NCBI GenBank assembly: GCA_030549335.1
Contig: CM060187.1
Coordinates: 55,138,203 to 55,202,202, forward strand
DNA: 64,000 bases
Source of the DNA: Pontederia crassipes
Lineage: Eukaryota > Streptophyta > Magnoliopsida > Commelinales > Pontederiaceae
Direction of reading: 5' to 3'
The first letter of the stretch is position 1. Every line of letters starts with the position of its first letter. Positions 1 to 64,000 of the stretch are shown piece by piece. The notes beneath the pieces were generated by a model, which was given only the letters and a program-made list of their open reading frames with translations, was not told where the DNA came from and ran no database searches. The translations under genes were made by a program, and so were the position numbers.

Positions 1-2425
1 TTCAGTTTTTCTCTCCAATTCTTGTTCCTCTGAGCCAAGTGTTAAAAAGAGAGAAGGATATTGTAAGAAAACTGTGAGTTCATTGTAACACGTGTGACTT
101 TGACTTTTGAATGGGGAAAATGTTGATGCGGTGTACCTGCATCTCGTTACCCCCCACCCACCCCACCCACACCACCACCCCACACGCTCCCGCTCTCAAG
201 CCAACATAAGCCATATGAAACAAGAAAGTGAACCATGCCAACATCAATAGGAACACATGGCTAGAGAATCATCTGATAGCAAAACATGAAGTAGGAAAGG
301 ACCTAATACCTGAAGCCTTGGCAAAACCTTCAAGGGAGTAACGCTCACATAATTCATTGACCTTTTCAATGTAACCAGCTTCCAAAGCCAGATAAACCTT
401 TATCACAAGAAAAGAGCAGAAATTTTCAACAGAAAATATATCATAATCAAGGATTTAAGCCATATGAGCAATACTGCCAACAGACCATATCGATCATCTT
501 ATGAGTTCCCCTCATTCAACCAATGCCAGGGAATATAGAAATAGAAACAAAGGCAAAGTAAATAATGGACAGAAATAAAAAAAGACAAGAAAGAGAATGA
601 GAAAAGAAGAACGATGACACTGATTTGGTATACACAATGCAGCTGCTGTTGCACTTGATGGCATCAGTCACCATGTTACAGGAAAAAAGAGGTAAGTGCC
701 CATTAAATAGCAAGAAAGGTCCTTTCAACCAACTCTCTTCTTTTAAGTTTCTATTGTCCCCAGAGAAAACAAGCAATAAAGCTGAACCTCAAAACCAAAC
801 AGGCTGCCTGTCAGGCCAGTTCAATATGAAATAATCAGGTTGACCATCATATAAATCCCAGATTACAATAATCCTCAAACACCACCCCAACCTTCAACCA
901 ACAAACAGAGAAAAAAATGACAAGCTATAACAGGGGAAACACTGGCATGCATTTCCAGTTTTCTGTCTTTAACACGATATTTGATAAACGGGAGAGGGTG
1001 TGTGCAATACTGCTGAAAGAAGTGCTGCACCCCCTCTCATAGGGACAAAGCCCACGTGCACGTGTTGGAGCACTGCAGCACTGCAGACACTATTTATCCT
1101 TAAATAAATTATAGGCCTAGCATTCCCTACAAATAAATACACAGTATAAACAACGTTCTTACCAGATAATCTAGAAGCCGTCTATCTTTGTTTGTCTTCA
1201 GTTCAGCAAGATCCCACAAACCTTTCTCAGCAAGTTTCTTTAATAAACTATAATCAAGGCAACACTAAAATTAGTGATTGACAATAACCTAACGATATCT
1301 CAATAAATTTGGCTGAAAAGCACAAGCAAACATATATGAATGATAGATATCTTTAATAACCTTTCTTTATATGAATGATAGATATCTGGAAGTTCTTGCA
1401 CAAGATTGTGCTTTTTTATCATGTCATATGCATTCTTTAGCATCTTTAGATCGGCATACTTTTGCACAAGCAAACATATCAGAGGTTTCCCCACAAAACT
1501 GGCCCATTTTTCTGCTGCTTTGAAATGGTTGTTTTGCACCATCTCCAAAAGAAAGGACTCGCCAGATATATGAATGGAAAACCTCTCCAATAAAGTTACA
1601 GCAGTCATATATGATTGTGACTCAACAAAAATAAAAATATACTGCTCAATGTATGACTTTGCTTTTTCTAGGTCTTTATCCCTTGACTCTGATCCACATA
1701 TAGCATCTGCAATATCTTGCAACTGAATATCAAATGCTTCTAGTAACTTTATTAGAACACGATCTTCATGAGTAACAACACAAGAAAGAATATCAAGAAC
1801 CAATTGGGCTGCTAAGCCCTTTGCTTTTGAAAAATCTTCTGGTGCCAGTCCTTGTGATTTGCAATGCCTGATAGATGAAAGCAGCATGTGACCAAAACCC
1901 TCAGCATATTGATTTCCCAACAGAGGCACAACATAAAGGCATTGAACAATGAATGTAAAAGGCCCAGGCTGAGGTCCATTGTGCAAGGCTCTTGACACTT
2001 GTTGCATAAGCACCTTGAACTTAGGAGTTGCTTTACGTGTACCTTCATAAAGAATTAAAATAGTGCAAACTTGCATCAGAACCACTAAATTACAGATTCG
2101 AGTTCAATATAATATATAGACGTGAACATGGACTTCCACATCTTTAGACTACATGCACAAAACATCCATACACATAATCTTTATCGCTTTGATTTTATGT
2201 CCATGAAACATTTCACATTTACCAAACAATTGTGAAAGTACCAAAGACCAAGAAGAATAAATGTCAGGAAAACCTACCATACACATAACATTCCTTCAGA
2301 AGATACAGGAAAGCAAGTGGAGAAGTGCGAGACATGTCTGAAAATGAATGCAAAAGAATAGCCAAATCCTCTTTGTCAGATTCTTCATTTGTAGTGCCTC
2401 TTTTTGCTTCCCGACGATATCTCAT
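1..2425 (-). CDS. EXD3/Mut-7-like 3'-5' exonuclease, N-terminal part (gene runs off left edge)
   Basis: I read five coding exons on the minus strand: 2425-2278 (ATG at 2425), 2042-1361, 1247-1163, 397-310, and 29 to beyond base 1. All junctions are GT-AG and phases 1, 2, 0, 1 close. The visible ~344 residues begin MRYRREAKRG and include FLYLLKECYVYGTRKAT, PGPFTFVQ-like and SYMTAVTLLERFSI blocks, then YKESLLKKLAEKG and VYLALEAGYIEKVNELCERY. As I recall the family, these match the helical N-terminal region of plant 'polynucleotidyl transferase, RNase H-like' proteins related to EXD3/Mut-7. The DEDD nuclease domain that would remove nucleotides from RNA or DNA 3' ends is not in the window. An alternative acceptor at base 71 would add 14 codons to the last exon in the same frame. 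Family assignment is from memory of conserved blocks; the domain itself is not seen. Confidence 0.72.
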
Positions 2426-3800
2426 ATTGGCTGGAGAGAACCTGCATAGTTAAAAATAATAATATGTATGTCAATATCACACTGAACATTAGAAATATGA
2501 AGATACAAGGACAAACTACACATGCTAAATCCCTTAAAACTCAGCAAATTCATGTGCTTTATCCCTGAGTGCATTAGCCATTATGGACTTAAGACAATCC
2601 TGGAAAAGGAGATCAAAAGCTAAAATAATAGTGCAAGCAAGAAAAATAGTAATGTCAAAGTAATCTAAGGCCCATACTAATTTGTGTTGTACATATCCTG
2701 CGGTATCAAAAGCACTCAGTCAATTTGAAAGTTAGTAGAAATCCAGTGTACAATAACAGCATAGAACTTTAGTGTACCCTTTTGATCAATAATACAAAAA
2801 CAAAACTCAGTCCTTTATCCGCTGAACATTAAAACAATTTATTAAAGAAATTTCTTTATAACTCAATGATGTTCAGAAAACTTTGAAATATAAACTTCTG
2901 GTACGTTAGGTTTTCTTTACATCAATTATTCATTGACATCTAAACATAAATCATGAGAAGGTTCTTTGAAGTTTCACAAACTCAAACTTCTAAAGGACTG
3001 ATATTACTTCTTATTTCATATGTTACATTAATAGTTAAATTTCCAACGTAGCTTTATTTTATATTCAGAACAAGAATATGTGAGCATAGGAAGGAACTAC
3101 TACAGTATGGTGTACAATTAACATATTCATCTTGCTCAAATATAATGAGATTTCTCCAATTTCTAATGTATAAATCATGGGTTTACATGACAGTTGATCC
3201 AGAAAGTAAAAAAGAAAAACAATGATAACATTTCTTTCACGAAAAGATGGATAAGAATACGAAATAATACCTACTTGCTGGTTTTGCCAACTTATGAAAA
3301 TGTGATCTATAGCAATTTGTACCACTTGCAGAGATGTATCTTAGAATGCTTACGCCATTTACCATCTATGCAACAGCAACAAACTATCACATCAACCTAA
3401 TTGATTCCCCTGATAGGCATAAACCGGGGAAAATATTACCATCAGGATGCTCAACATTCCGAAACGGTAAGACATGACATCTGGAACTATAGTGTTTGTA
3501 CAAAAATAAAGAAAATGAAAAAAAAAGCCGTTACTTGCATTAGATATTTTCTTCTTCGGACCTTTGAAATAGCACCAAAAAACTACATAACAGAAAACCC
3601 TACCTTGCAGAGATAGGCTTCTTAAGATTGTCTGGAGCGAGATCCAGATTGTGGGACTGTGCTATCTCATTGATGCTATAATTTTGGTTTAACCTTATGT
3701 TACTCTCCGGCGGCGGCGGAACCCTTTGAGGGGGTTTTTGGTGGGGGGGGGGGGGGGGGGGGAATATAAAGAGAAGCCAGAAATTTTTTTTTTCTCCGTT
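2278..3800 (-). other. 5' untranslated exons of the EXD3-like gene
   Basis: The ATG exon (2278-2441) starts at a CAG acceptor 16 bases upstream of the ATG, so the leader is spliced. A plausible first non-coding exon ends at 3604, where minus-strand CAAG is followed by gtaggg. Its upper end is uncertain, around 3790-3830. The 2442-3603 stretch is intron and holds nothing else that I recognise. A short exon-like block at about 2537-2600 (CAG acceptor, ATG, 14 codons, stop) could be an optional leader exon, but no donor follows it. Confidence 0.45.
3743..3762 (+). repeat. 20-base G homopolymer
   Basis: An uninterrupted run of G on the plus strand follows GGGGG and GG tracts, with CGGCGGCGG just before. 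It lies in the inferred 5' leader of the EXD3-like gene, so the transcript would carry C20 and the template strand G20. It could form a G-quadruplex. The exact length may be an assembly artefact. Confidence 0.9.
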
Positions 3801-3860
3801 GAGAAGGAACCAGAATATTAGATCGATGCTTACTTGGCTATGATTAATGGTTAATCTTAA

Positions 3861-4256
3861 AGGCGACCGTTTGGCTAGGAATTTTTTTAAAAAGGATAAC
3901 AAATTTTATTCTAAAGAATAAATATTTTATTCTAAAGAATAAATTTAATATTTTTATAATAAAATTATTTTACTATAAATAGTTTACATTTTTTATTATT
4001 ATTATACAAATTATAATATAATAATATATAGTTAATTAATGAAAAATAAAAAAGATATTAAAAAATATAAAAAATGAGAATATTTTTATTGTATGATTTT
4101 GAAATAATAAAGATATTTTTTATTTTGTACGAAAATAAGTGATTTCTTAGAATTCAAGGTGGTTTCCTTGAAAATGAATGTGATGTTATTCCTATTACGC
4201 ATTGCGTTTAGCTGTATCCAGATATTCTATCTTTTATTCACGAACTAAACGACACC
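3861..4256. mobile_element. Tourist-like MITE, copy 1
   Basis: AT-rich, 396 bp, no coding capacity. The left end AGGCGACCGTTTGGCTAGG and the reverse complement of the right end (GGTGTCGTTTAGTTCGTG) are imperfect terminal inverted repeats. TAA flanks both sides (3858-3860 and 4257-4259), the target duplication expected of PIF/Harbinger-derived Tourist MITEs. The interior resembles the element at 26743-27180, including a shared AATATAATAATATATAGTTAA stretch at about 4014. Confidence 0.65.
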
Positions 4257-5143
4257 TAATAAATGCTCGGTAGAGCGTTTTCAAGTAAAGAGAGAAATAA
4301 CAAAAAAGGATGGCCAATTAAGACGACAGCCATCCTCTTATTTATAAAAAAAGAATGAAAGAAGAAATTATTAACGTATATATATATATTAATAATGCGT
4401 AATCAGGATTAAATATTTAATGATAAATGTATAATTAATGATGCTTGTATGTTAATACTAGACGTTAATCATACTAATGTCTATTTAATGGTGGTGGTGC
4501 TACCTACTTAAATAGGTAGCATCATATTACATCCTTTGAGCGTCGTCGAGATTTAAGATCCAACTATCAAGCGTTTGAGCAAAAGCGCTCACACGCCAAA
4601 CAAGGCCCTAGGGTGAATTAAACTAGGTGCGCAATGGGTGGTTTCGTAGAATTCAAGGTGGTTTCCTTGAAAATGAAATGTGATGTTGTTATTCCTATTC
4701 CGCATTGTGTTTAGCTGTATCCAGATATTCTATCCTTTATTCACGAATTAAACGACGCCCAATAAATGCTCAGTAGAGCGTTTTCAAGTAGAGAGAGAAA
4801 TGACAAAAAAGGATGGCCAATTAAGATGACAGCCATCCTCTTATTTCTAAAAAAAGAATGAAAGAAGAAATTATTAACGTATATATGTATATATATATAT
4901 TAATAATGCATAATCAAGATTAAATATTTAATGATAAATGTATAAATAATGATGCTTGTATGTTAATACTACATGTTAATCGTACTAATGTCCATTTAAT
5001 GGTGGTGGTGCTACCTACTTAAATAGGTAGCATCTTATTACATCCTTTGAGTGTTGTCGATATTTAAGATCCAGCTATCAAGCGTTTGAGCAAAAGCGCT
5101 CGCACGCCAAACAAGGCCCTAGGGTGAATTAAACTAGGTGCGG
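4139..5143. repeat. Direct tandem duplication, two ~0.5-kb units
   Basis: Unit 1 (4139-4637) and unit 2 (4638-5143) align end to end with few substitutions and short indels. Both carry a GGATGGC/GCCATCC hairpin, an AT microsatellite, and a GCTACCTA/TAGGTAGC palindrome near the 3' end. Unit 1 begins inside the MITE above; unit 2 holds only that MITE's right ~120 bp. The duplication is therefore younger than the MITE insertion. Confidence 0.9.
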
Positions 5144-5707
5144 TTCAAACACGGTTCAAATGTGGTTCAACTTCATATGGAGTGGTTCAAGTGATTGTCC
5201 GCTTGCACCCATGCTATTCACTATTGCAGCTAACACCTTGACTAGGATGACCTTTGTTGCTTGCCGGAATGCCCTTTTCTCTGGCTTGAGCTGCCCTTAT
5301 TTGCATAACTCTCTGGTATCAATCCTATCATATGCTGATGACATGCTATTTTTCATTCATGAAACGACGACTTAGGCTAGAAAATAGGTTGTTATGGTAG
5401 AATTATTGAGGATGTGTTGGGACTCAAGGTCAACTATAGAAAGTGAGGCTTTGTCCCCTTTGGAATGAACAACGATGAAGTGATTTTATGTGCTCAAGAA
5501 CTTCGGACCCCAACAGAAAAAAGTTCCCTATACTTGGGTGGGTCTTCCAATGTTGGATTGACGCATCCATACTTGCGATTGTGATCCTCTCATTGCCAGG
5601 TTTTGGCGCAAGCTTAATGGCTGGAGTTCTAGGACGTTTTCGCGTGGTGGGCGTCTGGTCATCCTCAAGTCTGTTATGTCTACGCTTCCTATTTATTTCC
5701 TGCCTAC

Positions 5708-6778
5708 TGATGCGTGCAAATTGAGCGCAAATATACTAGCAAATATACTAGATCGAATCAAGTAATAAATAGTGAATAAGAGTGTCGAACCCACGAGGAC
5801 TAATCTAGATTCTTATCTTTCTAACTTAAATTTATTATTTGAGAAGTAACAAGAATTGATTTGAGATAAAAGTAATTCAAATGATGACAATCAAAGATAA
5901 TATGCCCTTAATAATGTGAGAGAAAATTAGAACTCAGACTTCGTATCCCTATCGCATTCTCTTAATTATCAATAATTGAATATAGACTTCTTGTCGAAAA
6001 TAAACGGATAAAAGTTATATACATTAATACGAAATGTTGCTTAAAGTAAATGACTCAAAAACTCGAGAACCTAACTATCTTAAATAGAAGTAAAATTAAA
6101 GACGTCAAAAACTCGATCAACTCCAATTTACTTTATCTAAGATGCCTTAAGACATCTCTGGAACAAGCCTTGGTCGAAATTATGCTCCAAACGATCGCCC
6201 AAAACCACAAAATCTCTAATTCTTCGATTGATTTGCAATAGCGCATAGTAGAACTTCGTCTCTCATTTTTGGTGCGGCTAGGGCTTCAAACTATGAGATT
6301 GCATGCCCCTTTACTTCGTGGTATCCATATTTATAGGGGTGGCAGCCTTCTAGGGTTCCGAGTTGAAATCGCGATTTAAATTCAAGTTAAAGTTGGCCGA
6401 AAAATCACGCGATCTGTCAATTTGACTGATTTGTACTAACTCGGGCTGGGTCTGTTCTAACTCGGGTCGAGTTTTGTTCAGATTTTATTTTCGAGTGGAA
6501 ATCGATTTGGATTCGATTTTTAACATCAACTCGGTTCGGGTATGATGCTAGCTCGGCTCGATTTCTCTTGAACTCAATCATATGTGCTCTTTGTGCTCCG
6601 TTTTGCATCCTTTTCCGATCCGATCACTTTGCACCTCCAAAATAAAACAAAATGTGGGTAGCTTTGGACTCAAAAGAAATTAAGAAAATAAATAAAAAAA
6701 TAGATGCATGCAATGGTAAAAACTACGAAAAATAACCTAAATGATGCATATAAAACATGTATGAAAATGCATGCATCA
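5708..6778 (-). mobile_element. Solo LTR (fossil), family A copy 1
   Basis: 1,071 bp, with ends TGATGC...GCATCA. The flanks CCTAC (5703-5707) and CCTGC (6779-6783) fit a 5-bp target duplication with one difference. Orientation is inferred from the Ty3/gypsy-like motif reading CTCGTGGGTTCGACAC on the minus strand near the LTR end. No internal coding region is attached. It sits inside the LINE RT-C region, so it is younger than the LINE. Confidence 0.65.
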
Positions 6779-7825
6779 CCTGCCCTGCTGATTCCCAAAG
6801 TGGTGGAGCGTTGCATTGACTCCTTCCGTCGGAGCTTCTTATGGCAAACCAATGCAAAAAATGGAAAAGGCACACACTTGGTGTCATGGGAAGATGCTTG
6901 TTACTCCGCCTCGGAGGGGGGCCTTGGTATTCTGAACCTTAGTTGCATGAACACCGCATTGCTGACCAGGTGGATCACGCACATCATGTGCCCTGACGAC
7001 GACTTGTGGTCTTATGTGATTTTGGCATGCCATGAGAACACAATGCGCTGGGAGCATGTGGCGGGAAATGGTGTGGCATAATGATGGCCATGCTGGTTGT
7101 TAAACCTCTTTTTCCGGGCGATGTCGACAATGGAACTGAGTTCTATTTCTGGATGGATAACTAGACAAATCGGGGTTCTCTTACGTCAAAATTCCCGCAG
7201 ATATTTGTCATGGCACTGAATAAAACCTTGAGAGTGGCTGCCTGCTAGTATGATGGGTTGGATGGCAGACCTGGTTCTTGGTCATCTTCTATTCGCCCCT
7301 CCTTGTCGGAATAGAGAATCAACGACCTTGCATCACTATTTGGCTAGTTGACAAACTTTAGGCCAATTAGGAGCAAAAGAGATGGTTGGAACTAGGCGAA
7401 TGGGGAATTTTCAATCCGTAGTGCTTAGCGGGCACTCTGCCAGCCAAATGATTCACTAAGTAACAATTTTAAGTTGGATTGCAGGCTAATTTGGAAATGC
7501 AAGTCACCTCTTCAAATTAGTATATTTGTTTGACTACTTAAAAAAAGAAGGATAATGACAAACATTTATCGTGCTAAGTGGGTTCAAAATGTCGATACTT
7601 GTTGGAGCATGTGTAATGATTCGAAGAAGACATCTTTCTTTGTCACTTTTTCTTTGGGTGTGTCGTGGCCCGCGAAGTCTGAACGTCTGGGTGTATGGAT
7701 TGGCTAGCACTAGGTAGGTCGTGATTTGCACCTACAAGACGAACCAGCCATTGGCTGTGCTCTGGGCTATTTGGCTACAATGCAACATCTAGTTCTTCTG
7801 TGCCGAGCAATGTTATTTTAATATT

Positions 7826-8235
7826 TTTGCACTTGCGTATGATATTATCCGCTTTAGATCTTGACCCACACAGTTTTATCAAGACACATCCTACCAAGCT
7901 AAGGATATACTAGCATATATGTCCAACATTTCTCCTATGACTTGTGCATGTGGGTATTCAAGGCATGCCTCATGCATCCTTCTCTCCTTTAGGGGATTTA
8001 ACATTCTCGTTGAGTGATAGCACCCATCATGCACAAAGGCTCACGCTGAGTGAATACCATATGTAACACTCTTGCACTTGCGTAAGATATTGCCTGTTTT
8101 GAGTCTTGGCTCGTACAATATTACTAAAAAACGTCCTACCAAGCCAAGGTCATGCTACCATATATACTCATTTCTCATGTGACTTATGCATGTGGAACTA
8201 ATCCAAGGCACGCCTCATGCATTCACGTTGACAAT
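7826..8235 (+). repeat. Diverged direct repeat in the LINE 3' region
   Basis: Segments at about 7826-7977 and 8065-8225 share GCACTTGCGTA, the CATCCTACCAAGC/CGTCCTACCAAGC block and GCCTCATGCAT. They are spaced about 240 bp apart and moderately diverged. This could be an old duplication in the LINE 3' tail or a separate repeat. Confidence 0.6.
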
Positions 8236-8411
8236 ATTACCCATTGCTTCTAGATGATGGCCAATGATTAGGTTGGTGCTTCTTTCCCCCATGTTTTTTA
8301 TGATTGGTTGTATTATTGCCCTTTGAGATATGTAACGCTTTGGTTACTTTGATCTTTGCAATGAGAATTTTTGGATGACTACTATCTTGTTAGTCATCCT
8401 TCATTTTCTGA

Positions 8412-9157
8412 AAAAAAAAATCTATACACTTCTCATGAATTCATCAATCATTTTGTTCCTTTTCATTTAGTTGTATGCTTAATAATGCCTTTGATTGTTG
8501 TTTTCGAATTGGTTTTGATCTCATGACTGGATTGTTGATTATTCGTACTTGCATTTTTCTACAATACTCGCCCGAGAGCATAGTATTTTAGTTCAAAGTT
8601 ACTCTAATTCTTAGAGGATAGCAACATTAAAGAGAATCCATTTGAAAGGAAACATCTCATTGGAGGAAATAATCGAGAAGCTTTCTTCCTCCTTTGTGTA
8701 GTGAATTATGAAGAGGTTTTGGGCATTTTTCCTATCAGGCTCTCTCTAAGGTGTTGACCTGAGAGGGTGACATCTTTGTCCAGTCACCTTCTTTGTCCAA
8801 AGTTGCTGTAAATCCAAGAGGATACTAAAATCTAAAGAATCGGTTCAAAAAAATTCTTCATTTGAGAAGTTGACTAAAAAGCCTTCTCTCTGTGTGTTTA
8901 GTGACTACTAATGACCGAAAGGTACATGTAGTTCACAAGTTTTGATGGAAAATAGATTGAAATGCGCGAACCTACAAGAGTCCTTTTTGTTGTTATGCAG
9001 TTTGGAATTATTTTCGAAAACTATTTAGAGAGTTCAATCACAAGAGTAGGCAAACACTTCACTTAGTTGTCCATGCAAAAGCTAGCTAATCATTTACATT
9101 ACAATCTTGATTGTGCATTTATCATATTTAATGAATAAATGATAGAGAACCAGTTTA
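8412..9157. other. Unassigned spacer with an imperfect internal duplication
   Basis: No gene is seen. Two similar blocks, about 8597-8715 and 8799-8925, share CAAAGTT, AGAGGATA, an AAGAGAAT-like core and a CTTTGTGTAGTGA/TGTGTTTAGTGA end. The family is not recognised; it may be internal sequence of a decayed LTR element. Confidence 0.4.
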
Positions 9158-9162
9158 ATGGT

Positions 9163-10738
9163 TGATGCGAGAATTGTGTGCGCAAAATACTAACAAGTAT
9201 ATTAGGTCGAATCAAGTAATAAGAGTAAGTATGAGTGTTGATCCCACGAAGACTAATGGCTTAAACTTTTATGATCCGACAAGTTATAGTGAGGAAGGTT
9301 AAATTAACGTTCTGTTGCAAAGAGAAAGTAAAACACAGAAACTAATCAGAAATAAAGAAGGAAAGATGTGCCTTAATTTAGAGAAGAATTCCTGTGATGA
9401 AGTTAGGGTTCAGACCTTGTATCCCCTGGTTTACTCTTAATTAACAATCAAAACATAATTAGATTTCTGTGATGGAAAGATCACTAACAATATATGTTTT
9501 GATTAAGACGACCTAACTATCACAATTATTAATAGATAAAAAATGTTAAACAAATTAACTTTTAATCTATGATAATTATGATGCATTCAGTTGCATATCT
9601 ATGTTATTAAATACTGAAATTAGTCAGATAATAATCCACAATTTTATGGCCTCAAATAGATCGTCGAAAAATTAACCTCGGATAGTCGACCCGGCCGGCC
9701 CTAGTTGAGTCTAGCAAATCAGCGCATAGAGAACTCGGCTCGGGTCATTGGGCGCGGCCCAAGTTGCATAGGTGCCTGGCTCGGGTTGATCAAGCTCGCC
9801 CGAGTTTAGTGTAAAACAAATTCTGGCGATATTTGATCAATTATCATACACAAAATTTACACGCAATTATTGAAAAATAGCTAGTAATCAACATTAAATC
9901 TATCCACTATGATAAAAGCATTAAGCAAAAGCTAAACTTTGGTTCATAGAAGTCTAAAAATCTAAAATAATTCAAGAGCAAAACTAGGATTCAACTTTAG
10001 TCTTTCCCTAATGATAAACTATTCCATAGATAATCATTTTGACATCAATACGAGAAAGATAAACATGAAAAGTTGTACTAAAAGTTACATAAGGAACTCC
10101 CAGGAGTTGATTGATGCTTCTGCTCTGCTCCTTAGTCGAGTGGACGTCGCATAAGATCACCGAAAAGTATGGAGAAAACCTTTGGAATGCACAGCACAAC
10201 AACAGCGATGAATATCTTCTCAGCGGCTAGGGCATGAGAATTCGTGAGCATGGAATGCGGCCAAAGTCCCCAAATCATGATATTTATAGGGGAGAACGAC
10301 CTCGAGTTACACGTCATTTTAGGACGTTAACTTTGTGTTAAACAAGGTAAAATTGTGAGCCATATGATAAAACAACTTCTCATAAGCAAACCCGGCTCGG
10401 GTTACCAAGGTATCCGGTTCGAGTTCGGTGGCCGTGCGCAATCCAAGTCGTGTTTGGTCTAACGATCACCCGGCCCGAGTGTAATGATGATCCGGCCCGG
10501 GTTCTTCTACATAATAGAGTTACATATGTTTTATGCTCCGATTTCCACCCTTTTTCGGTCCAATCGCTCCGCACCTTCTAATTGACAATCCTGAGATCAA
10601 AATAAATCAAATGTGGATAACTTTTGACTATAACAAAATTTTAGAAAATTAAATAAGAAAAGAGATGCATGCCATGATAAAATTATGAGAAATAATCTAA
10701 ATTATGCATGGAAAATATATATAAAATTACATGCATCA
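9163..10738 (-). mobile_element. Solo LTR (fossil), family A copy 2
   Basis: 1,576 bp, with ends TGATGC...GCATCA and a perfect 5-bp target duplication ATGGT (9158-9162 and 10739-10743). It shares the leading block (AATCAAGTAATA, then GATCCCACGAAGACTAA) and the GCATGCATCA-type end with the copy at 5708-6778. It is about 500 bp longer. Different flanks show it is an independent insertion and not the partner LTR of one element. No attached internal region. Confidence 0.75.
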
Positions 10739-10743
10739 ATGGT

Positions 10744-11814
10744 GACCCCACACTCCGTCATTTTATCATCTTGAGTAGCATTCCTTTTATTTGCATTTGA
10801 TTTTTAGCTTTTGTTTCATTGTGTCTCCTTAAGCTAAAAACCTAAAAACATCTACTTAAAGTGCTATTTGAATTTGCATTAGTGGTAGAAATCAATCTGC
10901 TTAGACCATTGAGAGTAGATTAGTACTAGTGCCATTAGTCAATTTCCCTGTGGATTTACTCCTGTTATACAACAATAAAAGTTGTGCACTTGTTGTTGTA
11001 GTTGTGTGTTTAAGTTTAATTTTTTACAACTTGTTGCTAGTGTATCTAATTGTATTTGACATTTTCAGCTAATTAAGTTTTTCACACCTTAATGCAAGCT
11101 AGGTGTGATTTTCATCCATTGACACAACTTGTGCTTGACTTGCATATCCAAATGTTGAATATATGCAATTGGTGCACAACCTCACCACACATACACACAA
11201 CATATTTCCACTTATCACTCGTATTCAAGCATCGAGATCTTCTTAAGTGTCACTCACCGTTACCTCCGTCCGCCTGCGAAGTAGTCTCATTGTCAAGTGC
11301 GCAGAGCGGTCAATGCCAAATCCATATGCTTGCAGCAGAGTCCATCGTCAAGTGATCTCCCCTCCATATCTTGGTTTCTCGAGAAGTCTGCCAGCATCAA
11401 AACAAGTAGTGGCCACCGCCATTTATCTGCTGCCTTTGTTACCTGCAACACATCTATGAGATTGCCAATATCAAGCAAACAATCCCAGTTAGAAGTAGCT
11501 ATCCCTTGAGATCCTCTACAAGCCCATTGTTACACAGACAAGCCCATGTGCATGGACCGGATCCAGTTGTTCAAATTTGTCTGATTATTTAAAGAAAATG
11601 TCATTGTTCTATTTTTAGTCATTAGCCATTAAAAACTTTGTGCAAGATTATTCACCGGAACTTAGCTATCTACCTGAGTAACTAAAAAAAATATCCCAAA
11701 TATAATACTAGAATTGCATGAAAAATAACATGAGACCCCCCAAAAATGACAATGAAACATGAAATTTTTGGGCTCCATTAAATTTGTATTTGCAATCTTA
11801 TTTAATACTCCTAG
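10744..11814. other. Unassigned repeat-like spacer
   Basis: No convincing gene. Around 10955 the phrase CCCTGTGGATTTACTCCTG resembles the conserved end region of some plant LTRs, so part may be an old LTR remnant. From about 11230 a somewhat GC-richer stretch has several short overlapping open frames with no recognisable protein. Confidence 0.35.
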
Positions 11815-14160
11815 CATTAGAATTACATGCATTACTATGGCAAAAGATACTACCACAGATATTCCCCAATAAAAAGATAATTCTTTATGCTAACACTCTC
11901 GTAGACCAACAAAATGTTAACTCTTTGCTCAGACCCACCTTATAGGAAACAAGAAACTTTCCTTGTTCTCCACTATTATCAGAAGCAAATTTTAAGGAAA
12001 AACAAAGGAATGCATTCAGATAAATTCATAAGCATCATATCACAAATATGAGCTCAAATGTTACCTTTGGGCACAGTGCGAGATAGTGACGAATGCATTT
12101 GGAAGTGGCAGCATTTGGCGGTGCCCGACGATTGGAGACAATGACCAGAGAGGCTTGGCGGGATCGTGGTTGCGACTACACACGCTCGACTACGAGGTCA
12201 CTTCGTCGACTGACGGATGAAGCAACACTTCGAGGAGATAGCGCTCGACTACAAGCATCATTCGAGACACGTGGACAAAGGCAGCGATCGTCGACGAAGA
12301 GAGACGAAGAGAAAAGGGAATGTTGAAAGGTGAAGGGAACAGAAGGAACGTCTCCTAAGACTTTTGAATGAAAGTGCTCACAAATTTTTAATGTTTTGAA
12401 TATCATATGAATCGGACCATATTGAGACCCTGCTTGATTTATTTCTACTCAAGAAATAAGATAGAAGGGTTTCCTACAATATTTCAATGATGTTTTAAGT
12501 GCTCACTCTCTCCTTTTTCTCATTATTTATTAGATTTAATGGGTCTTAGGGCACGTTCCTTCCGTTCCCTCCACCTCTCACGATCGCTTCTCTCGTTGCC
12601 TTCGTCCTCGTGTCCCAAAGGATGCTCATAGTTGAGTGCTATCTCCTCGAAGTGCTGCTTGATCCATCAGCCCGACGAAGTCACCTCGTGCGTAGCCGCG
12701 ACCATGATCCCGCCAAGTCCCTCTGTTCATTGCCTCCAATCGTCGGGCACCGCCAAACTGCCACTTCCAAATGCCTTCGCCACTATCTCCCACCGCGCCC
12801 AAAGGTAACCTTTGAGCTCCAGTGTGATATTTGTGATATGATGCTTCTGAATTTATCTGAATCCATTCCCTTTGTTTTTCTCTTAAAGTTTGTTTCTGAT
12901 AGCAGCGGAGAACAAGGAAAGTTTCTTGTTTCCTATAAGGTGGGTCTGAGCAAAGAGCCTAACTTTTTGTTGGTCTATGATAATAGTGGAAATAAAACAA
13001 GCGGGATCTCAATATGGCCCGGTTCATATCATGTTCAAAACATTAACAATATGTGAGCACTTTCGCTCAAAAGTCTTAGGGCACGTTCCTTTCGTTCCCT
13101 CCACCTCTCCATGATCCCTTCTCTCTTAGCCGACGATTGCTGCCTTCGTCCACGCGTCCCCAAGGATGCTCGTAGTAAGCGCTATCTCCTCGAAATGTTG
13201 CTCAATCCGTCAACCAGAAAAGTGACCTCGTAGTTGAGCGTGTGTAGCCGCTGCCATGATCCCGCCAAGCCCCTCTGGTCATTACCTCCAATCATAGGAC
13301 ACCACCAAACGCTGCCAATTTTGAATGCCTTCACCACTATTTCTCATTGTGCCCAAAGGTAACCTTTGAGCTCCATTGTGATATTTGTGATATGATGCTT
13401 CTGAATTTATCTGAATTCATTTCCTTTCCCTTTGTTTTTTTTCTCTTAAAGTTTGCTTCTGATGGTAGCGGAGAAGGAAAGTTTCTTGTTTCCTATAGGG
13501 TGGGTCTGAGCACAGGGTTAACTTTTTGTTGGTCTATGATAGTGGTGGAAATAAAACAAGCGAAGTCTTAATATGGTCCGGTCCATATCATATTCAAAAC
13601 ATTAAAAATCTATAAGCACTTTCGTTCAGAAGTCTTAGGGCACATTCCTTGCGTTCCCTCCGCCTCTCCACGATCCCTTCTCTCTTAGCCGACAATCGCT
13701 GCCTTCGTCCATGTGTCCATAGTAAGCGTATCTCCTCGAAGTGTTGCTCGATTCGTCAACTGACAAAGTGACCTCGTAGTTGAGCATTTGTATCCGTATC
13801 CACGATCCTGTCAAGCCCCTCTGGTCATTGCCTCCAATCGCCGGGCACCACTTGCCACTTCTGAAAGCCTTCGTCACTATCTCTCACTGTGCCCAAAGGT
13901 AACCCTTGAGCTCTAGTGTGATATTTTTGATAAGATGCTTTTGAATTTATCTGAATTTGTTCCCTTTGTTTTTTTTCTTAAAGTTTGCTTTTGATGGTAG
14001 CGGAGAACAAGGAAAGTTTCTTATTTTCTATAGGGTGGGTCTAAGCAAAGAGTTAACTTTTTGTTGGTCTATAAGAGTAATGTTAGCGTAAAGAATTTTC
14101 TTTTTGTTGGGCAATATCTATTGTGGTAGTATCTTTTGCTACAGTAATGCATGTAATTCT
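11815..14160. repeat. Array of ~0.54-kb units: one inverted copy, then three direct copies
   Basis: Direct units start at 12545, 13075 and 13634, each opening with CTTAGGGCACRTTCC and running about 530-560 bp. The left arm (about 12440 down to 11815) is the reverse complement of the same unit. The spacer 12441-12544 is unique. The left arm and the last direct unit share a further ~85 bp (GTAAAGAAT..., TGCATGTAATTCTA), so the outermost ends form an inverted pair. Each unit has a GC-rich half and an AT-richer half with KVTFELQCDICDMMLLNLSE-like translation. The protein is not recognised. This may be a foldback or Mutator-like element, or an inverted duplication followed by tandem growth. Confidence 0.85.
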
Positions 14161-17100
14161 AGCCTTGATAGCTCCCGAACCCCTTCCTCCAGAACCCCCC
14201 CCCCATCTCCACCCCTTCTCCCCAAAAAATCCCCCTCCATCTGTTCCCTTTCCCCCTCTCCTCCCCAAGCCTATTGCCTTGAATGACAAGCGTTGGTCGG
14301 ATATTGTTAAGATCTGATGCCCTGCTACTATATGGCTTCCCCAAATCTAAAAATGACTTCTCGCCATCCAAGCGGCCTCATATGATGAAGTGATTATCAC
14401 CCACGATAAAATAGCCCAACGCTCCAAAGATCAAGCTCTATCTAATGAGGCGCTCATGGGTATCACGATGCCTGCGTCTTCTCTTAGAGTTCTCCATACT
14501 TTAAGGGCTCTCTTCTTTACTGCAAATTTTCGATATCGAAAACCATTACTTCCTTTTCTGCTTCAGTAATATGGAAGATCGCCTAAAGGTTTTAACTCTT
14601 AGCCCTTGGAATTTTAATAATAATCTATTACATGTCTCACAGGCCAAAGCTTTTTTTTTTTGTCTATATGATGAATGCATCTCGACCTCGCCAGTTTGGA
14701 TCCAATTACCTGGACTATCCTATGAGCTTAGCGGAGCTAATACCATTCTTCGTATTGCCACAATCTTTGGTCAGTCGCTCAAGGTTGATGGTTTCATGGT
14801 TTCCGGGGGAAAGCTTTGGTATGCAAGGGTTTGCGTAGAGTCAGATATGGCGATTAGTGAAACAAGGTACCTGAATCCGGTTGCCAGACGGGTCTCACTT
14901 CTTCTAATGAGTAACTTATGAAAATTTACATCAGTTCTATTTAAACTACGGGCAGACTCTTGTTTAGATCATCTTTGCTCCGAGGGTCTCCAGTCAACGG
15001 GCAAGGATGGTCTGCTCCTATACGGAACATGGATGCATTCCTTCCCCTCACATCGCTGGAATACTGGCACGACGATCGTGAACCCACGTGGAGAGGAGTA
15101 AGCTATTCGTTTCGTAGGAGCTGACAACTGGCCCAGTCCCCTGAACTGGGTTCAAATCATTTCTTGCCCTAGCTGATATCACGGTGGATCATGTTGGGGC
15201 ACCTGATCCTGATCGTCCACCACATCTAACTACTACTTTTGCTCCGTACGCTCCTCGGGATGCCATGCATGCCGGTTCCAAGGTGCCTCTCCATTGTTTA
15301 CTACGGGTGGGCATTAAGAGATCTCTCCACTCTTCGGCAACGAAGAATTTTCTTCCACAGCAATCTCCCTCTCCCCTGTGGTGCCAAACATTTCATAGGC
15401 AAAACAACATGGCAATCTTGTCTTGCGGGTCCTTCTTCGATTCTAGTCCCCAACAGGCCAATCAGTGAGTCCTCCCTCGGAGAAGGACTCTAAAGAATAG
15501 ATGGATGAGATCATTATGGAGACATCTCCAGAACCTAGGCGCAATCGAAAGGCCATGATAAGATTCTCTCCTCCCCCCAATCTTTCCTCTAAAAGCAAGG
15601 ATGGCCGCAAGAAAAAAAGGTAAGTTACAAGCTTAGAATTCAAAGCCTCATCCACCTTTGTCTTCTGTGTTGCAGGGCAAGGACCCTGCCACTTCTCACA
15701 ATGAATAATGATCAAGGCCCTCGTCTGGAACTGTCGAGGTGCACATAGGAGCAAGGCACTGATCGCTTGCGAAATATGTTGTCCGTTCATAAATCGGACA
15801 TAGTTGTTTTGCTAGAAATCCATACGACATGTAATCTCTCCGAATTCATTATTAAAAAATTAGAGAATTCTTGGATTGGATGCTTTCAGGATAGTGTGGG
15901 TGCGTCTGGAGGTATTCTCATTACCTAAAAAAATGCAACAAAGGTCTTCAGGGTTAACTCTTCTTCCCAACATCTCCATGTTGTAGTATCTCTTAACAAG
16001 TTTTCGTTTTTGTTAACTGCTATTTATGCTAGTAATATTCCTATGCACTGCAACTCCTTATGGCAGGATTTAGGACACCTTAATTTTGATGACAGTCCTT
16101 GGTTAATCATAGGTGATATGAATACTATCTCCTCCCCTGAGGATAAACGTGGAGGGATCCCTTTCAAATTTAACATGTCTGTTAGAGTTTTCAAAAATTT
16201 CATACATAAACAAGGTCTTTTCGATATACCTCTCACTGGATCAAAATTTACATGGTGTAATAATAAATCTGCAAATGCCAGAATACATTATCGTCTAGAT
16301 AAAGCTCTTATAAATCATCACTAGCTATCTAAGTTTCCAAACCTAACTTTAAGGTTTCTCCCTAGAGGAACCTCGATCATTCCCCCATACTATTATTTAC
16401 AACGCTCCACTTGAGTTCAATCCTCTCCGGATAAAATTAAGTTACTTACAACTAAATGGAACAAATCTGATTTAGGTAAACTTGAGAATAGAGCTTTAAG
16501 CAGGAGATTTCTCTCGTAGAGCTCAAGGATAAAAGACATGTCCTCTCTGAGCAGAAAATAAGAAACCTAAGAGCTAAATACAACCAACTGGCTGCTTATC
16601 TTAGGCAGATAAGCTTAAGTGGTGGTCAAAGTCTAGAGTCAATTGGATAAGGAGGGTGACGAAAACACTCGCTTCTTTCATCTTAGTACCATTATTAGGA
16701 ACAAAGAAATCAAATTGATTCCATCCAAGATGAAAACAATATCATACACACAAAGGAGGAAAATATTCAAGAGGCTTTTGTTCAACACTATTCAAACTTA
16801 TGGATCCTGATTCTCATCCCTTCCCCTCTATCTCCAATTGGCCTCCTCTCCCACAATTGGATAGCTCTTGGTCCAATTCTCTAACCTCTCTGATTTTGAC
16901 AAATGAAATTAGGCAAAATTTTCTTAATATGGCTCTTAGAAAGCCCCAAGACCTGACGGATTCACCGGTGAGTTCTTTCGTAACTACTGAGATATTATTA
17001 GCCCTTATATTTCTCAAGAAAACTTAAACTTCTTCCTTTGCAACCAATTGTCGTCGGGAGCTAATAAAACTTCAATTACATTTATCCCAAAGAAGTCTAA

Positions 17101-19585
17101 TCCCATATGAGTAAAATATTATAGACCCATTTCCCTATGCAATATTATATATCGTGCCATTGCAAAAATTTTGGCCAATAGATTGATCATATTTGGTTGA
17201 TAAGTTTCAAGCTGCTTTTATTAAAGATAGATCTATTCAAGATAACCTCTTTTTAGCTCAGGAAATCTCTCACTCTATTACTAAAGGAAGGAAGAAGTTC
17301 CTTCTCTCAAAGTTAACATTGAGAAAGCATTTGATAGGGTGTTATGGCATGCAATTGAAAAGGTACTCACATGAATTTACCCCTATATTTATTAATTGGA
17401 TAATGACTTGCATCAAATCCCCTTAATTTACTTGCTGCATCAATGGTTCCTTTACCAAGTTCTTCTATAGTCATAAGGAGATCAAACATGATGACCCTTT
17501 GTCCCCTTATATCTTCATCTTAGTGTCTCAGATTTTTTCTTCTCTCATAAATCAACAAATCATTCTTCGCAACATTACACCTTTTAGGATTGAATCTACT
17601 ACCCAAAGCCATCCCCTATATGATGATGACCTATTAGTTTGTATTGCAGCCACGTACTTCTGCAAAATGCAAAAATTTACTAAAAGTATTCGAACACTAC
17701 AAAATCCTGAGAAGCCAAAAAATGAATATCAACAAATCTATCATATACTTCCCTCCAAAGTTTAATGTGAGAAGGAAAGCTAACATTAAACATATCCTAA
17801 GAATCCCCTATGATTCCTATCCTTTCATGTATCTTGACATTCCAATTTCCTATAAGAGGCTTACTAAGTGTTCCATGCATCACATCACATCCAAACTCCA
17901 TGATAGGCTAGCGAGTTGGAAAATGAAAACATTAAATCACGTGGAAAAATTTGTCCTAGTCAAGACTACTCTGAATTACATCCCCAATTACTCCATAGGG
18001 TCTATTCGTGTTCCCTCTAGTTTCATCAGCTTGCTGGAAAAATTTTCAGAGATTTTCTTTGGTCCTCCTCAGGTGAGAAGAAGGGTATTCATTTTATTAA
18101 TTGGCACACTGTTCAAATGTAGAAAAGGAATAGGGAACTGAGAATCAGGAAATTGCATAACATGCAACATGCTTTGCTGGCAAAAAGGCTCATTTCTATC
18201 CTCTCAGTCTTACTCCTTATCAATTAATCTAGCCATTAGTAAGTATGGTTTTCCGCACCCTTGGCAGACAACCCCCTCCCTCTGTACTAAACCCGCTTAG
18301 TCTTGGCAACTCCTGATACATGCTTTCAATTCTATTAGGCTTGGTCTTCGGAAACAAATTGGTAATGGGGTAGGCACTCATGCTTATAATGATCCTTAGT
18401 TATTTAATATGCCTTTCTGTTTTATGCCCACTTATATAAATGTGTTTTCTCTTGTATTTTCTCTGACGGTTTCTGATTTCATTGTCAACTCTAATTGGGA
18501 TATTGGTTTGATTGAGCAATGCTTTGCCCCGTGCATAATTGATAAGATTCTTTCAATTAAGTTGCTTGCTTTTCCCTATCAATGGATTTGGGAACAAAAA
18601 ATTTTTGGTATTCCCACTGCTAAATCTATTTATAACTTCACTAGCATGCCCCTAGTGCCCGCCATGTGTTGGATGGTCTAGTTGGAACATAATTTAGAGA
18701 TTCCCCCTAAAGTGCAAATCCTTTTGTGAAAAATAGCTCATAATCATCTCCCGACAAACCACATGCTGTCAAATTTTAACCCTGCTTTTACCTCTCTTTG
18801 CTCATATATTTTTTGAATGCCTGTTCTCCTTGCACCTCTGGTACCTATTTAGAATTGAAACAAATTTTACCTTCAGCTATTTCAATTTTTGGTCTGTTGG
18901 TGATTGGATCTATGAGGGAAACTCCTCTCCTCATCCAAGTATTTGTGCTTTTTTTCATAATTTTTTTGCCTTAGCTTTACGGAGAATCTAGCATTGTAGA
19001 AATGATGCTCAATTTAATTTCATTACGACAACCGCTATAGTGTCTGTCTATCATGAGCTGAATCCAAATATGTCTGGGAGCTCCCACCTTCGCCCTAGTT
19101 CAAACTTAATATGAATATCTCCTTTGTGGGGAGGGAGGGGGGGGGGGTGTGATCTGCTAACACTAAATTTGTTTGTGCAAGGACTTTACATGAGAAATTT
19201 GATTCGGTGCTGGAAGCTGAATGCTGGGCTATTCTACAAAGGTTTAAACACTATTGTCGCATGGATCTTCCTAACGTCATTTAGGAGACGGACTCGAAGG
19301 CTGTTGTGGACATCATCAACGTGAAACATCCAATACCCTGGCGACTTCATAGCATTATGAGTGATATCAGATTCATTTCTCAATCTTTTTCCAACTTTCG
19401 ATGTAACCACATTAGTCGCGGTGCTAACTTAGAGATGGATCAATTAGCGTTTTTTGATAGTTGGTCAGTTGATGATCTATTTTTGGAGGATCTTCCCCCT
19501 CAGGAAATCCCCATACTATTGTATTCGGACAATGTTAACATCATCCCTTAATCCAATATTTTTTTCGTTTTAAAAAAAAACTTTG
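14161..19585 (+). mobile_element. Near full-length L1-type LINE with RNase H, decayed
   Basis: ORF1 remnants: a proline-rich N-terminal segment, ALNDKRWSDIV, then a DUF4283-like block (WIQLPGLSYELSGANTILRIA, KLWYARVCVESD; 14690-14850). ORF2 remnants in order: endonuclease from about 15700 (ALVWNCRGA, WLIIGDMNTI, SKFTWCNN), RT (FQAAFIKDRSIQDNLFLAQE at about 17205; a YDDD active-site relic at about 17620; later SYKRLTKCSMHHITSKLHDRL), a zf-RVT-like segment, and an RNase H block near 19200-19470 (AECWAILQRF, then the IIN...DIRFISQ and NFRCNHISRGAN strings). The Lys/Arg-rich termini and an A-run near 19570-19580 mark the 3' end. Many stops and frame changes: inactive. No clear target duplication was found. 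Confidence 0.85.
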
Positions 19586-20115
19586 TTCGTGTCGTAGGGT
19601 TTTATCGAATGCAGCGGTGACGAAGATGAGGGTGCAAGATTTCATAGATCCAATGTGAGGTTGACGATCAACAACATAGAGTGGGGAATCGAACTTGCGA
19701 GATTGACAGTGAGCATCATCGGCCTAAGACACAAAATGCAAAGCACCAAAAAAAGGGAGTCAATGTTGGAGCATCGTCTAGGTCACAAGCGTCGAGGGTG
19801 AGCGAGGGCACGAGGGTCAGTGGCGTCAAGGGTCAATGACGACGAGGGCGATGAGAATCGATGAGAGGATTGACAATGACAAGGATCGGCGGAAGCGTCG
19901 CTAGCTAGCAGGTGAGGCACAATAAAGGCGAGTGCGCAAGTGTCGGTGGTGGCAAAGTGAGAGTCAACAATGGTGAGTATTGGCGTTGACTGAGGATTGG
20001 TGCAAGTGTAGGTGGTGAGGGCAAGGCACGACATCAACGAGTGTGCGAGTGTGAAGATCTAGGGCGCGAGTCAAGGTGTGAACGTCTAGGGCAAAGGTGT
20101 TGGAATCAAGGGAGA
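19586..20115. other. GC-richer unassigned repeat, CACTA target
   Basis: Contains many GAGGG, GTCGA and GGTGAGG words and no recognisable protein. The same sequence style resumes after 24177 for about 60 bp, so the CACTA element appears to have inserted into this unit. Confidence 0.4.
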
Positions 20116-21599
20116 CACTACAAGAAAATTGCCTTTTACTGACGGTCTAAACCGTCGGTAAAATGGTCAGATCCGTCGGAAATCACGATTTTCGATGATT
20201 CTTTCGATGGACAGTGTCCATGCGAAAAAGGGGCGTCGCAAACAATTTGTGACGGTTTATTCCGAACCGTCAGTATTACAGACGGTCTAGCTGGCAGGCG
20301 CGGCAGTCGAACGTTGCGTATCGACGGCACGAACCATCGATAATATCGACGATTAGGACCGCCGATATATATTGACGACACGAACCGTCGATAGTATCGA
20401 CGGTTCGTGCCGTCGATAGTATCGACGGTTCGTGCCGTCGATATCTATCGGCGGCTTGAACCGTGGATACTATCGACGGTTTTAACCGTCGATATATATC
20501 GGCAGTTTTAACTGTCGACAGTATCGACGGTTCAAACTGTCGACAATCTTGTATCGACAGTTTTACTCATCGGCTATGACCGTCGATAATGCTGTACCGA
20601 CGGATATAACCATCGGTAAGTATCGAAAAAATCCGTTGAAGATTACAATATTTCAGCTGTTTCTGACGGTCAGGACCGTCGAAAACATAAAAAAATATTA
20701 AAAAATGGTTAATTTTAAATGTACGAACAGATAATACAACACATTTGATTCACAGACAATAGATTTCACTGATTCACAGATAATAGATTCATAGATAATT
20801 CAATTATATCACATCACAAATAATTTAATTACTACACTTAATTCACATAATCCAAACATGAAACAAATTGAACATCACATAATCGAAACATCTGCTAAAA
20901 ATTTGGCATAACGTCTTGGTCACGATGAATAGCTGAAGTTTAATTCGCATAACGTCTTGGTCGCAAAACATCACTGCACAAAATTGAAATAGAGTAACAT
21001 CACTGCAGAAAGTAAAATGCAAAAAAAAAAAAATGCATGAATTCGGATTTGAAATCTATTGAAGAGTAAAATCTAAAGTGCGCACTAATTTGAATCTAAA
21101 ATATAAAAACATAATTTGAATCTAACATCAACATAATTTGATAAATTTAATAGAAGATGCGTAAACTAACAAGCTAACGCCGAATCTCAAAATTGAAGCA
21201 AAATCGAATCTTGCATCCAAAATAATAGATAGAGGCATATGAGTTTTAATCATCATTACCATTTAAATCCAAAATGCCAAAGTTATCATTAAAATAAGGT
21301 TGCTAAGTTTTTTTCCTATGATTTCATGCGGTGATCAGGAAGTGTGTTGAACTTCATGGCCAATCAGGAAAAAATAGGAAACATAAACTGCAAGTATATT
21401 TATTTATACTGAGTACTGACATTTACATGATCCAGCCGTCTGCACTCCATTTCCGGTGAAAACTTTGAAAGTCTACATATCTAACTGAAAGGGATGAAGA
21501 GTAAAATCTAAGTTAGTACCCATGTTGATGTCAAAGTGCATATGAATCTAATGAGTATAATGAATCTACAGATTAAAGCAAATTTCAAAAATAATTATG

Positions 21600-22200
21600 T
21601 ATAATGAATCTACCTCGGCGTCGTCGTCGTTCAATTTGCCACGTATGAAGGCACGCATCATTTTCTTCATTTCAAGCCTGTTACGACGTTCACGTTCTTC
21701 GAATTCCTTTCTGACCTCTTCCCTAATCTTGATGGTCACCTGATCCACAATTTCTTGCATACCAGAAGGAGATGAACCTGAAGTAGTTCGTCGACCATAT
21801 TCAATATCTGTGTCACTCACAGAAGATCCGAGGCCGTAAATGCGACCCTTCTTCACGCCGACGTGGTCCGTCCAAAGTTGTCTTGGGGTCAACGGTGTGG
21901 TCCCCTCCTGCGTGGCTTGCGTAATATGATCAACTTCTTTTGTTTTATAAGACTCCTGAAATATAAAGAAAATACAAAGAAGCGGCAAAAATAATTAACT
22001 ACAAACGACGACTAGGTGATCGACTTCAAAATTTTGTTAATTAACTATTAACTTGCAATTTAGAAAAAAATAAAGGCACAAAAATTTACATACATATGTC
22101 TCCCGGGCATAATCCGAAACCCACTCTTTGTTCTTCTTCTGATGAGTTCGGAGAAATATTTCGTTCTAAGTAGGTGGTCTACCCGTCTCTTTCTCCTGCA
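21600..22200 (-). pseudogene. En/Spm transposase-associated (Ptta-type) coding remnant
   Basis: Two minus-strand exon-like blocks lie in the CACTA element. The upstream block (about 22195-22095) reads EKETGRPPT, stop, NEIFLRTHQKKNKEWVSDYARETY. The downstream block (about 21960-21615) reads SYKTKEVDHITQATQEG, LTPRQLWTDHVGVKKGRIYGLGSSVSD, then a charged helical tail with EEVRKEFEERERRNRLEMKKMM. The GRPP, THTKK-like and GRIYGLG strings are typical of plant En/Spm-encoded TNPA/Ptta proteins. The stop codon and missing N-terminal part make it a pseudogene. Confidence 0.75.
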
Positions 22201-23027
22201 ATGAGATAATATTTTAAAATTTGTAACTTAAAATATAATATTCTCTCGACACTTACCATTTTCTTAAAGTATAATATTTCATCCTAAGTTTGGAGAAAAA
22301 CCTTATCATTTTCTTAGCAATCGTCCTCGTGGATACACATACAAGATTACAAATTTGAAGTCAAGGGTGCAGCATTAGGTGGACTCTGCAGGACAACAAA
22401 TCTATAACACTTAATTCTAAAAACTTTACTTTTATATACCATTATAAAAGTAATTTCTCCTATCTTTTCAATTCTCTCTCTTGGAATTGAGTTGAAGGCA
22501 TTACTGTAGTCACATAATTTTCAAATGACTTCATAAGTATCTACGTCTAGCTAGTATGAATTAATTAAAACTAGATTAACATTGTTGAAGTCGACCATAC
22601 TGAGTAAAGTCTTTAGATGTTTTTTTAAGATGTTAGACTCGGTCACTATATAAAAAAAACTATTAATTCGTAAGAAGAAAGTTGTGGCTCCCAGATGAGT
22701 TTCAATAAAAAAATATCACAAGATTGAATTTCATAAGGTTCGAAATTAATGGTTCCATAAAGAAGGAATAATTATCATCCCTTTTAAAATTAATTATTTC
22801 ATAAGTATCTACGTCTAGCTAGCTGAAATTAATTAGAGATTGAATATTACGACTCATGCATCATACCAAAGTGAACACCGAATAGAGATAATTCAATTAC
22901 ACAAGCACGCATTAATACATATTGCAATCAAGAGAATAAATTCATCAACAACAAGTCCCTTTTGGAGTTTGATGGATCCCAATTTAGACGTACTGAAATT
23001 TTTTTCTCCGGCCGCCGGGCGAAAGGT

Positions 23028-23380
23028 GGCCGGGTCTGGCCGCCGCGCACAGAGGGTGGCCGGATCTGGCCGCTGCGTGCGGAGGGCGGCCGGATATGGC
23101 CGCCGCGCGAAGGGAAGCCGGATCTGGCCACCGCGCGCAGAGGGCGGCCGGATCTGGCCGCCGCGCGAATTAAGGGCGCCCGGATCTGGCCGCCGCGCGC
23201 GGAGGGCGGCCGGATATGGCCGCCGCACGAATTAAGGGTGGCCGGATCTGGCCGTCGCGCGTGGAGGGCGGCCGGATCTGGCCACCGCTTGCGGAGGGCG
23301 GCCAGATCTGGCCACCGCGGGCAGAGGGCGGCCGGATATGACCGCCGCGGCCGGAGGTTGGCCAGATCTAGCCGTCGGAG
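23028..23380. repeat. 30-bp GC-rich minisatellite inside the CACTA element
   Basis: About 11-12 tandem copies of a ~30-bp unit built on GGCCGGATCTGGCCGCCGCG plus a GCGGAGGGC-type tail; two copies are 32 bp. The unit holds a near-palindrome, CGGCC-GGATCT-GGCCG. Because 30 is a multiple of three, long open frames appear on both strands (for example repeated RIWPPRAEGG). I treat these as an artefact of the repeat. Confidence 0.9.
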
Positions 23381-24177
23381 AGAGTAAGGAGGGCGGGGAT
23401 CGGAGCCTACCTGCGACGGACAAAATGCGACCTGGCGGCGGAACCTTCGGGCGGCGGCGAGGGATGGCAATGCGCGTCGACCGGACGAAATGCGGAGAGC
23501 GGTGTAGAAATGCGGCCAGTCGATGATATGCGAGAGCGAAAAGGGGAAAAGTGACAGTGGGGTCGGGTATTTATATAGGCATTTTGCGACGGTTGTAACC
23601 GTCGGAACATAGGTAAATATAATATAATATTAATTCCAATTTCGACGGCTCGAACCCGTTGGAAAATCCGTTGTAACTTTCGACGATTTCCTGAACCATC
23701 GAAACTTTCGACGGTTTCAACTGTCGATATATATAATATTTTAAATATCCCAACTGAACAGAGTTGGATAATTTAATTAATAAAAATCTCATAACATTTC
23801 GACGGCTTCGACCGCCGAAATATCGACGGTTGCGTAGAACGTCGCAAATATCGACAGTCAAAATCGTCGAAAATTAAAATAATAATACGCTACCAACGTT
23901 GAAATGTTTCAACGGCTAAGACTGCTGGAAGTTTCGACGGATAGGTAAACCGTCGAAATTTTTTACGGTCTCAGCCGTCGAAAAACTAATATTTTCGACG
24001 GAAGCTTTCGACGAATTCTGGACCGTCGAAAGTTTAGATGACGAGAACCGTCGAAAAGTATCCGACGAAAATTTTGACGATTTAATTGATCCACCGAAAA
24101 AAACCGTCGGTATTTCATACGGATATCGGACCATCGGAAATAAACCGTCGGAAATCCGGCTTTTTCTTGTAGTGAGA

Positions 24178-24662
24178 GGTCGCTGCAAGAGGCCCCCTAG
24201 TGTTGATCACATCCAATGGACGCCACGATAGGAAGGGGCGCCCACCTCGTTAAATCCTTATTTATTATATTATTTATAAAAAGTATGATGCCGATTGAAC
24301 TTTTGGTCATGACTTTTTAAGTATATTTCTACGTATTTATGTATAAATTAATGTTGAGGAGAAAAAAATGTTAACATAGAATCATGTATATATTTTTATT
24401 AGTAATTTATTAATCACTGCAAAAAGAATAATAAATCGAAATGAATTAAAAAAAAATGAATGATTGTTAGAAAAACATAGTGTTTGCTGAATATATATTA
24501 AGATGATCAAATCTGAAAACTAACAGAAATTGGCAGATAAGTAAAGTTCAATTATTAGGCACTTATTCATCAACTTCTCTTTTGCTTCCGAAAGGCCACA
24601 TTGCTCAATATACTCAATCGGAACCTTACAAAAGAAAAATAGAGACAGAAAGAGAGATCGAT
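24178..24662. other. AT-rich spacer, 3' flank of the zinc-finger gene
   Basis: No coding or RNA gene seen. The first ~60 bp continue the GC-richer CACTA target repeat; the rest is AT-rich. It probably contains the 3' UTR of the C2H2 gene. Confidence 0.5.
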
Positions 24663-25178
24663 CTAAGGAGCCGAAGAAGGTGCTAAGCTGAGATGAAGAT
24701 CAATCCCAGCGGTCTCTGCATCATCCGCACTCCGGCCAATCCCAAACATCGCCGGCGACTGGCCCGCCAGACACGGGCAAGACGACGGGAACGACATCTG
24801 CTGCGGCCGTGGGTTCATATGCAAAGCAAAGCCGTGCGGCCGGCCGGTGCCGTAGTACTGCGAGGCGACGTTAACCGGAGTCGCAGAAGAGGCAGCTACG
24901 GCGCGGTCATGCGAAGGGTGCCCACGCGCCGCGGCGGCGGCGTGAAGGTACTGGGAGCGCCGGGCGCGTTGGCGCTCTTTCTTGTGGGCGTTCTGGTGGC
25001 CGCCCAGGGCTTGCGAGTTGGCGAACTCGCGGCCGCAGTAGTGGCACTCGAACCTCCTGCTTCTCTCCCATGCACGGCGTTCTTCATCGCCATCTCGGCC
25101 GCCCCTCGCGCCGTCGTCTGCGGTCACCGCAAAGCCGAAGAGCCTCACGCCCTGGCTCGCTCTCGAGTCGTCTGCCAT
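24663..25178 (-). CDS. Single C2H2 zinc-finger repressor, GIS/ZFP5/6/8-like
   Basis: Intronless 171-aa protein. The first ATG in frame is at 25178 ([10 protein letters not shown]). An N-terminal VRLFGFAV motif precedes one zinc finger at residues 43-65 ([10 protein letters not shown], then the plant-specific [16 protein letters not shown]). The C-terminus ends with [14 protein letters not shown], an EAR-type DLHLSL repression motif at about 160-165. This order (LFGF, QALGGH finger, EAR) is that of the GIS, ZFP5, ZFP6 and ZFP8 group, nuclear transcription factors that act in gibberellin/cytokinin control of trichome and root-hair fate. That role is known for the family and inferred here. The frame stays open upstream for three codons, but no earlier ATG exists. 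Strongly GC-rich, as often in monocot intronless genes. Confidence 0.9.
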
Positions 25179-25194
25179 TTTTAACAACTTGGTT

Positions 25195-25228
25195 CGCCAA
25201 GTTCGCGAACCACGATGAAGCTTTTATA
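25195..25228 (-). promoter_or_regulatory. TATA box and leader of the C2H2 gene
   Basis: On the minus strand TATAAAA lies at 25228-25222, about 45 bp upstream of the ATG. Transcription would start near 25195 with a very short leader. A perfect 10-bp palindrome GTTCGCGAAC (25201-25210) lies between the TATA box and the expected start. Confidence 0.5.
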
Positions 25229-25229
25229 C

Positions 25230-26742
25230 GTGGTGGAGACCGAATCCACTTACATGCCCGTACGCGTGAGAAGTTGACGCCGAAGGAAAGCGAATGATGT
25301 GAATTTGACACATATAAGATCACAAATATATGCGATGACATGTTATAATGAAACAGTGAAAAAAATTATAAGGAGTGCGCATTCGACTACGAGCTGCACA
25401 TACACAAATGCGTATTGGAATCTGCTTACTCTTTTACCAGCAAGGAGAGTGGATGTCTGCCATTTTGCATGTGCCCACAGCTCCAAGTGCTCTCTTTATC
25501 AGATCTTCATCAGTAAAAGACCGGATGAACTGATCGCAGGTCTGCCTCCTACATTAGGATTTGTCCACTGATGTCCCATCTCAGGATCATTTAGATGGAT
25601 CCTGCATCATTTGGTCAGAAATGCTGTATCATGCATGATACATATGCTTATTGAACCCTGCAGACAGGATGTAACTTATTGAACTCGCTGGCCGCTCCTT
25701 GTGCCGCTTATTGCAAAGGTGGCATTCCTGTACTTGGCAGAACATGAGATCAGAAAAAAGTTGAATCTTTCCATTCTGCATGAACATTGTGCTCAGATAT
25801 TTGATCCTTACCCAATTAATATGCAGTTGATGTTTCTTTGGTTGCCCATCCAGCAGTGCATTCACCGTTGAAACTTTAAGGAAAGCTATCATGATATTGC
25901 CAAGTACCGAAGAAAAAGCTCACTTGATTGATTCTCTGATTGCACATAATATTGGAAGCTTCAAGTGCATGTAACAGAATGCTTCCATCGACCGATCTTT
26001 TCTCATGTCCTCTTATGGTGCGTTCAGAAGGATATTGCGTCTGATTTCAAGTATTGACTAATTTCAATGTGACAAGGCATCAGCAAACTCTCATGTGCTT
26101 ATCAGAGTTCATGTATCTGAATGGCATGCACAAGTAGGACCAAAGTTGGAGCACTTCCAAAAATTCACCCAGAACAGTGGCAGTGTCCAAACCTGGAAGT
26201 CTTATAATCGGATGGTGAACCAGCATATCAGATATCATGTCCATATATATAACTAGTGGCATATAACTGACTCGTGATAGCTTTCAGACATGAATTGATT
26301 ACAGTGCGACTAGAAGCTAGCCATCTAAAAGTTGGATGATCAAATTATCAAGGTTGTTTGTTCTTATCAATCCTCGACATCTTTAACAGAGTTTTGTTAC
26401 CACTTCATACCCCATCCATCTTCAGCTGGCCATGCCATCACGACATGTCCAAGGAATTGAGTTTTTTCTAAAAGCTTAAGTCGTTAATAAGATCAACATT
26501 ATTAATTTTATATTCTTTTAAAAAATACTTCTTTTCTTTAATGTCCACGTGTTGGGCTTTAGTTAGACCAAAAGTTGCCAACAGTCAATTCGTGAGTTGG
26601 AGTATTAAGAATATAAAAGCTTAGATGTTGCTCTTTTTAAGAAAATTGAGCAGCACATCAAATTTAATATGATTGCACGAAGGCACATTTTTCATGCTGG
26701 ATGTAAAATTCATTTTACCGTGACATTTTGAATATTTAATTA
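25230..26742. other. Unassigned intergenic stretch
   Basis: Read on both strands; no recognised gene, RNA or transposon ends. Moderate base composition up to about 26450, then AT-rich. It includes the upstream region of the C2H2 gene. Confidence 0.4.
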
Positions 26743-27180
26743 GGCTCTGTTTATACAAAGAATAATGTTTAGAGAATAATAAAAGTTATTTAGAAGAATA
26801 TAATATTCTTATCATACTTTTATTCTCTTCTCTATTTTGTATAAAAAGAATAAATTTTAAATATATTATATTTTATAATTAAATTATTTTATTATCAATA
26901 ATTGACATTTATTATTATTATAAATAGTAATATAATAATATATAGTTAAATTATAAAAAATTAAAAGAAATGGTAAAAGAGGAAAACGATGATAATACGT
27001 CTATTCCTTCATTTTAATAAATACAAATCTTGCACTTCTGTGAAATAAAATAGTGGTATCATGAGCTCAAAGATAGTTTCATAAAAAATGTACGTCTAGT
27101 GAGTTAATTTTATTTTTCTATCTGTTTGGCGATTAGAATAAGCACTTATTCTTTATTTTATTCTACAACCAAACGTCGCA
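26743..27180. mobile_element. Tourist-like MITE, copy 2
   Basis: 438 bp, AT-rich, non-coding. Left end GGCTCTGTTTATACAAAGAATAA; reverse complement of right end TGCGACGTTTGGTTGTAGAATAA; imperfect inverted repeats. TTA flanks both sides (26740-26742 and 27181-27183). The interior resembles the MITE at 3861-4256 (an AATAATATATAGTTAA block in both). Confidence 0.65.
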
Positions 27181-27220
27181 TTAACGAATGCGTTGGAAGT
27201 GCTCCTTCACGGATCATACC

Positions 27221-27931
27221 AATGTTATTAAAATCGGACCGGACCGGACGATTCAACCGGTTCAAACGTGATTCAGCCGATGATCCGGTCCGGTTAAGTG
27301 TCAAAACCCATTTTGACATTGAACCGGGCAAAACCGATTGAACCGAGCTGGTTGAACCGGTTCAACCCGGTTGAATGCAGATTTTGAAAAAAAATATATG
27401 TAAAAATGATATAAATAGGAAAGTTAAACGAGAAAAAAAGAAAAGAAATATAAGAAAATTTAAAGAGTAGGGAATATCATATCTATACAATTAAATGTAT
27501 ACAATTAAATAAGAACTGAAATAAAAAGATAAGTATTTAAAATTGAATAATATTAAAATAGAAACTTATCAAAGGGCATAAGAGGAAAGTGTTAAATAAA
27601 AAAATAAGAATAATTTAAGATAAAATTTACTAATATAATATCTATCATCATTAAATAGTAGATATTAAATTATTAATAATTTATTTATATTATCATTATG
27701 AAACTTTTAATTAATAAAAATTATGTTATATTATTTTTTAATATTTTTAATAAGTTATTAGTACAATATTTATATATTATATCATATAACTTATGCTATA
27801 TCTTTATAATTATTATAAATAATATTATTTTAATAAAATCCGGTTCAATCCGGTCGAATCCGATCGGACCGATCCAACCACGACCCAGTGATGAATTCGA
27901 TCTGATCGCCGGTCCGATTCTGAAAACATTG
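27221..27931. mobile_element. Non-autonomous Mutator-like element (MULE/MITE)
   Basis: Left end AATGTTATTAAAATCGGACC and reverse complement of right end AATGTTTTCAGAATCGGACC form good inverted repeats. They continue inward as runs of CCGGTT/GGTTCAA words. The 9-bp GATCATACC repeats on both sides (27212-27220 and 27932-27940), the target duplication length of Mutator. The centre is very AT-rich and non-coding. Confidence 0.85.
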
Positions 27932-28221
27932 GATCATACCATCAAGATTCCACTACTAAACTGATCAAGGAAGTGTTGGAGGTCAAATGATGAGGCCAAA
28001 TGATATCAAAGCTATAAAACCTGCTTCGGGTTTGGACTGGTGTTTGGTTTCAAAATGAGGTGCGAGCCACTTCAAAATATTTAGATTGACTTAATTCGGT
28101 CAAAATCTAAGAGCAATATACCGATCTAGCAGGTTTGAGTGACCATATGGAAAAATATTTAGAACAAAAAAATAAAATTTTGAAGACACGCTAGTTGTTC
28201 TCGCATATATATCTCTCTCTC

Positions 28222-28269
<48 letters not shown>
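28222..28269 (+). repeat. (TAA)n microsatellite
   Basis: About 16 uninterrupted TAA units. Confidence 0.97.
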
Positions 28270-28271
<2 letters not shown>

Positions 28272-28384
28272 GTATAACTCTTTTTTCATTTTTCATGACA
28301 TATCATCGATATTTTTTTATTTATAATTATAAAAAGTCATTTTTTTTATGTAATAATCCCTTTAATATTGTCGGATTTTATAAC

Positions 28385-28700
28385 ATTGCATCAAAGTACA
28401 GAACGTGACATGAGTATTGATGAGATTAAATGGCATCACAAAATTAAAGCTCTTAAGAGCAATACTGCAAAATGCATGCTTATCTTCTTCAAGTCTCCGA
28501 CGACAATTATAAATTGTAAATAGCCTGAGCGAAAATTCAATTTTGTGAACCATCGTGCTTCCTCCAGTTGATCAAACAAGTCCATAAATGTTACCTCATT
28601 CATCATCATTTTGTTAAGAGCACAATAGTCTATGCATATTCGGGCAAAAACGCCGTGCTACTTCTAAAAGAGAAATGGGCACCATTAGGCCACCTTGAGA
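28385..28700 (-). mobile_element. Ty3/gypsy reverse-transcriptase fossil
   Basis: Minus-strand translation recalls the gypsy RT core: RICIDYCALNK, DLFDQLEEARWFTKLNF, and later a VMPFNLINTHVTFCTLM block. Only this fragment of pol is recognised. It is broken, with no LTRs identified around it. Confidence 0.75.
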
Positions 28701-30081
28701 ATCGCACGACTTCTTGCTTCCTTCCCGGAGCTCTGTGAGCCGATAAGGACTCTGACAGGGGACTTCAATATTGGGATCAAGTTGATGGCATGATCAACTC
28801 CATGTTAATCATTTGGGAAGCTTCAATGGCATTGACATTTGTGAAGTCCTCGATGGCTTGAAAGACTTCCAAAAGTGTAGCCGAATCAATCAAGACTCAA
28901 AAAAGGTCACCGACTCTTCTTAGTAAATCACAACTCTATAAAGCGAAAAAAAGCACAAGTGATTTAATCCACCACCATTTTCAAATCATATGTACATTCA
29001 CAAGGACCAAGGGGAAACATTTTCGCATTATTATTATGTCCATTCCCAAGATTTTGGGAACAAAGATGTCTAATTTGAACTTAAACATCGTCTTTGTAAA
29101 TTCTAACTTATGATCATGATTGATTGCACTAATTGTTACATCAACTCCACGAGAATCGAACAAAGCGAATTCAGCAGACATTTCATAAATACAGAATAAG
29201 CAATTAAGTTATTATAAAGGTCATGTGGTGAATGAAAGAAATTCAGAACAGATGGATGTTAGTCGGATCAAAACGCATGAAGATTGACACAGTGCCAACA
29301 TAAATAACTCTGATTCATATCAATCCAAAAAAGATTTTAAGAAAAAGGTCATCGAGCTCTATAGGTCTAGATCAAGTATTAAGTATACTGGGATCACATG
29401 ATTCACACCTACTGCCATTAATTCTAGGAAAATATGAGAACAAGAACCTCACGTATTGGATTGTATTTGTAATTCAAATAATTTCGTGTCAAGATCTTCA
29501 TAGTTCACGAGCAAAAACTTGACAAGTTATAACATCCATACCAGCACACCATTGTTGAACATCACAGTATATACTTTTGGATTGTTGTAAATTAACAAGA
29601 GTTTCAGGGAACAAAGAATTAGAACTACAGTTCCTTGTGTTCTTGGAATTTTGGTCTATGGAGTCTTTTGCTGCCTAGGAAGGCAACTCGCATGTTCAAC
29701 ATATGAATAATGGAACAGTTCCTGAACAATGTCTAATGAACTAGAAATGAAGATATAAAAAGAGACGGGTTCGTCTGCATTAGGACAAAAAACTTGACGG
29801 ATACGGCTGCAAACAGCAGAAGAATGTGACCACCCATCCTATCTTTCAACTAACTTTGCCCTCATTTGTACAGCAATTAGGCTTTGTATCAATCTCCAAA
29901 GCTATCGTAAGTTGGTAACAACCGAATTTGGTCCTAATAGTGTGCTGTTAAAGTGATGCCATCTAATCCATTTGGGGGCAGCACACTCAAACCGAACTCA
30001 AATGCTGAGGATCAACTTGACCTGTGTCATTTCCAAGAGAGCCAGTTGAGAAAGTGGTCAGATCACGCATAGCAATTCTCT
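28701..30081. other. Unassigned; contains the 3' flank of the RING+PHD gene
   Basis: No second gene seen. The left part may be further decayed retroelement sequence. The part next to 30082 should hold the 3' UTR of the minus-strand RING+PHD gene. Confidence 0.4.
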
Positions 30082-33000
30082 TTAGGATATTGTATGCAAA
30101 ATATTCTGAACCACATCCTTGACGAAGGAGTTGAAGCAAAACGAGCAGCAACTGTCAACCAGATGTGCAGGTTCACGGTCCAAATAATGGGAGCAATTGT
30201 TGGGTGGATGAACGGAGCTAGAAACCATTCTCCTCTTGTGCTCAATTCCACAAGCTGCTAAAATGGTGTGTGTAGAACGACTGACAATCTCTTTAAAGGT
30301 CGCATGTTCTTCAAATAATAGCATAAAATCAGTTCAAAGATCTAACATGAATATAAAAGAAAAAAGTTATAAACTGACATACCCAACTGAAGTTCCCTGG
30401 ACAAATCTTTTAGATGGCGTTTTACCATGGATTGCACTTGCTCCTTGGCACCTTCAACATGTCGGAAACTGCTTCCAGCATTGTACGTGCATGGAACAAA
30501 ACTAGCATTTGACAGGAAAGGTGTAGTGTTCTGTGGACAAGGTTCAGCAGAGAGTGCTGAGTTGAGTAAGATCATCCCATCTGAACCATGTAGACTTCCA
30601 GCAGGTCGTTCAGGTGCTAAGGTGATAACATTACTTTGCAAATTATTATGTGGAATAACTGAACCAGAAGAATTTTGGTTCCGCCTACTGTTAGATAAGA
30701 TTAAGCGTATACGCCTGTGAATTTCACGTCTACCAGAAAGAGTAGATGCCCCACCACCAGAAGCTTGGGATGTCACTACATAATCTTCGTCCAATCGAGG
30801 GGAAACATTCAGATCAAATCCTCGTATTGTATGTTGACCTGGTAAAGAGATAGGGCGCTGCAACTCTGCACATGCATCTCCAGCGCCCTCTGTCTCAATG
30901 CTGCGAACTGAAAACTCAAAATTGTTTTCTTGATGATCAGAAACTGTATCCTGAGTTTGTGGATACAATAAGCCATCTGTAGCAGATCTACAACATTCAC
31001 AGTACCAGTTTCCTTCTGGTACTTCCCTCCCAAGACCAACACAGTAAGTGTGTGCAGAGGAATCACAAATATCACATAATAGCATTAGACTATCATCTCC
31101 ACCCTGTTGGCATTCCATGCATACCACATTCTCATATGGATCAAGCATGCGCCTGATTTCCTCTTCAGAAGGTTGATATACCTTCATAAAACACAACAAT
31201 AACCCGTAAGATCAAGAAAATTTAATTATGAATATATAAAATCATGTTATCTGAATAAACAAACGGTATGTAAATGTACAGGGGCATGAAGTGAGCCTAT
31301 ATGAAAAATGAGAATGTACAGATGAACATAGAGATAGAAGAACCAAATTCTCGCAGGTAGAAGGCAAAGCAGGATGACTAAACTTCTAATGCTTGACAAG
31401 CAAATATTGACAAATTCCTGCAACTTAATACTTCACCTAGTCTAGTTCTGGCAGAAGACAAAGAAATGGATCATGCAGGATCAAAATTGAAATGGATGAC
31501 TTGTGCTGTTTCGTATAAAAGTATACTGAAAATGAAAAATTTACCGTTGCAGTGATTCTTAACTTATATCTCTTGTGATTTGTTGTTCATGCTTTATCTT
31601 TTTTTCAGAGCGGAATGCTCATGCAGTAATTCCCAGGAAAAGAAAGAACAATTTTAACTATTTTCCATGTGCACACTTAGAGAAGTACAAAACAGTTATG
31701 TAATAACAATAAATGAAAACAAGCAGAATGCTAGATGGAAATCACACTTGCTTGTAACTGTCTATCCCAGCAAGAAGCTCTACAAAAACTTCATCCATTT
31801 TATATTAGTTACATGATTACATCAGAATTCAGTACCTATTGGAGATGTACAGTACCAAAGACGAACTACATAGAGAAAAATTTCAAGATACAAGACCAAA
31901 TAATAGAATACCTGATCACGCTTTTGGACCTTTATAACTGCCTTCTTCGGTTCAAGTGTTGAATCCGATCTTGATGACTTGGTAATCGTCTCAAATCTCC
32001 TTTTGCAAACAGGACATCGTGACTCCACTTTGGACCATGCAACTATGCAGGCGAAGCAGAAGTAATGTGTACAACAATTTAGCACTCCTTGGACAGTTCT
32101 CTTTTGTTCCTCTGACAAACATATCCCACACACCTGTTTCCCAGATTCATCATTTACTTTCTCTTTACCTTTATCTTCTTCATTCCTTTCTGCAAAGATC
32201 CTCTTCGGCTGTGGCCGATTTAAAACCCCTTCGACGATTCCCAAATCTCTCAACTCTTCTTCAGAGATCTCAAAATCTGAGTCAGATAATGAAGATGATG
32301 ACGACTCTGATCTATCTGCAGATGCCTTCAATTTTCTTGACCCTCTATTCCTTTTGCTACCATTCTTGATCCTTTTCCTGTGATTATTCAATGCAACCTT
32401 GTCTTTCTCTTCAAAATCATCATCAGAACTCGCAAAATCGGGATCTGAGGCCTCTGATTCTGACAACTTCATTGTCATCCTTGCTCTCTTATTCCTCTTC
32501 TTCTTGTTACCTTTCCCTGCCTTTTTCCTCTTTCCATGTTTTGAATCCTCATCCTCATCCACAATAAAATCATCATATTCCAATCTCTTAGGCCTTCTCT
32601 TCGTCCCCTCATCCTCTACTATAAAATCGTCATCATATTCAGATCTCCTTGGCCTTCTCTTCCTGCCTTTGTCCTCATCCACTACAAAATCATCATCATA
32701 GTTGACCCTCCTTGTCCTTATCTTCCTCTCTTCACCCTCCTCCACGAGAAAATCATCATCATATTCAGATCTCTTCGGCCTTCCCTTCCTGCCCTTTTGT
32801 TTTCCCCTTGATTTTTGCTTTTGACGCCTATTGCCGATTATCTTCAAATTCGAGGAACCCTCCTCCCCATCATCCACATCTTCTGCATCTAGTGAAAAAT
32901 CCTCATCATCGACGTAATCTTCTTCGTCATCCTCCTCCTCTTCATCAACTTCATAATCCGAATCAACAGAATTTCGTCTTGGAGGTCTAACACTAGATTT

Positions 33001-33969
33001 TGCCGTATTCCTCCTTGGAGATAATTCATCCCCCTGTTCCTCCTCTTCATCTACTTCGTAATCTGAATCAACAGAATTCTGTCTTGGAGGTCTAGAACTA
33101 GATTTTTCGTTGATCCTCCTTCGAGCAAATGGGTCCTCTTGTTCCTCCTCTTCATCGACTTCATAATCAGAATCAACAGAATTCCGCCTTGGAGGTCTAA
33201 GGCTAGATTTTGCCTCGTTCCTCCTTGGAGCCAATAAATCATCCAGCTCCTCTTCGTCATCATTATCTGAAGCCCCAAATTTATTCACTGTTCCATTGTG
33301 ATTATTGCAAGAAGCTGGCTGCCTCTTGTTGTTCAGTCTTGTGATCTCCTCTGTCTCCCTGTCTTCATCAACATCTGAAACCCTAAATTTATTTAACACA
33401 CCATTGCGCTTATGGGAAGAAGCACTTCGAGACTTCCATCTCAAATTTTCCAATTCTACCTCCTCCTCCTCCTCGTCTTCATCCGAGACCCTAAATTTAC
33501 CAATGCTTCCATTCCGATTATTGTAGGAAACCCTTTGAGAAGGCTTCGATCTCGATTGCTCCAACTCCTCCTCATCCGAAACCCTAAATTTCCTCATCTT
33601 ACCATTCGCGCGATTGCCGCACCCCCTGCGGCGAATCGATCTCGAAGCCCCCAATAGATCGTCGTCGTCCTCCTCCTCACCTTCCTCCTCCTCATCGTCG
33701 TCAAGCTCCACCTCAGCCGTAGCCGCCGCCTCCTCGTCGGACGAATCGCCGAACTGGAACTCCTCCTCATCATCATCGGAGCCACCAGGCGTCGCCGGAC
33801 TCGACTCACCGGAACTCTCCTCCTCTCCGGCTACGTACTCCTCATCGCCGTCGTCGGATTCGCCCGCTGCCGCCGCTCTGGACCGCCCTCGACCGAGCCT
33901 CCGACCTCCGCCTTCTCCGCCTCCGCGCCCTGTGGTCCTCCGCCGCCCGGCGGTCCTCCTCTTCCTCAT
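30082..33969 (-). CDS. RING and PHD finger nuclear protein (PHRF1-like, plant type)
   Basis: Three coding exons: 33969-31912, 31181-30383, 30308-30082, with GT-AG junctions and phases 0 and 1; 1,027 aa. The start is the first in-frame ATG (MRKRRTAGRR). Residues 1-600 are basic patches alternating with very acidic tracts and two internal repeat families: three copies of RPPRRNSVDSDYEVDEEEE and four of a YDDDF-V-ED type. A C3HC4 RING lies at about 614-659 (CGICL ... CTHYFCFACI ... CPVCKRRF) and a PHD finger at about 707-750 (CMEC ... LLCDICDSSAHTYC ... WYCECC). A conserved C-terminal block includes THTILAACGIEH, CSHY and CFNSFVKDVVQNIL. RING followed by PHD is the PHRF1 order. A role as chromatin-reading E3 ubiquitin ligase is inferred from the domains. 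Confidence 0.9.
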
Positions 33970-34500
33970 ATCCGCCCACAAAGAAGGTCCCCTGCCTGAA
34001 ACAGGGATCCGAAAGCTCAAGTTTAGAAAGGAAAGAAATAAAGAAAAATAACGGAAACCAAATATTTTTCCAATATTTCCTTTTTAAGAAAAATATAGCC
34101 GCGAATATTAGAAGATGGGATCGCAAGCATTTCTTTGCGCCCAAATTTTTGTTTCACTATTTTCTCGATTTAAATTTCTAATCATAATTAAATTTCTTTT
34201 TTTTAAAAAGATATTTTATTAGGTGAGAGAGATATAGAGAGAGAGGAACAAGTTGGTGAAGAGGAATTCCTCTACGCTTCCTCCTCATTTTTCTTTTAAT
34301 TTTCGAAAATAATACTTTTATATTTTTTTATTTCTTAGAAAGGAGAAAAATATGTAACGGTACCTGCTGTGACCGATGGGAACGGAGCAGACGGAGGAGA
34401 ACGGAACGGGGGGCTTTGACGCAGGTAATGAGGGAGGAAGGGAGGACTGAGGAGGAGAAGCGGAAGCGACGAGCCGCGTGGTCGTCAGATTTATATAAAA
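33970..34500 (-). promoter_or_regulatory. Promoter and spliced 5' UTR of the RING+PHD gene
   Basis: A TATATAA-type box lies at about 34490-34500 on the minus strand (TTTTATATAAATC). A first non-coding exon would run from about 34460 to 34364, ending CAG/gtaccg. The intron 34363-33996 ends TTTCAG, and the leader resumes at 33995, 26 bp before the ATG. No transcript evidence is available. Confidence 0.5.
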
Positions 34501-36293
34501 CCGTCGACTTGGGACCGCGGCGGTACTAAACGTGGGGCGCCGACCTGCTACAACAACGAATCCATCATTCGGTGAATTTACGACGGTGCCCCTCTCACGC
34601 GTTGGTTGGCGATGGGAGTGTCCACGTAGGCTGACTCGGTAGCGTCCGGATTGTTCCGCCGGGACGGCGGACCGTCTTCCCGGATTAGTTTCCAGGCTTT
34701 TGCTTGGGATTAGTGGGAGGGTCAAGAAAAGGTAATGGGCTCTCATGGGCCTCGGAATTGCCTTCTATGTAATAGCATCATTGTGACACAGCTGCCAAGT
34801 AAGGTAACGAATATATATAATTTTTTTGTAACATGTTATAGAGATAAGATTATTAAGTCTCTTAAATCTTAATATTAGGATTTTCAAAAGAAATTTTGCA
34901 ATCGATGTCGTGACTTATTAACATAAGTTTTTGACGTGCTTTCTGTCTTGCATAGTATTAATTCCCTTCTCTGTGTATACATGGGAACTTCAAACGTCAC
35001 TGATTGCATTGCTAAATATCAGAGGGTTTTTTTAAAAGTTCCTAGCTGGCGAATGAATTAAATTTATTTAATTTCAGAGTACTGTTTTAAACCATTGAAG
35101 AAATAAGCAGAAGAAAGAAAAAAAAAGGATGATTTTTAATGAACAAGATTTGCTTAACAATTTTAGGTAACTAACAACTTGAGCTGCTAATAATCATTTA
35201 AGTGGCATATGGTTTTGGAAATCATAAATTTGCCAATTAGTTCTGCTTGGGTTTTTAGCTACCTTTTCTTTTTTTAAAAAAAAAAATATATTTTTGGAAT
35301 CTGTTTTACTGTATCGTATCATTGACTGTGGAGGAGGAAAAATAATTGTTTCGTAACATTCTTTTCGGTTCCTCTTGAACAATCGAAAATAATATCAAAT
35401 GTTCAAATGAAACAGAGTATTAAATTTTCTACACACTCTCTGACAATTCTATCTTTATGTTACCGTGAAGAATTTTTGTGGTTGTATAAGAAAGTGAATT
35501 CGTTGTGGGATTAGCAATTAAGAGGCCACTTATGCATATATTAGGCATCTTGTACAAATCAGATCCTTCATGCCTGGATTGTACAATTATAGGTGCAATA
35601 ATTTGTTGATTGTTTACTACTTTATTTTGTCTTGCAAGCAATAATTGTTCATTATAAAATATTTGCAAAAAATGGAATTCTTTGATGTGCTTTCCTTCTT
35701 TGGCTGTACAAAGAATTTATAGGATTTTTGGAATTTACAGACGTGCTTTCCTTCTCGGAGAGTACAGAATATTATAGGCCTTGATTACCAATAATAACAA
35801 GACAGTAACTAGTACAGCAATTATGAACATATTAAAGCTATTATTATTATTTTCATATTCGGAGTCAAATTCAAATATATTGAATAAAATGTTATTAAAA
35901 TATTATGATTTTAAACATATTTCACAACGTATTATGTGACATGAAAATTTCAATAATAATATACTCATAATCATTTACTACATTGAAGTTATGATTTATT
36001 ACTTTCATAATATTAATGTTAACCCAAAAAATTAGTATTCTTGTTTGATAAACTATTATTTTTTCTCCTGTAATATCAATAATAATATGTTAATTAATAA
36101 TTTATCTTAGGTGAGTTTGGTGTTATGTAAATCAAAATATGGAATGTAGGTGTAAGTGAAAATCTCATGGCGATTTAATTTGTGCTACTTATTTTTAAAT
36201 GATTTGGTTATAGATGAAAGCGAAATTTTAGAAAAGTTAATTTTGTTGAATTTTGTAACATGAGGTAAGTTTTTTTGTGAAATATAAAGCATT

Positions 36294-36333
<40 letters not shown>

Positions 36334-36431
36334 ATGTTATTCTATTAGGTAGATGTTTAATTCAATTAAATATGGAATGTGTGTTATTGCTTAATTATTT
36401 GCACAATTTCAAGTTTGTGTGGATCTAATGA
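34501..36431. other. AT-rich spacer, with GC-rich promoter side
   Basis: No gene is seen. Near 35692-35765 there is a short imperfect tandem repeat (GTGCTTTCCTTCT twice, ~60 bp apart). A (TTA)n microsatellite lies at 36296-36331. The remainder is AT-rich. Confidence 0.5.
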
Positions 36432-37041
36432 GGTGTAACATCTATTTTGAGCAACTCCTCTAATTTGGACCATTGGATTCAGCAAATGATCCAAATTAGG
36501 GCATTCTCGTCCTCTCCTCTCTCTCCCACGAAACACTCAATCCTCTCGGATCGCCGCCCTTGTTCTCCCCTCTCTCCCCACGAAACGCCTGACCCCAACC
36601 TAGATCCCCACCCTCCTCATCCACTTCGATCGCCGCCCCGCCCTTCCCTCTTTCCTTCCCTTCCCTCTCTCCCTCGCAAAACCCCCGACCTCGATCTCCG
36701 GCCCATCCTCCCCTCTCTCTCCCGCAAAATTCTTGACCCCAATTGCCTCCCTTCTCTTCCTTGCTCGCCCGACCCTGATGGCTACAAGCACCCGTTCCCT
36801 ACAAACTGCAAGCGCCCAACCCGACGATTTATGGGATCTGCCTCAACGCTGGTTGGTCGACGACGATAGGTGCCGCGTCGAATCAAAAGAAGAGGGAGCA
36901 TCGAGGGCAACACTCGAATCAAAAGAAGAGGGAGTGTCAGGGGCAACACTCACAAGCATCAGAAGGAGTACAGACTGTTCGCTCAATCCAATGGTCCAGA
37001 TTAGGGAATTTCACAAGGTTGCACAAAATGAGTGTTACACC
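36432..37041. mobile_element. TIR element with a GC-rich, proline-rich core
   Basis: Left terminal repeat 36432-36483 (GGTGTAACAT, then TTTGGACCATTGGATTCAGC) matches the reverse complement of 36981-37041 (GGTGTAACACTC, then CTGGACCATTGGATTGAGC). The core (36510-36960) is C-rich and pyrimidine-rich, with open frames full of P, S and R that I take as compositional. I see no clear target duplication. It could be a Mutator-like element carrying captured host sequence. Family unproven. Confidence 0.6.
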
Positions 37042-37610
37042 TTTTACCATACGCTCATCAAAGAAATAATAAAGGTGTTCCTCCTCTTAAGGAGGGACTC
37101 ATCGGTTCGGCTTAAAAGAAAACTCTTTTACCATATGATCCTCAAAGAAAAAAATGATTTGCACGACTCTCTCTAAAAAAGACTCGTCTTCTCAATGTCA
37201 TTGTCCTATGTTGTCGATGCCTTGCAACATTGTCGTTGTTGTTCGTCCCTGACACCATGCCCATGACAAAGAGAGATCCAAATGCCTTTTTGCCCTACTC
37301 ATTTTCACTTGTATAGTTACTTTATAAAGGAACACTTTTCATTTAAACTTGGAAATTTAAATATTTGACGGTGCTTCTAATTATTAACAAACATGATCGA
37401 TGAAAAAAAACTTTCTATATCTTTTGTGTGCCGCAAAACTCCCATAAAAGGAGGAAGGGAAGGGAGATCAATAGAGGGAGGGAGGGAGATCAAGAGAGTG
37501 CAGGATGAAGATCGAGAGAGCGACAAGGAGGATCTGGTTCTTTTTTTGTTTGAACCAACAATTTTTTTTTGAACCCATGAGAATTGGTTGATCAAATTTG
37601 AAGTGTATCA
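37042..37610. other. Unassigned; local duplication
   Basis: No gene. A CTTTTACCATA...CTCAAAGAAA block occurs twice, about 85 bp apart (37042 and 37127). Palindromic CCTCCTCTTAAGGAGGG lies near 37080; a related palindrome CCTCCTTTAAAGGAGG lies near 37835. Confidence 0.5.
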
Positions 37611-37621
37611 TTTTTAACCAA

Positions 37622-37795
37622 CAATAACAACAACAAAGCCTTATCCCACTAGATGGGTCGACTACATGGATCATACGACGATATTCGTTGATCCATGTTC
37701 ATGAGATTCGACAGAGTTTTACGCTGGCTGTCGGGGCCTAACACAACCCTCCTCCTTTATCCAGGCTTGGGACCGGCTATAAAACATAGGCGGAG
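37622..37795 (-). mobile_element. Au-like SINE with TTG tail, full-length type
   Basis: Read on the minus strand it contains AGCCGGTCCCAAGCCTGGAT, AAAGGAGGAGGGTTG and GTGGGATAAGGCTTTG, then a (TTG)n-type tail, as in plant Au SINEs. The 11-bp TTTTTAACCAA repeats on both sides (37611-37621 and 37796-37806). The tail is on the low-coordinate side, consistent with minus orientation. Confidence 0.8.
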
Positions 37796-37806
37796 TTTTT
37801 AACCAA

Positions 37807-38984
37807 AGGTAAAATAAAAAAGGGACACAATGTACCTCCTTTAAAGGAGGGGCACCTCCATTATTTCCTATATATATAACCCATACGGATAAATGTATGT
37901 GTGAATCTTCAATTATTCACAATGTGTTAATATTAATTGTAACCATATGATGTAAGATTTGTGATGGTGAACATTACGAGAAATATGAAATCATTATTAA
38001 AATCAAATTTATAAGTAATTTTATTTGAGTATAATTCCAAAACCATGGTCCTAAACCAAATGCCTAAGATGAAACTTCATACCTGGATTCACACGAGCAT
38101 TATATGCCTTATAAACCATAACACTTTCAATCTGATGATGCAACGCGTGATCATATACAGTGCAATGTTAATTTATAAATGCATTCTAGTACTATGTATA
38201 AAATCTAACACAATTTAATTGTGATTATATTTAAAGTACATGTAATGAATTAATTTCGTTGTTTGATGTTCACTAATAAATAGCTATCAAATTTAAACTT
38301 CACATTGTGTTTCAACTATTTTTTATTGATTATAACAAGTCATGGTGCGGACAACCTCCTAATTATTACCTTTGCCTCCCTGTATTACATTACATCAAAT
38401 CTAAAATAAATATTTAAATTATCATGTGAATCTTATGACACTTTCAAAGAAGTTTAGACTTGATATAATCTAAAAAATTGGCTAGTTTGGCACCCCTTGA
38501 AAACAAAACTTAGTTTGATTTTTTTTTTGTAGGATGATATTTTACAAAATAAATTTCTGAAGTTATTTTTTTCACTCGATGCTAATTCTAATGTGTTTGG
38601 ATAAATTTGTATTTTCTCATTAGAACATTTCCTTGAACAGTTCAATGGTTCGATGAGCGATGAACAAATTACTGACAATGAGGTGCAATAGATGACGTCT
38701 AGGTGCATGCCAAAGTTGTGCTACATCTCAAGGAGGAGCCAATATGCCTTGTTCGATGTGGTCGTGATTAGGCATGCATGCTGAGGGCGGTTGGGTTTGA
38801 CGTTAATCTCCAATGTAAAGTGTGGTTTTCATCGGAGGAGAAGAGGCGCTTGAGAAGAGCGGGGAGCTTAAGGAGGATTGGTTGACCATCTTGACCAAAG
38901 AATGAGTGGAGAAGAGGAAGGTGGCAGTGGCGGTGGAGGAGAGGAATGAAAGATGTGGCACTGATTTGAGGAGGGAAGTAAATG
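37807..38984. other. Unassigned intergenic stretch
   Basis: AT-rich with no recognised gene or element. A GAGG-rich segment at 38780-38975 has no convincing protein. Confidence 0.4.
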
Positions 38985-40870
38985 ATAGGATTATATTTTT
39001 ATTAGTAATAGGAATATTTTTATTTCTTTTACTATGATTAGTTTCTTATTTTCTAGTTTGATTATATCTCTTTTTCTTATTTGGTTTTACCTTATAAATA
39101 GGGATCCTTGAAACATTTTTTATTATACTTATGAAAATTAATCTTCTTTCGATAATTGCTTATAGCAAATACCTTGGAAGCTTGCCCCTCATGAAGTGTT
39201 CTATTGAATGCTTGAAGTGATCAAAGTATGATCCTAGTTGGACTAGAAACTTATCAATTGTGTTCGATCTTTATTAGATAATTATGATATCTCGAGTTTT
39301 TGGTTGGACCAATAACTTAGCTATTTCGTCCCCCGATGTCATCTATCACATATGCTACAATTCACTTTGTTCATCATTGTTAGTCACTATACCAACTTCA
39401 TAGAAAAAAAATTATGCCCTTAACGTGACATAAAAAAAAATACAATCTCATCATATCTAATTTCAAGAATACTCTATGGCTTTTCAAGCATAATCAAATT
39501 CAAAAAAAAAATTTAGTATCAGAACATATCACTATACTTGAGAAAAATTAAGAATATAACACAATTGATGGAACAACAAGTTAATTTGAAGTTAGGGGAC
39601 ACTTCAGGTTATTCACATGACAAAGATTATCAAGATAATGGACTTGTTGATCTATCTACAACAACCTTCCGTATGAAAGTATACTTTCCACATTGAGATG
39701 TGAATGATGTAGTTGGATGGATTTCTCAAGCTGAAAATATTTTTGATATAATCGCACTCCAAAAATTTAAAAAGTTAAGCTTGCATGATTGCATCAATCA
39801 ATCTTCATGGTGATGTTATCTAATAGTTCGATTGATTAGAAATGAGACGATGAATACTAACTCGGGAGAAAAATTCTAAAAGCACGATTTCGACCATCGG
39901 AGTTTAAAAACATACATGTAGAGCTAGTTAAGATTCGTCAAACCACTATTGTATTAGAGTATGTGACTCATTTTGAGCAACTTTTAAATCGTTCAAATGA
40001 TTAGAGTGAAGGTCATTTGGTAGGAACATTTGTTAAAGAACTTCTTCTTAGTATTTGATGAGAAGTTAAAGCTCACAGACTTGTGACAATGATAGCTACT
40101 ATCTCATTTGCTCGAGTATATAAAGAAAGACTAAAGGACAAACGACCAAATAGAATTTCAAGCATTTCAATAAATGGTACCCCTTCTTTACATGTTCCAT
40201 CTGAATCCTTGACTAATGAACTATCACAACAAGGCATGAAGGAATGTGCTAACAAATGTTTATATTTTCATTGTAATGATAAGTGGTAGAAAGGTCATGT
40301 TTGCAACAAAGAACAATTATTAATTATTGCACTCATGGTTGAATTAGAAGATCATGAAGAGAAGCAGACATTGAATCAAATGATGCAAAAATCGAAAATA
40401 AAAATATCATAGTTGAGTCAACAATGCATGTGCTTGGTTGTACAAATCTTCAAAATTAGATAGGTATTTTAAGAAACATCAAATAACTATTTTAATTGAT
40501 TTTGGAAGCTCTGATAACTTTATGAAGACCAATTAAGTTAGCCAAGCAGTTGGGACTTGCTATCGAAAGATGTTCAAAATTTGATAGATGAATTATGACT
40601 TGTGAGAACAAGTGTTCTACTGTTAAACTCTCCATCCAAGAGCATGAATTGTTTATTAATCTATATCTTTTACCAATTGATGTTTATGGAGTTGTTTTAG
40701 AAATTAAATGGTTAAGCACACTTGAACAAGTTACTTGGAATTTCAAGTGGAATGGTCAAAGAATTATTTTCAAAGTAAAAAAAATAAGTTCAATTATGCG
40801 TTGAGACAATTTTACGAATGAAAAATCAACTTATTGCATAAGCTTCAAGAAGAAAACATTAGCTTGGTAT
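38985..40870 (+). mobile_element. Ty3/gypsy-type LTR element fossil, gag-protease part
   Basis: A probable LTR remnant with a TATAAATAG promoter-like site lies at about 38985-39360. Downstream there are gag-like strings (DVNDVVGWISQAENIFD) and a retroviral-type protease relic (ITILIDFGSSDNFM; YLLPIDVYGVVLEIKWL). Broken in many places, with no matching 3' LTR seen. Old. Confidence 0.7.
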
Positions 40871-40911
40871 CACCCAAAGCAATCAAGATAACATAAAAAG
40901 TTAATGTGTGT

Positions 40912-41238
40912 GTGTCAAGCACTTTTGGCATGAAACATGTGTCCAGTGACTTTACAGATACTTTTCTTTATTTTTTATATCCTTCTTCATTAATAGTTTA
41001 GATAATTATTGATGATAATGAAAATATGATTTGAATCATTAACAATAATTATATTCATCAATTTTAAATTTTTTACGAACTTATGCTCATTATTATCCTT
41101 CATAATAGATATAATCATTTTCTACAATTTATTATGCTATAAACTTAAATTTTATTATCATAAATTATGTTCTAAACTATTGACGAAAAATTATATCAGA
41201 AAAATATTAAAAAATATGTGTAAAATCATTTGACACAC
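40912..41238. mobile_element. MITE family B, copy 1 (doubled left TIR)
   Basis: About 327 bp, AT-rich, non-coding. The right end reads (reverse complement) GTGTGTCAAATGATTTTACA. Two similar units stand at the left end: GTGTGTCAAGCACTTT and GTGTCCAGTGACTTTACAGA. The interior matches the element at 59818-60142 along its length (GATTTGAATCATTAACAATA and TTTTTTACGAACTTATG blocks). Confidence 0.75.
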
Positions 41239-41939
41239 TTTTATATGATATGAAGATTTTTTTTTGAAACTGTATGAATCCCTTTTGTGAAACGTAATAG
41301 TAATCGTATAATTATTTCTATGTAACAATCAATCTTTCATTTGTTTTTGTTATTTAGGAAAAGAATGTGAGTTATGCCAACAAATGAAATTTTCCTTGGT
41401 AGCCAACTAAGCTATTTGAATGCATTGATCTTCTATGAGTTGTCCACTCTTTTACCAACTCTATTACAAACTGACGGTGACTCGACGATCGCACTTGACA
41501 TCGCCTCCATTGCACCCTGCGACATGTCGCTGCCCACAACACTTTGATCTGCGATGAACAGTAAATACCCCCAAACACTAATTAATGATACTCGTGAGAA
41601 AAGTAACAAGGTGGATATGACCAAATGACTCGGTTTCGTAGATTTTTTAGAAGAAAAGAAGACTCCCAAAGGTTTCAAAGGCTAAAATGTAATATCGCAA
41701 GTCATCAACTATTCCCTTAAAAAAAAGGAGACACACAAATGTAAGCTTGCAAACCATGAGTTGTCACCTGAAATATATACATCACCAATATTTGATTATG
41801 GATAATAGTTCTAATGATGTGGTGGTAATTTCTGTTATATAAATGATCCATCATCTTTATATTGATCTGATGATCTATGAGTCATTCAATCATGTCCTAT
41901 TTCTACTTTATCTGGGCCGTCTGATTTAGATGAAGAGTT
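41239..41939. other. Unassigned intergenic stretch
   Basis: No gene or element recognised on either strand. Confidence 0.4.
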
Positions 41940-42600
41940 CAGATGAAACCACTTTTCCCTCTCTCTCTCTCTCTCTTCCCTCTCTCTTGCGTGTGATGTT
42001 CCTCCCCATCTGAGCGTCCTTGTCGTTCCTGCAGCCGCCACCGGCCTCTCCAAGAGTCATTCCTGCGCATCCCTGCCGATCACTGCTGCCCCCCGCGAAC
42101 ACACAAGCCCCCTTTGCGATCGTCAACTGTCGCCCCTCCTCCCCTCTTTTCCCTGTCATCCCCGCTCTCGCCGCCGCCCTGTCGTCGATCCGCGCTGCCC
42201 TGTCGTTGACATCGATCCCAATTTGCATCGCGTCGATAGGCGCCGCCTCGATCCATGCCGTCCCGTTGTTGATCGGCACCGTCAATGTCAATCTGCCCCA
42301 TTCTGCGTCGTCTCGTCGTCAATCCGCGTCGTCGAGTCCAGCCGCCGTTCCCCCATCGTTCTTCCCCTTCAATTGTTCGCCGCCGCCTCCAATCGTTCGC
42401 TATTGCCTCCAATCATTTGCCGCCACCCACAATTGTTCGTCGCCATTCCTCGATTCTGCCTCCGATCGGCCGCCCTGTTCATTCGCTGCCGTTCATCCAA
42501 ATGCCATCGCTGTTCGTTGGCGATCTGTCCAAAGAGAAAGATAGAGAGAGAGATAGAGAGAGATAGAGAGAAAAAATGGTAGATGGTGCTGCACTGGATT
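41940..42600. other. GC-rich, pyrimidine-rich island, no supported gene
   Basis: Starts with a CT microsatellite, then C- and CGT-rich sequence with repeated words (CCGCC, TCGTCAATC, GTTCG). It ends in GATAGAGAGA repeats. Several long open frames overlap on both strands and read as R, S, P and A runs. I recognise no protein. It may be a captured gene leader or the core of a transposon. Confidence 0.5.
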
Positions 42601-43665
42601 TCACCTAAAGGGGTTACACTTTCATTAATCCCATATATATATATCATTAATGTCTTACAAATCTAGTCAAATTTATCCTTTTTCGGAAGCATTGATCTAA
42701 ACCTTTTTTTATGCTTGGCTTCACTGGCCGGTTGTCTAACTTTACAAATATTGCAAGCAAACACTCTGTTTATCTAATCCAACTTCTTCAATGCCTTTGA
42801 TACTTGCACCTGCTGATGGTTCATTTAACTTGAAGCTTTGGTAACCAACGATTGATTGGATCGAGAGATAAACAAACCTGTCATTCTATCTTTTAATTAG
42901 TTGATACGTAATTTCTATCACAAAAGCAACAGTCGTTCGATTCTAGTTTGAACTCGGTGAGAAAGAATTATCACAAATTTGAAGAAAAAGGTTCACCTTT
43001 AATATTGCAATATGAAAAAAAGTTAGTTTGGCTTAATAGTCATTTAGCATTTTTAGATGATTGCCTCAAGCATGGTCTGTAGTTTATCTAAATTCTTCAC
43101 ACTTGTCTATTTTCTCCGTTAATTAATTAAATTAGAGGAATTAAACGCTATAACTCCTTTTCAACAAGGATAATTATCAGAATTTATTTCTGTGATGACT
43201 TTATTAGTATCAAATATATGATGTAAATTTTAAAAATGTTAAATATATAAATGATTTTCTTCCTAATAAGTTATTTTTTTAGAAGAAACGACCAGCTCAT
43301 ATAATTTAGCATGGTCAAAGTATTTTGATTTTAAATTTCGACGGGCTCGTATTACAATTTGTTTCATTTAGGGAGACTTTAAGATCTCTTATTGTTCAAG
43401 TGTACACCAACTAACACAATCTTTGCCTATTTAAATTGAGATGAAAGGAAAGAGAGGTGGTATCAGTCCTTCAGCTTTCCCCTTTCTTTCCGGGGCAGGA
43501 AAAGCTTGAAGGGGCATGCAGAACCTGTGACCCTACAGTAGGGCCCCATGCATTCACGCCACTCCATTGAGTGGGATTGGAGGGACGAGATTTAGGCTTC
43601 AAACCTGTCTTTTGATTTTTTTTGGAACGTTAGAAGGGGGCCCATCCGTGGCATGTGGCACGCTT

Positions 43666-43720
<55 letters not shown>

Positions 43721-44690
43721 ATACATATATATATATAATACTGGGACACACGTTAAATTAGATATTAGATATTTGGAAGTGTATTTGTATTAATATCCAA
43801 ATAAAGTCCTCGTTGCTGCGTTCTTGCCGTTATTAAGTGGAGGAAATTTTTTTTTCCAATGATAAGAGGAAATCTTCTGTAATGTAGTGCCTTCTTTGGA
43901 TTCTGTCCGATCTAATAGTAGATGTCAAATTTAGTGAAGAGGGTCGTACAAGTTGTTTACTTACAGCTGACCAAGTACTCTGGATTTGTTCATACTAATT
44001 GGATTCTCTTATTTATTTTTCCTCATTAATTGCTTCTCCTCACATTTGTATAGATTTGGTTTAGTACGCGTACATGCAAAGAAAGATGATAGATCAAAGC
44101 CGCTGTTGTCATATCTATTTGAAACGCCAGGCATTTCATATCAACTTGTTATGTGTCACTAAGATCCCACAGTTAATTTATATTTCAAAGTTCAAACCTC
44201 TGGTTGATGTTGGCAAAAGATACTCATAGAGTGAGGTATTTTTGGGTGAAGATAGAATGAACTATTTGTGCAACAAACGTGTGAACTACAACGTGACATC
44301 CCAAAATTGAGCATTAATCATCAATGGACCAATTGACATTACAGCAACAATTAACCGTGGAATTTCAAAATGAAAGAAGAAAAAAATGCAACATAAAGTT
44401 GATGCTGCTTCATAAGGCAACAGAATGCGAAAACTCAAAATATGGCTCATTTGTTTTGTCTCCTGATAACGGGAGGGCAAAAAAAAAATGGAGAAGAAAG
44501 GATGAGATTCCAACTTCAAAAGTTACAATTCCAAAACTATGACATGAATACAGATCCAAGAGAATTGTATACTTTTGTTGTTGTTGTCACCTTGTTTTTT
44601 TTAATTTTAGTGTTGTCGACTTATTTATTTCCAGGTCTGGGGGCTTTTGAACAGCCACCACAGCAGTTTAAAAAAAGTTGACCGTTGGGG
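42601..44690. other. Intergenic; contains (CT)n microsatellite at 43669-43717
   Basis: Mostly AT-rich with no gene. The CT run has about 24 units. A GAAGGGGCATGCAGA word at about 43509 matches the core of miR528, but no hairpin is present. Confidence 0.55.
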
Positions 44691-44958
44691 CTCCCCGAGC
44701 GGCAGGTTCGGAGCGAGGCCTGGAGTGGTACAGTGGACTGTTTAGTAGTAGTTATAGTGGCAGCAGTCTCAGTGGTGGTAGTGGTGGCGGAAAGGAGAGG
44801 ACCATCGCCAACCAGTTCAAGCTTCCTCCCTTTGCAGATGGGTCTGATGGAATGAAGCCAACCCATCCGTTTCCAACTTATCCTCTTGGTGTCGGTGGGT
44901 GCCCCGGGAGGTTCTTCATCAGTGGCGCTTCGGTCCACTAATAATCTTTGCGCGGGCG

Positions 44959-47900
44959 ATGGCGACGACGTCGACCGAGAGGTCGTTTCAGGTGTCTCTA
45001 GCTTCCGTCGTGGAGGATGTGCTCAGACAGCACGGGGCCAGGCTGAGCGACATTGATTTCGCCTCTCGGAAGGCTGAGGAAGCAGGTATTGATGGGTTTG
45101 CCGACTCAAAGAACCCTTTTCTTGCCCTCATATAACCGCGCAGCAATCTGCCTTACGGTTTTGGCGGAAGCGTGTGCAGTTGATGTTGTGCATTATGCTT
45201 TTGATTTATACTAGAGTTTTGCGGCATGGGATTTTTTCAGCTTCTTTTGCGATCTTTAGTTCTTCTTGTTGTTATTGATCGCTTGTGAATCGACGCACAG
45301 CGGCGAGGAGGTTCGAGGCCGCCGGATGGCTGCGGAAGGAGGTCGGAGCAGTGGCTGACAGAGATTTGCCGGATAAGCCGTCGGAAGAGGAGTTCAAGTT
45401 GGGGCTGAGGAACGGACTGATCCTTTGCACTGTACTTAACAAGATTCAACCGGGCTCTGTGCCAAAGGTGAGCCTTGAATGATCAATTCTTGCATAATTC
45501 CTTCTGTATCGTTTCTGTGCATTCTTAATTATTTCTGCTGTTGCTTTAGGTGGTTTCCAATCCAGCGGATGCAGTGCTCCACCCAGACTTAGCAGCCCTT
45601 TCAGCCTTCCAGTATTTTGAGAACCTCAGAAATTTTCTGGTGGCTGTGCAGGATCTAGGAATCCCCGCATTTGAGGCATCCGATTTGCAGCAGGTACAGA
45701 TTTGTTAAATTAATGCCATAACAAATTATTCGAATTTTCTCATTCTACATAATTTCACCGTCTTAATTTGATATTTGGATCGTTCTACTGATTGAAAAGC
45801 ACGGCTCATTCAGTTTCCCAGCTAGAATTTTACCAAGTCACCATATCGTATATCAATTTACCCGTAGCAATTGTATACACGCATCCCTCTAAGCTTAATC
45901 TTTTGGATCATTTGATGCTGGATTCAAATTTATGAAAGGCTTCTAACCAAGGTTTTTTTTTCGTTTCTAATTCTTGTTTTTTTTTTGTGCTGTCTTTCAT
46001 TTTGTTGGAGTTCAGGGAGGCAAAAGTGCACTGGTTGTGGACTGTGTCCTTGCTCTCAAATCCTATGCTGAGCGGAAAAGAGCGGGTGGCCATGGCTGCT
46101 GGAAGTATGGTGGAAGCTCAAAGCAAACCAGCATGGGGAAGCCTTTCCTAAGGAAAAATTCAGAGAATTTTAAGACTTCGGTGTCTAGAGCACAATATCT
46201 GAATGAGAATGACATGGGGCAAAATTTGTCTAGAGACTTCCTCTTAATGGAACCCAATGAAAAGGTTTGGACTTAGGGTATTACTTTGGTACATAATTTT
46301 CTGTATTAATGTATTGTGCGTTACAGTTTAGCTAATAGTATCCGACATTTTTAAGGAGACAAATTCACAATCTATAGATGTGCTTATTCGTGAGGTTCTC
46401 TCCGACAGAACGCCAGAAGAAGTTCCACAAGTAATACTTAAGATCATTCCTTTTGTTGATACATTGGATTTTGTTAAGTTTGGAGATGTAATGCTCTGGT
46501 CTGGTATGTTTCCACTTTACAGATTGTTGGATCCTTGCTGAGTAAAGTTATGGAAGAATTCCAACGTCACACCCGAAACCAAAATGAGCCAGTATGCCCT
46601 TTTCTGTTTCCTATATGGTGGATCAAGATAAAATAGATGACAATATTAGGTCTATATATCAGTTTGGATTAAAGACGCGTGCAGAAGTTTAACCTTAATT
46701 GATATTTTTTACCATTATATTGTCTACTGTTTATGGTTTATGGAATCATATTATCTACCGATTGTGAACTTACAAGTACCTTGAAGCAAAGTTTCCATCC
46801 AGTACGATGTTGATTAACAATGTTGATTGTATTGATGGTACTCATGTATTATCTGTTTACCAAATACGACAGGTGAAAACAGCTGCAAGGAGCATTGATG
46901 GCATGTCCGTAGCCAAATCTCAGATTCGAATTTGGCCACAATCTCTAAACTGTGGCATGGAGGTAAGACATTCATGGAGGTAACATTCGAATTAGGCCTT
47001 TATACTAAAGCTGCACCTGAATACACGTTCTGATTCCATTGCCATGTGAAGACGATTGAAGGCAATGACATTGGAATGCTGACAAAAAAACATTACTCAA
47101 AAAAGGACGCGAAGGAAGAGGAGGCACCAAAGGAGAGAACTTCAAAGCATAATATGATTTTTGAGCGACAGCAAAGAGATATTCAGGTACTGATTCATTT
47201 CTTGTGACTTTTTTTTCTTTTCACAGTACCTTTTTCCCATAGGTAACATCTTATAGTAACAATTACATTCTTGATAGGAACTCAAATGTAATATTCAGAC
47301 CACGAAGGCTGACATGCAGTCCATGCAAAGAGAGTACAATGAGGCAATTAGTAAGCTTGGTAAGCTAGAATGACACAATTAAGCAACTGTAAAATCTTAA
47401 ATATTTTCTAGAAAGAAAAAAAGCAAAAACGAACTGAAGACAACTTCGTTGTATTTTTTAATGGTAGGAGGTCATCTACACATCCTTGCTCATTCAGCAT
47501 CCAATTATCACAAAGTTCTCGAGGAAAACAGAAAATTGTACAATCAAGTTCAAGATCTTAAAGGTACAGCACACATCATGTTCTTGAACTGTTTTATTTT
47601 ATTGTAACTGCAAACGTTTTCCCAAGTTTCTTCCCTAATTACAGGAAGCATTAGAGTATATTGCCGAGTGAGACCATTTCTACCAGGACAACTTAGCAGT
47701 AATTGTATTGGTTGTATTGATGATGGAAGCATTACTGTTCTTATGCCATCAAAATATGGAAAAGAAGGTCGTCGATCTTTTAACTTCAACAAAGTGTTTG
47801 GATCATCTGCTTCACAGGGTCAGTATGATGCTCATCTTTACTACACAATACACACTTGTGCCTCTCAATAATAACAATTGGTTCTATTTGGGCTATCTGC

Positions 47901-50900
47901 AGAAGATGTATTCTTGGATACACAACCTTTAATTCGATCCATTCTTGATGGTTACAATGTATGCATATTTGCATACGGCCAAACTGGATCTGGAAAGACA
48001 TATACAATGGTAAGAGTTAGGCCAAACACTTAACTGAGTAACTAGTAGTCTAGTAGCTTCATCCCTTGTGTCCAAACTTCATTGAAATTGGTATTAAAGT
48101 TCTAGTGTTTGATGTTTTAGTTGATCTGAGTTTGATATGTTCTGCAGAGTGGGCCAAAGGATCTTAATGAGCAGACGCAGGGAGTTAATTACCGAGCATT
48201 AAGCGACTTGTTCAAACTTTCTGAAAAAAGGAAGGACGCATTTTCTTATGAAATTTCTGTTCAAATGATTGAAATATATAATGAGCAAGTGCGGGACCTC
48301 CTTGTTAGTGATGGTCTCAGCAAAAGATATCCTTTTTATGCTTTAAGCTACCCCTCTACTTTTTTATACTTAAACTGAAATATACATCTGGTTGTTCTCT
48401 AGAAGTATGTAAACGCAAGTTTCACTTTGGATTGAGTTTCATACTCTAGTTAATCACCATAATTCAACTCTTCTGCAATTAGTATTAATATGTTCCCTTG
48501 ACATGTAAAACATTAGAAATCCGTAATAGTTCTCAGAGAGGAGTTAATGTACCTAATGCAAACTTAGTGCCTGTTACTTCTACATCTGATGTTATCGAAT
48601 TGATGAATATTGGTCAAAAGAACCGTGCTGTGGGTGCTACAGCCTTGAATGATCGTAGCAGCCGTTCTCATAGGTAAGATCTGACTTGAAAGAATTTACT
48701 TTTTCAAATGCCTAGTTATATGTATTTAGTACTGACGAATATTACTTATCATTTGAATGGATTTGTTTCAGTTGTTTGACTGTTCATGTTCAAGGAAGAG
48801 ATAATACTAGTGGAACAGTTCTTCGTGGATGCATGCATCTGGTTGATCTCGCGGGCAGTGAGAGAGTTGATAAATCTGAGGTCACTGGAGAAAGACTTAA
48901 AGAAGCACAGCATATAAACAAGTCACTGTCAGCTTTAGGAGATGTAATAGCCGCCCTTGCTCAGAAGAATTCTCATGTTCCTTATCGGAACAGTAAGCTA
49001 ACACAGTTGCTCCAAGATTCTCTTGGTAAATGCTACACTAGCAAACTCGATGGAAATGAAAAGTGATCTTATTGCTTAATGTTTAAATCTTATTATATCT
49101 CAGGTGGCCAAGCAAAGACATTGATGTTTGTCCATATAAGTCCAGAAATGGATGCTATTGGAGAAACTCTTAGCACATTAAAATTTGCTGAACGGGTTTC
49201 CACTGTAGAGCTTGGTGCTGCTCATGTAAATAAAGAAAATGGAGAGATCAAAGAACTTAAAGAGCAGGTTTTCCATGAAACATCATTTTTGTAATGTCGT
49301 GCTATCATCTCTAATATGTGTGATTTCTCTATTTACTCATTTCTCTTGTGTCTTCCGTATGGTTTAGCGAAATCATTTTTTCGTCTTTCAGATAGCAAGC
49401 CTGAAAGCTGCATTGGCTACTAAAGAGACAGGAGAGGAACAGTTGCAAAATACGACGCCTCCTGATATCAACATGAACGCTACACCGCCAAATCAAAGAA
49501 TACAAATGAATAGTCATGATAGCCTCCGCAGTCAGTCAAACTCTAGGCGACCAATGGAAGATGTTGGAAACATAGCGGTAACCAACGTAAAAAGTGATTT
49601 ATTTTAAGTATAGAAAAAACATCTCCAGTTTTATGGGAATATGCCTTATTAAAGAGTACTTCGTCTACTTTTGTACTTGTGGGTTGTCTAATTACACTTG
49701 GAAGAACCTATACTTGGATATATAAATGCAGTTTCCAGTTTTGATGTCCTTCACATTTAGAATATATAAAATATGAAAAGAAGTTAATATGGTCTGGTCA
49801 TAAGTGACAATTTTCTGTTGTTCTATATAGGTGGCTAACGGAACTCCTACACGGTTAGACAGAACTAACTGCATGAATATTCAGCCGAGAGATGCTAAAG
49901 AGACCACTTCTGGAGATTGGATTGATAAGCTTATGATGAACAAACGTGAGACAGATATCAATAATGATATTTCCATGAGAGATTGGGAAGGAGATGGTCC
50001 AACTACACCCAAACTTTTATGCCGGAGTCATCTTTCTGGAACTCAGGATCATTCAAATGAGCAGTACCATCACAGAATTACTGGTTATTCTGATTATCTT
50101 GATGTCGCCACCAGTGATTCTTCAGAAAATGATATACAATGGCAATTCAAGCTCCAGGACTCTCAGGGTGATTCGAGGATCAAGAAGCCTCAAGTAAAGC
50201 CACCAAAGAGTCCAAACATCAGGTACTGACCTGAGTGCTCTAAATTTCTAGGCTGGGGAAAATAGAATGATTTTAGCTTGTATAATGCTAAGAGAAATTG
50301 AAAGGTGTTATCATCTTCTTACTAATTTATGATAGAAGCATTTCTCTCTACTAGGCTACATCTTTCCTTGAATATCTGGCATATAAAGCTACAATTAAAG
50401 GCTGGAAAGTTGAAGTGAAAAAAAATCTATCGATGCATTTATTTTAGCATACTTTGTTAATAAAAGTTGTGGTCAACTGAAAAATGCAAATCCATTGTTC
50501 TAGAAGTGCTTTCAAGCCAGCACTTTTATTTTATCTGAGCTACGGAGCTACAATTAAAGGATGGATATTTGAACTAAATACCCTTCTGTCAGTACTTCTA
50601 TTTTAGCATATACTAATAAGAGTTGCTATGAAATGAGGCATGAAAATGCACTACCTAGAAGTACTTTTGAGCTCAGATGCTTATAGTGGATCTACAATGT
50701 AACCAATATTAACAACAACAACAAAGCCTTATCCCACTAGGTGGGGTCGGCTAGTAACCAATATTAACATATATAAGAATTGCTATGAAATGAGGCATCA
50801 AAATGCACTACCTAGAAGTACTTTTGAGCTCAGATGCTTATAGTGGATCTACAATGTAACCAGTATTAACTGCAATAGTTCGTCATCCCCTATGATGCAG

Positions 50901-51983
50901 ATTTATTCTGCACAAGTATATTTATCTGGACTATATTCTGAAGTTGGAGTTGTTGTCTGTCCAATCTAATGAATTAAAGGAATGAGTTAAAGTAGTTAAC
51001 TCTATCATTCTGTTTCTTTTTTCCCAAACAAAATATCAGTCGATCATCTGTTGATCAGTTTCATAGTTATTCTTTATCTTTATACCTGGATGACAACTAC
51101 GATTTTTGGTTGTCATACTTTCCTTTCTCAAAAAAAAGCATCAGAGTTATTCTGCACAAGTATATTTATCTGGACTATATTATAAAGTTGGAGTTGTTGT
51201 CTGTCCAATCTAATGAAGTTTCATCGCTGAAAGGAATGAGTTAGAGTAGTTAACTCTATCATTCTGTTTTTTTATTTTCAAAACAAAATATCAGCCGATC
51301 TTCTATTGATGTGTATGCTAATCATTCTGTTGATCAGCATAATACATTGACTTGATCACATCCTTGCCATATTAGTTTTGATGGTGAGCCTGTCATCATC
51401 ATATCTTCTTGATTCTTTGAAAGATAACACCCATGATATATATATATATATATATATATGTATATGTATTAGCCGACCCCACCTAGTGGGATAAGACTTT
51501 GTTGTTGTTGTTGTATATATGTATATGTATATGTATATTTGTAATCTTAAAAATTGTGAGCATTGAGGGCTTGGTTGTAGTGCAACGACACAAGAATACA
51601 ACAAAAAGATAGTTTGTTCATCTATACTATACAATTCAATTACTGTTTTGCTGATAGTAATTATGTTACATAATACATGGATCTCCATATTTAATTTGTG
51701 TCAGAAAGAGTACATTACATGTTTAGCATCATACATCAGATTGAGAAAGTAGCTAGAAGAAGCAAAACTTGATCGTTGATATGTGAACTACTATTTTTTT
51801 GTAAAATCAGCTAATATTTCCGCTTCTCTTTGACTACTCAGGTCCTTGAACAATTTGCACGTTCCATCTCCCTCTGAAAAGATGTCAAATGGGTATAACA
51901 GATCAGGGAAGCAGCCTAACTCCAATAATGCCATTAGAAAACAGACTCTAACTGGCAGAATTCGTGCCACGGATTGCAAATAG
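44959..51983 (+). CDS. KIN-14 kinesin with calponin-homology domain (KCH type)
   Basis: Nineteen coding exons: 44959-45085, 45301-45467, 45550-45693, 46016-46264, 46356-46430, 46523-46591, 46873-46962, 47052-47186, 47278-47359, 47468-47563, 47645-47818, 47903-48009, 48148-48326, 48512-48673, 48772-49025, 49104-49267, 49392-49577, 49831-50222, 51842-51983. All phases close: 997 aa. A CH domain (about 43-165) is followed by a coiled-coil-prone linker, a KIN-14 neck ([12 protein letters not shown] at about 412), then the motor with P-loop [11 protein letters not shown] (495-505), switch I NDRSSRSH (~611) and switch II DLAGSE (644-649). The internal motor after an N-terminal CH domain predicts minus-end-directed movement and actin binding, as known for cotton and rice KCH proteins. 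A long basic Ser/Asn-rich tail follows. Intron 13 is U12-type AT-AC; all others are GT-AG. Confidence 0.95.
48327..48511 (+). other. U12-type AT-AC intron in the kinesin motor
   Basis: The intron begins ATATCCTTTTTATG directly after CTCAGCAAAAG and ends CATGTAAAAC before ATTAGAAATCC. TCCCTTGAC at 48494-48502 is 8/9 to the U12 branch site, with the branch A about 10 nt from the end. Splicing as AT-AC gives [17 protein letters not shown], the conserved KIN-14 sequence, in frame. No GT-AG choice does so. Confidence 0.92.
50612..51300 (+). repeat. Two local duplications in the last kinesin intron
   Basis: Pair 1: about 50622-50713 and 50780-50870 (GCTATGAAATGAGGCAT ... GGATCTACAATGTAACC). Pair 2: about 50898-51020 and 51142-51275 (TCTGCACAAGTATATTTATC ... 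GTCCAATCTAATGAA). Both are close in sequence, so recent. The intron is 1,619 bp. Confidence 0.85.
50714..50753 (-). mobile_element. Short 3'-end SINE copy (Au-like) in the kinesin intron
   Basis: Only the last ~40 bp of the SINE: on the minus strand TAGCCGACCCCACCTAGTGG, GATAAGGC, then TTTGTTGTTGTT. The 15-bp GTAACCAATATTAAC flanks both sides (50699-50713 and 50754-50768), so this is a true 5'-truncated insertion. Confidence 0.85.
51471..51513 (+). mobile_element. Short 3'-end SINE copy (Au-like), opposite orientation
   Basis: Plus strand AGCCGACCCCACCTAGTGGG, then ATAAGACTTTGTTGTTG. Flanked by TATATATGTATATGTAT on both sides (about 51453-51469 and 51514-51530). It begins at the same SINE base as the copy at 50714. 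The flanking (TA)n run at about 51437-51460 makes the duplication less certain here. Confidence 0.8.
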
Positions 51984-54414
51984 CACAGACAGAGATTTTA
52001 CTCTTCTCATGACAACTTGAGATTTCTCTTTCTCAAGCACAGATGCAATAACCCAGTTGCTTGCCCATGTTGGTGGATGAAATGACAAGAGGGAGGAGTC
52101 TTTCCGCCTTCTATATTTGGATCGCTAGATTCTTCACCATTTGTTGCATTCTTTTGTCCATTATGTCTATAACTTGTAAAAGAGTATTTTTTTCACTAGA
52201 ATCTTAACAGAAAAGAAAAGTGGGCAAAGCTATATTCTTCTGTAGAATGCATCTGCAAACACTTGTAATTCACATCCATTTTTTTTTTAAGATTATGCGT
52301 TCCCAAACTTTGATCACTTCCTCGGCAATTTCCACCTCTCCTACAAGTTGGACCCAACCCACCAGCAAATTTGCAGATTTTTCCATGTCAATGCGGCAAT
52401 GCCACTGGGTTGTTGCATCGCTGGACAGGTTCACAGAATGTCTGATCAGATGTATTCTTCTTTTTCTTCTTCAGGGCATTTCCTGATACAAAACTCCTGA
52501 AAAGTGGTCCTACTCCTATCTGATTCCATTCTAAATCTTTCTTCCCCTTGAACTGCTTGTAATCACCATTGAAGTTATTAAAGCTAGCATTCCACTCAAC
52601 AACTAAATTAAACCTGAGAGAGCATGAAACAGCAAATTTCTTGTGTTTGCAAACTGTCAAATGAATTGTTGGAGTACAGGGAAGGTTTATCTAAGATGAT
52701 ACGTTTTTGTATGATAATAATCTATGTCTTCATCAACCAAGTCAACTTCAAGGATCACATGGAAGCCCTTCTGATAGAGTGCTGTCTGCAATCAGCACAG
52801 CTTGCAGATTGGACAAAAAAGCATGCCAAGGTGAAACATTATTGTCTGTTTCCTACTAATAATTTGGATCATAGAATTAAGATTGCATTATATATTTCAT
52901 TGCGTAATCTCTTTAGCTTTATTATACCCCTCCAAAAAAAAAAAACTTCACAATTCGTCGCTCTATAAAGTCAAGGCGAAAAAGAAAAAAAAAGAGAGAA
53001 AACTCTCAAAAGAAAAAACACTAAAAGGGAAGAGAAAGATGCTGCCATTGGAAATTGGAAGGAGGTCACTGGACAGCTAATAGCGCACCACGCAGCCAAC
53101 GGCAAGCTGTGCCTGTGTGGTCGAGCACAAACGGGTCCCACTCCCCCCATTGGGACAGGTCACCGAGTCCCCGCGTTTGTGGCGTTCCAATAACCTCCTC
53201 CACTTGCCATCTTTTTTTGCATTACAAATCTCCAAACTCTGTTTTCTTCTAATTGAATTAATTAATATTATTTGAATTTGTTAACTTTACACTGAATAAA
53301 AACCCAAGCGACCTCATTATTAGGTTCTAACCCCGTGAACCAGACTAGCGGACCTGACAAGCACTACATTGATGGGTTGGGTCTCTCTGATCAGATCCGA
53401 CCAAAATCACGACCTCGCAGTAGAGTCGCACGAGTTCGAAAATTTTCAATTCCACCAGCCAACTTTTTTTTTGTTAACTTACACTTGAAATTTGACCTCG
53501 AGATTAACATTTAATTTAAAATTTGAAAGCTACTAAAATAAAACGCTTCAGGCATATGGAAAAATTGTATTGCATTTAACATTCGAGTCACCGCGAATGC
53601 TACTTTGTTACATTTCCTAAGAAAATTAATTATACATGTGACTGGACTAAAATGTTGATTACTTTAGTTTTAGACAAGAAAACTGAAAAAGTAAAAAAAA
53701 AAACAATAGTCACTATTTTAAATGAAATTTCCACTATCTGTTGAAATTATCAACAAAATCTTTGTGTTATAATAATTCAATGGCTTAAACAAAGCAAATA
53801 TCCCAGTTAAAAAGATGTGCCCCATTTTAGCAGCTGAAATCCAAGATGCATGACTTTCTTAGCTATTGCCAGAACATCCACAACTGTATAGCACAACTGG
53901 AAAACGACAAGCTGAAAGGGGGAGAGAGAGAGATTTTTTTTATTTTTTATGAGGAGAGGGAGAGAGAAAGTTAAACCCCCTTTGTGCAAACCCGTCTACA
54001 TTCTTCTCATTTCCTTCATGTTTTTTCTTTCTCCTCCTTTTTTGCATGTATAAAGAATTAAGAAGACTACGTCTTTTATTATCTTTTTATATTATTATTA
54101 CTCACCGTGAAACCTTTCCTTTGCAGAGCGTGCTCGAAAGACTCCATTTTTATCGCCCTTCTCCCTTCGATTACTCCGCCCAATTGGCTCCCAACTCCCC
54201 CGCCGCTCCCTTCGATCGATCACCTCCGACCTACATTTCCCTCTCCCCTTCCCCAAAATCCGACCTTGGCCCGTCTCCCCCTCCAAAGATTCGAACTTGG
54301 GCCACGACTGAGGAGCCCCCGGTGCGACGAGCGCCGAGGTTGCGATTGGTCGCTGCGAGCTGGAAAGCTGGGAATGGATTAAGGTTTCCGTTTTGGAGGA
54401 GGTGATCCCCGCCG
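51984..54414. other. Kinesin 3' UTR, spacer and PP2C promoter/leader
   Basis: No other gene seen. 51984 to about 52210 is likely the kinesin 3' UTR. A GC-rich patch at 53060-53200 lies in the spacer. From about 54110 the sequence is C-rich and pyrimidine-rich up to the PP2C start, as expected of its 5' UTR. A run at about 53920-53965 is GA-rich. Confidence 0.45.
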
Positions 54415-57400
54415 ATGAGCACCGCCACGGAAGTCCGGCCGGGAGATCTGAGCATTCGGCAGCCGCCGGTGCCGCTTGGCACCCTCATCGGCCGCGAGCT
54501 TCGCGGCGGCAAGTCCGAGAAGCCCATCGTCAAGTACGGCCACGCTGCCTTCGCCAAGCGCGGGGAGGACTACTTCCTCGTTAAGCCCGACTGCCTCCGC
54601 GTCCCTGGAGACTCTACCTCCGCTTTCTCCGTCTTCGCGGTACTCGTGCTTTTCGCTTTTCATGAAGAAGAAAAAAAAAAGGTTACCTTTCACCCTTTTG
54701 CTTGTTGGTACTGATGCCATTGTCATTCTTGATTAGGTGTTTGATGGGCACAATGGTGTTTCTGCGGCTGTGTTCACTAAAGAGCACCTTTTGGACCATG
54801 TAATGAGTGCGATTCCGTCGGGGATTGGCAGAGAAGAATGGCTCGAATTGCTCCCTCGGGCTCTAGTTGCGGGGTTCGTGAAGACTGATATCGATTTCCA
54901 GCGAAAAGGTGATCTCTTGGTTCTTGATCATTCCATTTTCTTCGCTCTCTCATCGACGGAAAGAAAATAGAAGAAAAAAAAAGAGTTATTGCACGGTTTT
55001 TCCCTCATTGATGATTGCAGTTTCAATCTTTGATTATTTTGGCAGGAGAGACTTCGGGAACAACAGCGACACTTGTCGTGATTGATGGTTTCACAGTGAC
55101 GGTCGCATCAGTTGGCGATTCACGATGCATTCTCGATTCTCAGGATGGTCTAGTTTCTTTGTTGACAGTGGATCACCGTCTGGAGGAGAATATTGAGGAG
55201 AGAGAACGTGTGACCGCTAGTGGAGGTGAGGTTGGGAGGCTTAACCTTTGCGGGGGACAAGAGGTAAGAAACTGTGATCCATTGAACTACTGTGTGTTAG
55301 ATTGTCTGCTTCAGACGACTGATTCGTGCGTGTATTTGGCTGCATTTCAGATTGGTCCTCTTAGGTGCTGGCCAGGTGGATTATGCCTTTCAAGGTCAAT
55401 TGGGGACATGGATGTGGGTGAATACATAGTTCCTATTCCACATGTTAAGCAAGTGAAGGTGAGTGTAAATTCAGTTCGGCGCCTTTCTCTTTTTATTATC
55501 TCACAATTAAATGAATGTGTTAAGCTTTGAATATTGCTGATCAGCTTTCTGAAGCTGGAGGCCGTTTGATAATTGCATCTGATGGGATATGGGATGCGGT
55601 ATCCTCTGAGGTAGCTGCCAAGGTTTGCCGTGGACTGCCTGCAGAATTGTCTGCCAAATTAGTTGTCAAGGTGACCAACTCCTAGGTGACTTTACTTTCA
55701 TGCTTTTTTAATAGTATAGTTTGAGAAGCTTTCTTATCTTAACCCTTTCGCAATTTTGATTAATTGGTGATCCAGGAAGCTTTGAGAAAAAGTGGCTTAA
55801 AGGATGACACAACTTGTTTGGTTGTTGATATCATTCCGTCTGAGCAATTTCTCCCACCTCATCAAAAAAGACAGAATAACAAGTGGAGATCTCTTCTTTT
55901 TGGAAAAAAGTCACTGAATTCTTCTGGTAAGCGTAACAAATTGTCCTCTGTTGGTTCTGTTGAAGAATTGTTTGAAGAAGGTTCTGCCATGCTCGAGGAG
56001 AGGTATTTTTCTTCCATGATGAATCATTACATTCATACTTTATCTTGATCTTATCCTTTTATTCATAAAATACAAGCATTGCAATAGAAGTAAGAGATCT
56101 ATGTTATCATCTCATTTGGGCATTGTTAGTGATTAAAACAGTATATAACAAATGATTTAGGACTCTGAACTCAAATTCTCAAAGTACATGATAGGTTTGA
56201 CCATTGATGGACAGAGGACCACGAATAGAGATACCTTCTGTTAAGATTAAGAATTAAAGATGCACTTGGAAGATATGTTTGAGCTGCTTTTCAGAGGGAC
56301 TGCAGGTTCCACCTTTTATTAGGCTGAGGTATCTAAAATGCTTTGTAATTGAGAGCACAAAGGATTTGTAGCAGCTTGATAATACTGGAGATTGTTACAA
56401 CCGGGCATTATGATAAGATTTGTCGAAATAATACTTGAGCCAGGGAGGTTTGCTGTTAGCATTATTTTGGTGTCAAGGAGACAAGGACTGCCTAAATGAA
56501 ATGGGCATATTCTTATCCAATTTTTTATAGTAGAAGCAACATGAAGTATCTCAACTTTCACTGAGAAAATTTTAAAATTATTTTAATAGTGCCCATAGAA
56601 TATTGAACGAGTTGATGTCAATAATGAGAGCTATTGGTGGATATGTGGGATCTGAGATCTTAGATAAGTTTTCAGTTGAGGAAGCTCATTGAACGGGCAC
56701 CATATCTCCCAATCAGTGTCTACTTGTATGAAGTTCTTTCTATGAACTTGTGCACATAGTCAAGTTGTTATGATCTTTGTTGATTGAACTGAAGAATGCA
56801 AGGTCTTAGGAAATGAGGGTGCTTCTATTTCCCAAGGGTCTACCCCTCAAAAGTATTTCCTTGATGCCTTTTACTGCATGCATATGTAACTAGGTAAAGT
56901 GGAACAAGGCAATGTTGAACAAGAAACTCGTCTATTATACTCCTCTGCATTTGAAATCTTTTCTATGTAGGTAGCTGATTGTGAAACAAGGATTCCTTGG
57001 AATACAGTTGGTATTACTTCAATGCTAAAAAATAGCACACAACTTTTGCTCTGATGCAACTATAGTGGTATTTCATCTCATTATATATTGTAATTCAGGA
57101 TCCAAAATGTAATGTTACTTTAGGCTATCTTCTCTTTACACTACTGGGTATACGTGCGTACACACTTGTTACTGTTTGCCTGATTATCTGTTAATTGAAC
57201 AAAGGTGCACTTGTTGGTTAGTAGTTTAAATATCCAGATTAATCTTGATTCAATGCAGGTTAGGGAAAAACTTCTCATCGAAGACTAACTCAGAATCACT
57301 GCAGTGCGCCATCTGCCAGAATGACCAAGCACCAAATGATGGATCAATTGATGCAATAGCCTGCTTCTCACCAACATCAGAGCCCTGGGAGGGCCCTTAT

Positions 57401-57469
57401 CTTTGTGCTGAGTGCAGGAGAAAGAAGGATGCCATGGAAGGAAAATGGCACCGGGAGTCGAGAATGTGA
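54415..57469 (+). CDS. Protein phosphatase 2C (PPM family), plant type
   Basis: Seven exons: 54415-54639, 54737-54908, 55046-55263, 55351-55458, 55545-55670, 55776-56002, 57259-57469. Junctions are GT-AG and phases close, giving 428 aa. PP2C motifs in order: VFDGHNG (metal-binding Asp; the more common DGHGG reads DGHNG), SGTTATLVVIDG, ASVGDSRCIL, DHRL, LCLSRSIGDMDVG, ASDGIWD, and KDDTTCLVVDI with the last metal Asp. It removes phosphate from Ser/Thr with Mg or Mn. The length and C-terminal extension, ending with a two-CxxC block (LQCAICQ ... YLCAECRRKK), fit a small Arabidopsis group that includes At1g47380. The last intron (56003-57258) is long and holds nothing recognised. Confidence 0.93.
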
Positions 57470-58890
57470 GGTGAAGATGCCCAGAAATTTCTTTACGAGG
57501 TTTAACTTGAAGAAAACTTCAAGCACGTCCTGTTTAGTGTACGGCTCTAACTGTAAAAAAGGGGGAGGTGTCAATAAACTGTCGGGTGTTTTCTTTCTAA
57601 TGCCTTGTTTGTGAATTGACTAGGGGACTTTTTGCAGTTTGAATTGCTAACCCATTTGCAAAATTTGGATCGAACACTGATAATGACATCCAATATTTTT
57701 ATTGAAGTTTGGACATCGGCTCATGGCAATCCAACGCTTTGTTTCATTGGATTGATTCTTAGTTTTCATGGAACTTGTGGAGAATGGTTTCTTATATATA
57801 GATTAACAGTGTGGAAATTTGCTCAAAATGTCTCAAAATCCTACAAATTTCAGACTGAGTTAAGCTCTGCGGTTACCATGGATTGTGCTTCACACGGCGT
57901 GCTCCATGAGTCAGCAGCTACAGGAAGGGCATTGTTGCTGGCGGGCTCCATGAGGAGGCATGCCTTGGCGAATGCATTCCTCATCTGCAATGCAGTTGCG
58001 TGTAGTGTAGCCCTACTCCCAGCAGGACGTTGATCAAACCAAATATTCCAGCCACTGCATAGGCCCCCGGCCTGACATGACACTCCGCTCATGCTTTCAC
58101 CTTTGGCTCATGTGACTGGACTCCACGCCTATGCCAATGATCGGAATGATTTCAGCAATGCGGGAACAGATCATAACGTTTGGTGTTAATACGCGTTAGG
58201 GCCAAACTACTTCAAAACAATCAGAATCTGCTGGGGTTTAAGGTCAGCATCGCTGTGACAGTCGCCCTCCCAAAGTTGTAAGAAACATAAGGCTGCTTTG
58301 CTTAGTGAGATTCCTTGAGGAGGAGGGCAAGCCAAGCTCATTTTCGACTGGCCAAGCAACCGATGCTTGCGGTCTGAGGGCGAGACACCGCAACCAGCAT
58401 GTAGGCATTTGGTTTGGTTTACAACGTCCTGAGGCGATTGCATCGTACATCTTCCTGCAAGTTGTATTGTTACCTCGGAAAGGGTGGCCTCGGCAGACAG
58501 ACACGGAAGAAGCTAACGATGTCACAAAGCACCGAAAGAACAAGATGAAAGAAAGCCAGGTTGCTGGGATCGGCGCTCTGGCGTTGGCAGGATGTGCATG
58601 ATAGCCTCACACCCTGCAGGTCAGATCGTCGTGCATGATGGCCATGCTGAGTCCAGTGCTGTGTGCTCTGGGTGTGTGTTGTGGAGGTGAACAATCAGAA
58701 AGATGCAGTTAGTTAGTTATGAGAAAACTTGAGAGGTTGGAGGGAGGAAGGAATCACCATGAATGGGAAGGCATTGCTTCCAGTTTCAGGTGGCATTGTT
58801 TCTTGATTCCCCCTCCTCGCCTTACCTTTAACATGGCATGCATCATACATAACACTCACACTGCATGCAATGTCATCTTCGATTTGAAAC
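57470..58890. other. PP2C 3' UTR and unassigned GC-richer segment
   Basis: 57470 to about 57640 is probably PP2C 3' UTR. At 58073-57980 on the minus strand, after a CAG acceptor, a stretch reads RPGAYAVAGIFGLINVLLG, then VGLHYTQLHCR and stop: one hydrophobic helix like the C-terminus of a small membrane protein (DUF1218 is one possibility). I found no convincing upstream exons, so I do not call a gene. Confidence 0.3.
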
Positions 58891-59063
58891 AATAACAATA
58901 ATAAAGCCTTATCCCACTAGGTGGGGTCGGCTACATGGATATTTCGTTGATTCATGTTCATGAGATTCGACAGGATTTTACGCTGGCTGTCGGGCCTAAC
59001 ACAACTCTCCTCCTTTATCCGGGCTTGAGACCGGTTATAAAACATAAGCTGAGTTGAAGATAC
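58891..59063 (-). mobile_element. Au-like SINE with TTG tail, full-length type
   Basis: Same family and minus orientation as 37622-37795 (AACCGGTCTCAAGCCCGGAT, AAAGGAGGAGAGTTG, GTGGGATAAGGC). CGATTTGAAA occurs on both sides (58880-58889 and about 59063-59072), consistent with a target duplication. Confidence 0.78.
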
Positions 59064-59507
59064 GATTTGAAAGAGAAAAAAAAAAGTTAATCGGTCTGTC
59101 ACGTGGTCTGACTTGAAGATACGAAATAAAAGTGAAACTTAGGCGATCACCCTTGGAACTTTTCTGATAATGTGAAATGCTTGATCCGCATGTTTTCATG
59201 TATGCCTTAATCACGTGTATATGTCATCAATAATGAACAGGGCAGAAGCATATCAAACCTGGAGGCAAAGGCGTAATTAGCAAAAGACAACACCTACAAG
59301 ACTGCAAAATGAGTTGAACAACGATAACGGAAGTCGCCAAGATAACAATCATCACAAAATTCATCTAATTGATAAGCACTTTTAAGATGGGCCTCAAAAT
59401 TTTCATAAACTTCACCTCAGTACTTGGATAAATGACTGAGAATCAGCTTACCAATCTTCCCAGAAAAGGCTCCATCTCGTGAAATGCTTCTCCTAATTAA
59501 AATTCTC
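59064..59507. other. Unassigned spacer
   Basis: No gene or repeat ends seen. Confidence 0.4.
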
Positions 59508-59510
59508 TAA

Positions 59511-60395
59511 GCGGCCATTTGGTACAAGTTAATCTATTATTTCGAGGGAATATTATCTCATTTGACTGCGATTAATTATCGATAATTTTAATTATTTTGA
59601 TAATCTTGATTATCACCTCATTGGTAATATAGATAGCAGGCAGGAGAGGTGTCTTTCTAGATTATCAGTCGGTGGGAATGCATTTTGACGAAAATATTCA
59701 TTCAATTAAATTTTTATTTTAAATATTTTATTAATAAATAAATATCATTTAACTTCATCTTTTTTATTATTCTAAATCTTTTACAAATAACTATTGATTT
59801 TGTCTCATTTAATGATCATGTGAAGTGCCTTCCGTGTGAAACGCGTGTGAAGCGACTTTAAACATACTTATGTTTATTTTTTTTGATATTTTTCTTCATT
59901 GTTAGTTTAGAGAGTCATTGAGGATAACAAATATATGATTCAAATCATTAACAATATTTTTTTCATCATTTTTGAATTTTGACGAACTTATGTACATTAT
60001 TATCTGCCATAATGGATATAAGCATTTTATATAACTTCTAATCGTATAAAACTATTTTTTGTTATCATGATCATTTAAGCTATTAGTAAAGCAAAATATC
60101 GAAAACAACGAAGAAAAATATGTCTAAGGTCGCTTCACACGCTCCTTTTTCCATATATATATATTCACTTTTCTATTTTTTCTTTATTTATTTATAATAA
60201 CATGCTATTAAAATCTAAAATAAATTTTAAGAATATTTTAATAATTTTGTCACTATCCATTTTGACTATGATTTATATTACCAATACTTACCAAACACTA
60301 TAATGTAATATTATCAATAATTTAAATAATAATAATTTATTTAAATAGTGATCTAAATTATCAATTAATTAAATTGATAATGCGCCAAACGGTCC
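59511..60395. mobile_element. Tourist-like MITE with a nested MITE
   Basis: Left end GCGGCCATTTGGTACAAG; reverse complement of right end GGACCGTTTGGCGCATTATC. TAA flanks both sides (59508-59510 and 60396-60398). The interior is AT-rich, with ATTATC/GATAAT repeats. A separate 325-bp MITE sits within it at 59818-60142, so the outer element is older. Confidence 0.7.
59818..60142. mobile_element. MITE family B, copy 2 (doubled left TIR), nested
   Basis: A perfect 14-bp inverted pair GCGTGTGAAGCGAC stands at 59843-59856 and 60129-60142, extending imperfectly to about 24 bp. A second, diverged terminal-repeat unit lies outside it at the left (ATGTGAAGTGCCTT, 59818-59831). The interior matches 40912-41238 along the whole length. 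Confidence 0.82.
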
Positions 60396-60398
60396 TAA

Positions 60399-61349
60399 CA
60401 GTATTATTATGAAAAACTGCTCAAATATTACATTCATCATCAGGGTTACTTCATTAGTGAACATGACATTTGTTTCTTTTTTATTATTAGAAAATAACAT
60501 CTAGATGTCATTACATGTTTTCATTCTTAGTCTAAAATATCAAAAAAAATAACTTTGAATTCATGAGTTGGCTGAAGTTTAAAACCTGCGCTAAATCTTT
60601 TTAAGAAAATGGGCATCCACAACAATTTCAGTTTACATTAACTGTTTAATAAATATTTTCATGACTAAAATTGTCAACTTCATGTCTTTAACGTTCTTTT
60701 TTCTTTTCAAAAACAACGTGCTCCAACTTGTTTGCGATGGAAAAAAATCAAGGTGGACATTTTCCTGCATGTCAAAAAATCGAATTTAGTCATAATGTTT
60801 GTTGTTTATTACTGCAAACAGGCAAAGATCCCTAGTTACGCAACTAAAAGGGAAAGAAAAAGATCAAGAAAAAACGACAGAGAATTGGAAGTTGTCTTCG
60901 TGAAAGAAACCAAATGAAGAATTCTTCTACCTGCCTATGTAGGAGTTCATGGTTGCAAGTTAAATTAAGAATGAATATAACAACAGCATGAGCGAGAAGT
61001 ATATAATAACTTTTATGGAAGATCACAAGAACAGAAAAGTCCGGTGGGAGAAAACTTCATTACTTAAAAAGAGAGCACAAGATGCCTTACATGTCAGAGA
61101 TACAACAAATGAAGAACATGGATACATTCTTCTATCGCAAATATGGACAGGTAAAATAGTTGCTTTCTATCTGGATACTCCAAGGCTAGACGCATAATAG
61201 GCCTTAGGACCATTTTCTCTGGTAATCAGGCAGTTAAATATACAGCTTGTAATTTGAAACTCTGACAAAGGAGGCTGCTCAATGCTAGAGTAATGGACTA
61301 ATGGTACAGTCCTACCGACGGCCCCCTGCCACTGCAGTCGATCACTGTC
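60399..61349. other. Unassigned; 3' flank of the Di19 gene
   Basis: AT-rich with short open frames only. The part next to 61350 should include the Di19 3' UTR. Confidence 0.4.
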
Positions 61350-62943
61350 TCATAATGTGTCATCAAAGATCGTTGAAAGAACAATGCCCTGTACAAATTC
61401 ACTTCTTCGAGTTCTTTCTTTCTGATCCTTCTCAGAGAGAGATGGTTCAAGCCTGAAGAAAAAAATGACCCAATGAACTAGCAAGAAACAGGCAGCTAAT
61501 AAAATATACTTGATGATAAAATATCATATACTAAGAGATAGGTAGGATAAAAGTGGTCGAAACAACAAAACCTCCTAAAAACATTTTGAAAACTTTATAT
61601 GGTGGAAGTTGCTGGTGCCTGGATCACTTCGAAAACATTAAATTCACCTCTGACGAGAACAGTAAAATTCAGAGGAATCATTTTAAGAGACAAAGAAAAA
61701 GGCAACAGCAACAAACATTCCTTTTTAGTACTAAGAGAAGTAGAATCAGAAAACAAGCAACAACAGAAGGCAAAGAAGATTTCCAGTGTATCTTGCATGA
61801 ATATCGATAAAAGCTTCAAGAGAAACAACACAGAATCCACTTGAGAGCAGAACCCTGACAAATCACTCCAAAAAAAACAACACATCCTAATAAAATAAGA
61901 CCTAAATACAAGAACATTTACTTAATGACAAACATTTTAGATCTCGCCCTTCCAAAAATGAATTCACATGTTAAGACGCAGGGGGAAACGTTCAACCGAA
62001 ATGGTTTTTGTCAAGAAAGTTACAACAATCATAGCCAAAGCTTTACAACAAAAAATCATAGTATACATCAAGAGGGCTACCTTAGCATTTGGTCTTATAA
62101 CCTTTTACTATGCCTATCACTCTTGGACATGAGGCAAGAAAAGTATTATTGGTGTTGTTACAAGGTCCAATGCTTGAAATTATTAAGTTGCAAACTACCT
62201 TTTATCCTTTACACGAAATTATGCCAAAGTGACATACTGCATGAGAACTGACAGGACTTTTAAAGACTAGGATATGCCCATCAGTATTACACTTAACCAT
62301 TCATTCTTCAAAAATGTAAGCAAGGATGACAGTGACATTGTACCTCTCGATTAACTTCTCATCTGAGGCCACCTTCACTAGGCTTCCATCATCTAGAGAT
62401 TCTGATTGTATATCTTTAGAAGAATCACCCATAGGCAAAGTGTAAATGAGCGAAGACAGCAATGGATCAGGTGCCGCAGTAGGAGGAATCACAAAAGACC
62501 CTCCAAGAAGTGCTTGCAGATTGCCTTCTCTCAGGTCCTTCCTAAACAAAGAGAGCATATTATGCGATGTAGATGAACCTTTACGGTATCTCCTCCTACG
62601 CTGCATGTGGTGCTAATTAAGGAATTAACATACTAAAGAAGCTACTAAACATAAATCTCCTGTCACTTTCATGGTCCACAAAAGAATAAAGGGAAGAGAA
62701 GTTTTGGGGTACTAAGCTGAGAGGATAAGAAGTACCAGTTTTTCTTACAGTTTCAAAAGTTATGATTTGTAAGTTGCCAAACAAGAAACATAATAACAGA
62801 ATTAATCGGTCCTAAGAAAGGAAATTTGAAAAACAATCACATTCAAAGCTATGACAAAAGGATATTTTAAAAAAGTTTCCATGCTGGGTAGTCATGTGTC
62901 CGACCAAGTCTAACCCCACCCTAGCTGCACATACAGGACAGAC
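61350..62943 (-). CDS. Di19 (dehydration-induced 19) zinc-finger protein, C-terminal part
   Basis: Three exons in view: 62943-62866, 62606-62344, 61452-61350 (stop TGA 61352-61350), 147 residues; earlier exons lie beyond base 64000. The first encodes the second Di19-type C2H2 finger (VCPVCAARVGLDLVGHMTTQH, then GNFFK). The second begins MQRRRRYRKG, a nuclear-localisation-like basic run, followed by NMLSLFRKDLREGNLQALLGG and APDPLLSSLIYTLPMG. The last ends RRSEFVQGIVLSTIFDDTL. These blocks define the Di19 family, nuclear proteins that respond to drought, salt and light and bind DNA in some members. That role is inferred. The second intron is U12-type AT-AC (see separate entry). The third, 62343-61453, is GT-AG. 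Confidence 0.93.
62607..62865 (-). other. U12-type AT-AC intron in the Di19 gene
   Basis: On the minus strand the exon ends AACTTTTTTAAA; the intron starts ATATCCTTTTGTC and ends TTCCTTAATTAGCACCAC before ATGCAGCG. TTCCTTAAT (62624-62616) is 8/9 to the U12 branch site and sits about 10 nt from the end. The join gives GNFFK-MQRRRRYRK, the conserved Di19 sequence. No GT donor is available at that exon end. Confidence 0.92.
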
Positions 62944-64000
62944 CTGCACAAACACATTACAATAACTTTTATTGTTAAGATAAATATTAAAGGTCAGAGC
63001 ATTATGTATTAAACATAAACTAATATAACCAATCGACAATCAAAGTGTAATCCACCACCCCAAAAAATCAAATGCCATCATATTCAGACTAGACAGTGAA
63101 AAATACCATTACCAATATAACAGTTGACAATATGAATGTCCGGTGATACACAAGGCAGTGCACAGAAGGTTACTTGATCTTCTCCACTTAGATATTATAT
63201 ATCAAAGCTGAGAAGTCAATTTTCTAGTTTCCCATGGAAATTCAAAATAAAAGATAATAGCTTCACTTCAGATTCCATATGTTATGAAAATCACACATAA
63301 TTGGTGGTGGGTTTATAACGCTGGACTTGGACAGATGATATTGCATGTCTAATGGATTCAAAAGAAAATAAGAAGTCCACAAACATAAGAAGATGAGATA
63401 TGAACCTAGCTTCTAGCAAAAGATAGCTCAAATTCGAGCTATTAGCCAGGGTGCAATCTCAGAAGGAGGGTAGGCATGCTTTCACACAAATGCAAAGTAT
63501 CACAAACAGCACATCTCATTATATAATCCAAGACTGATTCAAGTACCTGAATTATTTACAGATTTAACCATAATGAAACCATGAACACGTAGCACATTAT
63601 ACTCTTCTAGCAGAGATGGCAACTTTCCAGATCTAATGGCTAATGCTTGAATATCAAACCTCAGATATAAGGCCCCAAAAATTGGGAACACTTCTATCCC
63701 CAGTTCCACCTTCACCAACAACAACTTACACGAGTAAAATTATTTTAAACAGAATATATATGATGGAAACAAATAAGTATATCATGAAACATGCGAGACT
63801 TCTATATCATGAGTTGGACGCCTTGCCGTCGAAAGTAGTTTTCTCTTCCCAAAAAAAGAGCATCTTAATGCAAAGTTCCAGCTATAATGCAAATAACTCA
63901 GTCATCGACTAAGAAAACCGCCATTTTTTTATGCAAGAAACTACTTTTTATTCATAGATTTTATAAAGACAGGAAAGCGCAGTAGATACCCCATTCTTCG
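62944..64000 (-). other. Intron of the Di19 gene, to the right edge
   Basis: The exon at 62943 has a good CAG acceptor. I could not find the expected upstream exon (first Di19 finger, FPCPFC-like) up to 64000, so this is read as one long intron. A 61-residue open frame near 63540-63724 on the minus strand does not resemble Di19. Confidence 0.6.

Follow-up and report, generated by a model that had tools for sequence, protein, structure and literature searches.

We find that a predicted kinesin-14 (KIN-14) gene of Pontederia crassipes carries, within its motor domain, what is almost certainly a U12-type AT-AC intron that one KIN-14 clade received from its common ancestor. The window, a stretch of 64,000 nucleotides, corresponds to C5:55138203-55202202 of a 1.13 Gb genome, and its features are listed in Table 1. 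A sequence-only reading had proposed such an intron here, and the proposal is upheld by the donor, the branch site, the AC end, a join that restores the motor sequence exactly, Pfam and PDB matches, conservation among paralogues, and the finding of candidate genes for minor-spliceosome RNAs.

Table 1. Features of the window, with positions counted from its first nucleotide.
Feature	Position	Strand	Remarks
KIN-14 gene (predicted)	44959-51983	+	hand-built model; 19 exons, 997 aa; CH domain 66-165, kinesin motor 419-737
Exon 13	48148-48326	+	motor segment SGPKD...GLSK(R); gene model, Pfam, PDB
Competing GT-AG pair	48289-48536	+	predicted only; in frame; would delete 21 conserved residues
U12-type AT-AC intron (intron 13)	48327-48511	+	185 nt, phase 2; signals, frame, paralogues
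U12-type 5' splice site ATATCCTTTT	48327-48336	+	C at +5; of the RTATCCTTT type
Branch site TCCCTTGAC	48494-48502	+	8 of 9 to TTCCTTRAY; branch A 48501
AC 3' splice site	48510-48511	+	read in the sequence; join preserves the frame
Exon 14	48512-48673	+	motor segment (R)LEIRNSSQ...SSRSH; gene model, Pfam, PDB
Di19 exon MQRRRRYRKG... following the intron	62344-62606	-	joined protein matches Di19
U12-type AT-AC intron, Di19-family gene	62607-62865	-	259 nt, phase 0; branch TTCCTTAAT
Di19 exon VCPVCAARVGLDLVGHMTTQHGNFFK preceding the intron	62866-62943	-	joined protein matches Di19

With the AT-AC join, the KIN-14 model gives a stop-free protein, and its introns comprise 17 with GT-AG ends and the one with AT-AC ends. 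Pfam identifies in this protein the domains Kinesin (PF00225, 3e-112), Microtub_bd (1.4e-44) and CH (PF00307, 4e-14), the last of which places it with the KCH-type plant subgroup. Its top PDB matches, among the best 60 of 157, are KIFC3, KCBP, KIFC1 and Kar3, all of which we take to be kinesin-14 motors, and in the alignments shown for these the match runs unbroken over the junction of exons 13 and 14. Because of the Pfam matches to the CH and motor domains and the best PDB matches (again the best 60 of 157), KIN-14 with a CH domain is a sound name for the gene. In a protein search of the genome, most kinesin copies occur as pairs on adjacent contigs (C5/C6, C15/C16, C11/C12 and others), a pattern like that of a recent tetraploid.

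Intron 13 has the edges AAAAG/ATATCCTTTTTA...TGTTCCCTTGACATGTAAAAC/ATTAGA, where slashes mark the splice junctions. The sequence-only reading had described a strict donor and a near-perfect branch site 10 nt from an AC end, and this description is accurate: the donor is ATATCCTTTT, and TCCCTTGAC agrees at eight of nine positions with TTCCTTRAY, the U12 branch-site consensus. The branch A at 48501 lies 10 nt before the last intron base, inside the range of about 9–16 nt taken as the criterion. The intron splits a codon, AG/A, within the motor (SKR/LEIR), and its AT-AC ends preserve the frame, which assigns it to the AT-AC subtype. The rarity claimed for it needs a refinement: AT-AC ends are not vanishingly rare among U12 introns, of which they make up 13–26% in four plants according to PMC7367187. 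For representative transcripts of A. thaliana, PMC5716242 counts 81 AT-AC introns overall.

We enumerated the possible joins with AT-AC, GT-AG or GC-AG ends, taking donors from 48270–48419 and acceptors from 48440–48599. This gave 41 in-frame, stop-free joins, only one of which, 48327/48511, leaves the length of the motor unchanged; the exact restoration of the motor sequence claimed for the join 48326/48512 is thus confirmed among all those tested, and the same enumeration led us to discard a rival annotation that lacks the AT-AC pair. If the intron were retained, the gene model would reach a stop after 581 codons of 998. A join shifted by 2 nt yields an identical protein in the window gene and in seven other loci, because AT is repeated, and in the predicted model it is the U12 consensus alone that decides for 48327 over the shifted join.

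Ten of the 41 joins have GT-AG ends, and these shorten the motor by 6–25 residues. To score GT-AG sites we used a matrix derived from the 17 introns of this gene that have GT-AG ends. The best-scoring of the in-frame GT-AG pairs, 48289/48536 (donor CAA/GTGCGG, acceptor CTCAG/A), comes close to the gene medians, with 5.8 for the donor (median 6.8) and 5.4 for the acceptor (median 5.1), about like the gene's own introns, and one could imagine that the major spliceosome uses this pair, producing a motor 21 residues shorter in which the AT-AC pair is incidental. We consider this highly improbable, since the residues removed are retained in conserved form by the paralogues and by the kinesins in the PDB, and since in the printed sequences the GT-AG pair is found in the window and in L050 but is absent from L051, L053 and L055, while ATATCCTT...AC occurs in 21 of 21 loci. 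The AT-AC join remains our preferred model. The existence of the GT-AG pair does modify one earlier expectation, namely that gene finders restricted to GT-AG introns would break or shift the junction: mis-modelling is indeed probable, but the frame need not be broken. Such a program would be drawn to 48289/48536, and the 21 residues would be lost silently. A mis-modelled window gene would keep its frame and hence go unnoticed.

The donor sequence alone is not evidence for a U12 intron, because shuffled sequence would contain ATATCCTTT 1.4 times per window (both strands) and the real window contains it twice. The combination of donor, branch site and AC end is a different matter, for it turned up in one of 120 shuffled strands (both strands of 60 shuffles), whereas each real strand carries it once. 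This composite signal, together with the conservation among paralogues, leads us to reject chance as the whole explanation. Across the genome, the pattern RTATCCTTT-gap-TTCCTTRAY, which covers very short introns only and proved uninformative, gave 42 matches compared to 34 with a reversed-pattern control.

A protein search of the genome found at least 98 kinesin matches (150 of 218 candidates scored). We inspected the window gene and 30 loci from among these matches, 31 in total, and could resolve the junction in 26. No join was obtained in the other five, namely L074, which is without the SSRSH anchor, L076 and L077, which have no exon-13 match, and L078 and L079, in which no join was found. 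Among the resolved loci, 21 have an AT-AC intron in phase 2 at the homologous codon and five have a GT-AG intron. The AT-AC join was the single best in 13 of the 21, and in eight it was tied with the join shifted by 2 nt and settled by the U12 consensus. ATATCCTT is unchanged in all 21 AT-AC loci, and ATATCCTTT in 17 of them. For 11 representatives, compared without gaps, the mean pairwise identity is 1.00 over bases 1–8 of the intron, and then falls to 0.39 (bases 9–16), 0.31 (17–40) and 0.28 (41–80).

The branch sites of the 21 loci match TTCCTTRAY at nine of nine positions in six loci, at eight in six, at seven in six and at six in three. Matches of 8–9 positions are thus present in 12 of 21 AT-AC loci, compared to one of the 17 introns with GT-AG ends in the window gene and none of the five GT-AG introns of the KIN-14 loci; in the window gene the best match is eight positions in one GT-AG intron and seven in three. 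Because donor and branch site are kept while the rest is near random, selection has held the U12 signals as the body of the intron drifted. The conservation in all 21 resolved loci of the clade is the strongest support for intron 13. The sequence-only reading had asked whether the U12 intron is ancestral; within this genome it is ancestral to its KIN-14 clade, as judged from these loci.

The class of an intron is not defined by its terminal dinucleotides alone, and AT-AC introns of U2 type do exist (PMC2831892). Intron 13 might accordingly be removed by the major spliceosome, as is reported for sodium-channel genes. This strikes us as barely credible: the same paper describes AT-AC U2-type introns with G at +5, whereas here all 21 loci have C at that position and a donor extending to ATATCCTT, and 12 of them have U12 branch sites matching at 8–9 positions. 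A U12-type intron is the reading that we retain.

Several of the copies have features of their own. L068 (C13:11253500-11257000), which is included among the 21 AT-AC loci, has a broken exon 15 and an intact-looking AT-AC intron with donor ATATCCTTTTT and branch TTCGTTAAC; it is probably a decaying KIN-14 copy and may be a pseudogene. L064, L065, L066, L067 and L075 form an AT-AC subgroup, including copies on paired contigs, with changes in SSRSH and DLAGSE, which we take to be the kinesin switch motifs: SSHSH replaces SSRSH, and DVASSE, DLASSD, DLACSE or DLTCSE replaces DLAGSE. These are possibly ATPase-impaired kinesins. Two of them, L065 and L075, lie about 12.8 kb apart on C9 and show no difference in the peptide and the intron signals that were compared; the second copy may stem from duplication on the spot or from a sequence assembled twice. 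The U12 intron of L050 is 53 nt longer than that of the window gene and holds a ACAACAACAAAGCCTTATCCCACTAGG fragment, which also occurs in the window at about 50716-50750 and 51475-51512 and, reversed, in the Di19 intron of L091. The fragment resembles part of a plant SINE, presumably of the Au type.

Candidate genes for the U11, U12 and U6atac snRNAs are present in this genome. There are three matches to U11, all of them over the gathering score, 15 to U6atac (15/15 over the score) and three to U12, one of which is over the score. U4atac had no match in the genome, and the same search was also without a match in the control genomes. The best U12 locus holds GTAAGGAA, all three U11 loci start with TAAAAGGG, and AAAGGAGAGA is contained in all three of the U6atac loci examined; we take these to be the stretches expected to pair with the branch site and the donor. 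TCCCACAT, which is presumably the plant USE element, is found 63–77 nt upstream in five of the nine snRNA loci examined. Two places, one on C11 and one on C12, hold pieces of the CCDC84/CENATAC family. The U11-48K zinc-finger model matched at three places, but it is a short model that also matched one of the 14 control genomes, that of an archaeon.

The mechanism of U12 introns is established, and on that mechanism U11 would pair with CCTTTT of the intron 13 donor, and U12 with the branch site, bulging the A at 48501. U6atac would then displace U11 from the donor, and the AC at 48511 would serve as the acceptor whose use unites the codon AG/A in the motor.

The five GT-AG loci, L069 to L073, have their intron at the same codon and in the same phase 2 (KR/LEI) as the AT-AC clade. 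The donors are GTATCTCC (L069 and L070), GTAAACAA (L071) and GTAACTGG (L072 and L073), and the best branch match is 4–7 of nine positions in all five, which classes these introns as U2-type. In L069 and L070 the donor GTATCTCC keeps T at position +4 and C at position +5, which may be a remnant of an earlier U12 identity. A tree groups the AT-AC loci (100/99) and the GT-AG loci (96/93), and joins both clades (95/93) against ATK-like, KCBP and kinesin-5-like sequences. The first tree was made without L075, whose peptide equals that of L065. A repeat without long rows, from which L068, kinesin-5 and the two human sequences were dropped as well, gave 97/97, 94/94 and 95/90; the trees are built on some 190 columns, and their long branches drew a warning from the program.

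Four further loci were fetched as an outgroup check, two ATK-like, one KCBP and one kinesin-5-like. The ATK-like and kinesin-5-like names are our assumption, aided for the former by grouping with human KIFC1. None of the four has an intron at the KR/LEI position, where each reads straight through. The introns of the two clades could be independent insertions, with no switch between U12 and U2 type; the intron-free outgroups, which do not fix the ancestral state, and the intron bodies of the two clades, which are not alignable, would be compatible with this. We consider it unlikely, given that codon position and phase are the same in 26 of 26 resolved loci and that the tree joins the two clades. 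The simplest history would be that of one intron, which was U12-type in the common ancestor and turned U2-type in the sister clade. The intron-free outgroups do not polarise this change, and the U12 to U2 direction is favoured because it is the one described in the literature (PMC2831892, PMC2426677). We see about an even chance that the fuller account is correct, in which a U12-type AT-AC intron in one clade was converted to a U2-type GT-AG intron in its sister at the same codon and phase, with the GTATCT of L069 and L070 (T at +4, C at +5) as the trace of a GT-AG U12 intermediate.

A second AT-AC intron of the window lies in a Di19-family gene, where ATATCCTTTT...TTCCTTAATTAGCACCAC separates HGNFFK from MQRRRRYRKG on the minus strand. 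The protein produced by this join has matches to Di19_C (3.7e-30) and zf-Di19 (1.4e-6). About 12 Di19 loci were listed; the donor ATATCCTTTT occurs in all eight of those that we examined, and an AC end is visible by eye in all five loci whose stretch reaches it. In Arabidopsis, Di19-2 is a known U12-intron gene (PMC4892727, PMC5853960, PMC3422263); its splicing is reported as defective in the u11-48k mutant (PMC4892727) and as not significantly altered in the 31k mutant (PMC5853960). The scan recovered this published U12 family, and Di19 is therefore a useful positive control. It resembles KIN-14 in being a whole plant gene family with one U12 intron, and the copy in the window has the same kind of donor as intron 13, although the gene family is different.

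We found no printed description of the KIN-14 AT-AC intron in the literature searched on kinesins and U12 introns or the minor spliceosome, PMC6359015 included, and database lists of plant U12 introns may hold the intron. The word "kinesin" does not occur in the main text of PMC2831892, PMC2426677, PMC6865273, PMC10639083, PMC4892727, PMC5716242, PMC5853960, PMC3422263 or PMC7367187, whose supplements, like U12DB and ERISdb, may list KIN-14 introns.

Gene prediction restricted to GT-AG introns would probably mis-model the motor in all 21 copies, and KIN-14 motors join the genes to be checked when the minor spliceosome of a plant is impaired. The 21 AT-AC and five GT-AG copies of what is apparently one intron, in one genome, form a series for studying the change from U12 to U2 type. 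The added value is that this series of paralogues records a likely switch in which the AT-AC subtype took part, a subtype that reportedly converts seldom.

Intron 13 resembles known U12-type AT-AC introns in its donor ATATCCTTTT, its branch site TCCCTTGAC, the C at +5 and the AC end 10 nt past the branch A. As far as its signals tell, it is a mechanistically ordinary U12 AT-AC intron, without difference in mechanism from those known, and what sets it apart is its position in the KIN-14 motor, which is not described in the literature searched. The nearest parallel to the two clades is provided by the mixed orthologous clusters of U12DB, in which, as in KIN-14, U12-type and U2-type introns occupy one homologous position (PMC2831892). 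According to that paper, the U2-type members of the mixed clusters are all GT-AG. Among converted clusters of a single subtype in metazoan genomes, 74 of 79 are GT-AG and five AT-AC, against overall cluster numbers of 565 GT-AG and 204 AT-AC, and conversions of AT-AC introns are reported as scarce. The KIN-14 series differs from these clusters in that all 21 loci on its U12 side are AT-AC and are plant paralogues, whereas the U12DB clusters are metazoan and mostly GT-AG.
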